A stretch of DNA of 47,973 nucleotides. Source: Vibrio tubiashii ATCC 19109 (GTDB lineage Bacteria > Pseudomonadota > Gammaproteobacteria > Enterobacterales > Vibrionaceae). A program made the translations under genes and the position numbers. The notes below the pieces were generated by a model, which saw only the letters and a list, made by a program, of their open reading frames with translations, had not been told where the DNA came from and did not search any database. Shown one piece after another: positions 1 to 47,973 of this stretch; within the stretch, counting starts at the first letter, position 1, and each line of letters starts with the position of its first letter. The stretch is taken from assembly GCF_000772105.1 (NCBI RefSeq), contig NZ_CP009359.1, positions 1-47,973 on the forward strand, in the 5' to 3' direction.

Positions 1-1014
1 ATGCAAACGGAATTATATAAATCGAAAGAGACAACGATCACTAGCTCTGCGTCAACAGATGTACCAAGTGACTTTTTTAAGAAGTCGCACGCGTTTGTGT
101 TCTCTAGTCTCTCTCTTTCACCTGTAGAACATGACATTTTTGCTTTGCTCTTGTCGAGGTTACATGCTGACCATTGGCAGGATTTTTTAGAAGGAAAAAT
201 GTTGTCACCTATCTATGAGTTTAAAAGTGATATTCTCTGTGATTGGTTTGGAGCGCAAAGAGAAGACCTTTACAACATTTTGTATAAGCCTAGTGATCGA
301 CTTTCAAGCAAAAAGATAGGTGTACAGCAAGAAGGAAAATCTTTTGATTTCATCCCGCTTTTTAAGCGCGTTAAGTATAATGATGGTACATTAACCATTA
401 AACCAAATGATGATCTCATCGCTGAATTTCTCGGTATCTCTCAAGGCCACGCGCAAATCCCACATCGTTCATTTAGAAGCATTAAAACCGAATATGGTAA
501 AAGACTGTACTCAATGCTTTGTCGATTTAGAGCACCGCACACAGAATTGCACCCTCAAACAATTGAAAATCTTCACGGCTTTTTTGGTTTACTCGATGAA
601 AAAGGGAACTTGACCAAGAAAACATATGCTGTTAATGCCAATTTCATTAACAGGATAATTAAGCCTGCAATCAAAGAGATCGACGAAAAAGAGTCTAATA
701 TCGCGTTTTTTGTGGATGGAAAAACGGGGAATTATGGTTTTTCTTACATCAAAGAAGGTAGAAAAATTGTTGGCCTTAAATTTCTATTTGAATGGTCTGG
801 TGATGCCGCTAACAGCACTCGACAATTGAGCTATGAAGACGCGAAAAGAACCTATAATGAGGTAGTGTCTAGATCTTGCATTCCTTCGCTTAGGGAGCTT
901 GATAATTTAAAAGAGCATCTTGTTTCTTTGGGTGAAGAAGGTCACGATCTCTCTGGTGGTTTCTTTACTAAGTTACGAGACGTTACCCAAGCTAGCGAAA
1001 AATTACCCTCATAA
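1..1014 (+). CDS. repA: Rep_3-family plasmid replication initiator
   Basis: A 337-residue protein with the build of Rep_3 initiators (RepE/pi type): two tandem winged-helix domains, the first about residues 25-150 and the second about 155-270. The segment SFRSIKTEYGKRLYSMLCRF (about 157-176) matches the conserved entry to the second domain of this family. Such proteins bind iterons as monomers to open the origin and bind an inverted operator as dimers to repress their own gene. Both kinds of site lie at the end of the window (47568-47712 and 47877-47899), which fits circular joining. The start codon is base 1; there is no good Shine-Dalgarno before it, only a weak AGGA about 18 bases upstream, so expression may be low. 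The symbol is generic. Confidence 0.9.
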   Translation: MQTELYKSKETTITSSASTDVPSDFFKKSHAFVFSSLSLSPVEHDIFALLLSRLHADHWQDFLEGKMLSPIYEFKSDILCDWFGAQREDLYNILYKPSDRLSSKKIGVQQEGKSFDFIPLFKRVKYNDGTLTIKPNDDLIAEFLGISQGHAQIPHRSFRSIKTEYGKRLYSMLCRFRAPHTELHPQTIENLHGFFGLLDEKGNLTKKTYAVNANFINRIIKPAIKEIDEKESNIAFFVDGKTGNYGFSYIKEGRKIVGLKFLFEWSGDAANSTRQLSYEDAKRTYNEVVSRSCIPSLRELDNLKEHLVSLGEEGHDLSGGFFTKLRDVTQASEKLPS

Positions 1015-1019
1015 ACCTT

Positions 1020-1065
1020 GAAAGGCCGCCATTTAAGCATCACTAACGCTTGTAGCGGCCTTTTC
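1020..1065 (+). terminator. Intrinsic terminator of the replication gene
   Basis: AAAGGCCGC pairs with GCGGCCTTT across a loop of about 23 bases and is followed by a T-rich run. It lies just after the initiator stop codon. Confidence 0.75.
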
Positions 1066-1275
1066 TATTCATCCCACCTTCTCTTAAACAGCCTCTTAGA
1101 GCGATTAAAGCCGCTTTCAGATTAGTTGGGCGCGAAATTGAAGTGAATATAAGGAGAGAGCCAGAGCGAGCGAACATATTTACTGCAATTTTGAGCAAGC
1201 AAGCGTTAGCGCGACAGTGTGATCACCTATCTTTATGTTGGTAAAAAACAATTATTATTCGGTGTGTTTAACAAT
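1066..1275. other. Non-coding spacer
   Basis: About 200 bases between the initiator terminator and the next promoter. I see no convincing reading frame or strong repeat here. Confidence 0.5.
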
Positions 1276-1280
1276 AACCA

Positions 1281-1375
1281 TTGTATTTTTCTTGGAAATA
1301 TCCGATAATATACCCAGAAGTTAAGGCAATTAACTTCCCCTGTAACGCCCACTAGGGCAACAACCCGAAAGGATG
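1281..1375 (+). promoter_or_regulatory. Promoter plus structured leader, copy A
   Basis: A sigma-70 promoter (TTGTAT at 1281-1286, 17-base spacer, GATAAT at 1304-1309) is followed by a perfect 8-bp hairpin, GAAGTTAA/TTAACTTC (1317-1337). Next comes a conserved leader at 1341-1375 containing CGCCCACTAGGGC and AACCCGAAAGGATG. GGGC can pair with the upstream GCCC, or its GGG with the downstream CCC, so two folds are possible. CCGAAAGG could form a small GNRA-capped hairpin over the ribosome site. Near-identical modules lie before the genes starting at 46311 and 44588, and a promoterless copy before 43172. Confidence 0.8.
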
Positions 1376-1381
1376 CTTTAT

Positions 1382-1645
1382 ATGAGATTTGATCTTTCTG
1401 ATTTTGATATTGCAGCACTGGCTGAGGACTTAGAACCTACCAACCAAGTTTACATTGAGTTTGCTTCAACTAATAAAGCGGAGTGGGTAACGCTTCATGT
1501 TGAGCAACTAACGAATTCCTTTGATTGTGGTATTGAGCATTGGCTTAATGGTGAAGTTCAAAATGATACCAAGAGTGACCGTTTTATCGCTCGCTCATTG
1601 CTAGAGATTGTTCTTACCTTAAAAAACTTTATCATCCTGATTTAG
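1382..1645 (+). CDS. Small protein of the leader-linked gene set, unknown function
   Basis: An 87-residue acidic protein with no recognised domain. The ATG at 1382 is preferred over 1373 because the leader's AAGGA then sits about 8 bases upstream, as in the other leader copies. The C-terminus is hydrophobic (LKNFIILI). It is the only plus-strand gene with this leader and lies between rep and the stb-like operon. A clean terminator follows. Confidence 0.65.
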   Translation: MRFDLSDFDIAALAEDLEPTNQVYIEFASTNKAEWVTLHVEQLTNSFDCGIEHWLNGEVQNDTKSDRFIARSLLEIVLTLKNFIILI

Positions 1646-1672
1646 CAGCAACACTTTTAGCACGACATAACT

Positions 1673-1701
1673 AAAAGCCTCCCAAGTTGGGAGGCTTTTT
1701 G
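1673..1701. terminator. Bidirectional terminator between convergent genes
   Basis: AAAAGCCTCCC and GGGAGGCTTTTT form an 11-bp stem around AAGTT, with T runs on both strands. It can stop the plus-strand gene ending at 1645 and the minus-strand operon ending at 1718. Confidence 0.85.
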
Positions 1702-1716
1702 TATAGTACGATACAT
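1699..1716. promoter_or_regulatory. Orphan copy of the GTAC-core palindrome
   Basis: TTGTATAGTACGATACAT is the reverse complement of the units repeated in tandem at 47280-47315 before the SprT-like gene, apart from an end base. It lies between the terminator and the end of the stb-like operon, where no promoter is obvious. Confidence 0.5.
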
Positions 1717-1717
1717 T

Positions 1718-2125
1718 TTACATTAAGCTTAATGATAATAAGGTAAAAGCACTCCCCACAACTGAACCTATGACCCCGACAAAGAAGACCAATAGGTAGG
1801 GAGGGGTAACGTTTTTCTTTATTGCTTTTGCATGTTCATCCAGTAACGTAGGGATCTTACGCTCAAGCATTTTTTCTAGTGTGACGGTGTGTCTATCAAT
1901 CTCGTTTGCGAGATCTAGCACTCTATTAATCTTACTGTTAAAGCTCACATCAAGTTCATTTGGCACAGTGGCAACCGCTTTTTTCATTGCTTCTACCAAT
2001 GCAATCACTTCTTGCGTTTTGCCGTCAAACTCTTTTGGAAGCGCTTGGAGCGCTCCCAATAGTTCTGTTGTGTCGGTGAGCATGAGCTTTAATCTAGCAT
2101 CAATGATCTCATCCATATCACGCAT
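1718..2125 (-). CDS. Third gene of the stb-like operon, C-terminal membrane anchor
   Basis: 135 residues: a helical, probably coiled-coil N-terminal 100 residues, then one hydrophobic segment (about 110-133, YLLVFFVGVIGSVVGSAF). It starts inside the end of the ATPase gene (8-base overlap), so translation is probably coupled. Its place after an StbB-like ATPase resembles stbC in IncW R388, but I see no direct resemblance to a named family. A tail-anchored partner for the ATPase is a plausible role, by inference only. Confidence 0.6.
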   Translation of the reverse strand: MRDMDEIIDARLKLMLTDTTELLGALQALPKEFDGKTQEVIALVEAMKKAVATVPNELDVSFNSKINRVLDLANEIDRHTVTLEKMLERKIPTLLDEHAKAIKKNVTPPYLLVFFVGVIGSVVGSAFTLLSLSLM

Positions 2126-2855
2126 TGGCCGTTTCTTCCATTAGGTCTAAATCAAGCATTTCAAAGGCGATATCTAGATCGTCATTGACACCGCTAATCA
2201 GGCGTTTAAGTGTGCGTTGTTCTGATAGTTCCTCGCGTTTTGCTCGGTCTTTTTCCTGTCGAATCATTAAGCGTAGATTACGCTCATCATTTGCGATCTC
2301 GGAAAATGTTTTATTTGCTTTATTTAACGCAGAGAATGCAACTGTTTCATAAACTACAGAATATTGCGATTTATCAAGTTTGATTTTAATTTTCTTTAGA
2401 CCTTCTAGGAAATCAGAAAATTGCTTTTCAATTGTTAGCTGTTTATCTGCTTGGTTGAAGATAAATTTAATTCTATCCTTTTCAACTCCAAGCGATAAAA
2501 GCATCATTGCGGTAGATACTGCATCGATTTGCTGTTTGTGTTTTGGAATTACTGGTATAACAAAATAATCAATATCATCCTGAGAGCCTTTATATTCTTG
2601 CATCTGCAAAATAAATGATTCAATGTTTGATGAGCCTACGTCTATGATATTCACATCATTTGAATCCATACGCTTCAATATTTCATCAAACTCTTTGGCA
2701 GAGAATTTCACATCGTCTGAACCGTCAGAGTTGATTGTTTCTACTTTTACAATTTCCGCACCTGGTAGACGTGGTTTTAATAGCACCTCACACAACGTTG
2801 ATTTGCCCACATTACCGGAGTTATTTACCATTGCGATATTAACGAATAATTCCAT
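2118..2855 (-). CDS. stbB: StbB-like P-loop ATPase (plasmid stability)
   Basis: 245 residues beginning with a beta strand and a deviant Walker A motif, NNSGNVGKST (residues 11-20), as in StbB of R388-type plasmids and more distantly ParA/MinD ATPases. IDVGSSN near residue 72 is in the Walker B position. The C-terminal third is charged and helical. StbB-type proteins affect plasmid stability and conjugation; the exact mechanism here is inferred. AAGGTT precedes the ATG at good spacing. It is the middle gene of a three-gene leftward operon next to the mobilisation region, the same order as in R388 (stb, oriT, relaxosome genes). Confidence 0.75.
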   Translation of the reverse strand: MELFVNIAMVNNSGNVGKSTLCEVLLKPRLPGAEIVKVETINSDGSDDVKFSAKEFDEILKRMDSNDVNIIDVGSSNIESFILQMQEYKGSQDDIDYFVIPVIPKHKQQIDAVSTAMMLLSLGVEKDRIKFIFNQADKQLTIEKQFSDFLEGLKKIKIKLDKSQYSVVYETVAFSALNKANKTFSEIANDERNLRLMIRQEKDRAKREELSEQRTLKRLISGVNDDLDIAFEMLDLDLMEETANA

Positions 2856-2864
2856 TTTTTAACC

Positions 2865-3350
2865 TTACTTTTGCTTAATCAAATATTCTACTAGCTTCTT
2901 GGACACGCCCATTTCATTTGCACAGTCCCATTTGCTAACCATTTCAGGGGTAATACCATTCCCCATTAGTTCTGAAATTAACTTCTCACTTCTGACACCA
3001 ACTTTTTGCCAATCCTTCTTGGTGTGAGATGTGTTGTGTGCGGCCTCATTAGCTGCCATTTCATCTTCTTGAGCTAATGTTTCCATTTGCTCATGTTGAT
3101 TCTTTTTTGCCTGAAGGCGATTTGCGGAAGAGGGCGTATTGCTCCGTTTCTTCTTAGCGCGATAAACGAGATCGCGAAAGTGGGAAAGCTCGATTAATCC
3201 ACCCAATCGGCTATAGACGGCCTTGTAGCTATAACCATCATTTTTTAGCGCTTCAATGGACTCAATGTTTCGATCAAACACCGCTTGAAGTTTGAAATCC
3301 TTGCTTTCTATCTCCTGCTTAATCTTCTGTGTAACTGTCTCAATGTCCAC
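2865..3350 (-). CDS. StbA-position DNA-binding protein
   Basis: 161 residues from a GTG at 3350, chosen because AGGGG lies 8 bases upstream and because the longer upstream frame runs through the repeat array and looks non-coding. The N-terminus (DIETVTQKIKQEIESKDF) and a helix-turn-helix-like stretch near YSYKAVYSRLGGLIELSHFR suggest DNA binding. The centre is polar, and the C-terminal 40 residues contain a second helix-turn-helix-like stretch (CANEMGVSKKLVEYLIKQK). As first gene of the operon directly after an array of TTGCAAT repeats it is the likely repeat-binding protein, as StbA is in R388. The family assignment rests on position. Confidence 0.6.
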   Translation of the reverse strand: MDIETVTQKIKQEIESKDFKLQAVFDRNIESIEALKNDGYSYKAVYSRLGGLIELSHFRDLVYRAKKKRSNTPSSANRLQAKKNQHEQMETLAQEDEMAANEAAHNTSHTKKDWQKVGVRSEKLISELMGNGITPEMVSKWDCANEMGVSKKLVEYLIKQK

Positions 3351-3372
3351 ATTAGTTACCCCTTGCCTTGTA

Positions 3373-3443
3373 TTGCAATTAAATATACAGCCATTTGCAA
3401 TAATTTCAACAGCGAAATGCAATATTTTAGATTTATTTGCAAT
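3373..3443. repeat. Four TTGCAAT repeats upstream of the stb-like operon
   Basis: TTGCAAT at 3373-3379, 3395-3401 and 3437-3443, and ATGCAAT at 3417-3423, spaced 22, 22 and 20 bp. The sites therefore sit on roughly one face of the helix. They lie between the operon start and the presumed oriT. This is what a centromere-like or operator array would look like; R388 StbA binds comparable short direct repeats. Confidence 0.65.
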
Positions 3444-3500
3444 AGTTTTGCCATAGATAATCAAGCAAAACTCAAGCAGATTGCCATGTTTTCTCAACTA

Positions 3501-3600
3501 CACACTACCCTTATGGGTAGGCTGTAGGCACGCTGTCGAATGTATACAAATTGTTCCAATTTGATATAATTCGCGTGCAAAGGGATTCTCCCTTTAACCC
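3501..3600. other. Probable origin of transfer (oriT)
   Basis: Three perfect inverted repeats within 91 bases: CTACCC/GGGTAG (3505-3520), CAAATTG/CAATTTG (3547-3563) and AAAGGGA/TCCCTTT (3579-3595). A TATAAT box at 3565-3570 fits a rightward promoter for the mobilisation genes. The location between the stb-like operon and the MobC-like and relaxase genes is the usual place for oriT. The nick site cannot be read from the sequence. Confidence 0.6.
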
Positions 3601-3626
3601 TGGTTTGGACTCTACGAGTTGATGAT

Positions 3627-3998
3627 ATGAGCACTACAAAAAGCACATCGAAGAAAGACAATGAAAACAAGGACGAGGTGATCACCTTCCGTCTGACTGC
3701 TGAACAATACGCGCCGTTCAAAAAGCAGATAGAAGATAACAACACCAACAAATCCTCTTTCTTTAGACAACTAACCTTGGCCAATCAACACTTCGTTGTA
3801 GAGTCAAAAGAGCTGCCAAAAGACACAGCGCGATTACTATTTCTTGCAAACAAGGTTTCAAACAACCTGAACCAGTTAGCGAAACGTGTACACCAATCAC
3901 ACCGAGCAGATGTGGTTGATAAAAATCTCTACATACGAACGCTTAACACCCTCCAAGATTTACAAAAACTGTGGAACGAGGCTGTTAAAAAATGCTAG
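3627..3998 (+). CDS. mobC: MobC-like relaxosome accessory protein
   Basis: 123 residues: a lysine-rich start, then VITFRLTAEQYAPFKKQI resembling a ribbon-helix-helix N-terminus, and LANKVSNNLNQLAKRV (about 73-88), the asparagine-rich signature of MobC/NikA-type accessory proteins. Such proteins bind oriT and help the relaxase reach its nick site. It overlaps the relaxase start by a few bases (ATGCTAG), so the two are co-translated. It is the first gene right of the presumed oriT and may repress its own promoter. Confidence 0.8.
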   Translation: MSTTKSTSKKDNENKDEVITFRLTAEQYAPFKKQIEDNNTNKSSFFRQLTLANQHFVVESKELPKDTARLLFLANKVSNNLNQLAKRVHQSHRADVVDKNLYIRTLNTLQDLQKLWNEAVKKC

Positions 3999-6900
3999 CT
4001 AGAGTTAGTAGCAATAAATTAGGTATTGTTGACTATCTTAAAAATGGTCATAAATCGGGGAGGTCATTATCTAGGGATGAACTCGACGAACGAGTTTGTA
4101 TTGATGGTGATCTGAATTTAACCGAAGAGTTAATTAATCAGCTTAACATTCAAGGTCGAGAAGATAATTATTTGCATATTACCTTGAGCTATGCAGAAAG
4201 GGATTTATCAGAGGACAAAATTATTGATTCTTACAATCAATATAAAAAGCTTTTGATGTCTGCATATGGGGAAGACGAGTATAATGTATATGCTGAAATA
4301 CATCACCCTAAAGTTAAGAGCTATGTAGATAAAAAAACAGGTGAAGTGGTAGAACGATTTCCACATGTTCATATGGTAATACCAAAAAGAAATATGATAA
4401 CCGGTAAGTCAATTAATCCTTTTGGTAGATATACAGACAATATTAAATACCATGATGCTATTCAAGAAACCGTAAATAGGACTCACCAATTAGAATCTCC
4501 TTATGATAATCAAAGGAAATATAGAATATTAGGTGACGATTCGGATTTTATTAGTCGATATAAAGGTGACACGTTCAAGAGCGGAAATAGAGAGTTTAAG
4601 GAAAAACTTTTCGACTCTATTAATGCTAAAGAGATTCGAACAATGAAAGCCTTTGAAAAGGAGTTAGCTTCACATGGCCAAGTTAGTAAAGGAAAGGCCG
4701 GTGCAGTTGATGAGTATTATCAGATTAAGTTACCTGGTCAAACTAAGAACATAAGGCTCAAACATACTTGCTTTACTAAAGATTACATAGAGAAAAGAGA
4801 ACTACAGCGAGTAAAGCCAAGCGATAAAAAGATAGCCGGTGATCTGAGTGAATGGCTCGAAACCAGAAGCGAAGAAAACAAGTTTATCCACCCTGCATCC
4901 CCAAGAATAAGAAAAGAGTATTACAAGCTCAATCAAGCAGAAAGAACCAAACGGCTTCTGGAACTGAAAGCTAGTTATGAAGACGCCCACAAGATTAATG
5001 ATTCTTCTTCGCCAAAGTACCGCAGAGCCACTAAATCGGCCACCACGGACATACCAGGTATGAACGAATTGGATTCGAGCATGGATGATGTGGCCAGTTG
5101 GCAAAAAAATGGCACTCATCCACCGGTATTCGATTCCGAGACGACCAAAACAGCAGAAAGGACAGATAACCATAGTGTGGTTAACCAACAACCTGCTGCA
5201 TCGACATTTGCCACGCTCAAGACGCTAGAACCTAGCGCATCGAGCGAGCGATTAAACACTAAAACCACTCCTAATCAAAAATCACAAGAGGAAACAAACA
5301 ATGTCAATAATGAAGCGCAGCGACGGGAAATACGTAGCCAGCCCAGTGTTACAGAACATCGCGGAGAAAGACGAAGACAACCTACCGAAGCTCGAAACGG
5401 CTTGCCAAGTATGCAACCACGCAATGTGGATGGAAGTCGACAAGGACGGGGTAAGACAGGCTCAGGTGTATTGCCGACCGACAAATACAATCGTGTGGGG
5501 TGGGCAGGACAGTATAGAGATCGTCAATTGCGACGGTCTAACGATGTTCGACGAAGACTAGAGCAGGGTTTTAAACAAGGCGTAAAGGAGGGGATACCAG
5601 GCGTTAGAAAAAATGTTCAACGTCGCCTAGAGAAACCCACCAGTCTGATCGAGCAGTACAAGCAAGGGACGTACAAAACCCCTCAGTCAGAGCTTGATTA
5701 CTTTAGAAAAATAAGGAGGGATATCGATCCAGAAGCACTACTGAATCACTTTGAGAAGTCTCACGGACTCATTAAACGTAACTATTCGATAGAGGCTAGG
5801 GAAGACGGAACACCAAGGATAAGGATAGGAAACAGAGCGTACACAGCAAGTGATTTTTGCACTAAGCATATGCACTTGGAATGGGACGAAACCAAACATC
5901 TTTTAACTAAGCTGTACCAGGATAAGTTAGCCAAGCGAGACGAACAACACGAACTGAATGCTATTGTCTTCGCAAGTGACTACACGACGCAGGGTTACAG
6001 CAGTAAGTCTAAATTATCGAGAGTCAATGAATCGTTGCAGATATTCAAATACTTGCAACAAAAAGAACAATACGAGGATCGTAAAATGTCATTAAGCGAA
6101 GCAGAACTAAAACACCGTACTGATAACCCAACCGCGAATGAAAATGCCATTAGCAATGATGAGCTCAGTTATCAAAACATAACTGATACTTTCTTGCGAC
6201 AACAGCAATTAGCGCAGAGTTTAACGGTAAAACTCTCCGACATTGTGGCCAGTAAAGATCTGAAAGATAAGTATGTCGATTTTTCAGATAAAAACACGGG
6301 CATTAAACTATTCAGAGATCATGGCCACAAAATCGTAATGAATTCACGCAACCCTGATGTTAATCATGTGGCTGCAGCTATGGCATTAGCTTCTGAAAAA
6401 TTTGGTACGGTCAATATTACTGGCTCTAAGGATTTCAAACAGCAAGTGATTGATGTGGCTGTAGCGAAAGATCTTAATATAGTTTTTGCTAATAAACAGC
6501 TTCAGCAACAGTTTATGAAGTGTAAACAGCTAGCGAAAGAAAACGCGCTTCTTGAGCAAGCTTCGAAAAAGCACGACACGAAAAACGCGCAGAGTGTGGC
6601 GCAGTCTGCAGTGAATATAGAAACTGGCTCTACAGGTGGATTAGCTGAAAATAGAAGCGCAGCGGCTATCAGGGAGGCGTTAACTAATAGTGATAAGGTT
6701 AAGTCTGACTTGGAAAAATTGGAAGGTTTGGATGATGTACAGAAAGGTAAGGTCGTAAGCAGTCATGTTGATATGCTTCAAGCCCACCAAGGTACTGCAG
6801 GCTACCGAATCGTAGAAGATGCAATGTTATCTGGCGCTGAGAATAACGAGGATTACCAGACGTTGGTTGACAAAGAGATAGAGGTTCGTAAGGAGCAACA

Positions 6901-7636
6901 AACCAAAGCAGAAGCAGAGAAACAGGTTAGTGCATCGAGCGAGACTGCGATAGATGGTTCGGATAAACCACTAGTTACTCTTGTTGGCCACGGTGCAGCG
7001 CCTTATCTGAACAAAAAAGATGGAAAGCTAAGTTACTATGTTGAATTAAGTAATGGTGAGGTTAAATGGGGCGTTGGTCTTAAAGAGGCAATAACGAAAA
7101 GCAAGGCTAAGGTAGGGGATGTCGTGGAAGTGGAGCGCGTAGGGAAAAAGGATGTTCAATTAACCCAACTGCAGCGAGATAATGAAGGTAAAGTAACAGG
7201 TACAGATGTGATCGACACTCATCGTAATAAGTGGGAAGTTACGGTGGTTGGGCGAACACTTGAAAGTGCGCCAATAGAGCACGAAGCCACACAATCAAAC
7301 ACCCCCGCTGTAGATGAGGCCGTCAATCAAGAGCCACCTGTTGCATCTAAACAACAAACCGATAGCTACGCAGTTGATTATGAACACCAAGAAGGAACAT
7401 CGTTGCTGAGAGTGACTATCAATGGCCAAGAGCCAAGTACAGTTGAAACTAAGGTATTGCTCGCTATTCAACAACAAGATGGTTTCTTGAAGAATTTCAC
7501 TTTAGCTCAAATAGAATCCGGTGAACTACAGCAAAGACAAGCTAAAGGGGCGCAACCTGTACCGCAAACCTATGGTTTAACTGGTGAAGTGGTAAACCAG
7601 GACGAGAAACAAACCAACGTACCAAAGTTAAAGTGA
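3992..7636 (+). CDS. Large conjugative relaxase with LPD7-like domain
   Basis: 1214 residues. The N-terminal 300 form the relaxase domain: a tyrosine at 15 (GIVDYLKNG), HITLSY near 62-67, and the histidine motif FPHVHMVIPK with H125 and H127, preceded by H104-H105. Metal-binding HxH histidines and an N-terminal tyrosine fit MOBP-like relaxases, but I cannot fix the class. Residues about 330-560 are polar and low in complexity. About 765-835 (DKNTGIKLFRDHGHKIVM onward) resembles the LPD7 domain of conjugation proteins. About 990-1090 is a beta-rich domain (TLVGHGAAPYLNKKDGK) I cannot name. The protein nicks oriT and pilots the strand. Another gene is read in a different frame inside the disordered linker. 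Confidence 0.88.
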   Translation: MLARVSSNKLGIVDYLKNGHKSGRSLSRDELDERVCIDGDLNLTEELINQLNIQGREDNYLHITLSYAERDLSEDKIIDSYNQYKKLLMSAYGEDEYNVYAEIHHPKVKSYVDKKTGEVVERFPHVHMVIPKRNMITGKSINPFGRYTDNIKYHDAIQETVNRTHQLESPYDNQRKYRILGDDSDFISRYKGDTFKSGNREFKEKLFDSINAKEIRTMKAFEKELASHGQVSKGKAGAVDEYYQIKLPGQTKNIRLKHTCFTKDYIEKRELQRVKPSDKKIAGDLSEWLETRSEENKFIHPASPRIRKEYYKLNQAERTKRLLELKASYEDAHKINDSSSPKYRRATKSATTDIPGMNELDSSMDDVASWQKNGTHPPVFDSETTKTAERTDNHSVVNQQPAASTFATLKTLEPSASSERLNTKTTPNQKSQEETNNVNNEAQRREIRSQPSVTEHRGERRRQPTEARNGLPSMQPRNVDGSRQGRGKTGSGVLPTDKYNRVGWAGQYRDRQLRRSNDVRRRLEQGFKQGVKEGIPGVRKNVQRRLEKPTSLIEQYKQGTYKTPQSELDYFRKIRRDIDPEALLNHFEKSHGLIKRNYSIEAREDGTPRIRIGNRAYTASDFCTKHMHLEWDETKHLLTKLYQDKLAKRDEQHELNAIVFASDYTTQGYSSKSKLSRVNESLQIFKYLQQKEQYEDRKMSLSEAELKHRTDNPTANENAISNDELSYQNITDTFLRQQQLAQSLTVKLSDIVASKDLKDKYVDFSDKNTGIKLFRDHGHKIVMNSRNPDVNHVAAAMALASEKFGTVNITGSKDFKQQVIDVAVAKDLNIVFANKQLQQQFMKCKQLAKENALLEQASKKHDTKNAQSVAQSAVNIETGSTGGLAENRSAAAIREALTNSDKVKSDLEKLEGLDDVQKGKVVSSHVDMLQAHQGTAGYRIVEDAMLSGAENNEDYQTLVDKEIEVRKEQQTKAEAEKQVSASSETAIDGSDKPLVTLVGHGAAPYLNKKDGKLSYYVELSNGEVKWGVGLKEAITKSKAKVGDVVEVERVGKKDVQLTQLQRDNEGKVTGTDVIDTHRNKWEVTVVGRTLESAPIEHEATQSNTPAVDEAVNQEPPVASKQQTDSYAVDYEHQEGTSLLRVTINGQEPSTVETKVLLAIQQQDGFLKNFTLAQIESGELQQRQAKGAQPVPQTYGLTGEVVNQDEKQTNVPKLK
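5301..5561 (+). CDS. Cysteine-rich small protein nested in the relaxase gene
   Basis: 86 residues in a different frame from the surrounding relaxase gene. A strong ribosome site (AAGAGGAAA, 5286-5293) lies 8 bases before the ATG. The protein has an ordered-looking composition with C35, C38, C58 and C77 spaced like a zinc-binding fold (ACQVCNHAMWMEV, VYCRP, IVNCDG), tryptophans, and an acidic end. The relaxase frame over the same bases encodes arginine- and glutamine-rich disordered sequence, as expected when the relaxase linker tolerates an overprinted gene. I seem to recall small C-x2-C...YC...CDG proteins near transfer genes of other plasmids. A relaxosome or entry role is a guess. Confidence 0.65.
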   Translation: MSIMKRSDGKYVASPVLQNIAEKDEDNLPKLETACQVCNHAMWMEVDKDGVRQAQVYCRPTNTIVWGGQDSIEIVNCDGLTMFDED

Positions 7637-7652
7637 TCACCAAATAACACCC

Positions 7653-7688
7653 AAAAAAAAGCCGCCCGAAGATGGGCGGCTTTTTTAC
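7653..7688. terminator. Bidirectional terminator after the relaxase gene
   Basis: AAAGCCGCCC, a 6-base loop, then GGGCGGCTTT, with T runs on both strands. It serves the relaxase operon and the end of the leftward transfer block. The same 10-base arm recurs inside virD4 (23229-23263) and partly at 40424. Confidence 0.9.
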
Positions 7689-7695
7689 ATCAATC

Positions 7696-7733
7696 CATTT
7701 GCGGTATCACCTTTGACCCTGACACCGCAAATG
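7696..7733. repeat. Inverted repeat after the last transfer-block gene
   Basis: CATTTGCGGT and ACCGCAAATG, a perfect 10-bp inverted repeat with an 18-base loop, directly after the stop of the gene at 7736-7981. It has no T tract of its own, so it may stabilise the 3' end or assist the neighbouring terminator. Confidence 0.55.
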
Positions 7734-7735
7734 AA

Positions 7736-7981
7736 TCATGCAGCATCATCGAGGACGGGCTTATTTAAGCTGACCTTAAGTTGGCCACCCCAAAGCAATC
7801 CAACCACCCCTAAGTTTTCTAGGTTGCGGCCAAGTGATGTTCTTTCCTCATATTGCTCATAAGGGAAAGTACAGTGTATGTATTTGTTCTTACACGCATC
7901 TGTTTTGGCTATATCTTCTAAAGATTCGATTGTACTCGCGTACATAAGGTGCTCACTCTTCGGTATAATTTGAATAAACAT
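7736..7981 (-). CDS. Hypothetical protein, last gene of the transfer block
   Basis: 81 residues from the ATG at 7981, preceded by AGGAG at 8 bases. The longer frame upstream overlaps the transglycosylase gene and is not needed. No signal peptide, membrane segment or recognised domain. It contains two cysteines (DACKNKYIHCTF) and a glycine- and leucine-rich stretch (LENLGVVGLLWGG). It starts three bases after the transglycosylase stop codon, so it belongs to that operon. Confidence 0.6.
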   Translation of the reverse strand: MFIQIIPKSEHLMYASTIESLEDIAKTDACKNKYIHCTFPYEQYEERTSLGRNLENLGVVGLLWGGQLKVSLNKPVLDDAA

Positions 7982-7983
7982 GT

Positions 7984-8511
7984 TTACCACTCCTGGTTTA
8001 AGACGTTTTTGAGATGTGTTAAGTATTTCATTTCGTAGATTTTGGCCAACTCGCCCCCCGCAGGACGATGGTAGCACCCTGCAGCTTTGATCCAATTGCT
8101 ATGCTTTTTGTAGCAGTCATTCATTACTTCCGCACTTCTGTTAATCGCAATATCTCTATCGAAGTAATCACAAGCGCTTCCAGTAGCCTTATTGTGATAT
8201 TTCCAGTGCAGTTGTGTTTCGCCTATATCGACGGCATTTGACACCGTTAGAATCCATTCTAGGGATTCACAGGCAGAGGATTTGCTATTGAAACGATAAC
8301 TAATCCCTCGCCAATTTAATGTGTATGACCAGGGCATAAACTGCCCTTCGTCTGTCGTGATCCCCGTTTCGGTTAGTGCAAGCGCGTAAAGTACCTCTTT
8401 AGGTATGTTGTGCTTTTGTTCAACGTCTTCATAAATTTGCTTGTGAGAATTGGCTAGAGCGACAGAGCTAAACAAGCTCAAGGTTAGGACTATTTTTCTT
8501 AACATAGACAT
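7984..8511 (-). CDS. Lytic transglycosylase, PilT/VirB1-like
   Basis: About 175 residues: signal peptide (LRKIVLTLSLFSSVALANS), then a small lysozyme-like transglycosylase domain. EVLYALALTETG contains the catalytic glutamate in the usual SLT setting, and NRSAEVMNDCYKKH and AAGCYHRP resemble the second half of the fold. It would open peptidoglycan locally for the pilus or secretion channel. R64-type plasmids have pilT in the pil operon and VirB systems have virB1; no other transglycosylase is visible, so one enzyme may serve both. The start (8511 or 8505) abuts the T tract of a terminator-like hairpin and has no clear ribosome site, which is odd. Confidence 0.8.
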   Translation of the reverse strand: MSMLRKIVLTLSLFSSVALANSHKQIYEDVEQKHNIPKEVLYALALTETGITTDEGQFMPWSYTLNWRGISYRFNSKSSACESLEWILTVSNAVDIGETQLHWKYHNKATGSACDYFDRDIAINRSAEVMNDCYKKHSNWIKAAGCYHRPAGGELAKIYEMKYLTHLKNVLNQEW

Positions 8512-8512
8512 C

Positions 8513-8536
8513 AAAAAAGGCAGTTAAACTGCCTTT
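8513..8536 (-). terminator. Terminator-like hairpin before the transglycosylase gene
   Basis: Read leftward, AAAAGGCAG, TTTAA, CTGCCTTTT is followed by more T residues and then directly by the start codon. It sits between the winged-helix gene and the transglycosylase gene. Anything transcribed from upstream must read through it. Confidence 0.75.
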
Positions 8537-8542
8537 TCTCGG

Positions 8543-8857
8543 TTACTTTGTGAAATACGAATTAAGTTTTTCTCGGATCGGTTTGATGTTGTCATACACG
8601 ACTTTTTTATCAAATACGCCCCAACTATCAACCGAGTAATAACCTTGTTTTGCAGTGCCATGATAGCTAGTTTTAATGCTGATACTATCTAACTCATTAA
8701 CGCTTTTTTGGATCGTGATATGCGGCCACCCTGTTTCTAGCTCTAAAGCCTTTAAGTTCATATTTGGTTTAGAATCCACTAAATAGGCAAGCACTAACTT
8801 TCGATAAAAAGCGGCACTGGTTTTTCCTTTTATTTCAATTTCTAGCAGGCTAGGCAT
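8543..8857 (-). CDS. Winged-helix DNA-binding protein
   Basis: 104 residues from the ATG at 8857, which overlaps the protease stop codon region. The longer frame upstream lies inside the protease gene. Residues 10-75 ([17 protein letters not shown], then [24 protein letters not shown]) read as a winged helix-turn-helix with a recognition helix around [11 protein letters not shown] recall similar small proteins on Vibrio chromosomes without a fixed role. Its coupling to the secreted protease gene suggests a local regulator, but this is inference. Confidence 0.65.
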
Positions 8858-9845
8858 TAGGGCTCGCCTTGTAGCGACGAATACCAAGGCCAAGTAGAGC
8901 GAGGATAGAGGCAAATCCGAAAGAACCGCCGCCACCGCCACCGGAAGTTGTAGAGTTTCCATCTGTGGTTGATACAGGTTTATTGATTTCTACTTTTTCA
9001 TTAGCAGATAAGAACAGTTGGCCATGTCCACCGTTTGTTGTCACGCTGTACGTACATGTTGCAAATTCACCAATAGCCCCGTCATCACACGTAGATGCAG
9101 CATAGTTTATTGTTAGGTCTCCATTTGTATAAGCAGCGTCGGTAGTGCCGCCTACATGCAAACTTTGTACGGTAATAGTTGCGGAGTTGCTAACACTTAA
9201 TCTAGTTGGATAGTGCCACCCATTCACTGTATCTAAGATGAAACTACGGCCTGTTTCTGTCCGGTATCCTTCCATTCCATTAGAGCTTGTAGAGCTGCCC
9301 CCTCCATGTACCGCCACGATCTGACCCAAACTATTTAAGTAAGAAGCACCACTATCACCACCTGTTGAACTACCTTGTGAAATGTCAACAGTCCTCAACC
9401 ATTGAGCATTGCCACTGACAGCCTCTGATGTTTGTATGGCTTTATTTAGATTTGGTGCAGTTCCTCCAAAACCGTAAACAGTAATTGTTTCACCTGCTCC
9501 TACATTGCTAACAGAGATAGTGTTGATTTGATTTACTTCTTGAATGCTTTCAAGCTCCCAAAAACCAATGTCAGATAGAGTACCGTCAAATGCAGGGTGA
9601 TTATGCTGTGCTTTTGTTTTGGCAATTGAACCATCATATCTAACAACATCCCTCATCCCTAAATTTGTTGCGCAATGTGCAGCAGTGAGAACCCACTTAC
9701 CACCAATAATATTACCAGTACACCCCATCTCAACGTATTGTTGAAAATTAGCTTTGTTCTCAGATGTACCATTAATAATAGCGTTAGCCTGGAAAGATGT
9801 TGTAAGTGCAATTGCAAGAGAAATTGCCGATAGTTTAACGTTCAT
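8850..9845 (-). CDS. Secreted trypsin-like serine protease with GlyGly-CTERM tail
   Basis: 331 residues. Signal peptide at about 1-22 (ending FQANA), mature start IINGTSENK like activated trypsins. The catalytic triad is visible: H57 in LTAAHC, D92 in SDIGFW, S165 in GGDSGAS. A second beta-rich domain follows, about 225-295. The C-terminus has a run of six glycines, a hydrophobic segment ([14 protein letters not shown]) and basic residues: a GlyGly-CTERM sorting tag. In Vibrio such tags are cut by rhombosortase and the proteins leave through type II secretion; neither is encoded here. It may act at the cell surface, perhaps on pili or recipient cells. It lies between pil genes and is not part of known R64-type pil operons. 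Confidence 0.88.
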
Positions 9846-9884
9846 ATTTTTTCCTTAACTTTCAATATTCTTTAGCTTCGTAGT

Positions 9885-9953
9885 AGATACTATCAACATA
9901 CCACTGGTATGTCGATAGTATCTTTTATAAAAAGTGAGCTAAGTCGCTTTTTA
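9885..9953. other. Two strong hairpins between the cysteine-rich protein and protease genes
   Basis: 9885-9923 is an 18-bp stem with one mismatch: AGATACTATC and ACATACC pair with GGTATGT and GATAGTATCT. 9928-9953 is AAAAGTGA/TCGCTTTT, perfect with a wobble on the plus strand and weaker on the minus strand. They may lower or process the leftward transcript ahead of the protease gene. The first could also bind a dimeric regulator. Confidence 0.6.
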
Positions 9954-9960
9954 CTACTAT

Positions 9961-10314
9961 CTAGTAGTTTCTCTTTTCACAAAAATAGAGGTCATCACTG
10001 TTATATAAGTCAATTCTCTTGGTACTAAATCCACTAGGACAGCTACACCCACCAGTATGAACATTTGTTTTGTTACACCCCCCTCGACTTAACTTAAACA
10101 TCCCTCCCCAACTGTAACGCTCTCCAGCTACTGCGTTTTCTCTCGGTAAGGTCGCGTAAGGCGAACTAGCATTATAGCCAGTGATACTAGTTAATTTAGC
10201 GTTGGCGGAGCTCGCTAAGGCTTGCTCTCCTGTGACTTTTTCACTACTGGCGTAGGCTAGGGTAGACCCGTATAAAGTTAAAATGCTAAGTAACGTTAAT
10301 AACAGACGTTTCAT
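9961..10314 (-). CDS. Secreted cysteine-rich protein next to pilV
   Basis: 117 residues with a signal peptide (to about ALAYASS) and a short cysteine-rich C-terminus: GGCNKTNVHTGGCSCPSGF and YFCEKRNY, four cysteines. The glycine-cysteine-proline pattern reminds me of C-terminal domains of PilV-type tip adhesins. It follows pilV closely, so it may be a separate tip or adhesion factor. The function is unproven. Confidence 0.6.
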   Translation of the reverse strand: MKRLLLTLLSILTLYGSTLAYASSEKVTGEQALASSANAKLTSITGYNASSPYATLPRENAVAGERYSWGGMFKLSRGGCNKTNVHTGGCSCPSGFSTKRIDLYNSDDLYFCEKRNY

Positions 10315-10328
10315 TTATTTCTCCTTTG

Positions 10329-11309
10329 TTATTGCACACACAATTGCGTAACTTTTAGATACGCGCTATCCAAGAAGACCCATTGTTTCGAGCCTCCTTG
10401 TAATTTTGCAAAATATTTAGCGTAGACGCGCCAACCACCTGATACAGCAGTGTAATAAGGAGTGAAAGAACCTATGCTTGTGAATTTTTCTGCATTAGTT
10501 CTAGGTTCAATACTTTTAATCATTACGTCGAGGTCTGGTCTATGTCCAGAAGGGCAACTGTGAGTTGGTATAAATGTTCCACTATCAACAACAGCGACTC
10601 TTTGAAGTCCCGATGCAACGCTGTACTGGCTACCATCGGCATTACGTAGGAACAAACCTTTAATGTTTGTTATCCAAGTGTTTCCACCGGTATCCCAATC
10701 AGCACCAGTAAGTGTTGTTGAACCGTCACGCTGCACTAATGCCTCATGTTCAACTTCACTACCTATTCGCCCGAATTGGAGAATGAACTCTTTTGACGTT
10801 TCGTTGTACTGACCATTGGGGAGGTCTGATAGCTTGGACTTAAATGTATTGAGGATTTGCGGCGAAGGTTCATTTTTAAAGGGGATGACAATGCGCATAC
10901 CAGGAACGGTAGCCCCTGTTGATAGAGTGACAAATTGTCGGTTAAGCGTGATCCTTTCCCCCATAGGCGTATAGTCTATTCTTCGGCATTTCCCACCCTC
11001 ATAGTCCGTAACAGAGCATTGAGGAAGATAATCAGGCATTAGATCATCGACGGTAGCAGGAAAAGAGGCTAAGTCCGTGTATGGGATGCCGGCATTGAAT
11101 CTATCTGCTTGGTATGTCTTTGTTTGCTCCCATAAATAGGTAACTTGATTTTTTAATTTTTCCGCATCTTCGTTAATTCTTGCTTGATGAATTAAGGGGA
11201 GAGCTTGCGTTGCCAACCCGCCAAGAATGGCAACCACAACAGCCAAAGAAAGTAGGCTTATACCCCGTTGCTTTCTTCTCACGGTTATATTCCCTATAGA
11301 GTGCTGCAA
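10329..11309 (-). CDS. pilV: PilV-like minor pilin (pilus tip)
   Basis: 326 residues. Prepilin-type N-terminus RKQRG/ISLLSLAVVVAILGG, predicted cut after G16; position +5 of the mature protein is serine rather than the usual glutamate. The body is long and beta-rich, with cysteines near CSVTDYEGGKC, HSCPSG and LCVQ. In R64-type thin pili PilV is the tip adhesin that decides recipient recognition. No recombinase or shufflon segments lie next to it, so this tip appears fixed. It overlaps the previous gene by 16 bases. Confidence 0.8.
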   Translation of the reverse strand: MQHSIGNITVRRKQRGISLLSLAVVVAILGGLATQALPLIHQARINEDAEKLKNQVTYLWEQTKTYQADRFNAGIPYTDLASFPATVDDLMPDYLPQCSVTDYEGGKCRRIDYTPMGERITLNRQFVTLSTGATVPGMRIVIPFKNEPSPQILNTFKSKLSDLPNGQYNETSKEFILQFGRIGSEVEHEALVQRDGSTTLTGADWDTGGNTWITNIKGLFLRNADGSQYSVASGLQRVAVVDSGTFIPTHSCPSGHRPDLDVMIKSIEPRTNAEKFTSIGSFTPYYTAVSGGWRVYAKYFAKLQGGSKQWVFLDSAYLKVTQLCVQ

Positions 11310-11794
11310 CCATTTTTTGTTAGGTAATAACTATTTAGCGCATAATCATTACTGTTAATTGCAGTGATAAATGAGATGTTTTGTTTATCAATCAAATCAG
11401 CCAATTCATAGAATGGCTGCGCCTCTTGTATTGATGCAAAACTGTATTGGATATGAACAAAAGCAGGCTTAGTGTAGGACGTACCAACACTTGTATTTAT
11501 CCGTTTATGCTCAATAGTGATGGTGAAATTAGTTCCTCTATCTAACCAGGAGCTATCAAGTAGGTTTTCCGTTACTAGGTCAGTTACGTTTATGTTTGAT
11601 AGGGAGGTGGGACAATTGCTTTGAAGGTTAGAAAGTTTAATTTTGTTTATGGAAGCGTGAGTGAGTTCATCTATGTTATTTGTGAATTCTTTCTGTTCAG
11701 AGTAGAGCATTAGAGGTGGCACTGTAGCTGCAAATATACTGACTAACAGAGCCACACTAATGGCTACTCGAACGTTAAGTTCAAGTAACCCCAT
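11294..11794 (-). CDS. Single-membrane-segment pilus protein, PilM- or minor-pilin-like
   Basis: 166 residues with an N-terminal hydrophobic helix directly after MGLLELNVR (about 7-30), then an extracytoplasmic domain with a cysteine at about 61 (SNCPTS) and one near the end (NGCSTL). MGLLE resembles a prepilin cleavage site but the glutamate is at +3. Its place between pilS and pilV suits either a minor pilin or a PilM-type protein, which lies at the end of the pil cluster in PFGI/SPI-7 type elements. I cannot decide between them. Confidence 0.55.
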   Translation of the reverse strand: MGLLELNVRVAISVALLVSIFAATVPPLMLYSEQKEFTNNIDELTHASINKIKLSNLQSNCPTSLSNINVTDLVTENLLDSSWLDRGTNFTITIEHKRINTSVGTSYTKPAFVHIQYSFASIQEAQPFYELADLIDKQNISFITAINSNDYALNSYYLTKNGCSTL

Positions 11795-11802
11795 AGCTTT
11801 AC

Positions 11803-12294
11803 CTACATGGTTATTGTAATCGCGTTACCTGCGATTGTTAGAGTTGTACACCCTGATGCTGAGGTACACTTATTACGGCTTTGAGGTGCTAACGTATCCG
11901 CGATTTCATTGATTCGACTTAGATCGTTTGGAATCGTCACTTTGATGTTACGCAAAGCAAAGTTGGTAGGGTGAGGGGTGAAAATAACATCACCACCAAA
12001 GGAGTTAACGCCTACCCCGGGAGTACCCTCACAGTATTTATCTTTGAGATAACCGTCATCACATAGTTTCTTCATATCAAGATTTTTGTAGTTTGGACGG
12101 TTCTTTTTCGCTTTGTAAGCTGCGGTACTTACGTCCGTCACCTCTTGTTGAAGATTGCTTAAAGCGGTGTCTCCGAATATTTGAGGTAATGTATACAATC
12201 CTGCAGCCCCGAGAATTGCGATGATAGCAACAACAAACGCCATTTCAATTAGTGTAAAGCCGCCTTGTTTTCTTTTGTTTTGGTAGTATTTCAT
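11803..12294 (-). CDS. pilS: Major type IV pilin, PilS-like
   Basis: 163 residues. Short leader MKYYQNKRKQGG then FTLIEMAFVVAIIAILGAAG, a textbook prepilin cleavage site (after G12) with glutamate at +5. Cysteines near 82 and 88 and a pair near the C-terminus (NKCTSASGCTT) could form disulfides. By position after pilR and by length it is the main subunit of the thin pilus. The short leader and phenylalanine +1 are of the kind host PilD-type peptidases accept, which matters because no PilU-type peptidase is encoded here. Confidence 0.88.
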   Translation of the reverse strand: MKYYQNKRKQGGFTLIEMAFVVAIIAILGAAGLYTLPQIFGDTALSNLQQEVTDVSTAAYKAKKNRPNYKNLDMKKLCDDGYLKDKYCEGTPGVGVNSFGGDVIFTPHPTNFALRNIKVTIPNDLSRINEIADTLAPQSRNKCTSASGCTTLTIAGNAITITM

Positions 12295-12318
12295 TGTCTT
12301 TGACCCTTAATATTGTAT

Positions 12319-13401
12319 TTATACGCTTGCACGTATGGTGAGAAAAGAAAGTACGATTGCAATTAGAGTTAGCCCAATAAAGGCAAACCCAACGCTCTTA
12401 ATTATGCTTTGACCGTATGCTTTAACATGGTCAATGGTGGTCGTTAGTTTTGCTTTGTGGATTTCAGAACTGGACTTTAGAATGGCTTCGTGATCAGGCG
12501 TTTTTCCCAATATCTTGAGCACTTGCGCTTGTTCATCAAGCAATAAGCCCGTATCCAAAATGACCCCGATATTTGATTCGCCTTTATCGACACTCCCCAT
12601 CATTTTTTGCAGATGTTCTGATAGATAAGGAGAAGAAATAGCTTTTGTTCTGCTTAGTGCGTCATCGAGACTGACACTTGATTTTATTAGGTCAGTCAAT
12701 GACCTAAGAAGCATGGTTGAAACTAAAACTCGATATTGTTTGTAAATAGGGAGGGCGTCTAACTTTTGTCTTACATTACCAGTTAAGAAAGGTAATGAAA
12801 AAAATATAGCGGTCAGTAGCACGCTACATATTACCAATATTGGTAATCCCATGATTTCAAAAAAGCTTCCCACATAGTCAGCAACAATCACAATTCCTGG
12901 CAATTGTTCAACATCGATAATTGTTTCAATAATCGGCATGACCTTACTTGAAAAAATAATGGTAATACCGCAGGAAATGATTACTCCGAAAAATGGTTTG
13001 ATTAAATGCCAAAACAATGACCAAGAAACAGAGTCACTTAATCGTAAGGCTTCAATCGCGTTACTTAGCCCTGCTTCTATATCATTGGCATATGTACCGG
13101 CCTTTAGCGCTTGAAAAGCTGTGAGTGATAAATCTGGCTCTAGAGAGTCAACGGCCTCGTTAATAGTGCCATTCCCCAAGTGCCTATCTATCTTCGCCCC
13201 TATGTATTTCTCCTTGTTGTTACCATGATCAACAAGCAAGCTTGCAGCATCTTTAAGGTAGAGTTTGTTCTCTATAAGTACCAATAGAGTACTTAGTGTT
13301 TCGGCTTGCTTTTTCTTGCTCCAATTGAGACTTTTCCTAGCTTCTCGAACAACAAAAGCAAACCATTTTTTGATTGTATAGCCGTCACTTTCATCAATCA
13401 T
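12319..13401 (-). CDS. pilR: Type IV pilus inner-membrane platform protein, PilR/GspF family
   Basis: 360 residues from the ATG at 13401, with AGGAG 8 bases upstream; it overlaps the end of pilQ. Membrane segments at about 140-160, 180-210 and 335-355 separate two cytoplasmic helical domains, as in GspF/PilC/PilR proteins. The second domain (about 220-325, LVSTMLLRSLTDLIKSSVSLDDAL) is the typical repeat. It anchors the assembly ATPase to the membrane and pushes pilin into the fibre. Confidence 0.85.
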   Translation of the reverse strand: MIDESDGYTIKKWFAFVVREARKSLNWSKKKQAETLSTLLVLIENKLYLKDAASLLVDHGNNKEKYIGAKIDRHLGNGTINEAVDSLEPDLSLTAFQALKAGTYANDIEAGLSNAIEALRLSDSVSWSLFWHLIKPFFGVIISCGITIIFSSKVMPIIETIIDVEQLPGIVIVADYVGSFFEIMGLPILVICSVLLTAIFFSLPFLTGNVRQKLDALPIYKQYRVLVSTMLLRSLTDLIKSSVSLDDALSRTKAISSPYLSEHLQKMMGSVDKGESNIGVILDTGLLLDEQAQVLKILGKTPDHEAILKSSSEIHKAKLTTTIDHVKAYGQSIIKSVGFAFIGLTLIAIVLSFLTIRASV

Positions 13402-14992
13402 CAAGCATACTCCTGTTGATTTGGCTTACATCCTCTTCGAACAATCGCCCAATCTTTTGCTCGATAGTAAATAGGTCAACTTGCCCCCTTTTCATTCGAA
13501 CAATTGCATGATCTCGAACAGTCTTATATCCGTTGGCCATGAGGTGCTTTTGCCACCCTAAAAAGTCACAACTTTTGATAAATTCTCTGTCAACATCATT
13601 TACAACTATCATCTCAACCAGAGGCAAACGTTCCTTTTCACCTTCAATGCACTCATTACATCCTTTAGGGTTTTTAAACCTAAAATTGTTGGTTTGCTCA
13701 TTAGTCAACGAGTCTTCATCTACTAGTTTATTGATAGTGCTAGATAAATGTGTTTTCTCACTGTCAGTGAGTAGTTCACTATCCATAGCCTCATCAAGTG
13801 TCAATCCACAGTGAGGACAGATTTGACGCACCAATACCTGATAGACTAAATGACGCAATAAATTAGGGGATGCAACCAGAGCAGGCGACATTCCCCATTG
13901 CTCAATAAAGGTTATCGGAATACCCAATGGGCTAGATGTGTGGACGGTAGTAAAAACCTTTTGCCCTGTTTCGCCCTTACGCATTACTTCTTTTGCTGCT
14001 TCTGCTGTCCTTAACTCACCATGAAACTCATAGTCTGGATCATGTCGTAACAGCGATTTCGCATAGTAGGTTTGGTCAAGATATTCGTGAGAGTCTTTGC
14101 TGACTTTTTCATGCGGTTTCGTGTGAGTTTGAATAACACCATCAAGCTCAAATTCCGGTGGATCTTCTATAGTGTGAACGCTATAGCTTTTATCAATGCT
14201 ATCAATCATTGAACAAATAGTGGTGGTTTTTCCCGACCCTGTTTGCCCTGCCATGATGAACAATCCTGGTCTACCCTCGATAAATTCATCAGACTGTTTT
14301 ATATGATTTCTTTCCCAGTTAAGTTCCTCGCGAGTCGGTGGTTTTACGTTGCGGTCAGTCCACCGTAGTGTAATTTTTCCACCTTCATTAATGGCAGGTA
14401 TCCATCCAACCCGCCAATTTGTAACCCTGCGAGTTCCTTTAACGTTTAATTGAGTGACAAGGTTGCCGTTATTAACTTTGTTCGACTTGTAATCAGTCTC
14501 CTTATCTTTGGCCATTTTCATAAACAAAACACTTGCCATTCGCATACCTTCCAAATTTTCCGGTATGCTACGTATTTGCTTACGACGACCATCCACACGA
14601 ACCTTTATTAAAGTTTCTCTAGCGTATATTTCGATATGAATATCCGACGCACCAAGATTTACGCCTTCTTGTAAAACATTAAGAATCTTAGATTTTACCG
14701 AATCTTCTTCATCAGCATTTAACTGAATATCAGACTCTCTTTGATTCTTTTCTAAGAAATAATCATCGATATCTATTTGCGATTTTTTTTCTACTTTGAT
14801 GCTTTGATTGTGGTACTTGCCATTTAACAACGAAGGGCTATTGATGATGTAGTTTCGCGCTTCATCAATAGATTCTGAATGTTCCGAATAGTAGATAGAG
14901 CAACTTTTCCCTGCATCTACCGCTACAAACGTTCTATGGTTGCCCTGGTAATAGAGAGACTTTAAACGCTCATCAATAATTATTTTTTCCAT
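13394..14992 (-). CDS. pilQ: Type IV pilus assembly ATPase, PilQ/GspE family
   Basis: 532 residues from the ATG at 14992, with AGG 8 bases upstream; a GTG at 15001 is less likely. Walker A is GQTGSGKTTT (about 249-258), followed by HTIEDPPEFE (Asp box), the Walker B region GELRTAEAA and the His box TTVHTSS. A CxxC pair (CPHCG) and a second (CNEC) form the zinc knuckle of GspE-like enzymes. It drives pilus extension. No separate retraction ATPase is present, as in R64. Confidence 0.9.
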   Translation of the reverse strand: MEKIIIDERLKSLYYQGNHRTFVAVDAGKSCSIYYSEHSESIDEARNYIINSPSLLNGKYHNQSIKVEKKSQIDIDDYFLEKNQRESDIQLNADEEDSVKSKILNVLQEGVNLGASDIHIEIYARETLIKVRVDGRRKQIRSIPENLEGMRMASVLFMKMAKDKETDYKSNKVNNGNLVTQLNVKGTRRVTNWRVGWIPAINEGGKITLRWTDRNVKPPTREELNWERNHIKQSDEFIEGRPGLFIMAGQTGSGKTTTICSMIDSIDKSYSVHTIEDPPEFELDGVIQTHTKPHEKVSKDSHEYLDQTYYAKSLLRHDPDYEFHGELRTAEAAKEVMRKGETGQKVFTTVHTSSPLGIPITFIEQWGMSPALVASPNLLRHLVYQVLVRQICPHCGLTLDEAMDSELLTDSEKTHLSSTINKLVDEDSLTNEQTNNFRFKNPKGCNECIEGEKERLPLVEMIVVNDVDREFIKSCDFLGWQKHLMANGYKTVRDHAIVRMKRGQVDLFTIEQKIGRLFEEDVSQINRSMLDD

Positions 14993-15001
14993 CGTAGCCA
15001 C

Positions 15002-15637
15002 CTATTGAGCAACGTAAACAACACGATTTTTGCCTTTATGAAATATGCTAATTTGACCACTAGATATATCGGTTATTTCCATCCCTTCTAAACGATCGCC
15101 TTTTTTAACCAATGAATGTTTACCACCATTGACAGCAATTATTGCGGTGGGGATACCACCGTTTGGAATGAGAACTGATTTAACGGATATTTCCACTTTA
15201 GAGCGACTTGCCGTTTTAGGTTTCGCCCCCCTGTCACCCTCTTCATATTGCTCAACTTCTTTCTTAACCTCTTCGGTACTGTCAACTACCGTAGAGGCTA
15301 ATCTTGCTGTTGCTTTACTTGGTACTGTTTGCGCAGACTCAGCGTTAGTTTTTTCTAACTCTTGTGCCGCATTGAACTCAGCTTCAGCAAGTTTTAGTGA
15401 TGCCTTTTGCTTATACATTGCAATAGACTTTGATATAGAAATGAGCTCTGCCGTATCTCTATCCATGACAATACCAGGCATTTCATAGTCTAGATTTTCA
15501 ACAACATCTGTTTTATGAACAACCTTACTTGGTGGGTTAGAAAGGCTTTTACTAGAGTAGGCACTCCACGCCACGAATAGGCTGCTAACCATAGCTAGAG
15601 CAAGCCCAACGATTTTTAGTGATTTTTTAATTTCCAT
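15002..15637 (-). CDS. pilP: PilP-like pilus assembly protein
   Basis: 211 residues from the ATG at 15637, which has AAGGGA upstream and overlaps pilO by 11 bases. One N-terminal membrane helix (LKIVGLALAMVSSLFVAW), a helical region rich in Ala, Glu and Lys (about 60-140), and a small C-terminal beta domain (VKSVLIPNGGIPTAIIAVNG). This is the PilP layout: an inner-membrane periplasmic protein linking platform and secretin. Confidence 0.8.
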   Translation of the reverse strand: MEIKKSLKIVGLALAMVSSLFVAWSAYSSKSLSNPPSKVVHKTDVVENLDYEMPGIVMDRDTAELISISKSIAMYKQKASLKLAEAEFNAAQELEKTNAESAQTVPSKATARLASTVVDSTEEVKKEVEQYEEGDRGAKPKTASRSKVEISVKSVLIPNGGIPTAIIAVNGGKHSLVKKGDRLEGMEITDISSGQISIFHKGKNRVVYVAQ

Positions 15638-16754
15638 TGTTTTTCCCTTTGATAGAGATACCAAATTGAACACCAACTAGAGAGGATTTACCGTCAGAAG
15701 GAGTAATGCGTAACGATGTGAGAAAGGATGGTGTATCTTCCAACAACTCTGAAAAGTGCGAAACCACACCTATTTCATGTCGGTCAAAACTCCCACTAAT
15801 GGATTGCTGCTGATAAGCACCGTTATCAACAATATCTGAGAGAACAACGTTACTTGCTCCTAGCTCTAATGCCTGGTCATGCAAATAATCAGGGAAACCA
15901 GACGTGGGTAAAATGTTTTTCCGCCACTTCTTACTTGAACCGCTTAAGCTAACGATAAACTGCTTATTAACGTAGTACGGCTTGATTTCGGGGTTATCTT
16001 CAATCCATTGTTGTATTGAAGATATACGGAAGTCATTGCTCTTAAACATCATCACTAAGTCGTTACCAACTTTAGTAATCTCTTGTATTTCTAGTCCTTC
16101 AGGAAGAGTCATACTTAACGCATAGAGATAGGCCGCCTGCTGCAAAGCATGATGCGCGTCAATTTGCCCGTCGATATCTGCTTTATACGAACTATAAATG
16201 TCCACATATTGCACACTTTGCTTTGAATCGCCCTTAACCCCAAAAAAAACAATTAATGAAACAACTAGAATAGTTGCTACTGTCAACCCTTGAAGAAGGG
16301 CTTTGCGCCCATACTTCTTTTTTGCTTCATCATTAGAGGTAACGTATTGATTTGGGATTGATGTTAAGTCCACTTGACCGACGTTAATTACTTCAATTTC
16401 TTCTTGTGAATGGTTGAAGTTAGTCACTAGGGTTTTGGCTAGGTTGATATCATATTCGTTAGAGTTGAATACAGTCTCTTTTGACCCCGTTGTTTCGATA
16501 ATGATTAATCCATTTCGAATAACGGCAGAATAAAAGATTTCAGTACTTAATTGATAAATGAGTACCCAATGTTCATTGGGTGAATGCTTATCTATAAAGT
16601 ATTCACCTAAGCAAACGACTTCACACTTTGCGGAATAAACAACCTGCTTTCCCCTACGTTCAAACCGAGCTATGTAGTCATCTTTGGCCAAAAAAAAGCT
16701 GTCAGATTTCGACAGCACTTTTCTTTCATCGCTTTTGGAGATTGGTATTTTCAT
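15627..16754 (-). CDS. pilO: PilO-like pilus assembly protein
   Basis: 375 residues: a cytoplasmic N-terminal domain (about 1-150), one membrane helix at about 155-172 (LTVATILVVSLIVFFG), and a periplasmic C-terminal domain of 200 residues. This matches R64 PilO, which is larger than type IVa PilO. Its start overlaps the pilN stop (16751-16754), suggesting coupled translation. It pairs with PilP in the inner-membrane complex. Confidence 0.8.
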   Translation of the reverse strand: MKIPISKSDERKVLSKSDSFFLAKDDYIARFERRGKQVVYSAKCEVVCLGEYFIDKHSPNEHWVLIYQLSTEIFYSAVIRNGLIIIETTGSKETVFNSNEYDINLAKTLVTNFNHSQEEIEVINVGQVDLTSIPNQYVTSNDEAKKKYGRKALLQGLTVATILVVSLIVFFGVKGDSKQSVQYVDIYSSYKADIDGQIDAHHALQQAAYLYALSMTLPEGLEIQEITKVGNDLVMMFKSNDFRISSIQQWIEDNPEIKPYYVNKQFIVSLSGSSKKWRKNILPTSGFPDYLHDQALELGASNVVLSDIVDNGAYQQQSISGSFDRHEIGVVSHFSELLEDTPSFLTSLRITPSDGKSSLVGVQFGISIKGKNNGN

Positions 16755-18241
16755 TGTTCAAATCTCCGAGGTGTAAGAAGTATTAACGTCTCTACATGCT
16801 CTTTATTGGCCGCATTCGAACCAATGTATTCAGTACCAAAATTTTCCGTCTTCTCACTAGCAACTTTTGTTTGAGATACGCGAGCAATAATGTAGGTACG
16901 CCCATAACGCATTTTACCAGTAAAGTTAATGTCGGATTCTCTAGTGGTGTAGAATTGAATCTTGTTGTTGCCAATTTCTCGCAATTCTTGCCCCACCACC
17001 GATTTCATCTTTCCTGTTACGTGAACAGATACAAACTCTTCTTGAACATTGGAAATCGTCGCAAAGTCTATACCTTCTGGTACGTTACCCCTGGTGAAAT
17101 CAGTTGTTACAACACCCTCATTGACCGTTGTTGATAAATCTTCAAGGTATGGGTTTTGTTTGTTTTGCGTTACTTGTACAGGGTAATTATTCATAGCTAA
17201 TTTGGTTATTGGACTTTCAACACTAACCGTTCCCTGCTTTTCAAGCGCTCTAATAAAAGCGGTTGTTCCTTCCCAACCATTCACCCCTTTAAAGCTAAAC
17301 CCATAACCTGCAGAAACAGGGTTCAAACTTGTACCTTGAGTAAAGAATTGCAGCGTTCCTTCACCAATATCACGTACTAAGTTTAAGTCTGCACCTCTAT
17401 CATCATTAAGAGTCGAGCGAAACTCCAAGACACGAAAATCAAGAAGAACCTGCTTTGCGAGCTCTGCTTTTACATCGTTAACGTAATTTTCTACTTTACG
17501 CATTTTGGAAGGGCTAGCGGTGACGGTTAGCATCGAAAGACCATCAATAGATCTCACAGCTCCATCAATATAGGTTTCTCTCCCGTTTTCATCTTTTACA
17601 TTGACAGTCAAAATACCTTCAATGTTTTGAATCATTTTATTAACAATGTTTTCGTTCTCAATAACAGTGTTAATGAACTGGCCTTCAATTATCGCCCCCT
17701 CATCATCGCTTGCTTTCTTACCCTGATTACCCATTTGCATAGAGGTTTCACCAGGAGGAACGGGAATAGAGAAAGACTTACTGATAAAGCGTTCTATTTC
17801 AACGCGATTCTCTTTGTAAATGAACCCATAATCAGTTTCAGAAGTCAGTAGATTAAATGCTTCTTTAATCGTTCCATCTTTTAACGAAAGAGATACCAAT
17901 TGATTGGGATCGACTTCTTCCCCATAAAACACTTCAATTTGCTTTTGGTCTGGTCGGTTATTTATAAGCTGCTCTAAAACTATGTTTAAGCTCACTCCTG
18001 CTACGGTGTAGTTAATTCGATTTTTTAACCAAAAAGGATCGCTTGAGTTTTCAAGCTCACTTGGATCGAAAGGAGGGAGCTCGATACTGACTGCTTTTTC
18101 ATAACTCGCTTTAGCAGTGTACTGTTGGATTTCGTCACCGATATTTTGGCTTTCTTTTTGGTTGTCTTTGTATGACTGTGACACACAACCAGAAAGTGAC
18201 AACAAAGCCACTAGAACGAAAGATAGTTTATTGTTTTTCAT
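16751..18241 (-). CDS. pilN: PilN outer-membrane secretin lipoprotein
   Basis: 496 residues from the ATG at 18241, seven bases after the previous stop codon. Lipoprotein signal with LSLSGC lipobox, an N-domain (about 60-270; VSLSLKDGTIKEAFNLL, then MLTVTASPSKMRKVENYV), and a C-terminal secretin domain (about 280-490; LLDFRVLEFRST, SPITKLAMNNYPVQV, VHVTGKM, LILLTPRRFEQ). It forms the outer-membrane gate for the thin pilus. A lipoprotein secretin is typical of R64, BFP and TCP type systems. Confidence 0.88.
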   Translation of the reverse strand: MKNNKLSFVLVALLSLSGCVSQSYKDNQKESQNIGDEIQQYTAKASYEKAVSIELPPFDPSELENSSDPFWLKNRINYTVAGVSLNIVLEQLINNRPDQKQIEVFYGEEVDPNQLVSLSLKDGTIKEAFNLLTSETDYGFIYKENRVEIERFISKSFSIPVPPGETSMQMGNQGKKASDDEGAIIEGQFINTVIENENIVNKMIQNIEGILTVNVKDENGRETYIDGAVRSIDGLSMLTVTASPSKMRKVENYVNDVKAELAKQVLLDFRVLEFRSTLNDDRGADLNLVRDIGEGTLQFFTQGTSLNPVSAGYGFSFKGVNGWEGTTAFIRALEKQGTVSVESPITKLAMNNYPVQVTQNKQNPYLEDLSTTVNEGVVTTDFTRGNVPEGIDFATISNVQEEFVSVHVTGKMKSVVGQELREIGNNKIQFYTTRESDINFTGKMRYGRTYIIARVSQTKVASEKTENFGTEYIGSNAANKEHVETLILLTPRRFEQ

Positions 18242-18248
18242 GGAGTGC

Positions 18249-19118
18249 TCACTTGTCATCAATGATAAACACCGTCTGCGTTTCTTCATGGTATTCAGAA
18301 CGAACCGGACGATCTTTTAATACTTGGTTTAAAACCATAGCTATGTCGTGTGCAGGAGCAACGACAGGAAAAGGAATTGAAAAACCATGCAACTTCTTTT
18401 TGGTGCGCCAACTTTTTTTGTTGTTCCAATTCCACCCAAAATCAGTAACAAGGTTACGCATAACTTCTTCTAGCGTATCTCCATTGATTTCAACTACTTT
18501 AACTTTATAGCCCTTCCATTCATGGATTGCTGCATAGTGTGTTTTTTCATCTAGCACTATTTCAAAATCCAGAGATAGTTTGTTTGCGATAAGCTGACCA
18601 ACATCACCATCTAGAACTTCATTCTCTTTTGAAACCTGCATGAGAGCTTTTGTTGTTGATGGTGTAGCAGCCCAGGCAACTCCCTTATAGCCTTTAGCTC
18701 TAACCCATCGAACTAAGGCTGATTTGTACGTTTCACCTTTATATACTTCAAAGGAATTCTCTTTTGCACCACCTACCGGCTTTGATGCAACCTTCGGCTG
18801 TGTCTTGGCCACAGCAACCGGCTTTGATGCAACTTTCGGCTGCGTCTTGGCCACACCTACCGGCTTTGATGCAACTTTCGGTTGCGTCTTGGCCACAGTA
18901 ACCGGCTTTGATGCAACTTTCGGCTGTGTCTTGGCCACAGCAACCGGCTTTGTTTCAGAAGCTACATAGTTGCTAGTTGGTCGAACAGTGAGATCCGTTT
19001 CCACAAGGTTGTAACGGGGCTCTGTCTTTGTGGTATCTAATGATGCGCTTTCGTTATTAGCACAGCCACTAATACCAACTAAAACAAGAGCCGTTAGGAG
19101 TCCCATTTTGTTACTCAT
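18249..19118 (-). CDS. pilL: TcpQ/PilL C-terminal-type lipoprotein with 14-residue repeats
   Basis: 289 residues. Lipobox LVGISGC at about 13-19. A spacer of four tandem 14-residue units of the type KPVAVAKTQPKVAS plus a partial fifth follows at about 56-115. The C-terminal domain begins at FEVYKGETYKSALVRW and resembles the TcpQ/PilL C-terminal domain that helps the secretin reach or stay in the outer membrane. It precedes pilN by seven bases. Together with the next gene upstream it looks like a PilL split into two proteins. Confidence 0.75.
   Translation of the reverse strand: MSNKMGLLTALVLVGISGCANNESASLDTTKTEPRYNLVETDLTVRPTSNYVASETKPVAVAKTQPKVASKPVTVAKTQPKVASKPVGVAKTQPKVASKPVAVAKTQPKVASKPVGGAKENSFEVYKGETYKSALVRWVRAKGYKGVAWAATPSTTKALMQVSKENEVLDGDVGQLIANKLSLDFEIVLDEKTHYAAIHEWKGYKVKVVEINGDTLEEVMRNLVTDFGWNWNNKKSWRTKKKLHGFSIPFPVVAPAHDIAMVLNQVLKDRPVRSEYHEETQTVFIIDDK
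18775..18951. repeat. Four 42-bp tandem repeats inside the PilL-like gene
   Basis: Units begin at 18775, 18817, 18859 and 18901, with a partial copy at 18943. Each encodes a 14-residue Lys/Pro/Val/Ala spacer. The near-identity at DNA level suggests recent expansion, and length could vary by slippage. Confidence 0.85.
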
Positions 19119-19450
19119 TCATCACCTCTTATAAAGGTTATAAGCTTGTGGTCATGGTCTACGAGGATGGTGTTTTGTTCACCAACAAGCACGGCCACAG
19201 CGTCTATTAAAGGAACAACAAGATTCTTGTTGTTAATGTTTGGTGCAGGCTGTTCTAAAATCGCCTTTGAATCCTGGTAATCGGTAACAATCCGATATTG
19301 CGTTGGTGCAATCATCCATTCCACCGCTTCTTTAACGGTCTTAGCACTTTCAGGAAAAGTAAGACGAACAGGAATAGATAGCGCGGAGCTCGATGCCAGG
19401 GACAAATTAGAGACAGCAAACGCAATAAGGAATAGCAGTATTTTTTTCAC
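19115..19450 (-). CDS. PilL N-terminal-type periplasmic protein
   Basis: 111 residues with a signal peptide (LLFLIAFAVSNLSLASS). The mature part (KTVKEAVEWMIAPTQYRI, then NNKNLVVPLIDAVAVLVGEQ and VDHDHKLITFI) has the alternating pattern of the N-terminal domain of PilL from R64/PFGI type pili. It overlaps the lipoprotein gene by four bases. It is most likely the other half of a split PilL. Confidence 0.65.
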   Translation of the reverse strand: MKKILLFLIAFAVSNLSLASSSALSIPVRLTFPESAKTVKEAVEWMIAPTQYRIVTDYQDSKAILEQPAPNINNKNLVVPLIDAVAVLVGEQNTILVDHDHKLITFIRGDE

Positions 19451-19509
19451 AAATACGCCTCATTGAAATTGATATTGAATAGCTGATATGTAGCTAAGAA
19501 ATGCCGAGT

Positions 19510-20298
19510 CTAACGAGTCACGCTTACGGATACGTCAGCGACTTTAATCACAAATTTTGTGTATACCCCGTAAACGCTTATGAGATTATTCCCCACCACA
19601 TTCACAGGTTGAGATGTGGCATTGCCATTTAAAATTGTTTCGACTGTGACATTTCGTTGATTCGGTTTGTTCAATCGAATAAAGGTTTGTCTTCCGTCAT
19701 CGTAAATGTCAGACAAGACGTTTTCACCAAAGAAACTTCCAGATTGCTTCCACTTATAATTGGTAAAAATCTGTTGTTGATAATCCTTCATCGCTTTGCT
19801 GACGAGCTTTTGTGTATCCACAGTCACCGGCTTTTTCTTCGGTGTTGGTACAACTTCTTTTTTGGGAGGTGCAGGAATTGCTACGTTTTCTGATAATGGC
19901 TGTTTATATGTGCTCGCTCGACTAAACTTGCTTCTATTTCCAATAATCACGCAACTGTCGTTTTTATCATTCGTTAAAACACGGTCTGCACGAATATCAA
20001 ACGCTTTACCATCCTTAGTAAAAGCAAAAATCATGGTGGACTCACCACCTTTTTCATTATTTATTGGGGCGAGCATAATATGCTTACTTCCAACATCACC
20101 AAGTACATCCCATCGCTGAGCGTTCGTTACTAAAGGGAGTTCAACCAGGCTCGAAGGCAACTCAATGCGAGTACCTAATAAAGAGGATGTATTAACGGTA
20201 ATGACATCCCCTGATTGATAATTCATCCCTTGGCAGTCGTAAGCCAATGCCGCAGAAGACATAGCCGATAATACCAATGCAACAATCGTTTTTTTCAT
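19510..20298 (-). CDS. Second VirB9/CagX-like periplasmic protein
   Basis: 262 residues, signal peptide to about ALAYD. The N-terminal part (TSSLLGTRIELPSSLVELPLV, QRWDVLGDVGSKHIMLAPIN) and especially the C-terminal NVLSDIYDDGRQTFIRLNK match the two domains of VirB9/TrbG/CagX outer-membrane channel proteins. These are joined by a proline- and lysine-rich linker (about 140-160). A full virB9 is already present at 25513-26277, so this is a paralogue. It lies between the TrbM-like gene and the pil genes. It might work with the VirB channel or link it to the pilus. Confidence 0.75.
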   Translation of the reverse strand: MKKTIVALVLSAMSSAALAYDCQGMNYQSGDVITVNTSSLLGTRIELPSSLVELPLVTNAQRWDVLGDVGSKHIMLAPINNEKGGESTMIFAFTKDGKAFDIRADRVLTNDKNDSCVIIGNRSKFSRASTYKQPLSENVAIPAPPKKEVVPTPKKKPVTVDTQKLVSKAMKDYQQQIFTNYKWKQSGSFFGENVLSDIYDDGRQTFIRLNKPNQRNVTVETILNGNATSQPVNVVGNNLISVYGVYTKFVIKVADVSVSVTR

Positions 20299-20311
20299 AA
20301 CTTAATTTTCC

Positions 20312-20866
20312 CTATCGTGGTACGTGGACTTTGTTACCACTTGAATCGAAATAATAGGTATCACCGTACTGTGAACCATCCATAAACGTTTGAACGTATC
20401 TGACCGTCATCAAGCAATTGAAAGGTCGTCTTTCCCTTTGATGCTTATCTACTCTGTAATAACGGCAAGGCGTATCGTGTTTGACATGTGTTTGAATTAC
20501 TTCTTTTTTCACACACACTTTCTCGGACTCTTTACCCTGGCGTACGTACTCCCATTGAGTACATATTTTGTACTCAGGAATATATGCACCAATTCCATCC
20601 TTTGAAGTGAGTATGGAAGGTTTAGCACTGTCGTTAGATGAATTGACTAAGTTGTTAGTTACCATGCAAGAGCCTAAATCTGGTAAAGGGCTTTGCCCTT
20701 TCTTAATCCGCTTTTTGAAAGCGCTTTTTGCATCCCCACAGCCTTGGCCAAAACCTGTAGGCAAACAAAGCCAAATAGAACAAGCGGCATTATCTATTGC
20801 ATAGGATTTAGTAGGCATGGCAAGAGATAGCGTTAACATTGCTAACGCTATAGTCAGATGTTTCAT
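20312..20866 (-). CDS. TrbM/TraL-like secreted transfer protein
   Basis: 184 residues with a signal peptide (to about SYAID) and many cysteines. ACSIWLCLPTGFGQGCGDA, then CMV, fits the TrbM family of conjugal transfer proteins. The C-terminal half is basic and has further cysteines (YKICTQ, KVCVKK, DTPCRYY, FNCLMT). Probably a periplasmic factor with several disulfides that aids transfer. It lies between virD4 and the second VirB9-like gene. Confidence 0.7.
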   Translation of the reverse strand: MKHLTIALAMLTLSLAMPTKSYAIDNAACSIWLCLPTGFGQGCGDAKSAFKKRIKKGQSPLPDLGSCMVTNNLVNSSNDSAKPSILTSKDGIGAYIPEYKICTQWEYVRQGKESEKVCVKKEVIQTHVKHDTPCRYYRVDKHQRERRPFNCLMTVRYVQTFMDGSQYGDTYYFDSSGNKVHVPR

Positions 20867-20888
20867 AAGCGAGCCTTAATATGTTGAA

Positions 20889-21398
20889 CTACAGTTTTTC
20901 GATACATACATTGAATAAATAATCCTTGGCCGCAGAGAACGGTTTCAAGCATCCCACCCCATTGTCTAACTCTAATACTTGGGTAATAGCCACTTGTGAG
21001 TTTTGACTATAGGGAAACTCTACAATGTCATGCTCAAAAGTATTCATTGAAAGTAGTTCCACAATCTGACCGTCCAATGCAATCAACATCTGACTATTGT
21101 TATTAGTCGGGGAAACTTTTAAATAACCCCTAATGCCAACTTCTATTTCGGCCAGACGCTCTTTAGGCGCTGGTTCTATTCCTAGTAAATTGTGGTACCA
21201 CATAGTTGTAGTTTCTATTGCTGATACATACTCGACACTATTAACAGAACTGAATTCCTTCATATGATTCGCGTCCACGACCTCTGTAATAGTGAGTGGA
21301 TCTTTTTCTGGTTGTTCAATATCTAAAGTAACTTTGTAGTCGGCAAAAGCACTCGTAGTCACTAGTGGCAGTGACAGAAGAAGTAATAGTTTTTTCAT
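20889..21398 (-). CDS. Periplasmic protein of unknown function in the transfer block
   Basis: 169 residues with a clear signal peptide (KKLLLLLSLPLVTTSAFA). The mature part is acidic and beta-rich (DYKVTLDIEQPEKDPLTITEV) with two cysteines near the end that could pair (VGCLKP, FNVCIEK). No family recognised. It lies between virD4 and the TrbM-like gene. Confidence 0.7.
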   Translation of the reverse strand: MKKLLLLLSLPLVTTSAFADYKVTLDIEQPEKDPLTITEVVDANHMKEFSSVNSVEYVSAIETTTMWYHNLLGIEPAPKERLAEIEVGIRGYLKVSPTNNNSQMLIALDGQIVELLSMNTFEHDIVEFPYSQNSQVAITQVLELDNGVGCLKPFSAAKDYLFNVCIEKL

Positions 21399-21505
21399 TT
21401 TAATTCCTTAATAACGGCCTTTTACTCTCATTTGCCGTTTTTCATCTGAATACAGGTACTTAACTCTCTTGTCGTTGTTTTCTGTTCCATTGGTGAACAA
21501 GTATT

Positions 21506-23287
21506 TTATTGAATGTTTAGAAGTGGCACTTGCGGAACGTTACTCTCAGAATAAGCAATGCGTTCAGCAATCATTGGATCATCAAATGAAATCAACTTAT
21601 TCATAATGAAAGCTCGTTGATTTTGTTTGAACATCAAGACTTTTAGCCCTAAATCGGGGTTGTCAGGATGGGTTTCATAACCTAGCTCTACAATCTCATG
21701 GGGTTTCATTAACTCCCTACGTTGAGGTGTAGCATTGGTTGTACGACTGGTTTTGCCTGCTCCCCTATTCACCGACTCGGTTTTGACCTCTACCGTCTTA
21801 GTACCTAGTGACCTAGATATTTGCTCAACTCTTGGCGTAACCTTGCTTGGCGGGTAAATAATTTCGCACAGTAGGTTAGAAAGGATATTTTCTGCCCCTT
21901 GTTGACCATAGAGCGAGTTATCTTCTAGTTGCGACTTATCCTGGTAAATCAGTGCGTATCGCACATTGTACTGACGGGTGAAACCAATGGATTCTTTGAT
22001 TTGATTGATTCTTCCGAGGGCAGGCAATTCGTCTAACAATGCCAATAATTGATGAGTTAAAGTGTCATCGAACTCAGGCAGAACCCGCGTATTTTCAGAG
22101 ATAAGTTGCTCAAAAAACAAGTTAAGCAATCGCCCAAACCGTCCCTTATTGGGTGGCTGAACACCTACATAAATAGATATTCCTTTGCGTCTCATATCCC
22201 TAAAATCAAAGTCATTATCACTTACTGCAGCCGCGACGGTTTTATCATTGAAGATTGCCAATTGAGCATCAAAGGTGGCCAGAATTGAACCTTGTGTTTC
22301 GTTAGGAAAAGTAAGGAATGCGTTCAGTGCCTTTTTACACTCATCACTCAAATATTCTTTTTTAACTTCACTTCTCAGCCAAGTATAAAAACCGCCCTCT
22401 ACAGAGCGTAAAGACAGCAAGTAAGGAAAGGTTGGGGCAACACCGGTTACTTTCTCAGTGTCCAACATCCAAAGTGATAGACCGTTAAACAATTGTTGTG
22501 CTAATTGATTCCACATATCCGCTTTACCGTCACCAGTAAGTGGATATATGGAATTGGCCATGACTTGAACATCACCAATTCGAAATGCTTCCTTTCGACG
22601 CACGTAGTAGTAAGGATTCCAACGGTGTGACCTAAGTTGTCCGTTTTCCAAATCTCTTTTTGTGACGGCGTAACCGTCAGGAGAAAAAAGATATACACTC
22701 TGTCCGCATTTAGCCCTAAAACCTGCTGACTTAACAAAGTTTTCAAGTTTTATATCCATGCACACCACGGAGTCTGAATAGTTGACCAGGTTAGGTAAGA
22801 CAAACCCTACCCCTTTTCCTGAACCCGTAGGTGCAGACACACCAACAAAGGTTTGCCCTTCAGTTTTTACATACTTACCCGCAAATTTTCCTTTATCCAT
22901 TTTTCCGAGAAGCAATTCAGGCTTTGTTGATTCTTCATTGAACAATCCAGATTTTGCTAAATCTTGATCATTAGCAAATCGAGCGCTTCCGTGAATTTCT
23001 TCTTTTGCGGGGATTAGGGCTATCACCGTGATAACAAAGGGAACAGCGACAAAAAGCACACAAACTATCGTCCCAGGCACTAAGGCCAACTGAACATCTT
23101 TTCTATCTCCATAGTGTTGCCAATAATAAATCAGAGAGTCGAGTTGTAAGTGCTCATAATCTATCGCGGCCAACTTAAAAAACGTTGCCCCTCCGAGCAT
23201 CAGCCCTACAGCAACCCAGGCGATAAAAAAAGCCGCCCCAAACACAACGTACAGGGCGGCTTTGTTAGGCTTTTTCTTCTTGGCCAT
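21506..23287 (-). CDS. virD4: VirD4/TraG coupling protein
   Basis: 593 residues. Two N-terminal membrane segments (about 10-40 and 68-93), then the ATPase core: Walker A SAPTGSGKGVGFVLPNLV (about 151-168) and a Walker B region ALLDELPALGRI. The end of the domain (YALIYQDKSQLEDNSLYG) is typical of VirD4/TraG. It hands the relaxase-DNA complex to the VirB channel. A perfect intrinsic-terminator shape lies inside codons 9-21. Confidence 0.93.
   Translation of the reverse strand: MAKKKKPNKAALYVVFGAAFFIAWVAVGLMLGGATFFKLAAIDYEHLQLDSLIYYWQHYGDRKDVQLALVPGTIVCVLFVAVPFVITVIALIPAKEEIHGSARFANDQDLAKSGLFNEESTKPELLLGKMDKGKFAGKYVKTEGQTFVGVSAPTGSGKGVGFVLPNLVNYSDSVVCMDIKLENFVKSAGFRAKCGQSVYLFSPDGYAVTKRDLENGQLRSHRWNPYYYVRRKEAFRIGDVQVMANSIYPLTGDGKADMWNQLAQQLFNGLSLWMLDTEKVTGVAPTFPYLLSLRSVEGGFYTWLRSEVKKEYLSDECKKALNAFLTFPNETQGSILATFDAQLAIFNDKTVAAAVSDNDFDFRDMRRKGISIYVGVQPPNKGRFGRLLNLFFEQLISENTRVLPEFDDTLTHQLLALLDELPALGRINQIKESIGFTRQYNVRYALIYQDKSQLEDNSLYGQQGAENILSNLLCEIIYPPSKVTPRVEQISRSLGTKTVEVKTESVNRGAGKTSRTTNATPQRRELMKPHEIVELGYETHPDNPDLGLKVLMFKQNQRAFIMNKLISFDDPMIAERIAYSESNVPQVPLLNIQ
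23229..23263 (-). terminator. Intrinsic-terminator shape inside the start of virD4
   Basis: On the mRNA, AAAGCCGCCC, a 15-base loop and GGGCGGCTTT form a perfect 10-bp stem followed by further U residues, seven in a row in total. It encodes part of the first membrane segment. The arm is identical to that of the relaxase terminator at 7653. If active it would cut off virD4 and everything downstream unless transcription is antiterminated or the hairpin is opened by ribosomes. Confidence 0.7.
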
Positions 23288-23289
23288 AA

Positions 23290-24306
23290 CTACACCTTAC
23301 TTGATAATTTATTCTTTTCTGTAGGATTAAAGTAGAGCTCAACCAAATGTGTTTTCTTAAAAAACACAATCACATCAATGCTCTTTTTAATCGTGGTCAT
23401 AATGTGGTCATAATCGAGTGTTTTCCCTACTGGTGATTGCTTCACCAAGCCTGCTAGCCTTGAAGGAGCAGAGCGACAATCGTTAGCATGAATGGTTGTG
23501 ATTGATCCATCATGGCCAGTATTGAGCATTTCTAAATACGTCCATGCTTCATCACCGCGCAACTCTGCCAATAAAACGTGGTCAGGTTTCATTCGCATAC
23601 ATGACTCAATAATTATTTTAGGCGTTACCCCTCCTTGCTTATAAAACAGGTGTAAATGATTTCTATGGTTAGGTAAATCAAGCTCGTGAACGTCTTCAAT
23701 CGTGATGATTCTTGCATCGGTTGGGTAGCAATCGACCATTGCTTTCATCACAGTTGTTTTTCCTGAACCTGTTCCCCCTACAATCAAAATGTTTAACTTA
23801 CTTTTCACGGCCAATCTGAAAAATTCTTCAATTTGGCCGGTTCTTTTTAACTCAATGAGTTTTTTTTGAGTATCGCTTAAAGTGATCTCTTCGATATTCA
23901 TTTCGCCAAACCCATCAAAGCGCCCTGAATTTTGATAGTCATTTAAAGAAAAGCGATCCGTTGAGGGTTTTCGAAAGGTCATACTAACAATGTCTTTCTC
24001 TGTTGCAGGGTGTATTGCGATTTGTCCCCTTTCCCCATCAGGCAAGGTCACAGAAGCAATGGGATACTCTTCAAGCGGTGTTGTTATCCGAGAATAAACA
24101 GCTAGCGATTTCGCCAAACCTTGGCATCGACCCAAGGTTAACTCGGGTTCTTCTTTAAACTCCCAACCGTTCCCTCTATCAAACCAAATTCCCCCTGGCT
24201 CATTAATGGCCACCTCGGTAATTCCATCTAAATCAAGAATTTCTTGTAATCCAGAAATGCTAAGTTGATTTCTGACAACGGTTGAATGGTCGTGATGCTG
24301 ACTCAT
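23290..24306 (-). CDS. virB11: VirB11 secretion ATPase
   Basis: 338 residues. Walker A GGTGSGKTT at 177-185; ITIEDVHELDLP, the Walker B region HVLLAELRGDEAW and the His box ITTIHAND follow in the standard order. It is a hexameric cytoplasmic ATPase that energises pilus assembly and transfer with VirB4 and VirD4. The last gene of the virB2-B11 series; it starts at the virB10 stop codon. Confidence 0.93.
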   Translation of the reverse strand: MSQHHDHSTVVRNQLSISGLQEILDLDGITEVAINEPGGIWFDRGNGWEFKEEPELTLGRCQGLAKSLAVYSRITTPLEEYPIASVTLPDGERGQIAIHPATEKDIVSMTFRKPSTDRFSLNDYQNSGRFDGFGEMNIEEITLSDTQKKLIELKRTGQIEEFFRLAVKSKLNILIVGGTGSGKTTVMKAMVDCYPTDARIITIEDVHELDLPNHRNHLHLFYKQGGVTPKIIIESCMRMKPDHVLLAELRGDEAWTYLEMLNTGHDGSITTIHANDCRSAPSRLAGLVKQSPVGKTLDYDHIMTTIKKSIDVIVFFKKTHLVELYFNPTEKNKLSSKV

Positions 24307-25520
24307 TAGAAACCCTCCAATCTATACACGGTAGAGAAATCGACATCTCGAACAACCATGATGTTAATTCTCTGGCCAATTTGTGTGTAACCTGTAGGAG
24401 CGATATTGAGGTTTTTTGATAAGACTTCTTCTGCAATATTACCTACATTATCAACACTGCTACTTGTGACAACATTCCCAGAGACGCTATCTACAGCTGT
24501 GGCTAGAGCATCGTCAACAAACGACAACATGATCGCCCCACTGAATCGCTCGAAATAGTGGTTATCAACCCAAACCTTATTACCTGCAGCACCTAATTGA
24601 CCTGTACCTAAAGAATTGATTCGAACTATGACACCCTCCGGTGTTTCAATTTCTCCCCAATTGGTAAACACACGGCTTTTTCCAAGTTCCATTGCAACTT
24701 TTTGTGTGCCACTCACTAACGACCCACGCTCAACCAACAACACCGCACCGTTAGAGCTGTAAACGTCTTGAGTCACACGGCAGGTTACAAACCCGTCGTA
24801 GTCAGAAATGATCTGCGTATAGAGCGCACAAGGAATAGAACTACCATGACTTAAAATGAAATCCCTTGCCCCTTTTGGTCTAACACTCGCTCTACCTGGT
24901 TCAAAAACAGAACCATCAAAACTATCATCATAGTTTTGAGCACTCCCCTCATCGAGATAATCATCAGGGTTAACGTTTTGAGAGCTTTCCTCTAGTGACG
25001 CGCTCAGTGAACCGGCTAATCTCCGCTGCAAATCAATTTCTTCTTGCGTCGGTGGGGGTGGCTCATTCTCTTGAGTTCGTAAGGGTGGGTTAGAATTGGT
25101 GTATGTTACTTTGGGTTCTGGCCTATTAACGTATTGTTCTACGTCCTTTTTAACCTCTTCTTTCTTGGTTTCCTTAACCTGTTGAGGCTTAGGCTCAGGT
25201 TTGGCCTTTGGCGGTGGCGGTGGTGCAGTTTTTGCCTTGAAATTATTCCTCGCCTTTTCTAACCAGTTAGGGTTGTGGTCAATTGACGTTTTGTTTGCCC
25301 CTTTTTCGTAGTTGAGCGTTTCCTCTTTACCGCTTTCATCATTGAAGCTTACCGCTGCTTCGAATCGACTTTTGGCGACACTAATTGCTACAACCAGAGA
25401 AACGAGAAATAACAGCACACCGGCAAATAAAAACCATTTCTTTTTTGAGCTCTTAATACCGTTAACGTTCAGTTCTGACCTATCAACCTTGCTTGTTAGA
25501 CTGCTCACTTTATCATTCAT
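24306..25520 (-). CDS. virB10: VirB10 channel protein
   Basis: 404 residues: cytoplasmic N-terminus, one membrane helix (about 30-50, WFLFAGVLLFLVSLVVAIS), a long proline- and glutamate-rich periplasmic spacer (APPPPPKAKPEPKP), and a C-terminal TrbI/VirB10 beta-barrel domain (about 215-400) with LVERGSLVSGTQKVAM and the antenna region near VDNHYFERFSGAIMLSF. It spans both membranes and senses ATP use by VirD4/VirB11. Confidence 0.92.
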   Translation of the reverse strand: MNDKVSSLTSKVDRSELNVNGIKSSKKKWFLFAGVLLFLVSLVVAISVAKSRFEAAVSFNDESGKEETLNYEKGANKTSIDHNPNWLEKARNNFKAKTAPPPPPKAKPEPKPQQVKETKKEEVKKDVEQYVNRPEPKVTYTNSNPPLRTQENEPPPPTQEEIDLQRRLAGSLSASLEESSQNVNPDDYLDEGSAQNYDDSFDGSVFEPGRASVRPKGARDFILSHGSSIPCALYTQIISDYDGFVTCRVTQDVYSSNGAVLLVERGSLVSGTQKVAMELGKSRVFTNWGEIETPEGVIVRINSLGTGQLGAAGNKVWVDNHYFERFSGAIMLSFVDDALATAVDSVSGNVVTSSSVDNVGNIAEEVLSKNLNIAPTGYTQIGQRINIMVVRDVDFSTVYRLEGF

Positions 25521-26277
25521 GCTTGATTACCCTTTGGCCTTCGATACTGGTTTTCTTATCGTTATGGCTTGTTGTTTGGGCGCGTTTGGTGTGCAGTCCT
25601 AACACGAGCTCACCAAGTCTTAAACGAAACTCTTTTGAAACACCGTGAACAACCATTGTATTTTTGCTCATGTGGTATTGAATCAACGACTCTGAACCAT
25701 CAGCGAGCACTTGGTAAATCACAGGAAGTTCAAACGCTTCATTAAACTTTAAACAAGTAAAACGACCGTCATCCCACATATAAGTGGGTGATATTTCCAT
25801 ATCGCCCCACTTTTCGTATTGATAATTTACAGTCCCATCAAAACAAGGAACTGTCGGTTTAACAGGCTCACTCTTTTTCTTTGGAGGGGTTGGGTAACGA
25901 AACTTCACCATAAAATGAGGGTAATCATCTACCATTAAATCGAAGGTATATGTTCGCCCCTTATTCGTAGTTAAAATCAAGTTAGTATCAGGGTTGATAA
26001 CAGTAGGCTTAAAAAAGATGCTGTTATTGATAATGTCAAATCCCCAAGCTGCTGCATCACCTAACATCAAACCGTTTTTCTCATTGATTACTTTCTCACC
26101 AGGCTCTAACTGTATCACTGTGATTGTTCCAACTCCGGTTCTAATGTTTGTAACATTGAAAGGGTTGTATAAAACCTCAGTCATACGGTAGTCGTAGGGT
26201 TTTGGTGTAGGGAGAATTGCGGCATGAATTGATGTGGTAGCAAGCATCAGGGTAAATAATGCTGCTAGTTTTTTCAT
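25513..26277 (-). CDS. virB9: VirB9 outer-membrane channel protein
   Basis: 254 residues, signal peptide to about SIHAA. The N-terminal domain (TVIQLEPGEKV, AAWGFDIINNSIFFKP) and the C-terminal domain (ISPTYMWDDGRFTCLKFN) are typical of VirB9. It overlaps virB10 by 8 bases and virB8 by 4. It forms the outer-membrane ring with VirB7 and VirB10. Confidence 0.92.
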   Translation of the reverse strand: MKKLAALFTLMLATTSIHAAILPTPKPYDYRMTEVLYNPFNVTNIRTGVGTITVIQLEPGEKVINEKNGLMLGDAAAWGFDIINNSIFFKPTVINPDTNLILTTNKGRTYTFDLMVDDYPHFMVKFRYPTPPKKKSEPVKPTVPCFDGTVNYQYEKWGDMEISPTYMWDDGRFTCLKFNEAFELPVIYQVLADGSESLIQYHMSKNTMVVHGVSKEFRLRLGELVLGLHTKRAQTTSHNDKKTSIEGQRVIKHE

Positions 26278-27029
26278 TGGCTTACAATGTCCTCTCGATA
26301 GGATGTAACACGGTACGCTAACGGGTTAATAAGACGTTCTTCTTCCGTCGTAATGTCCGTTAAATAATCAAAGGTTAATGTGGCTTCCCATGACGTTGGT
26401 TTATATTTCTGTGCTGTCACACCGTTACCATCAACCACATCACGAACAAAAGAGACTTGAGCAACCATATTGTCTTCTTGCGAAGAGGGTAAGAACGTTA
26501 TAGACGTAACTTTGATGTTAATACTGTTCGTATCACCAAGTATTTCAACCGGTGATTTCTTCCCTTGCATCATTTTGCTATAGGGAGTGAATACACTTTT
26601 GTCAGACATAAGTTCTACGGCATTGTAATTACTCTGTACCGTTTTCCAATCGTAGCTGTTGTAATAAATCACAAACTGCTTTGTCCAATACTTATCAAGT
26701 ATTTCACCATAGCTAACCGCTTTAGAGTCTTCTAAAGAGTCGATAATTTTAGTTTGCCCCGTTAGGCTATCTACCAAAATCATTACAGGAACAACTGTTT
26801 TTAGGGGGGTTAGGCCAATTACAGCCCCAATAGATAAGATAGCCACAACCCCAAAGCCTGCCGCTACTTTCCATGCTTTCTTTGCATCAGATTTAGCGAG
26901 CTCTACCCTATCCTCTTCGAACTTCATTTTTTGTTCGATCAAAGACTTGGCAGCGTTACTCACCTCTTTACTGTCTTTCGCTTGCATCTTTTCCCTGTTA
27001 CTAGAAAAAGCTTTTTCCAAATCGCCCAT
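26274..27029 (-). CDS. virB8: VirB8 inner-membrane scaffold protein
   Basis: 251 residues. Helical charged N-terminus, one membrane helix (about 53-72, VAAGFGVVAILSIGAVIGL), and the periplasmic NTF2-like VirB8 domain. Characteristic segments are YWTKQFVIYYNSYDW and SWEATLTFDY. It nucleates the channel between VirB4/VirB6 and the VirB7-9-10 core. Confidence 0.9.
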   Translation of the reverse strand: MGDLEKAFSSNREKMQAKDSKEVSNAAKSLIEQKMKFEEDRVELAKSDAKKAWKVAAGFGVVAILSIGAVIGLTPLKTVVPVMILVDSLTGQTKIIDSLEDSKAVSYGEILDKYWTKQFVIYYNSYDWKTVQSNYNAVELMSDKSVFTPYSKMMQGKKSPVEILGDTNSINIKVTSITFLPSSQEDNMVAQVSFVRDVVDGNGVTAQKYKPTSWEATLTFDYLTDITTEEERLINPLAYRVTSYREDIVSQ

Positions 27030-27176
27030 TTATGACTCCAAATCAGTAACTAAAACTTTCGCAGGGTTCACAGGGAATCGCTCCCCTTCTGGTTGTATCG
27101 GTTCTGGTGGCGAACTTGAACAGGCTGTTAAAGTCGCCACTATTAAAGTAATGAAAACGCATTTAATTTTGTTCAT
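27030..27176 (-). CDS. virB7: VirB7-like lipoprotein
   Basis: A 48-residue lipoprotein: N-terminal lysines, a hydrophobic stretch and the lipobox LTAC, with the cysteine at residue 19, followed by SSSPPEPIQPEGERF. It fills the gap between virB6 and virB8 exactly, starting three bases after the virB6 stop and ending next to the virB8 start. Size, lipobox and position identify it as VirB7, which caps the outer-membrane core complex. Confidence 0.85.
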   Translation of the reverse strand: MNKIKCVFITLIVATLTACSSSPPEPIQPEGERFPVNPAKVLVTDLES

Positions 27177-27179
27177 AGC

Positions 27180-28136
27180 TTAACCTGGTGAAATGTTGCC
27201 TTTGCCTTTATCAGCCGCCCATTGCTTCGCTTGTTTGGCCAAACCCACACCTTTTTCACCCCCTTTATAAATATTCCCCATCGTGTTTAAAGCGCTATCG
27301 GCCGTTGCACCAATACCACCCACTAAACCATTAATGCCAATGCCGCCAGATAAGGCAGAGGTAAAGGTTGGAATCTGTGTCGCAAGAAGGATCAATGCAA
27401 ACATAATGATGAACGTCAGCAATACTGATGTAGCAGTGATGTTTCCATCTAACCCCGCGACTTGAATAAGCTGTAAAAACAAGTTGAAGGCTATTGGGTA
27501 AATTACGGATAAGAGCACATAATTTAATGCTTGCCCTGTCCAACTTTTAAACATACTTCTTGTTGCAGGAAAGAAGCCGAACATGACGTAAAGGGGAGCA
27601 AGCACTAGCAAAAAGCTAACCATGATTTTGGCAACCATTAAGTAAGCCGTACTAATACCAATGAAAGGCAGAAAACCCATAAATGAAATGATGATCAAGC
27701 CGGTAGCCAGAAAGAAATGTACGATACTATCCCCATCAGTGACACTTACATCAATGGTGTCCCATATCATACCGTTTTGCTCAAGCATCGAGTTTGTAAT
27801 CGCTTGTAACGCTGCTGCGCTGCTCCCTGCTTCCGCACCGAGCAACCCTACTGCAAAATCATCTCCCATATACAACACGATAGGGACAACATTCGCTTGA
27901 TACCACTCAGTGTTAAACGCCACAAACGCACACAACGCTAATGAAATAATCGCCTTGAAGTACTCCTTATATATATCCTTCTGCCCGTCATAGAGAGATT
28001 GATACCCCATGTAACAAAAAAACGTTACCACCAATACCCCCATAAATGGCGATAGCATTTGTGCAAACACCACCACCATTTCAGAGATATTCTTAGTTAT
28101 TACTTCGTCTAGAAAATTAAAGAGAGTTTCAAACAT
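27180..28136 (-). CDS. virB6: VirB6/TrbL inner-membrane channel protein
   Basis: 318 residues with about six membrane segments (for example LSPFMGVLVVTFFCYMGY, IVHFFLATGLIIISFMGFLPF, LMVAKIMVSFLLVLAPLYVMF) and a glycine-rich C-terminus. TrbL/VirB6 fold; it guides substrate across the inner membrane. The order virB5-virB6-virB7 is canonical. Confidence 0.9.
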   Translation of the reverse strand: MFETLFNFLDEVITKNISEMVVVFAQMLSPFMGVLVVTFFCYMGYQSLYDGQKDIYKEYFKAIISLALCAFVAFNTEWYQANVVPIVLYMGDDFAVGLLGAEAGSSAAALQAITNSMLEQNGMIWDTIDVSVTDGDSIVHFFLATGLIIISFMGFLPFIGISTAYLMVAKIMVSFLLVLAPLYVMFGFFPATRSMFKSWTGQALNYVLLSVIYPIAFNLFLQLIQVAGLDGNITATSVLLTFIIMFALILLATQIPTFTSALSGGIGINGLVGGIGATADSALNTMGNIYKGGEKGVGLAKQAKQWAADKGKGNISPG

Positions 28137-28144
28137 AGCCTCAC

Positions 28145-28807
28145 CTATTTACGAGGTATGCCATCACCAAAAAGCTGATCAATTTTTCTTCGTGATTCAG
28201 CCGCATGACGGATATTAGCTTGCTCTTCTTGGATGCTTTGCAAGGAGGCTAACATTTCCTGGTCATTTTTGATTTTGGTCTGCTCAAAGGCAATCGCGTT
28301 CGCTAGATCTGCTTTTGCAGCAGGGGTATCTGCTGTGTTGAACTGTTCTAGCAGCTTTTGTAACGAGTCATTACGCTTTAATGTACGCTTATAAAAGCGG
28401 TCAACAAGCTCATACTTTTTGATTAAATCATCAAAGCGGTCATCCCCGCGATCAATATTAAATCGGGCTCTCAACTCTTCAATGTCTTCAATCGTGTTGT
28501 ATAGCTCTCGCCACCCCTGCATTTCAGCCACGTTATTTAGTATTGGATCATTGACTAAATCTTCAAAAGAGTAATGCCCCTCAACCATTCGTTGGTAATG
28601 GTCTGCATGAGCTTTGTACTCTTTAATCTGATCAACACTCAACCCGTTAGACTTCGCCCATTGGTCGGCTTCTTTCGCCCACTGTGCCGCCCTTTGAATA
28701 TTATCTGTCACCATTTGCATTAATGCTGCACCATCAACGACAGGAATGCCGGTAGCATTAACTACTGGTGTTAGAAGTAGCACCGGAACTATTAGATACT
28801 TTCTCAC
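28145..28807 (-). CDS. virB5: VirB5 minor pilus subunit
   Basis: 220 residues from a GTG at 28807, chosen because AGAGGAG lies 7 bases upstream and a proper signal peptide follows (KYLIVPVLLLTPVVNA). A longer frame runs back into virB4 and spoils the signal. The mature protein is almost entirely helical (AAQWAKEADQWAKSNGLSV, DRFYKRTLKRNDSLQKLL), as in TrbJ/VirB5. VirB5 sits at the tip of the conjugative pilus. The gene overlaps the end of virB4 by 50 bases. Confidence 0.85.
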   Translation of the reverse strand: MRKYLIVPVLLLTPVVNATGIPVVDGAALMQMVTDNIQRAAQWAKEADQWAKSNGLSVDQIKEYKAHADHYQRMVEGHYSFEDLVNDPILNNVAEMQGWRELYNTIEDIEELRARFNIDRGDDRFDDLIKKYELVDRFYKRTLKRNDSLQKLLEQFNTADTPAAKADLANAIAFEQTKIKNDQEMLASLQSIQEEQANIRHAAESRRKIDQLFGDGIPRK

Positions 28808-31148
28808 TTTTTTTCTCCTCTCTCTCTTTAATGGCTTGAAGCAATAACGGAATCCATACATCAGGCTTATCGCCATGCTCCTGGCGAATTTCCTCACAGA
28901 GCGAAATATCCTCAGTAGTACCGGAAATAATTGGAAGATGGTTGTCGTATCCGTGTAAGTCGAGACGTGCGAAACAACTGTTGTGACTTTGCTTAACCAG
29001 AAAAATTCGCGATTGCTTGTCTAGCAACGATAATTCTTTAAACTCGGTGTAAGACAGCCCACATTTTTGATAAGACTCGAACTCAGCATCAGGATTAGGA
29101 AGGAATATTTTGGTTGCCGTCTGCTGAACAATAGGAGCAAAGATTTTGCAATCTATTGCATCTTCTGGTGACTGAGAACTCAAAATCATGAACTCACTTT
29201 TTAAGCGACCGGCTTTTAAGACTTTTTTCATTAGGTTTTGAGTCAGTGGGTAGTTGGCAGGCATCCAAAACTCTTCAACGATGGTGCAAAGTAAACGTCC
29301 CTCTTTTTGCATCAGTTCTTTTATATAAAACAAAGTAGCTAAGACGGCCTCACACGCAGGATGGCCACCGTCATCAAGCAACAATGTAGTATCAAAACCA
29401 ATTTTATCCATTGTCTCAGGATTAAACTTGTTTAGTGGAGAATCGAGACACCAAGCATATTGCCCCCCTTCACTGTGACACCATTTAGATAGTCGAGCTC
29501 GTAAACTCGGCTGTTGAATGGTACTCAAGAGCGCACTTAATCCACGATGTTCATGGTCAAGAAGCATAACGGAATCTATACCCGCCTTAACTTCCATTTC
29601 TTCCAGTTCAGACAAAAAACCTTCATTGTTTGAACAAAGGCGATAACAGAGACGATTTAAAAAACTTCTCAAACTTGGCGTATCTTCTAACTGAAAGGGA
29701 TTTAAGCCACTATCAACCCCCTCATCGAAACAGAAGTATTGCCCTCCGTAAGCCCGAATGAATAATTCAGTTGAACGGTTATAATCTATAGCGAATATTT
29801 GAGGATTCCATCGCGTCAAAAAACCAACCAAAACACCTTCCGTCGTTGTCTTACCCGCACCACTTGCTCCAAGCAGCATCACATGACCCGCATATTTTTT
29901 GCCGACCACGTTTTTACCAGGTTCAGAGGCGTGACAGTTCAAGTGAAATATGGTGTCTGACAGCGTTTTTAATGGCATCAACGCTGTCCCGTCTCCTATT
30001 GGGTTTCCGTACTGCTTACCTTTACTGTAATTGTGAATAGAGAAAGTAGAGGCTAAATTAGCAGTTGTTCTTGGTGATGGGGTAATACGCTCTTTAGAAG
30101 CCGGTAATGCAGACAAAAACGAAAAAGCCGATTTCAAGTTAGAACGCTTAAGCAACGTATTTCTTGCGCCAAACTCACCTGCAAACTCAGAGGCTTTTTT
30201 AACTAAAAGCGCTTGGTCTTCATTAAATACAGCGATTGAACAATGATAATCTCCAAAACATGCGTTGCCGCTAACAACAGCATCTTTAGCTATCTCAAGC
30301 TCTAGTAACTCAGTGTGATTTGCGTCTGTCGATTCTATCTGATTCATTTGCTCTTCAAGAATACGTATAGTCTTGGGCGCTTTGAATAAGAACATAGATT
30401 GAGTAATAACAAACTCACACTGTTGTGTCAGTAGGAAATCCCACATCCCCATTTCAGTTGTAGCGGGCATAGAATCCACTTCGTAAAACACCGCATACTT
30501 ACTTGTTTGGGTGTCTGCATTGCGAATTTCCAAAGTGTCATAACCAAAGTGCCAGTCACTATGGCCAATAATATCTTTGATCTTGTTCTCAACCATCGGA
30601 ATAGACCGACGATTGTTATTTAGCAATTGGGATAGAAACTCAACATTACTACAGCTACTACCATCGTCATTAACACCAAGCATGTGACTGTTAAAACGCT
30701 TTAGTTGTGTAGTCACAGTCCTCAATACCTCTTCAAATTCGTTCACTGCGAGGTTTAATGCTTCATCGTACTGATAAACTAATGTGATGTAGTAGCTAGT
30801 GCTAAAAAAGGTAGAACCAGAAAAAGACCCGATATATTTATCAGAGAGTGTCTGCATAAACTGATTACCAGAAAAATCATACTTGGTGCTCAACTCATCT
30901 TCTGTTTTAACGATATGCGTCCAAACAGCAAGTCGCCCCCCGTATTTAGTAGCCAGTTGGTTAAACACCCCTCTTACTGTCAAAAAAGCCGCTTCAAGCG
31001 ACTTTTTTGATTCAGATTCAAAAGGTATCCCCTCTAACTGAATGGTGGCCATCAATTTGCCGTCATCAAGAGAGCTAATGTGTTTGCTTATTGGATAGCC
31101 ATAATTAGGTATCCGTTGTTGTAGTGGAATTGTGTTTAAGCCATTCAC
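28758..31148 (-). CDS. virB4: VirB4 secretion ATPase
   Basis: 796 residues. CagE/TrbE/VirB4 N-terminal domain (about 1-380), then the ATPase with Walker A GASGAGKTT (427-435) and Walker B near LLCTIVEEFWMP. C-terminal ILSSQSPEDAI and FLPNPDAEFESY are family hallmarks. It powers pilus biogenesis and transfer. It overlaps virB3 by 44 bases. Confidence 0.93.
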   Translation of the reverse strand: MNGLNTIPLQQRIPNYGYPISKHISSLDDGKLMATIQLEGIPFESESKKSLEAAFLTVRGVFNQLATKYGGRLAVWTHIVKTEDELSTKYDFSGNQFMQTLSDKYIGSFSGSTFFSTSYYITLVYQYDEALNLAVNEFEEVLRTVTTQLKRFNSHMLGVNDDGSSCSNVEFLSQLLNNNRRSIPMVENKIKDIIGHSDWHFGYDTLEIRNADTQTSKYAVFYEVDSMPATTEMGMWDFLLTQQCEFVITQSMFLFKAPKTIRILEEQMNQIESTDANHTELLELEIAKDAVVSGNACFGDYHCSIAVFNEDQALLVKKASEFAGEFGARNTLLKRSNLKSAFSFLSALPASKERITPSPRTTANLASTFSIHNYSKGKQYGNPIGDGTALMPLKTLSDTIFHLNCHASEPGKNVVGKKYAGHVMLLGASGAGKTTTEGVLVGFLTRWNPQIFAIDYNRSTELFIRAYGGQYFCFDEGVDSGLNPFQLEDTPSLRSFLNRLCYRLCSNNEGFLSELEEMEVKAGIDSVMLLDHEHRGLSALLSTIQQPSLRARLSKWCHSEGGQYAWCLDSPLNKFNPETMDKIGFDTTLLLDDGGHPACEAVLATLFYIKELMQKEGRLLCTIVEEFWMPANYPLTQNLMKKVLKAGRLKSEFMILSSQSPEDAIDCKIFAPIVQQTATKIFLPNPDAEFESYQKCGLSYTEFKELSLLDKQSRIFLVKQSHNSCFARLDLHGYDNHLPIISGTTEDISLCEEIRQEHGDKPDVWIPLLLQAIKEREEKKSEKVSNSSGATSNTSS

Positions 31149-31491
31149 GTAAAACCGCCTCCTGTGATTTCAAATGATCCACATTGGATGTGAACGATGT
31201 AACATTAGAGCGACATTTCAACCTGTCTAACCACCCTTTAAAGTCCCACTTCATCCACTCCACCGCCCTTGAATCTTCCGCACATTCAAAGCGAATCCCG
31301 ATAAGACACGCAATAAGAAAAATAGGGACAATTAAGCTGTAGATACCAAATAGAATGAAACCGAAAACTCCAGTAACCAATATCAGAAGCGTTAACACTA
31401 CAAATGCAATTACTGGAACCCCGAACATTAAGGGCTTACGTGACAGTGAGTTGTAGCTTGGGTATAAGGTTTTCTCACTGTCGCTACTCAT
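31105..31491 (-). CDS. virB3: VirB3 inner-membrane protein
   Basis: 128 residues from the ATG at 31491, which overlaps the virB2 stop (TAATG). The N-terminus (TLYPSYNSLSRKPLMFGVP) is diagnostic of VirB3, followed by two membrane segments (about 25-70). The C-terminus is longer than in many VirB3 proteins. It works with VirB4 at the inner membrane. Confidence 0.88.
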   Translation of the reverse strand: MSSDSEKTLYPSYNSLSRKPLMFGVPVIAFVVLTLLILVTGVFGFILFGIYSLIVPIFLIACLIGIRFECAEDSRAVEWMKWDFKGWLDRLKCRSNVTSFTSNVDHLKSQEAVLREWLKHNSTTTTDT

Positions 31492-31823
31492 TATGCAAAC
31501 AACCCGTACGCCCAAGTACCAAGAGCGACTGCCGCACCTAATAGAGCCGTTTGGCCGATACTTACAATCACATCAGCCCACTGCTTTTTACCCAACTTGG
31601 CCATGATGCCTAAATAACTAATGTTAGCCATACAACCAATGCCAGTTACCGTATACAACCACGTTTGAATTTCTCGCACTGTATCAGTAGCTTTACTTAA
31701 GCCGCCACTGGCCGCTAACGCGTCGGAAGAGAGTACCAACACCCCTAATGTGGCAAGAGTAATCAATCCATTCTTTACATTGGATGTAGACTTATCTTTA
31801 CCTAAAACATTTCTATTTTTCAT
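31491..31823 (-). CDS. virB2: VirB2 major conjugative pilin
   Basis: 110 residues from the ATG at 31823, with AGGT upstream. A long signal region ends at DALAASGG, then two hydrophobic segments (WLYTVTGIGCMANISYLGIM and ADVIVSIGQTALLGAAVALG). This is the VirB2/TraA pilin layout. It is the first gene of the virB series, behind a long leader with strong hairpins. Confidence 0.88.
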   Translation of the reverse strand: MKNRNVLGKDKSTSNVKNGLITLATLGVLVLSSDALAASGGLSKATDTVREIQTWLYTVTGIGCMANISYLGIMAKLGKKQWADVIVSIGQTALLGAAVALGTWAYGLFA

Positions 31824-31858
31824 AGCATTACCTAAATTTAATCTTCTATTGAACAAAC

Positions 31859-31915
31859 AAAAACCACCTCATTTTGGTGGTTTTTGGTTGTTTGCCTGTA
31901 TACAGGCAAGACAAC
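31859..31915 (-). terminator. Attenuator-like double hairpin in the virB2 leader
   Basis: Read leftward, first comes a long hairpin (31887-31915) built on the palindrome TTGCCTGTATACAGGCAA with flanking GTTGT/ACAAC arms. Next is a perfect 10-bp intrinsic terminator (31859-31885: AAAAACCACC, 7-base loop, GGTGGTTTTT). No promoter is apparent between the terminator and virB2. Transcripts from upstream must pass it to express the transfer genes. Confidence 0.75.
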
Positions 31916-32099
31916 TGCCTCTACCTCACCGCCGAGACTCGCGGGGCTTATTCACATAGTGGGTCATACTCTCGGTTAAGCCATACCAACAAACGTACTT
32001 CCATTATCTATAGGTCGCACTGCCCGGTCGCCAAAGAGGTGAATAAGGTCTATTTCAGTGAATTACTGTCCTCCGTCACTGGAGCTCGGAGTGATCTCA
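31916..32099 (-). other. Structured leader between the boxA-like element and virB2
   Basis: About 180 bases without a reading frame but with several short complementary segments, for example CTCCG/CGGAG near 32070-32090 and CCGAGAG/CTCGG near 31930-31975. It is probably transcribed as a folded leader. Confidence 0.5.
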
Positions 32100-32152
32100 C
32101 GCATTAAAAATCAATGCGCTTAGTCGTTCATGGTTCAAGTTGTTAAAGAGCA
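32100..32152 (-). promoter_or_regulatory. nut-like element: boxA plus hairpin before the virB operon
   Basis: TGCTCTTTAACA (reverse complement of 32141-32152) matches the bacterial rRNA boxA consensus at all 12 positions. Downstream on the same strand is a hairpin, CGCATT/AATGCG (32100-32118). boxA followed by a hairpin is the order of phage nut sites. It lies just after the TraY-like gene and before the terminator-like hairpin at 31859. Confidence 0.65.
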
Positions 32153-32158
32153 AAAGAG

Positions 32159-32356
32159 TTAGTTTCTAGCTACTGCATGATCCACTGCAGCTAAGGAACT
32201 GAAATTATCTAAACTGTGTTCAAGGCGAATCTTTGCCTCTCCACGGTTAGAACGACCAGAAGTCTTAACGCTTTGTGCAAAACGTCTAGCGCGTTCCCCT
32301 TTGAGGGTTACTTGCACCGTAATTTCTGCTTGTTCTTCTGAATTTGTATTTTTCAT
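32159..32356 (-). CDS. TraY-like ribbon-helix-helix protein
   Basis: 65 residues from the ATG at 32356. After a polar start, ITVQVTLKGERARRF could be the strand and first helix, and SVKTSGRSNRGEAKIRLEHSL matches the SGRS-x-EA-x-RL signature of TraY/Arc-type ribbon-helix-helix proteins. In F-like plasmids TraY both binds oriT and activates the transfer promoter. Here it is the first gene ahead of the virB leader, so control of transfer genes is the likely job. A perfect inverted repeat just upstream may be its operator. Confidence 0.65.
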   Translation of the reverse strand: MKNTNSEEQAEITVQVTLKGERARRFAQSVKTSGRSNRGEAKIRLEHSLDNFSSLAAVDHAVARN

Positions 32357-32378
32357 ATTTTTTGGTTCTTTTAGATCC

Positions 32379-32456
32379 AAACGATTCGTGTTAAATCGTT
32401 TCGATTATTTTAAAATGTTTATTGATCAGCGCGTTACTACCGAAAAGGGTAGTGAC
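32379..32456. promoter_or_regulatory. Inverted repeats upstream of the TraY-like gene
   Basis: AAACGATT/AATCGTTT (32379-32401), partly overlapping a second repeat AATCG/CGATT. Further upstream is GTTACTACC/GGTAGTGAC (32433-32456), perfect with one wobble. The first is well placed for autoregulation. The promoter boxes are not clear. Confidence 0.55.
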
Positions 32457-32470
32457 AGGTTTTTTAGGCA

Positions 32471-32503
32471 AAAAAAAGCCTTGCTTAATAGGGCAAGGCT
32501 TTT
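32471..32503 (-). terminator. Terminator of the LuxR-type gene
   Basis: Read leftward, AAAGCCTTGC, a loop, GCAAGGCTTT and a run of T residues. It separates the LuxR-type gene from the TraY-like gene. Confidence 0.85.
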
Positions 32504-32520
32504 GTTTTTTTGAGTTTTGT

Positions 32521-32844
32521 TTAGTTTAGTTTTGCTATTTCAGCAGAGCTTAATCTAGCAAACATTCTCATTTGAGCCGCCATTATGCGGTTAAGGTAAA
32601 TAATCCTTAATTCTGCACGACTGTTGCATTCTAGCTTCTTCGTGATAACAGAAAGGTGATACTTGATGTTATCGGCTGTCGTGTTATCCATAATCGCTGT
32701 TTGCTTATCACTGAACCCATTTGAGTACATATAGAAACTGAAAAATTGTTTTTCTGTTAGATCTAAGTCATTAAACAATGATTTCTGAATATCACTTAAA
32801 TCATTTCCTACAAATAAGCCATTTGGTGCGGTATCATTTGTCAT
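32521..32844 (-). CDS. LuxR/GerE-type HTH regulator
   Basis: 107 residues from the ATG at 32844; a GTG three codons earlier is possible. LTEKQFFSFYMYSNGFSDKQTAIM, then TADNIKYHLSVITKKLECNSRAELRI, is the four-helix GerE fold with the recognition helix around NIKYHLSVITKKL. There is no receiver or ligand-binding domain, so it is a stand-alone DNA-binding unit. Its position before the TraY-like and virB genes suggests control of transfer. Confidence 0.75.
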   Translation of the reverse strand: MTNDTAPNGLFVGNDLSDIQKSLFNDLDLTEKQFFSFYMYSNGFSDKQTAIMDNTTADNIKYHLSVITKKLECNSRAELRIIYLNRIMAAQMRMFARLSSAEIAKLN

Positions 32845-32878
32845 AGCTCTCACTTCGGTTTGGTCAGTTGTAGAGTTA

Positions 32879-32913
32879 GGTGAATGAACAGACTTTGACC
32901 CTTTTCATTCACC
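32879..32913. promoter_or_regulatory. Inverted repeat before the LuxR-type gene
   Basis: GGTGAATGA and TCATTCACC, a perfect 9-bp inverted repeat with a 17-base spacer and no T tract. It lies 35-69 bases upstream of the start codon and is a good candidate operator. Confidence 0.55.
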
Positions 32914-32975
32914 GACCCACTTTCTTGTTACTTCTCGTTATAAATTCCTCCAACCTAATTTTGTCATCATGTCTA

Positions 32976-33560
32976 TCAAACACAGTGACCAAGAGGACGG
33001 TGACGACGATATTCATCTATGAATGGAATATCATCATCAAAATCCATTGGAGGCTCGTTGTATTGGGGCTGTGCTAGTTGACGCCCACTATTATTAGGTT
33101 CACGGTTGTTTGGGTGTAAAGACTCATCACTAGGTTGTGACATAGGCTGTTGAGGCTGCCCCCAACCTCCCTGTTGAGGTTGCGCTTGCGGTTTTTGTCC
33201 TGCAGCTTGACGACCACCAAGCATTTGCATCACACCATTAAACCCCTGCACCACAACTTCTGTTGTGTACCGGTCTTGTCCAGTTTGGTCTTGCCACTTA
33301 CGGGTTTGTAGTTGACCTTCCACGTAAACCTGTGAACCTTTTCGAAGGTACTCCCCTGCTACCTCGGCAAGCTTTCCGAACAAGGCGACTCGATGCCACT
33401 CCGTTTTTTCTCGCTGCTCACCCGTCGCCTTATCTCGCCACGATTCAGACGTAGCTATTGTGATATTGGCCACCGCCCCACCGGACGGCATAAACCTAAC
33501 TTCTGGATCAGAACCAAGGTTGCCAACTAAAATAACTTTATTAACCCCTCTACTCGCCAT
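32976..33560 (-). CDS. ssb: Single-stranded DNA-binding protein
   Basis: 194 residues from the ATG at 33560. OB fold at about 1-110 ([44 protein letters not shown]), then a glutamine- and proline-rich linker. The acidic tip FDDDIPF, normally the last residues of SSB, is followed here by 14 more ([14 protein letters not shown]). Because the free C-terminus is what partner proteins bind, this extension is unusual. SSB would coat the incoming strand. It overlaps the recombinase-like gene by 11 bases. Confidence 0.93.
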
Positions 33561-34122
33561 TATCTTTAATCTCCATTTGCACTTGTGCTGTGTACTTTTT
33601 GATGTACCGATAAACGGTAGCAATCCCAACACCATGCACTTTAGCCAATTGTTTAGGCTCTACCCGTTCGATAAGATGCGCCCTAGTAATGGATAACGCT
33701 TTTTCTAAGCGATCTCCTTTTAATACCGCCGCCTCTCTAGCTTGATCTAGCTTCTTTCTTTCCTGGAATGACTCAAACCCACTTTCATTAACAAGCCCCG
33801 CCTCATAGAAAGCTTTAAGGATACTTACACTACTTTCTATTTGATGATGCTCTATCAGTAAGTCATGTTTTTGGAATCGTATAGAAACGTGCTTTTCAGC
33901 TAATTGCTCAAGCACATTAAGAATGGTTTCTGCGGTTATACCTAGTTCGGCCATAGACTCAAAATCAACTGTGTCACCGTAATTCAGGCTGTCGATCATC
34001 TTGTCTAGCTCAGGAGTCAAACCTGATTCATAATCTTCAACGTCCATAAAAGCCACTTCATAATCATCTAATTTATGATTTGCTAATTCATTGTGTGCTA
34101 ATCGTCGATATAAATAGTTCAC
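33550..34122 (-). CDS. Serine-recombinase-like protein without catalytic serine
   Basis: 190 residues from a GTG with AGGTG upstream. Residues 20-85 ([23 protein letters not shown], then [17 protein letters not shown]) align by eye with the resolvase/invertase catalytic domain. The N-terminal R-V-S-T motif reads R7-L8-A9-H10, so the nucleophile is alanine. The conserved arginines of DRLGRS are also lost (SMAELGIT). The C-terminus ([23 protein letters not shown]) is the resolvase-type HTH. It is probably a domesticated DNA-binding protein or regulator co-translated with ssb, not an active recombinase. Confidence 0.65.
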
Positions 34123-34280
34123 TCAATCACCTAGTCTGATAATTCCAAACTGTTTAGTTTATCTGACTATTACCAAAATTAAGCGATATAAGGCACATCA
34201 TTTCATTCATTTCTGATCAATCCACACAACACCCTTTGAAAATGAGCAATATTCTTGCGATTACTCTCCTTTTCATTTCG

Positions 34281-34336
34281 TTATCAAATCCGTTTTGATA
34301 CAGCATTATCATATCGGCTTTTATTCCGTTTTGATA
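34281..34336. promoter_or_regulatory. TATCAAA half-site cluster upstream of the recombinase-like gene
   Basis: TATCAAA (34282-34288) faces TTTTGATA (34293-34300) across four bases. A second direct TCCGTTTTGATA lies 36 bp further on (34325-34336). Similar half-sites flank the promoter at 38936-38981, so one regulator could bind both. Confidence 0.5.
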
Positions 34337-34560
34337 GTGTTTTTGTGCATGAAGTGTACGATTGAGAATTTTTACAAATAAGAGGTAGGAGATTGCATTA
34401 GATAGATTAGCAACTAGGCGTTCGCTTTCTCTGTACTGCGCTTGATTATGGTAATAGCGAGTTAGTGCAGTTTAGTTTGATTTGGTCTGATTTTTTGAGA
34501 ATACACTTACCCTACAGCTTGGGGATAAATAAGCTTGCTTAGTTAAGCCGATAGCAAGCT

Positions 34561-34602
34561 ACACTGTCATTCAGTGTTTCTCAGATAAGATGTTAAAGAG
34601 CC
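34561..34602 (-). promoter_or_regulatory. nut-like element: boxA plus hairpin upstream of ssb operon
   Basis: GGCTCTTTAACA (reverse complement of 34591-34602) matches boxA at 11 of 12 positions. A perfect hairpin, ACACTG/CAGTGT (34561-34577), follows 13 bases downstream on the same strand. The nearest downstream genes are the recombinase-like protein and ssb. Confidence 0.6.
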
Positions 34603-35092
34603 AACCTGTACGTTGTGTACTAACCCATTTTTATTACGGGTTTTATTTAGTATCTGAACTCTATAAAAAGAAAGGCCATACTGCAAGATGTGCAACATGA
34701 CGCAGTACCTTGTTGACAGTCATCACTTTTAATGATGTATAAAAACTAAGTTACTTTTAATTCAATCATTTATAAAACCGTGTCATTTTTAAGATATTGG
34801 TTCAATAAATATGGTGAATCATTTGATTTGTGAATTAATTCACATATTAAATTTGATTTTACAAGCTTTTCAGACTAACAAGAGTTTAGTTTTGCAGAGA
34901 AAAGCCCCGCAGGGATAAGCGAAGCGAAACCGCCAGAACATCCCACACTGACAGACCTTTAAAGCTACTGCACACAATGGCTTTGTTCCATCCAGTGACG
35001 CTGTATTGCTAAATTATAAGCGCTTGTCAAGTTGTTAACTGCGAGCGATATACATCCCCCTACTGTCAATCTCACCTCGCACCTTGCCCGAA
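34603..35092. other. Long non-coding region with palindrome and possible rightward promoter
   Basis: No convincing gene. 34679-34707 is an imperfect 29-bp palindrome (TACTGC...GCAGTA with inner ATGT/ACAT). A TTGACA at 34713-34718 followed by TATA-rich bases at the right distance could start a rightward transcript, although no rightward gene follows. AACCC/GGGTT near 34622-34641 may be a weak rightward stop. The rest is AT-rich. Confidence 0.45.
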
Positions 35093-35123
35093 TAAAAAAG
35101 GCCGACGTTTTCACATCGACCTT
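35093..35123 (-). terminator. Terminator of the small-membrane-protein operon
   Basis: Read leftward, AAGGTCGA, a 10-base loop and TCGGCCTT (one wobble pair), followed by six T residues. It lies downstream of the gene ending at 35190. Confidence 0.8.
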
Positions 35124-35189
35124 CAAAGGTTATCGCTTTGCTGCATTAAAATAGCGCACATGCTTACTATCTCGTTAAATGTTCTAGAG

Positions 35190-35486
35190 TTAGTGCCAAA
35201 ACTTGGGTAACACAGGCATTGCCTCTGATTCTCCTTCAATGAGGAAGTCACAATACTTATCATAATGTATCTGATACTTATCAAAATGAGCCACGCAAAA
35301 AATGGTCAATTCATCTTCACTCAGCCTTGGTGACTGCGCAATGCGCTTTCCTAAGACAACTCTAGTAAACTGTTTTGAACCATCTGAATAATTGAATACT
35401 TCACAACCTACCAGGTCAGCAGTCATTTCGATGATTTCATTATCAACATAACCAATAGAACGTTCTAATTTATATACGGTTGCCAT
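35190..35486 (-). CDS. Hypothetical protein
   Basis: 98 residues, soluble, no recognised domain, two cysteines near VGCEVFN and IFCVAHF plus KYCDF. AAGGTAG precedes the ATG. It is the last gene of the leftward operon, with a terminator about 70 bases downstream. Confidence 0.6.
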   Translation of the reverse strand: MATVYKLERSIGYVDNEIIEMTADLVGCEVFNYSDGSKQFTRVVLGKRIAQSPRLSEDELTIFCVAHFDKYQIHYDKYCDFLIEGESEAMPVLPKFWH

Positions 35487-35490
35487 AACG

Positions 35491-35721
35491 CTACCTTACT
35501 CTCTTAGTACGCATGGCTTTGTAAGTTTTGTATATGATCATGGGAATGGCCAGGACACACAAAACCGCAGCAATTGCACCTACAATTGTCCCAAATGTCG
35601 CCAGTCCACTTTCATCATTATTAAGCATGAAAGCCGCCCCGCCACTTATCAACGCCACAAATAAGACAAGCCCACAGCCAAACCAACCCAATAAGAAGAT
35701 AACCATTTTATTTTGAAACAT
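35491..35721 (-). CDS. Small two-helix membrane protein
   Basis: 76 residues with two hydrophobic helices (FLLGWFGCGLVLFVALISG and ATFGTIVGAIAAVLCVLAIPM) and a basic C-terminus. It overlaps the preceding gene by 14 bases. No family recognised; it is one of a run of small membrane proteins. Confidence 0.65.
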   Translation of the reverse strand: MFQNKMVIFLLGWFGCGLVLFVALISGGAAFMLNNDESGLATFGTIVGAIAAVLCVLAIPMIIYKTYKAMRTKRVR

Positions 35722-36061
35722 TTCCTACCCCCAAAACACAAGCAAATGAAAAGACCGAGAAGACAAAGATCAAACCGAAAGCTAACAGTTTATGCAGTGA
35801 ATAAAGTACCTCCCCCATAAAGCTAATCAACTCCCCCCCCACTAACTCATCTACATTGATGAAGTACAAATGGCAGGCAAAAGCGAGTAAACCAAACAAA
35901 ACGACAGAGAGTATGCCTACTAGTTTCTTTTGCATTGCCGCTTCATAGAGCTTTCGCGAAACCTTGGCTACTCGCTCATACAAGAACCGAATCAACCACA
36001 TTCCACCGCCAATAAAGATTCCAAATATCCACCCAAATAGCCACCCAAATAACTGCGCCAT
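35708..36061 (-). CDS. Small membrane protein
   Basis: 117 residues with three hydrophobic segments (LFGWLFGWIFGIFIGGGMWL, LVGILSVVLFGLLAFACHLYF, LLAFGLIFVFSVFSFACVL) and basic residues after the first. AGGAG lies six bases before the ATG. Unknown function. Confidence 0.65.
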   Translation of the reverse strand: MAQLFGWLFGWIFGIFIGGGMWLIRFLYERVAKVSRKLYEAAMQKKLVGILSVVLFGLLAFACHLYFINVDELVGGELISFMGEVLYSLHKLLAFGLIFVFSVFSFACVLGVGNVSK

Positions 36062-36070
36062 GTAGTGCTC

Positions 36071-36298
36071 CTATTTATTTTCCTTGAGCTTACTTTCGAT
36101 AAACCGGCTTACATCTCTGCGAAGAAAAAAGACCAGGATGCCAAACGAAACAATCAAAAAGAACACACCTAGCCAGTACCCTAGCCCAAAATGGCGCACA
36201 CTATCGAAAGTTTCAAATACTCCTCCTGGTTCTAGATGCCAAACTGCTAATGCTAACCAAGTAAGAATACTAACTACGTAAATAAATACTATCTTCAC
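36071..36298 (-). CDS. Small two-helix membrane protein
   Basis: 75 residues from a GTG with AGGGG upstream. Two hydrophobic helices (IVFIYVVSILTWLALAVW and LGYWLGVFFLIVSFGILVFF) and a charged C-terminus. Unknown function. Confidence 0.62.
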   Translation of the reverse strand: MKIVFIYVVSILTWLALAVWHLEPGGVFETFDSVRHFGLGYWLGVFFLIVSFGILVFFLRRDVSRFIESKLKENK

Positions 36299-36307
36299 GA
36301 ATTGCCC

Positions 36308-36598
36308 CTAGCTTGTTGTGATGGTAATTCGAGACGGCCAACGCGCAATAATTTCATCGTATTCTTGACGAGAGACTGCTCGTTCCAATTCTTCTTTCGG
36401 TGCTTCGCTCACTACTGTGATAGAGACACCAAATTTACGACCATGTGTTTTTAAAGTCTCAAAAATTGCACTTTCTTCACTGTTCAATGTAGCAACATCA
36501 CGACCATTTAAGGAGTTGATACTTGGTTGATTTACTTCAACCGCTTTGCGGTTGGGATTGTGAGAGCGTGTTAGCTCACTTAGTCTTGAAAAATCCAT
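36308..36598 (-). CDS. Small soluble hypothetical protein
   Basis: 96 residues from the ATG at 36598. Serine- and asparagine-rich start, then FETLKTHGRKFGVSITVVSEAP and a charged end. It is the only clearly soluble protein among membrane neighbours in this part of the operon. No domain recognised. Confidence 0.6.
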   Translation of the reverse strand: MDFSRLSELTRSHNPNRKAVEVNQPSINSLNGRDVATLNSEESAIFETLKTHGRKFGVSITVVSEAPKEELERAVSRQEYDEIIARWPSRITITTS

Positions 36599-36605
36599 CA
36601 CTTCC

Positions 36606-36845
36606 CTACTTGTTTGATTTTTGCCATTTGGCGAATTGATACCCGATAAAAGACAGCACAGCTAACGAACCACAGTAAATAGTCGATTCATAAAAACCTC
36701 TATCTGCAAACAGCGCGGATATAAACATCAAAAAAGTCGCCACAGTGGATAAACAAACGATCACCTTTAGGTTCACCAACTCGTCTTCAAAGAACTCGCG
36801 CACTTTTTCACTACCTTGTAACTTTAATTTCAGTGATTTAAGCAT
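36606..36845 (-). CDS. Small two-helix membrane protein
   Basis: 79 residues: an amphipathic charged start, then hydrophobic segments VIVCLSTVATFLMFISALF and IYCGSLAVLSFIGYQFA. AGGAG precedes the ATG at 9 bases. Unknown function. Confidence 0.62.
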   Translation of the reverse strand: MLKSLKLKLQGSEKVREFFEDELVNLKVIVCLSTVATFLMFISALFADRGFYESTIYCGSLAVLSFIGYQFAKWQKSNK

Positions 36846-36862
36846 TCTCTATTTCTCCTGTT

Positions 36863-36899
36863 TTTTGCAGTTCTGCAAAAGGGCTCTTTTCCCCCGTTA
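36863..36899 (-). repeat. Gene-end repeat, copy 1, plus palindrome
   Basis: TTTTGCAG/CTGCAAAA (36863-36880) overlaps a 27-base block (36873-36899) that recurs at 37735-37761. Each copy includes the stop codon of the gene before it (read leftward). In leftward RNA it reads GGG...CCC followed by TTTT, like a short weak terminator. Confidence 0.55.
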
Positions 36900-37664
36900 A
36901 GACGTGTATTTGTCAATAACCAAATTAAACCTACGTTCTATGTCATTCGATAGGCTTCCAAGTTCTTTAGCTATAGCCGCTTTTCTCTCATTCTCATTAG
37001 CCATTATTTCCAACTGTTCAATATGCCAACGAACACTAGATTCAAAGCTCCAGTGATCTAGGTCGAGGTCGAAAAGCTTTGAGAAACTACGTCGCATATC
37101 ATTCAACTCTTTTTTCATTGAGGGATACTTCTCAATGAAATGAAGTTTAGAACCAATGTCTTTGCCAAATTTTTTGCGTAACTTCTCATGTTCCTTGTAA
37201 GAATCAAACTCACGAGGCTGAATAATTTCTGGCTGCGTTTGTCTTTGGTTGCCAGCTATGAGTAGTTTCAATAAAAGCTCATCATTTAGCTTGGCAGGGT
37301 GAAGTGTTGGACGCTTAACAGTGTTCCAAAATTCACCATTAAATGTGATTAGGCCGCATCCGTTAGGTATGTCTTTTTTAGTGATTAATCCTTTCGGAAC
37401 AGCAAAAACAACCCCGTAAGAAAAATCTAGATAGCTTTTCCATTTTGCCTTAGTAACGTCAGAACGAAAGTCCGATAAGCTAACTTTAATTTCGTAAGAA
37501 ATAGGGTTAGGGTTCGCAAAGCTTTTTTCGATTGTGAATACGTCAGGTCTAACCGAGCCGCTTTTACCTGCGGGTAGGTCTTCCCATACCATTCGACTTT
37601 CACCCATTAGGTGACGAGCAAGATTGTTCGCGAGCTCATTGTGAGTTAAATTACATGCCGCCAT
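36897..37664 (-). CDS. MmcB-like PD-(D/E)XK nuclease-fold protein
   Basis: 255 residues. The N-terminal 130 carry P40-D41 (SVRPDVFTIEK) and E58-I-K60 (ISYEIKVSLSDFRSD), the spacing of a PD-(D/E)XK active site. SYGVVFAVPKGL follows, as in the MmcB family of DNA repair-associated proteins. The C-terminal half is helical and charged and could bind DNA or a partner. AGGAG lies 8 bases before the ATG. Whether it cuts DNA is not known; it could process incoming or damaged DNA. Confidence 0.7.
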   Translation of the reverse strand: MAACNLTHNELANNLARHLMGESRMVWEDLPAGKSGSVRPDVFTIEKSFANPNPISYEIKVSLSDFRSDVTKAKWKSYLDFSYGVVFAVPKGLITKKDIPNGCGLITFNGEFWNTVKRPTLHPAKLNDELLLKLLIAGNQRQTQPEIIQPREFDSYKEHEKLRKKFGKDIGSKLHFIEKYPSMKKELNDMRRSFSKLFDLDLDHWSFESSVRWHIEQLEIMANENERKAAIAKELGSLSNDIERRFNLVIDKYTS

Positions 37665-37700
37665 GAATGACTCCTGTTTAGTCTTTGTTGGCAGGGTTGG

Positions 37701-37720
37701 TGTAGTGTTCCCGCACTACA
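37701..37720. repeat. Short perfect hairpin between genes
   Basis: TGTAGTG and CACTACA around six bases, in the gap after the start of the nuclease-like gene and before the end of the next. There is no T tract, so it is an RNA structure or operator rather than a terminator. Confidence 0.45.
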
Positions 37721-37734
37721 TCAGCCCATTCTCT

Positions 37735-37761
37735 CTGCAAAAGGGGTCATTTCCCCCGTTA
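37735..37761 (-). repeat. Gene-end repeat, copy 2
   Basis: Almost identical to 36873-36899, again ending with the stop codon of the preceding gene. Leftward RNA gives GGGG, a 7-base loop, CCCC, TTTT. Confidence 0.55.
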
Positions 37762-38010
37762 CTCGGTGATGATTGCAAAATCGTCTTCAACCAATTCTTG
37801 CGCCGTTTTAAGTCGTTGGCCAAGCTTAATGTAAAGCGCCTCTGCTGCTTCATAAGAGAGCTTGAGTTTATGAGTGTGCAAATTCTTTAACTCTGTTTCT
37901 GTGTGCGCTATAAGCTTGTTGCTAACAATCTCAAGCTCAACGCCTTTAATGTGCTCAACCACATGAGATTCTGTTAGTAGCGACACTTCAACGTCTTCTA
38001 TGAATGCCAT
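37759..38010 (-). CDS. Small acidic hypothetical protein
   Basis: 83 residues, acidic, soluble. It has a beta-rich start (FIEDVEVSLLTESHVVEHIKGVEL) and a helical end. GAGGGAATAGAGC directly before the ATG is a ribosome-site module shared with three other small genes. No family recognised. Confidence 0.6.
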   Translation of the reverse strand: MAFIEDVEVSLLTESHVVEHIKGVELEIVSNKLIAHTETELKNLHTHKLKLSYEAAEALYIKLGQRLKTAQELVEDDFAIITE

Positions 38011-38022
38011 GCTCTATTCCCT

Positions 38023-38304
38023 CTACGATTCGCTGTCTTGCTTAAGCATGACTTTAAACGATGCGTTTGCAGCAATTGACTCTCCAATAGGTGCGTCTTT
38101 CAGTTGCGAAACATCAGACTCAACAAACACGGCCTTAAGGTTCGATTGCAATTGTGATTCGTTAACGATCATTGTTTCATTGCTACCTTCTAGCTGAACC
38201 TCATAAACAACCCCATAGTCACGCTCAATACGCTCTAAAACTACCGCGCTTTTAGTTGGTTCACCATCAATGCAAACCTGTACTTTTTGACCATTTTTAA
38301 CCAT
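38023..38304 (-). CDS. Small hypothetical protein
   Basis: 93 residues from the ATG at 38304, chosen over the one at 38310 because GAGGGGAAATGAGC then aligns with the ribosome-site module of its neighbour. It has a beta-barrel-like pattern at the start (GQKVQVCIDGEPTKSAVVLER) and an acidic end. No family recognised. Confidence 0.58.
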   Translation of the reverse strand: MVKNGQKVQVCIDGEPTKSAVVLERIERDYGVVYEVQLEGSNETMIVNESQLQSNLKAVFVESDVSQLKDAPIGESIAANASFKVMLKQDSES

Positions 38305-38372
38305 GCTCATTTCCCCTCGTTTAGTTAATAAAAAACCCACTGTAAACAGTGGGCTAGTGAGGTGATTGATTG

Positions 38373-38588
38373 TTAGAACTTGAAACCTATACTCTTCAAA
38401 TACTCGATATGACTCTCGTACTTTTTTATGTGTCGGGTTCCAGTATTAGGTGAGATTCCAAACCGCTTTTCAGCCTCATAAACCGATGAAACTTTATCTT
38501 TTAAAACGGCTTCTACTAACTGCCTTTGCTCCTCTCGTTTAAAAAGGTGCTCTAGGATTAGTTTGAGTTTTTTATCGTTTGGGTGCAT
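38373..38588 (-). CDS. Small HTH protein (KorA/TrfB-like size)
   Basis: 71 residues. REEQRQLVEAVLKDKVSSVYEAEKRFGISPNTGTRHIKKY reads as a helix-turn-helix with ISPNTGTRHIKK as the recognition part. The size is that of plasmid global repressors such as KorA. It is the only clear DNA-binding protein in this operon, so it may bind the half-sites at 38937-38981. That is inference. Confidence 0.62.
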   Translation of the reverse strand: MHPNDKKLKLILEHLFKREEQRQLVEAVLKDKVSSVYEAEKRFGISPNTGTRHIKKYESHIEYLKSIGFKF

Positions 38589-38606
38589 TTAATTCTGAAT
38601 GTTAAC

Positions 38607-38624
38607 AAGCCCCTGACGGGGCTT
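38607..38624. repeat. Short hairpin between small genes
   Basis: AAGCCCC, TGAC, GGGGCTT, a perfect 7-bp stem without a good T tract on either strand. It sits after the 28-residue peptide gene and may be a partial terminator. Confidence 0.5.
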
Positions 38625-38627
38625 ACT

Positions 38628-38714
38628 TTAGAAGAGGATGAAACCTAAAGTTAAACCGGAAACCATGATAACGACAGAAGTCAGCATCATGTGATTTTCT
38701 ATCCACTTATCCAT
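38628..38714 (-). CDS. 28-residue membrane peptide
   Basis: A short gene with a near-ideal ribosome site (GGAGGTGATTTC before the ATG at 38714). The peptide is MDKWIENHMM followed by a hydrophobic helix (LTSVVIMVSGLTLGFILF). It overlaps the end of the preceding gene by 16 bases. The strong ribosome site is the main support. It may be a membrane microprotein working with its neighbours. Confidence 0.6.
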   Translation of the reverse strand: MDKWIENHMMLTSVVIMVSGLTLGFILF

Positions 38715-38887
38715 GAAATCACCTCCTTAGCTATGTCTAATTTGATGAAACCGCCAATAGTTAACCAGATTATAAGCCAGCGTTGGCAAAAACCAAACGT
38801 CTTTAAGCGTATCTCTGAGTTAATTTGCCTTACCTGTGCCTTTTCAAGCTCAGATGTGACAGGAGTATCGTTGTTGCCCTCACTCAT
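38699..38887 (-). CDS. Small membrane protein, first gene of operon
   Basis: 62 residues from the ATG at 38887, with GAGG upstream. A polar N-terminal half (EGNNDTPVTSELEKAQVRQ), then a hydrophobic helix (RWLIIWLTIGGFIKLDI). It is first in the operon, directly after a promoter and boxA-like element. Unknown function. Confidence 0.6.
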   Translation of the reverse strand: MSEGNNDTPVTSELEKAQVRQINSEIRLKTFGFCQRWLIIWLTIGGFIKLDIAKEVISWISG

Positions 38888-38900
38888 AACCACCTCACAT

Positions 38901-38981
38901 TGTTAAAGAACTAGGTCGTTTATGACCATGAGTTAATACTATCAAATACGTGATAGCATTACAAGCATTTTTTTGATAGTA
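38901..38981 (-). promoter_or_regulatory. Promoter, operators and boxA-like element of the small-protein operon
   Basis: Leftward promoter: TTGTAA (38959-38964), 17-base spacer, TAGTAT (38936-38941). A 10-bp inverted repeat, TACTATCAAA (38937-38946) and TTTGATAGTA (38972-38981), brackets it. A boxA-like AGTTCTTTAACA (38901-38912, 10 of 12 matches) follows before the first ribosome site. Repression by a dimeric protein at the half-sites is the simplest reading. Confidence 0.65.
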
Positions 38982-39105
38982 AATAATTTTGTGAGCCTTA
39001 GATTTTGATTTAGGAATATGTGTATTTTCCTCGTAGAGTCAGAAATAAACACACAACGGCTTTGAGCTGTGTCGGTTATGGAACCACATGACTGTACTGG
39101 CTTTG

Positions 39106-39147
39106 GGGGAAAACGCGACCACTAGAAACAAGGTCAAAACTTGCACA
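39106..39147 (+). repeat. 42-bp direct repeat, left copy
   Basis: Begins GGGGAAAACGCGACCACTAG and ends AAAACTTGCACA. It is identical over 42 bases to 40348-40389. The two copies bracket the single gene at 39205-40347; the left one supplies the -35 box of its promoter. Confidence 0.9.
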
Positions 39148-39189
39148 CTTATTTGAACCCATATAAACTACAATCAAACTAGGTTCAAA
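39141..39189 (+). promoter_or_regulatory. Promoter and operator of the CoiA-like fusion gene
   Basis: TTGCAC (39141-39146), 17-base spacer, TAAACT (39164-39169). The inverted repeat TTTGAACC/GGTTCAAA (39152-39159 and 39182-39189) encloses the -10 box, a likely repressor site. The C-terminal HTH of the gene product is a candidate for binding it. Confidence 0.55.
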
Positions 39190-39204
39190 AAAGTATGGTG
39201 ATAC

Positions 39205-40347
39205 ATGTCTGTATATTTAAGCCTTGGCAAAGATACACAAGGAAACTTTCATCACATCTACTCGCAGAAATCAGGAAAAGGCCACTTGGCCTGTCCTTTC
39301 TGTCACTGTCCGTTAATTGCTGTAAAAGGCAAAACTAAGGCGGCTCACTTTCGCCATGATGGTGAAACCTGTAAAGAGTCTTTGAATGAGATCCCGCAAA
39401 TTCCCGCTTGGCATCACTTTCACCTCAACTATTCGCTAGAGATCATCAACGCTTTAAAAGACGGCTATCAAGCGGATAGCAAGTCGCCCAACGTGTTTCA
39501 ACACTGGAAGTCTGGATTGCATCGCTTTACACGTACAGCCCAACGAGAACTGCTTAGCCGTGACGACTGGACAGATAACCTTATCTTCACCGATACCGCA
39601 AGAACTATCCTTGGTAGCTTACCGCTACTAGGGTTTAGCCAGTGGATGCGTAACACCTTACAAATGCGCGTTCACACATTGCGCGAAGCCATTGAACAAG
39701 GGACTCGACATCGAGCATGGCTAGAAATTGAGGCGCACCGTCAGCAAGCCATTCTCAAAGCGTCACTGTATCTGTTTGAGTACCAACTAGAGGATAACAG
39801 CGTTATTCACAAAGTTGGGAGAACATCGAGAGAGCCAGAACAACGGTTGAAAGAAACGGTACTCGATCTAGAAAAAGCCACAGGCAAAGCCGTACTTAAA
39901 AGCACTATTTTGCGCAAAGTTGCGAATTGTGGTCACGTTGAAAAGTATGTTTTTCATCGTTACAACAATCAGTTAGCTAACATTGGCTCACACACAGAAT
40001 ACCTGGTACTTGATGGTAAATCATTGAAGCGATTGAAAGCAGAATTTACCAAGCTGACTAACAACCATGAACCGTTCAACAAAGCGGAACGATTCATTGT
40101 TACAGGCCGTTGGAAGTATGAAGAAAAACGACTCGCAGCGTCTAAGCGTGGCATCGAGCTAACGCAACGCGAAAGCGGTAAGTTTGGTCGGCCAAAAGGA
40201 ACTACGGTCAGCACTGACGACTTTCTGGTAAAGCACTCAGATATTGTAACTAGCTTGGAACATGGCCGCTCTATCAACCAAACCGCAGAATTTACAGGTA
40301 AAGGACGTTCAACCGTCAAGCGCGTAAAAGCAGCCATGAACAAATGA
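39205..40347 (+). CDS. CoiA-like / GIY-YIG-like (T5orf172) / resolvase-HTH fusion protein
   Basis: 380 residues with three parts. (1) About 1-70: CoiA-like zinc module with C30, C33, C35 and H48, H51 (HLACPFCHCPL, KAAHFRH). (2) About 187-275: T5orf172/GIY-YIG-like domain (LYLFEYQLEDNSVIHKVGRT, then QRLKE, HVEKYVFHRYNN and SHTEYLV). (3) About 330-378: resolvase-type HTH (GRPKGTTVS, INQTAEFTGKGRSTVKRVKAAM). This suggests a DNA-processing protein with its own targeting domain. It is the only gene between two 42-bp perfect direct repeats; the right copy starts at the base after the stop codon. It is rightward among leftward genes. A domesticated homing-type or modification-related nuclease is possible. 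Confidence 0.7.
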   Translation: MSVYLSLGKDTQGNFHHIYSQKSGKGHLACPFCHCPLIAVKGKTKAAHFRHDGETCKESLNEIPQIPAWHHFHLNYSLEIINALKDGYQADSKSPNVFQHWKSGLHRFTRTAQRELLSRDDWTDNLIFTDTARTILGSLPLLGFSQWMRNTLQMRVHTLREAIEQGTRHRAWLEIEAHRQQAILKASLYLFEYQLEDNSVIHKVGRTSREPEQRLKETVLDLEKATGKAVLKSTILRKVANCGHVEKYVFHRYNNQLANIGSHTEYLVLDGKSLKRLKAEFTKLTNNHEPFNKAERFIVTGRWKYEEKRLAASKRGIELTQRESGKFGRPKGTTVSTDDFLVKHSDIVTSLEHGRSINQTAEFTGKGRSTVKRVKAAMNK

Positions 40348-40389
40348 GGGGAAAACGCGACCACTAGAAACAAGGTCAAAACTTGCACA
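40348..40389 (+). repeat. 42-bp direct repeat, right copy
   Basis: Identical to 39106-39147 and abutting the stop codon of the fusion gene. The distance between copies is 1242 bp. Recombination between them would remove the gene and leave one copy. Confidence 0.9.
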
Positions 40390-40416
40390 TCGTAGGATAT
40401 CTATTCGCCCTAGATA

Positions 40417-40450
40417 ACAATAAAAAGCCGCCCATGAAATAGACGGCTTT
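40417..40450 (-). terminator. Leftward terminator
   Basis: Read leftward, AAAGCCGTC, an 8-base loop and GGGCGGCTTT with one wobble pair, then further T residues. It most likely ends the leftward operon whose last gene stops at 40806. It is weaker in the rightward direction. Confidence 0.65.
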
Positions 40451-40805
40451 GGATTAGTACTTGATGTAAACAAAAGTTTATTAGGTTGGCTCTGTCAGTC
40501 TACAAAAGCTATATGAATTTATCAAGTTAGCAACTTTAGCTAGTAAACCAGGATAAAAAGCAACATTACTAAATTGCACCTACATTTTTTGGTTCGTGAT
40601 GTGGCTATTATGTTAAATCGCCTGGTTTTAGCATTATTTTGCCTGCTTCACTGCATTTGTTCCTCTAAATATTCAAAAAGTGCATTTTACCTTGCCATTG
40701 TAAGCGCCTTTACGTGTGTAATTTTATTACAGATTTACAAGCATATCGCCCTCAACTTACCACACTCCGTATTGCCAAGGAATCTCAGGCTTATTGCTTA
40801 AAAAA
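40451..40805. other. Non-coding stretch at the end of a leftward operon
   Basis: About 350 AT-rich bases. A rightward frame at 40574-40801 looks hydrophobic but has no ribosome site or neighbours and was not accepted. Nothing else stands out. Confidence 0.4.
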
Positions 40806-41240
40806 TCACTTTTTCAACTTAGAACCAGAAAAGGTTGACAATTTAAGACTCCCCCCAACCTTTGAACATTCTGTACCTGACAACGAAAGTGTAACCATGT
40901 GATTATCACAGAACCCCTCAAAGTCAACTTTAGACTCTAGGACAACCGAACTATCTGTGTATGTTAATGTTATAAGATCAGTTTTTGTATAAGTGTCATA
41001 AGCAATTGGTGATATATATCCATTCTCATATGCCACTTCTATAGAAAAACTTGACGCGTCCATCTTTCCAAAATCAAGTGCATCAGAAACGCCTGTAGAC
41101 AAATTAAGAAACGCCTGTTCTAGATCTTGGGTTGTGCGCTTAACTACTTCATCGATAAGAATATGAATAGCGGCCACAACTACCAACACCAAACAACAAA
41201 TTTTCACAAGCCTGATTTTTTTCTTTTGCATCAATGCCAT
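40806..41240 (-). CDS. Single-pass membrane protein, unknown
   Basis: 144 residues from the ATG at 41240, where the GGGGAATCGAGC module precedes it. A basic start (QKKKIRL), one membrane helix (LVKICCLVLVVVAAIHILI), then an extracytoplasmic part with cysteines at FCDNHM and TECSKV. The helix-then-globular layout with a cysteine pair resembles a pilin but there is no cleavage site. Last gene of its operon. Confidence 0.6.
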   Translation of the reverse strand: MALMQKKKIRLVKICCLVLVVVAAIHILIDEVVKRTTQDLEQAFLNLSTGVSDALDFGKMDASSFSIEVAYENGYISPIAYDTYTKTDLITLTYTDSSVVLESKVDFEGFCDNHMVTLSLSGTECSKVGGSLKLSTFSGSKLKK

Positions 41241-41251
41241 GCTCGATTCCC

Positions 41252-41554
41252 CTATAGATTGCTTGGAGTTGGTAACAACACTGGTAGAGCGCATATAATC
41301 AGGACGGATACCACTGCCTCTACACCACCCAATAGCATGTAAACCAAACCAGACACCGACAATACAAAAGGTGCAAAATATGGCACTTGCTTAGTAAACC
41401 ACTTACTCAAGAAGCGCAGTTTAACCAAAAGGCTTCGTTTACTGTCTATCACTGGCTTGAATACTGTTTGAGTTACAGTGGGCTTAAATAGCAATGTAAT
41501 CAAAACCATACAAAAAAACAGAAGGGCGTTAAGTGGTTCAAATACTGATTTCAT
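41252..41554 (-). CDS. Small membrane protein
   Basis: 100 residues from the ATG at 41554, with AAGGA upstream. Three hydrophobic segments (ALLFFCMVLITLL, APFVLSVSGLVYMLL, AVVSVLIICALPVLL) around a basic middle loop. Unknown function. Confidence 0.58.
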   Translation of the reverse strand: MKSVFEPLNALLFFCMVLITLLFKPTVTQTVFKPVIDSKRSLLVKLRFLSKWFTKQVPYFAPFVLSVSGLVYMLLGGVEAVVSVLIICALPVLLPTPSNL

Positions 41555-41568
41555 GGCTAATTTCCTTC

Positions 41569-41673
41569 TCAAGATAGATCGCCAACATAGAGGCTACAAA
41601 GAGACATAAACAAGGCTGACAATGAAGCCCATACAGCAAACTTTTGATACTTATTAAAAGATATTTTCGACAT
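41569..41673 (-). CDS. 34-residue membrane peptide
   Basis: A short gene beginning MSKISFNKYQKFAVW, with one hydrophobic helix (FAVWASLSALFMSLCSLYV). AGGGG lies 7 bases before the ATG. It starts five bases after the stop of the preceding gene and ends just before the next ribosome site. The tight packing and ribosome site support it. Confidence 0.55.
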   Translation of the reverse strand: MSKISFNKYQKFAVWASLSALFMSLCSLYVGDLS

Positions 41674-41677
41674 CTCT

Positions 41678-41860
41678 TTACCCCTTAAGATCACTTCTCA
41701 TTAGAGAGTCATTCTTTTTAGAGGCTTCAAGTAATGATTTTCTTAGTTCCTCAAACGACTCGGTGTTTTCAATAATCGTATTTATTTCATCTAGCGCTAC
41801 ATTGAGCAATGATGTTGCCACATAATCTAGCGCCTCTTGACGGGCTAGTTTTTTATCCAC
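41678..41860 (-). CDS. Small helical protein
   Basis: 60 residues from a GTG at 41860, chosen because GAGGGGAATAAAA then aligns with the module before the genes at 38010, 38304 and 41240. It is acidic and helical (ARQEALDYVATSLLNVALDEI). No family recognised. Confidence 0.55.
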   Translation of the reverse strand: MDKKLARQEALDYVATSLLNVALDEINTIIENTESFEELRKSLLEASKKNDSLMRSDLKG

Positions 41861-41878
41861 TTTTATTCCCCTCATTCA

Positions 41879-42085
41879 TCAAATAACTCTAATCGCATCA
41901 CCAATAAACGTGTTAGTGATTAAATAGGCTGCAAAGCTAAAAGCAAACACATTTACGATAAGCGAATAAATCAAAGCCATTGGCTCAAACTCGTTCTGAG
42001 ATTTAAACTGACCATACAAAACAAATACAGACAAACCAAAGACAACGGCCAGTGATGCCAGTTTTAGGTATGTAGTCCAATCCAC
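41879..42085 (-). CDS. Small two-helix membrane protein
   Basis: 68 residues from a GTG with AGGGGG 8 bases upstream; the ribosome site overlaps the end of the preceding gene. Hydrophobic segments LASLAVVFGLSVFVLYG and LIYSLIVNVFAFSFAAYLI. Unknown function. Confidence 0.6.
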   Translation of the reverse strand: MDWTTYLKLASLAVVFGLSVFVLYGQFKSQNEFEPMALIYSLIVNVFAFSFAAYLITNTFIGDAIRVI

Positions 42086-42089
42086 GGCT

Positions 42090-42911
42090 TTACCCCCTAA
42101 GAAACGGTACAGTAGAAAGGCCGTTATTGAGTAACCAGTTTTTGATCTCTTCTTCGGTTAAGTGAGGTTCTACAATAGCCCAACGAAAGCCTTGTTTAGA
42201 CCACTTACTGCCTGCGCCTTTGAATTCAACCTCGTCAACATAAACAACTACGATTTCGTTACCATCGCCTGTTTTTTGTGGGTAGCGCTCGATCTTATCA
42301 CTGGTACGAATAGTCAAACTCTCGTTATACATGTAAGTGTCTGCAATCACATCCGTTTCCCTCTTAGGCTCTATAAATGATAGGTCTGAGCTCTCGTTTG
42401 TTGGAAATATCATGTATTCTGGAACGCCACAAAGAAGCAAAATATTGGCGTATGTACCAAACGTTATTTTTGCTTCGCGAATCTGAATGCTTAACCAATT
42501 ACTATCAGCTCCTACCCTTTTGGCCAACTCCTGCCTGGTTAAACCGGTTATTGATTTTTTCCCAACAAAATCTGTTAGTACATCAGCAATCGGACATTGA
42601 TATTGTTCCGCAGTCATAATCAGTTGTGAGTCAATGCGAGATTTCCAATCAACACTAAGTGGTTTTACATATGGCTTACCGTTGGCCATAGCGTGAACAA
42701 TGTTAAAAGCCCAAAAAGGGACGGATGATTTAGCCTCTGGATTAACATCAGATTTTGCTATCCAATTGCGAAAACTACGCCCACCAATTCCCAATAAAGT
42801 ATGTAGCTCAAAAAGATCTACTGATTTATTGCTAGCAGCTAGATTAGCCATTTTTACGAAATCGCCAACAGTAGGCTTTTCGAAGTCGCCTGCTAACTGA
42901 ACCTGTTTCAT
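42090..42911 (-). CDS. Two-HTH regulator candidate
   Basis: 273 residues from the ATG at 42911, with AAGGT upstream. Two HTH-like regions: about 36-70 (FELHTLLGIGGRSFRNWIAKSD) and about 127-165 (LTRQELAKRVGADSNWLSIQIR). The C-terminal third is beta-rich and acidic (DEVEFKGAGSKWSKQGFRWAIV). Probably a transcription regulator of the accessory genes; the family is unknown to me. Confidence 0.6.
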   Translation of the reverse strand: MKQVQLAGDFEKPTVGDFVKMANLAASNKSVDLFELHTLLGIGGRSFRNWIAKSDVNPEAKSSVPFWAFNIVHAMANGKPYVKPLSVDWKSRIDSQLIMTAEQYQCPIADVLTDFVGKKSITGLTRQELAKRVGADSNWLSIQIREAKITFGTYANILLLCGVPEYMIFPTNESSDLSFIEPKRETDVIADTYMYNESLTIRTSDKIERYPQKTGDGNEIVVVYVDEVEFKGAGSKWSKQGFRWAIVEPHLTEEEIKNWLLNNGLSTVPFLRG

Positions 42912-42977
42912 ATTGTTACCTTCAATATCTGTTATATATTTAAGCGCCCTCAAACATAGCTGAAAGCGCTACTTCAC

Positions 42978-43172
42978 CTATACGTTTTTAGATTTTCGCC
43001 AATCTCGAAACTCCATTAAAAACAAAGCCAAATCGAGGCGATTTCTAAACCTAATACAACTTTTTCGAATACTTTTCCCGTCCTGCATTTTTGGTTTAGT
43101 GCGCATAGCATCGACAAAAAACGTATCACAGCAACTAGGAGAAGCATGTGATTTTATAGTAGTTATTGCCAT
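42978..43172 (-). CDS. Small basic protein with a promoterless leader copy
   Basis: 64 residues, strongly basic (RTKPKMQDGKSIRKSCIRFRNRLD), three cysteines. It starts 8 bases after leader copy B. There is no separate promoter, so it depends on readthrough from the 444-residue protein gene. Unknown function, perhaps nucleic-acid binding. Confidence 0.55.
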   Translation of the reverse strand: MAITTIKSHASPSCCDTFFVDAMRTKPKMQDGKSIRKSCIRFRNRLDLALFLMEFRDWRKSKNV

Positions 43173-43179
43173 TAGTTTT

Positions 43180-43213
43180 CATCCTTTCGGGTTGTTGCCC
43201 TTGTGGGCGTTAC
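43180..43213 (-). promoter_or_regulatory. Structured leader, copy B (no promoter)
   Basis: Leftward it contains GTAACGCCCACAAGGGC and AACCCGAAAGGATG, matching copies A and D except for the loop of the first stem (ACAA instead of ACTA). It keeps the stem. The promoter and the first hairpin of the other copies are missing; only TTAACTT remains of the latter. Confidence 0.75.
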
Positions 43214-43222
43214 AAGTTAAAT

Positions 43223-43246
43223 AGGCTGCTCTCCATCGAGCAGCCT
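43223..43246 (-). terminator. Hairpin after the 444-residue protein gene
   Basis: AGGCTGCTC, 6 bases, GAGCAGCCT: a perfect 9-bp stem followed leftward by ATTTAAC, a poor T tract. It probably attenuates rather than fully stops transcription before leader copy B. Confidence 0.6.
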
Positions 43247-43253
43247 GGTTAAA

Positions 43254-44588
43254 TTACAAGTCGAGAATGAATTGTTTAGTTAGTCCCACAATCCCGCTAT
43301 CCCACATAGTAACCACACTGTCACTTTTGATTAGTTTTCCGCTGTCGTAACAGTCAAGCGTTAAACGGTAACGACCGTGTTCGTCCTTGATTCCAATGTT
43401 TAAAAACTTGTCTCTTGATGACTTGCTAATGTATTGAATACCGTTGAAACCACAGTCTAAACACTCGTGAATCTTTTCAACTGTTAGATCTTCTGTGTTG
43501 AAATCATAGTCAGTACGTACACTGGCACTCGTCCAACCCTTGTTAAACTCTAACGTTTTAGGCTCGCCCTTGATTACACAATCGTAACTACCTGGTACGG
43601 ACGATTTAACACAATCAATGATCGCATTGAATGCCGTACCAGGGAAAACTAGCTGAAACTTAGAATCCACTGATAGCGCCTCAAATTGCTTGTATGCTTC
43701 ACATGGCTGTTTATCGAACTTACGACCATCTAACAAAGCGCAAGTAATAAGCCACTCCACATCTAAATGACTGCATGAACCACCAGAAACACGTGTAATC
43801 TCCTTGCCATTGCGATCACGAATGATTGTGTATTTATTGTATTTTTCTTTGGTGTAACCGTACTTTGCAAACACATCAGTATTAGCGTTCTTTTTGCCCT
43901 TATCGTTTTCTATCTCTTTAATGCTGCGTAGGGATTCCGACTGGCTTTCAGTTGATTCTCGCATGTTATAAATCACTTCATAATCCTGTGATTCGCCACA
44001 CTTACGGATAGGGTTTACTGAGACAACATTGTTAGCAACACCAAGGTTGCAAAGTAGTTTTTCTACAGAAATAAATAGGCTTGAGTCTACCTGAAAGAAC
44101 ACGTTTACCTGTGGCATAACGTTACGGTTAGCGATAGTAAAACAATCTTTACCTTTATAGGGCATACGGATGATAGTTAGAGCGTTACGGTTGCCAGTTT
44201 GTGCGCTCACTGGTTGAGTACTATTGAAGTGTGCCAGGTCTAGAAGTCGAGAAACACCATCAGACCCAACAATAAACGCCTTGCCTGTGCTTACTGGTTG
44301 AGGGTTTTCCTCATTCCAAGCATCAAAACAAGTACGCAAGAAGTCTTTTAGGTCAGCAACAGAAGCACAAGGACGACCATCAACAGAGTCACAAACCGAA
44401 CCGTTTTTGGTTAGCTCGATGTAAGCGGTACATGCTGCAAATGATACAGACTTATCAAGAGTGATAGTGCAAAGGTAATCACCGCATAGAGATTGAATCT
44501 CATAGGTGAAAGACTTACCTTTTTCTAATTGTGAATTTACAGCAGCGGCAGTGAATAGATTAGCGAAAGCTTTATTGAATAATTTCAT
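43254..44588 (-). CDS. Cysteine-rich 444-residue protein, unknown
   Basis: 444 residues from the ATG at 44588, just after leader copy C. About 17 cysteines are spread along the chain (QSLCGDYLCTITLDKS, VCDSVDGRPCAS, FLRTCFDAW, HECLDCGFNG). There is no signal peptide, so they are cytoplasmic and could bind metal. The start, KLFNKAFANLFTAAAVNSQLEKGKSFTYE, and alternating beta patterns suggest repeated small domains. Promoter and leader indicate strong or regulated expression. I recognise no family. Confidence 0.7.
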   Translation of the reverse strand: MKLFNKAFANLFTAAAVNSQLEKGKSFTYEIQSLCGDYLCTITLDKSVSFAACTAYIELTKNGSVCDSVDGRPCASVADLKDFLRTCFDAWNEENPQPVSTGKAFIVGSDGVSRLLDLAHFNSTQPVSAQTGNRNALTIIRMPYKGKDCFTIANRNVMPQVNVFFQVDSSLFISVEKLLCNLGVANNVVSVNPIRKCGESQDYEVIYNMRESTESQSESLRSIKEIENDKGKKNANTDVFAKYGYTKEKYNKYTIIRDRNGKEITRVSGGSCSHLDVEWLITCALLDGRKFDKQPCEAYKQFEALSVDSKFQLVFPGTAFNAIIDCVKSSVPGSYDCVIKGEPKTLEFNKGWTSASVRTDYDFNTEDLTVEKIHECLDCGFNGIQYISKSSRDKFLNIGIKDEHGRYRLTLDCYDSGKLIKSDSVVTMWDSGIVGLTKQFILDL

Positions 44589-44594
44589 GTCAAT

Positions 44595-44674
44595 CATCCT
44601 TATTGGGTTATTGCCCTAGTGGGCGTTATCTTTGCTGACGTGGTTATTATCGTTTTTTTCTACCTTTCAGTCAA
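44595..44674 (-). promoter_or_regulatory. Promoter plus structured leader, copy C
   Basis: TTGACT (44669-44674), 17-base spacer, GATAAT (44646-44651). The leader (44595-44629) has CGCCCACTAGGGC, then AATAACCCAATAAGGATG. It lacks the GAAGTTAA hairpin and the GAAA loop, so the conserved core is the GCCC/GGGC stem and the CCC-to-AAGGATG segment. Confidence 0.8.
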
Positions 44675-44706
44675 TATTTTTATTGTTTATTTCCTTTCTG
44701 ACTCAC

Positions 44707-44732
44707 AAAAAAAGCCTCCCATTTGGAGGCTT
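44707..44732 (-). terminator. Terminator of the J-domain gene operon
   Basis: Read leftward, AAGCCTCC, a short loop, GGAGGCTT and seven T residues. It lies just after the gene ending at 44738. Confidence 0.88.
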
Positions 44733-44737
44733 ATCTA

Positions 44738-44929
44738 TCAGATATGTTTCACAATCGGCTCTGTATTCTCAATACTTACACCAATGGAGTTAGCCCAATA
44801 TTTGTAAAAACTCTGTCTGTTTTTCAAGTCGGTTTCTGCTAGTTCCATCGATTTAAAACCAGTAGATAAACAACTTTTCCCTGCCATAATAAAAAACCGC
44901 TTTCTAGACTCTTTGATACTCAATTCCAT
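44738..44929 (-). CDS. Small hypothetical protein
   Basis: 63 residues. The start (MELSIKESRKRFFIMAGKSC) is basic, then NRQSFYKYWANSIGVSIEN. GGAG lies 8 bases before the ATG. It starts just after the preceding gene and is followed by a strong terminator, which supports it as the last gene of the four-gene operon begun by the J-domain protein. Confidence 0.6.
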   Translation of the reverse strand: MELSIKESRKRFFIMAGKSCLSTGFKSMELAETDLKNRQSFYKYWANSIGVSIENTEPIVKHI

Positions 44930-44932
44930 GCG

Positions 44933-45535
44933 TTACGCTCCTTTAAATGCGCTAGGTCTAACCAAGTTTAAAACCTGTATCACTTCCTCTGCTGTTAGGT
45001 CAGATAGCTTTAAGTCAAATGAATCACTAGCCACCGTTTTATCTAACCTTGCGACCGTGTGACCGTCAGCGTTTTGTACATCGTAGCCCTTTACATTGCT
45101 GTAATGGTGATGACGTTTGTTTTCGTCTAGGTAAACCACTCGATCAAGTGCGGCCATGATATAGCCGTGATTCTCTTTGTTGTTGCGCTCCTTTCCTGCT
45201 TTCTCTATCTCTTTTTGCAACGTTTCATAAGCAGTGCCAGTATGAGATAACAAACGTCTTTTAATAGCTCCGACAATGGTATTAACAGAGTTTTTAAAGC
45301 TGCACCCAATGGTTTCTACAGTCTGTAAAGTGCTGTATTTAGGATGCTTGTAGAGCAGCGACCATTTACAAATTTTGTCACCATTGCGAACGTTGATAAA
45401 AAGCCCTGCTGTGTTGGACAGATATAGCCCGTAATGATGCTCTTTCGCTGATGTAATATGATCCATGCGCCACGTACCACCGAGCACAGCGCAAACCTTT
45501 TCTAGCTTTTCAGCACAAACCTTTTCAACATTCAT
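44933..45535 (-). CDS. Hypothetical protein of the J-domain gene operon
   Basis: 200 residues from the ATG at 45535, with GGGAG 9 bases upstream. It has a mixed helical and beta pattern. The C-terminal third (VARLDKTVASDSFDLKLSDLTAEEVIQVLNLV) resembles the end of the 444-residue protein encoded nearby (DFNTEDLTVEKIHECLD) in style, which may indicate a shared small domain. No family recognised. Confidence 0.58.
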   Translation of the reverse strand: MNVEKVCAEKLEKVCAVLGGTWRMDHITSAKEHHYGLYLSNTAGLFINVRNGDKICKWSLLYKHPKYSTLQTVETIGCSFKNSVNTIVGAIKRRLLSHTGTAYETLQKEIEKAGKERNNKENHGYIMAALDRVVYLDENKRHHHYSNVKGYDVQNADGHTVARLDKTVASDSFDLKLSDLTAEEVIQVLNLVRPSAFKGA

Positions 45536-45764
45536 CGTCAAACGCTCCCTGGTATCGATTTTCTAGCGAATTAACCCAGTGATTGATAGCCATTTTTTGC
45601 AAGCCGGACATTTGATTTGTAATTTCTAGCTGTGCTGCTTCTGCCTTGATAGCTTCTAACCTAGTAAGGTTTTGATAACTCGGGTTTTCGTGGTGCAGCG
45701 AGTAGCCACAGAAAGAGGATTTGCGGACTATTAAAGCCTTTAGGGATCTTATATCTTTTCTCAT
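45525..45764 (-). CDS. Small hypothetical protein
   Basis: 79 residues, basic N-terminus (RKDIRSLKALIVRKSS), helical remainder (LEAIKAEAAQLEITNQMSGL). It overlaps the next gene by 11 bases. Second gene after the J-domain protein. Confidence 0.57.
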   Translation of the reverse strand: MRKDIRSLKALIVRKSSFCGYSLHHENPSYQNLTRLEAIKAEAAQLEITNQMSGLQKMAINHWVNSLENRYQGAFDDEC

Positions 45765-45776
45765 GTTGCCTACTTA

Positions 45777-45795
45777 GGGGAGCGTTGCGCCCCCC
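45777..45795 (-). repeat. GC-rich hairpin in the operon
   Basis: In leftward RNA, GGGGGGCG, CAA, CGCTCCCC: an 8-bp stem with one wobble and no T tract, between the J-domain gene and the next gene. It may set relative expression by protecting or processing the mRNA. Confidence 0.5.
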
Positions 45796-45804
45796 TTTAT
45801 CAAA

Positions 45805-46311
45805 TTATGCTGCTAGAATTTTTCGACCAGATTTAGCGGGTTTTTCGCTGCCGTACTTTGCTCTGATTTCATCCATTGATGAACTAGAACGACCAAGTGA
45901 TTTATATTCAGCAGGACGGTAATACCACATCTTTTTGTTTTTAGAGTAAAAGCAACCTAAACCACCTTCTTTACGTCCTAAGCGGTCTTTGTGCTTGCGA
46001 GTCTCACCACCGATCCAAATCCAGTTACCACAGATTTCAATCTCTAAGCCGTCTAGCTCGTGTAGTGCTTTCAAGATCTCGCTGTAATCTTCTGCACCGT
46101 CAGTAGCTTTAAAGCCCTCTTTGGCTTCTACTGTGTCGCCTAGTTTTTTAAGGCATTCGAAAGCAGCATTGATGAGTTTCATCATTTCTGCGCCTGCTGT
46201 ATTTCGGTCTGGATGGTACTTAATAGCGGCTTTTTTATAAGCGTCTTTGATTTCTGCTTGTGTAGCAGGAGAGGTTAGATTAAGTAGGTTTAAAGCATCA
46301 TTTACAAACAT
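45805..46311 (-). CDS. J-domain (DnaJ-like) protein
   Basis: 168 residues. J domain at about 3-60 with the HPD motif at 33-35 (AAIKYHPDRNTAG). The remainder is not chaperone-like: ICGNWIWIGGETRKHKDRLG and KMWYYRPAEYKSLG form a small aromatic domain. Such short J-domain proteins occur on large plasmids and integrative elements; the partner is likely host DnaK. It is first in a four-gene operon behind promoter-leader copy D. Confidence 0.82.
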   Translation of the reverse strand: MFVNDALNLLNLTSPATQAEIKDAYKKAAIKYHPDRNTAGAEMMKLINAAFECLKKLGDTVEAKEGFKATDGAEDYSEILKALHELDGLEIEICGNWIWIGGETRKHKDRLGRKEGGLGCFYSKNKKMWYYRPAEYKSLGRSSSSMDEIRAKYGSEKPAKSGRKILAA

Positions 46312-46318
46312 TGTTTTA

Positions 46319-46411
46319 CATCCTTTCGGGTTGTTGCCCTAGTGGGCGTTACTGGAAGTTAATTGCCTTAACTTCTGGATGTATTATCGTTTTTTTCCTA
46401 GCAACTGTCAA
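46319..46411 (-). promoter_or_regulatory. Promoter plus structured leader, copy D
   Basis: TTGACA (46406-46411), 17-base spacer, GATAAT (46383-46388): a near-consensus promoter. Then the GAAGTTAA/TTAACTTC hairpin (46355-46375) and the leader (46319-46352), identical in its core to copy A. The first hairpin and core are conserved far better than the spacer sequence. Confidence 0.85.
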
Positions 46412-46508
46412 TGTTATTATTGCTTTTTTCTTGTCTTTTTATTGTTTTTCTATTGCGTTTAGTTTGCATTTTTATTGCCTTTCGATTCATAAAATCACAA
46501 ATAAAGCT

Positions 46509-47264
46509 TCATTTATTGTTTTGTACCAATACTTTCTGACAATCATTACAACTAACGCTTAACCCTGACTTACCCCATAGATTTAAATTGCAATTGGGAC
46601 ATGTATATCGTGTTTTCGGTTTGCTAACTGTTGCGTTTTCTCCCGGTTCAGCTAATACCCCTTCGCCCATGAGTTCATCTATATTAGCGGTTAACTGTTC
46701 TGCTAGCTCGTCATCGAGATCGAGAGATTCTACTATCTCACCAAGTAATGGATTATCAACACTTGAAGCGGTGGCCACCGCAAAGCGATCAACCCACGGG
46801 AACGCAAAACCTTGCCTAACTAATTTTTCGCATTCTTTGATAAAGAGACCGCCTGGTATTGGATAATCGCTGATTTTTTGGCCTGTTCTTTTCCCTCCTG
46901 GTCGGCCTGTGCTTGATGGCATCAAACCAATATCTTCCATCATTTGCGCCCATTCTTTATTGTGGTAAGTTCGACGGCTTGGTGAGCCGTGTTCATATTG
47001 CCAACAATGCACCATTTCGTGAACGATCGTTTGTAACAACTCAAGTAAAGCCGACCTCCCCACATAAGCAGGGTTAATTGCTATTTCGCTACACTTTTCG
47101 CCTTTCGCATCAACCCACCGATTACAAGCAAAATATCCCATCACGCTTTTTTGTCTTTGAGTGGTAAACAAAACAGGAGGCAAGCTGTAGTCAAAAAGGT
47201 TAGCGTTGAAATGGTCGTAGGCTATTTGAAGTGCTCCATATAATTGTTGTGTTGGTGTTTCCAT
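46509..47264 (-). CDS. SprT-like zinc metalloprotease
   Basis: 251 residues from the ATG at 47264, with AAGGGG upstream; the longer frame runs through the operator repeats. HEMVH (82-86) in LQTIVHEMVHCWQY is the zinc-binding active site, with H101 in YHNKEW a possible further ligand. The C-terminus carries a zinc ribbon (CPNC...CNDC), as in Spartan/SprT proteins. The family cuts proteins attached to DNA in eukaryotes; the bacterial role is less clear. On a conjugative plasmid it could act on DNA-bound proteins during entry. Tandem palindromes precede it. Confidence 0.82.
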   Translation of the reverse strand: METPTQQLYGALQIAYDHFNANLFDYSLPPVLFTTQRQKSVMGYFACNRWVDAKGEKCSEIAINPAYVGRSALLELLQTIVHEMVHCWQYEHGSPSRRTYHNKEWAQMMEDIGLMPSSTGRPGGKRTGQKISDYPIPGGLFIKECEKLVRQGFAFPWVDRFAVATASSVDNPLLGEIVESLDLDDELAEQLTANIDELMGEGVLAEPGENATVSKPKTRYTCPNCNLNLWGKSGLSVSCNDCQKVLVQNNK

Positions 47265-47279
47265 ATGTGACCCCTTGAG

Positions 47280-47328
47280 TTGTATCGTACTATACAATTG
47301 TATCGTACTATACATTTTTAAAAATGTA
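47280..47328. promoter_or_regulatory. Tandem palindromes upstream of the SprT-like gene
   Basis: Two 18-base units, TTGTATCGTACTATACAA (47280-47297) and the same ending in AT (47298-47315), each an imperfect palindrome around GTAC. A perfect palindrome TACATTTTTAAAAATGTA (47311-47328) overlaps the second. They lie directly before the gene, so they are probably operator sites. A reversed single unit lies at 1699-1716. Confidence 0.65.
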
Positions 47329-47433
47329 CAAATATCCATCACTCGACATCGTATCGCTTTAGTTTTTTAAGCTCATTAAAAAAGAAAAAAATCAATTGTT
47401 TGTTATGTGGGGTTCGTGGGTAACTGCTTGCAG

Positions 47434-47442
47434 TTATCCACA
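47434..47442 (+). other. DnaA box
   Basis: TTATCCACA, a perfect match to the DnaA-binding consensus, at the left end of the origin and just before an AT-rich stretch. Confidence 0.8.
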
Positions 47443-47451
47443 AATCCACAT

Positions 47452-47518
47452 TTATATAATATCTCTATTCTTTATATGTATATTCTATGATCTCTATAAG
47501 ATCTATAAGATCTATAAG
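47452..47518. other. AT-rich unwinding region with ATCTATAAG repeats
   Basis: Very AT-rich. Contains ATCTCTATAAG (47490-47500) and two tandem ATCTATAAG (47501-47518). It sits between the DnaA box and the iterons, where iteron origins usually melt. Confidence 0.65.
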
Positions 47519-47567
47519 GTTTGTTTTATTTATACTTTTCAATGACTTATGGACTTTAACATTACTG

Positions 47568-47712
47568 TTTACTCCGGCTATTAGATCGCTTCACTCCGGT
47601 TACTAGATCGCTTTACTCCGGTTACTAGATCGCTTTACTCCTAAACTAGATCGCTTTACTCCTGTATGACTATCTCTTTACTCCGGATAAGATTACTACT
47701 TACTCCGGTAAT
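47568..47712 (+). repeat. Seven iterons of the replication origin
   Basis: Units around ACTCC begin at 47571, 47593, 47615, 47637, 47658, 47680 and 47702, spaced 21-22 bp, i.e. two helical turns. The best units read CTTTACTCCGGTTACTAGAT; the fourth and fifth are degenerate. They are the binding sites for the Rep_3 initiator encoded from base 1. Confidence 0.9.
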
Positions 47713-47782
47713 CGCTGCTTTGGGTGTTGATATCTTGGATTAAATCGAATCGTTTTACATTTTTGCGATTAATTATGACTTA

Positions 47783-47929
47783 TTACTCCGCTTTAGCCCC
47801 CAAAACCTAATATTTGCCCTTTACTATTACCACTTACTCCGCTATTACTACCCATTATTAAACTAAATATTACTACTTACTCCCCATTGTTAGGAGTAAA
47901 CAGTAATAATTTATCGCTATGAAGAGTAA
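47783..47929. promoter_or_regulatory. Partial iterons and inverted operator before rep
   Basis: Single TTACTCC units at 47783 and 47834, an inverted pair TTACTCC (47877-47883)/GGAGTAA (47893-47899), and a further reversed GAGTAA at 47924-47929. Inverted half-iterons in the rep promoter are where Rep_3 dimers repress their own gene. The -35 and -10 boxes are not clear-cut; GATAAT at about 47946 may be the -10. Confidence 0.7.
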
Positions 47930-47973
47930 ACCGTCATAGTTGGCTAGATAATTAGGAACAATTGATAATAGTT

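Follow-up and report, generated by a model that had tools for sequence, protein, structure and literature searches.

The GIY-YIG gene that lies between two identical 42-bp repeats on contig C6 of Vibrio tubiashii ATCC 19109 is probably a mobile cassette that sits in the two-core remains of an integron-like platform. The window, that is, the whole stretch of DNA analysed, is the complete contig of 47,973 bp, which looks like a conjugative plasmid because it encodes a Rep3 initiator, a type IV coupling protein, TrbI- and VirB4-type proteins and an SSB. Comparison with relatives showed that the platform comprises a gene for a small tyrosine recombinase, an outward leader of ~ 90 nt, a 10-bp core and then interchangeable units. 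The units start at the core and many also end in one, and their presence or absence and their order change with breakpoints at the core. The comparison drew on plasmid searches that returned 460 records for the type-1 recombinase and 189 for the type-2 recombinase; 30 plasmid regions were hand-picked, in part solely for the GIY gene. A scan of genome contigs gave nine loci, all but one in Vibrio, and viral contigs gave one distant match.

The 42-bp repeat consists of a core and a cassette end

The 42-bp copies at 39106-39147 and 40348-40389 were identical and spaced 1242 bp apart. The ORF for a 380-aa protein (39205-40347, plus strand) ended with its stop codon at 40347 and the right copy began at the next base, exactly as the preliminary description had it. 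With up to 3 mismatches allowed, the pattern was present at two sites in the organism's own genome (5,540,337 bases, 6 contigs) and at none in the control, and by our estimate chance would not produce a perfect repeat of 42 bp. The flanking ORFs of at least 80 aa (36897-38340; 40806-42953) are leftward, apart from a mechanical plus-strand ORF (42377-42619) inside a leftward one, in agreement with the earlier observation of a rightward unit among leftward genes; a minus-strand ORF (39969-40388) overlaps the GIY-YIG gene. No tRNA was found in the window, and no Rfam element in the window, L003 or L035. A separate 28-bp repeat, 93% identical, was seen at 36872-36899 and 37734-37761, at the ends of neighbouring leftward genes. 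The features of the locus are listed below.

38993-39016, minus strand: integrase remnant, the first ~ 8 codons (IPKSKSKA) of a probably lost type-1 integrase, start codon changed; aligns with the integrase starts of L003, L010 and L011
39017-39105, minus strand: attI-like leader running from the old integrase start to the core; 79.5% identity with its counterpart in pYJ016 (L003)
39106-39115, plus strand: left core GGGGAAAACG, putative attI-like recombination site; distance to the old start codon as in relatives
39116-40357, plus strand: GIY-YIG gene cassette, 1242 bp with the right core included
39144-39159 (left arm, plus strand) and 39182-39197 (right arm): inverted repeat upstream of the GIY gene, conserved, probable operator
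39205-40347, plus strand: 380-aa protein with a CxxC/HFRH/C N terminus, a T5orf172 (GIY-YIG) nuclease domain and a C-terminal HTH
40348-40357, plus strand: right core GGGGAAAACG, immediately 3' of the stop codon
40358-40389, plus strand: the first 32 bp of the GIY cassette repeated, probably left over from a further cassette that was deleted

When the relatives were compared, the 42-bp repeat resolved into the 10-bp core GGGGAAAACG and the first 32 bp of the 1242-bp GIY cassette. In the plasmid relatives that were read closely, from 53 matching records, similarity begins and ends at GGGGAAAACG: to the left of the GIY gene stands the core followed by CGACCACTAG, and to its right the stop codon, the core and then plasmid-specific sequence. 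The boundary common to the relatives is 10-11 bp, compared with 42 bp in the window, and the 42-bp sequence, which the window holds twice, was found in one place only in each of nine plasmid records, all from Vibrio (match covering at least 80%). Because similarity in the relatives breaks at the core and the 42-bp sequence is single-place there, the repeat was interpreted as core plus cassette left end. The preliminary description had suggested a cassette that inserted with a duplication or could be lost by recombination. A discrete cassette that seems to have come and gone at a fixed site was supported by these single-place occurrences and by a plasmid pair that differs exactly at the core (described below). 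A 42-bp target duplication was rejected, since the relatives have only 10-11 bp in common.

A fixed core lies beside genes for small tyrosine recombinases

In pYJ016 (L003) and others, a gene for a 223-aa 'site-specific integrase' (type 1) diverges from the left core, with ~ 90 nt between core and start codon. Leaders were scanned for the best core match 60-190 nt out, leaving aside 10 type-1 and 3 type-2 loci without a start and all loci whose first 200 nt of leader had already been seen. Of 23 distinct type-1 leaders, 17 had a core with at most one mismatch, placed 75-91 nt from the start codon; for type 2 the corresponding figures were 8 of 14 distinct leaders and 93-94 nt. Taking both types together, 25 of 37 leaders carry a fixed, attI-like core 75-94 nt out from the integrase gene. 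In a conservation profile built only from rows with at most one core mismatch, pairwise identity across the core was 0.88-1.0 for type 1 (n = 17) and 0.57-1.0 for type 2 (n = 8), falling to 0.32 and 0.18, respectively, one base further on. As these rows were selected by the core, the telling part is the drop in identity after it. We infer that the core beside the integrase gene recombines.

Among the other type-1 leaders, two (L091 and L026) have a core with two mismatches, and three or four mismatches were counted in two from Shewanella, one from Burkholderia and one from Pseudomonas, where GGAAA-type sequences (TTCACGGAAA, CCTCGGAAA) were seen by eye at the core position. Among the other type-2 leaders, a 431-aa gene stands in between with the core beyond it in L004 and L059, two have two mismatches and two carry a TTCACGGAAAG-type core. 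The GGGGAAAACG core itself was present in most Vibrio examined and, with one mismatch, in Catenovulum; TTCACGGAAAG occurs in Shewanella and one Vibrio chromosome.

The recombinase matched Pfam PF00589 at 63 bits (cut-off 27.1), and the 36 best Foldseek matches, obtained with a weak model (mean pLDDT 63, TM 0.34-0.43), were all tyrosine recombinases. Against the XerD model, the alignment of the protein tested began only at position 102; FimB-like inverters also lack the N-terminal domain. The R-K-H-R-H pentad and the tyrosine are complete in 13 of 13 aligned type-1 proteins. Type-2 proteins, of 209 aa and ~ 22% identical to type 1, have open genes in Vibrio and Shewanella, and in the aligned set (L018, L004, L059, L056, L064-L067 and L069) the K, both H and the Y are gone in 9 of 9, with the first R found in 1/9 and the second in 9/9. 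Since type-2 proteins have no tyrosine, cassettes beside them need a recombinase in trans. L021, L023 and L068 are copies on contigs 1.6-4.1 Mb long, which are presumably chromosomal.

The sole match to the type-1 query in the organism's own genome was a type-2 gene on contig C5 (45816-46442; L018, L061). This 57-kb contig is probably a plasmid, and the gene is accompanied there by the same core and the non-coding cassette. The 431-aa ORF that precedes the type-2 gene at L004:4557-5852, L059:4706-6001 and L060:4706-6001, with the core in front, shares a single base with the start of some type-2 genes in an operon-like manner. Its product gave weak, below-cut-off matches to TelA and coiled-coil-type models, and the one such ORF tested had no Pfam recombinase match. 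Genes annotated as DUF2913 family were noted near recombinases, arrays or GIY genes in L006, L008, L010, L015, L017, L059, L060 and L095, and L014 has an annotated gene for the GMA-1 class A beta-lactamase (7872-8720) on the 3' side of a type-1 integrase and off the cassette side.

Interchangeable units are bounded by the core

The units recognised in the arrays are given below; cores have at most one mismatch unless stated otherwise.

GIY unit: 1242 bp; left core to stop codon 1232 nt in all 8 copies, 7 of which have a right core with at most one mismatch immediately behind the stop (three mismatches in L037)
Dam-like methylase unit: ~ 1140 bp; L006 and L091; core at both ends, one bound of each with two mismatches
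Non-coding unit: 120-129 bp; cores at both ends in L035 and L059; only a left core shown in L003, L006, L012, L015, L031, L091, L092 and L112
GGCGCACC unit: 834-884 bp; minus-strand ORF; both cores in L012 and L035, left core only in L007
101-aa ORF unit: L012; cores at both ends
139-aa ORF unit: L013 and L094 (same integrase and array); cores at both ends
GTATGACAC unit: starts at the core in L010, L013, L094, L095 and L113 (two mismatches in L113); right core not found

The left core of the GIY copy in L006 has two mismatches, and left cores are missing from L112 and L113. The stop codon abuts or overlaps the core in the GIY unit and in the ORF units of L012 and L013. The arrays are short, mostly of 1-3 units, and several first units lack a right core at one mismatch. 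Cores within one array share their orientation. The genes in the units are read in either direction.

The GIY unit lies right behind the leader in L003, L007, L015, L084 and the window, and after the Dam unit in L006. At least four different sequences come next after it, namely the non-coding unit (L003, L006, L015, L112), the GGCGCACC cassette (L007), cassette G (L113), another sequence (L004) and the GIY left end (window). Plasmid pLMB96 is arranged integrase-core-Dam-core-non-coding and pVv_GCU-01-2 is arranged integrase-core-Dam-core-GIY-core-non-coding. This pair (V. vulnificus, V. campbellii), which differs by exactly the GIY cassette, at the core, is a natural empty site. The Dam units of the two are only 92% and the non-coding units only 83% identical, so the event was not recent. 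In L003, L006 and L015 the GIY cassettes are 99.6-99.8% identical and their integrase genes 62-69% identical; here the break at the core is visible, and the moving side is ambiguous because plasmid backbone genes are common to all three.

In 17 complete plasmids the exact core occurred at 23 sites, 17 in arrays and 6 elsewhere, compared with 7 for the reversed control; it was absent from 3 of the 17, and outside arrays it stood at background level. The exact 14-mer TTTGGGGGAAAACG was found at 13 sites in 12 of 227 Vibrio genomes (reversed control, 2), of which seven lie beside a recombinase gene, one is the window and five have no recombinase match within ~ 1.5 kb. In G200, a presumed Vibrio chromosome of 5.9 Mb, the variant core TTTCACGGAAAG occurred three times, all in one array beside a type-2 gene (L096:10693-11837), with a reversed control of 2. 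A convincing row of repeated cores was not found in the Shewanella, Pseudomonas and Burkholderia plasmids examined.

The non-coding unit, which carries inverted repeats, recurs at L003:9366-9494, L035:13203-13331 and L059:4428-4547, and is a candidate promoter, terminator or RNA. Its interpretation as a structured RNA of ~ 125 bp was dropped, as two-sided change was seen in only 1 of 23 predicted pairs.

The GIY-YIG protein and its upstream region

The preliminary description had proposed a three-part protein. The T5orf172 part held, at 27.1 bits against a Pfam cut-off of 20, while the CoiA-like N terminus was weak (DUF7828, 21.5 bits, cut-off 25.7) and 6 of 55 homologues carry an annotated resolvase-type HTH (PF02796). 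In an alignment of 30 sequences, Y189, K203, G205, R214 and E246 are invariant, as are C30, C33, H48, H51 and C56, and these are putative active-site and metal-binding residues. The predicted structure had a mean pLDDT of 88.9. A defence-system label was tried for the protein and rejected (PADLOC best E 0.0028; PHROGs none).

Upstream of the gene, an inverted repeat with 16-nt arms, two mismatches and a 22-nt separation was called in 7 of 10 copies tested; it was present in L016 and L017, where the GIY genes lie outside arrays, and was not called at that cut-off in L003, L006 and L015. The GIY genes of L016 and L017 have no core and align only from about AAAACTTGCACA, which is the start of the promoter region with the inverted repeat. 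The palindrome shares only 39144-39147 with the 42-bp sequence and would be a better candidate than the core or the 42-bp repeat for the binding site of the protein.

The history of the window locus

The leader is kept, ~ 8 codons of the integrase remain and 38011-38323 matches DNA that lies beyond integrase and mazEF in V. chagasii p3, so a segment with integrase and mazEF has probably been lost or exchanged for other DNA, which would leave the cassette stranded. No further integrase trace was found in the window, the best tblastn E-values being 0.048 for the window and 0.15 for this area. In having a cassette without an integrase, the window resembles integron arrays that lack one.

To the 3' side of the right core, 32 bp correspond to the cassette's own left end and are followed by unrelated sequence. 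Most simply, another GIY cassette would have stood here in tandem before it was deleted, with the second 42-bp copy probably marking its left end; a comparable GIY stump, 68 bp without a gene, is present in pMBL287 (L009:6001-6068). An empty site for the window's flanks was not found, with 40380-41300 unmatched among plasmids and 36500-39105 matched only in pieces.

Proposed mechanism

In the proposed mechanism, the type-1 recombinase, with its full catalytic set in 223 aa and without an N-terminal core-binding domain, would cut within the core and join a circular cassette to a core, either the one next to its own gene or one belonging to a different cassette, and the reverse reaction would release the cassette as a circle. 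Sites beside type-2 genes might gain cassettes through type 1 acting in trans or with type 2 as a partner. In the window, a first GIY cassette would have been captured, followed by a second copy or near copy, of which all but the first 32 bp was subsequently deleted, giving the 42-bp repeat. The cassette would retain its own promoter region and probable operator, and the GIY-YIG protein would be cargo, the recombinase being separate.

A normal tyrosine-recombinase site has two arms; here only one half of the site is conserved, with a faint signal to the right of the core. A bolder interpretation, which we advance tentatively and consider possible, is that this is a second, independently evolved gene-capture system, in which a catalytic-domain-only tyrosine recombinase would act on double-stranded, one-armed cores without a folded attC, lineage-specific cores would define separate cassette pools, and a conserved, catalytically dead paralogue would hold the same site as partner, regulator or competitor, with related enzymes and a possible site in Pseudomonas and Burkholderia plasmids.

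Alternative explanations

The recombinase could instead be a plasmid multimer resolvase with the core as its resolution site, the cassettes being by-products of occasional intermolecular recombination (plasmid fusion and deletion), as with Xer-site modules, and no dedicated capture system. Most loci are on plasmids, often near toxin-antitoxin genes, although the collection searched consisted of plasmids; the arrays are short, the enzyme has a catalytic domain only, and modules flanked by Xer sites are known from Acinetobacter, as excerpts of the literature describe them. A resolvase does not, however, fit well with single-gene and even non-coding units that recur with a core at both ends and have stop codons abutting it, with the shared orientation of the cores in an array or with the copies on presumed chromosomes, and we regard this explanation as unlikely.

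The preliminary description had also suggested that the encoded protein acts on the repeat, and in that case the GIY-YIG/HTH protein would itself move the unit by cutting there, as a homing-like or self-mobile cassette. The gene does sit exactly between the repeats, the GIY-YIG residues are conserved in 30 of 30 aligned sequences and some homologues have a resolvase-type HTH. Yet the same core bounds Dam, non-coding and other units without a GIY gene and adjoins recombinase genes whatever comes next, marking their leaders with other sequence behind, and the gene's own palindrome appears the better binding site. GIY genes without a core exist (L016, L017), and the protein was rejected as the mover; we give this explanation very little credence. 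It is harder still to credit homologous recombination between a conserved leader and backbone, with the core a mere regulatory element of the integrase promoter: the leader is indeed conserved near the integrase and L003, L006 and L015 share backbone genes, but identity breaks off immediately behind the core, cores also close units that lie at a distance from leaders, and ~ 10 bp is too short for RecA. A cassette of an integron-like platform is the preferred reading, and the earlier idea of a small mobile unit not described before was too narrow in scope, the unit being one cassette of a larger platform.

Comparison with known systems

In integrons, the integrase is read away from the array, the site lies by its start, the units mostly hold one gene and end in a short core, and orphan arrays occur. 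The present platform shares the recombinase gene read away from the cassettes, the site beside its start, the usually one-gene units with a short core and an interchangeable cassette array. It differs in the core, in a GIY unit with its own promoter region, in genes read either way, in short arrays and in a recombinase that is not IntI and aligns only to the part of the Xer model behind the N-terminal domain. The IntI model (NCBIfam TIGR02249) scored 22.6 bits for the type-1 and 28.0 bits for the type-2 protein against a cut-off of 265. An attC-like fold was found at none of 10 junctions (window and six other loci), with folding z-scores from -1.7 to +1.1 (RNA energies, 60 shuffles; the L091 cut begins a few nt late), and an inverse core with at most two mismatches was absent at 8 of the 10, the remaining two having it at distances of 216 and 461 nt from the end. 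Cassette ends of attC type were rejected on both tests at these junctions. The platform works like an integron, yet it is not classed as one, because the recombinase scores far below the IntI cut-off and no attC-like fold was found at the 10 junctions.

At Acinetobacter pdif modules, the host XerCD acts on two-armed sites of ~ 28 bp. According to excerpts of the published accounts, these too are plasmid gene modules bounded by tyrosine-recombinase (XerC/XerD) sites; the difference is that here a dedicated recombinase gene stands beside a core of which only one conserved half was seen. SE and GInt elements are described, in an excerpt of their account, as having gammaproteobacterial tyrosine recombinases together with Tfp or GinC, partners with the fold only and no catalytic residues (PMC10214605). 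Because such non-catalytic fold proteins are parts of SE and GInt, the type-2 proteins, which they resemble, have a precedent in that excerpt (PMC10214605). The same excerpt gives SE and GInt as carrying intA-tfp-intB-srap or ginABCD and a Tfp survey that excluded proteins below 550 aa (PMC10214605). By contrast, type 2 has only ~ 209 aa and the cassettes here carry no recombinase; judged from annotated neighbours, neither gene set was found at the arrays, which have a single small integrase.

The rulB ILEs of Pseudomonas are likewise called integron-like and site-specific, and two recombinases here adjoin rulAB or a Y-family polymerase gene (L058, L055). They differ in their recombinases of 385, 525 and 535 aa and in their insertion into rulB, as given in part of the source (PMC4542609). 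In an excerpt of a tyrosine recombinase survey (PMC8138268), members of the 'simple' groups are said to comprise, as a rule, a core-binding domain and a catalytic one, whereas the match of the protein tested here to XerD lacks the first 101 positions.

Significance

No description of such a platform was recognised among the matches listed in the open-licence PMC literature. Integrons are the textbook route by which bacteria collect single genes, and what is seen on Vibrio plasmids looks like a gene-collecting system that is built like an integron from different parts. If this is true, cassette capture would have evolved more than once, with an unrelated recombinase, simpler sites and a cargo of methylase and nuclease, and there would be a cassette system with no need for single-strand folding. 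The conservation of a dead paralogue at the same site would pose a testable question of how such platforms are controlled, and the 10-bp core would give annotators a mark by which to find cassettes that are now listed as hypothetical genes.
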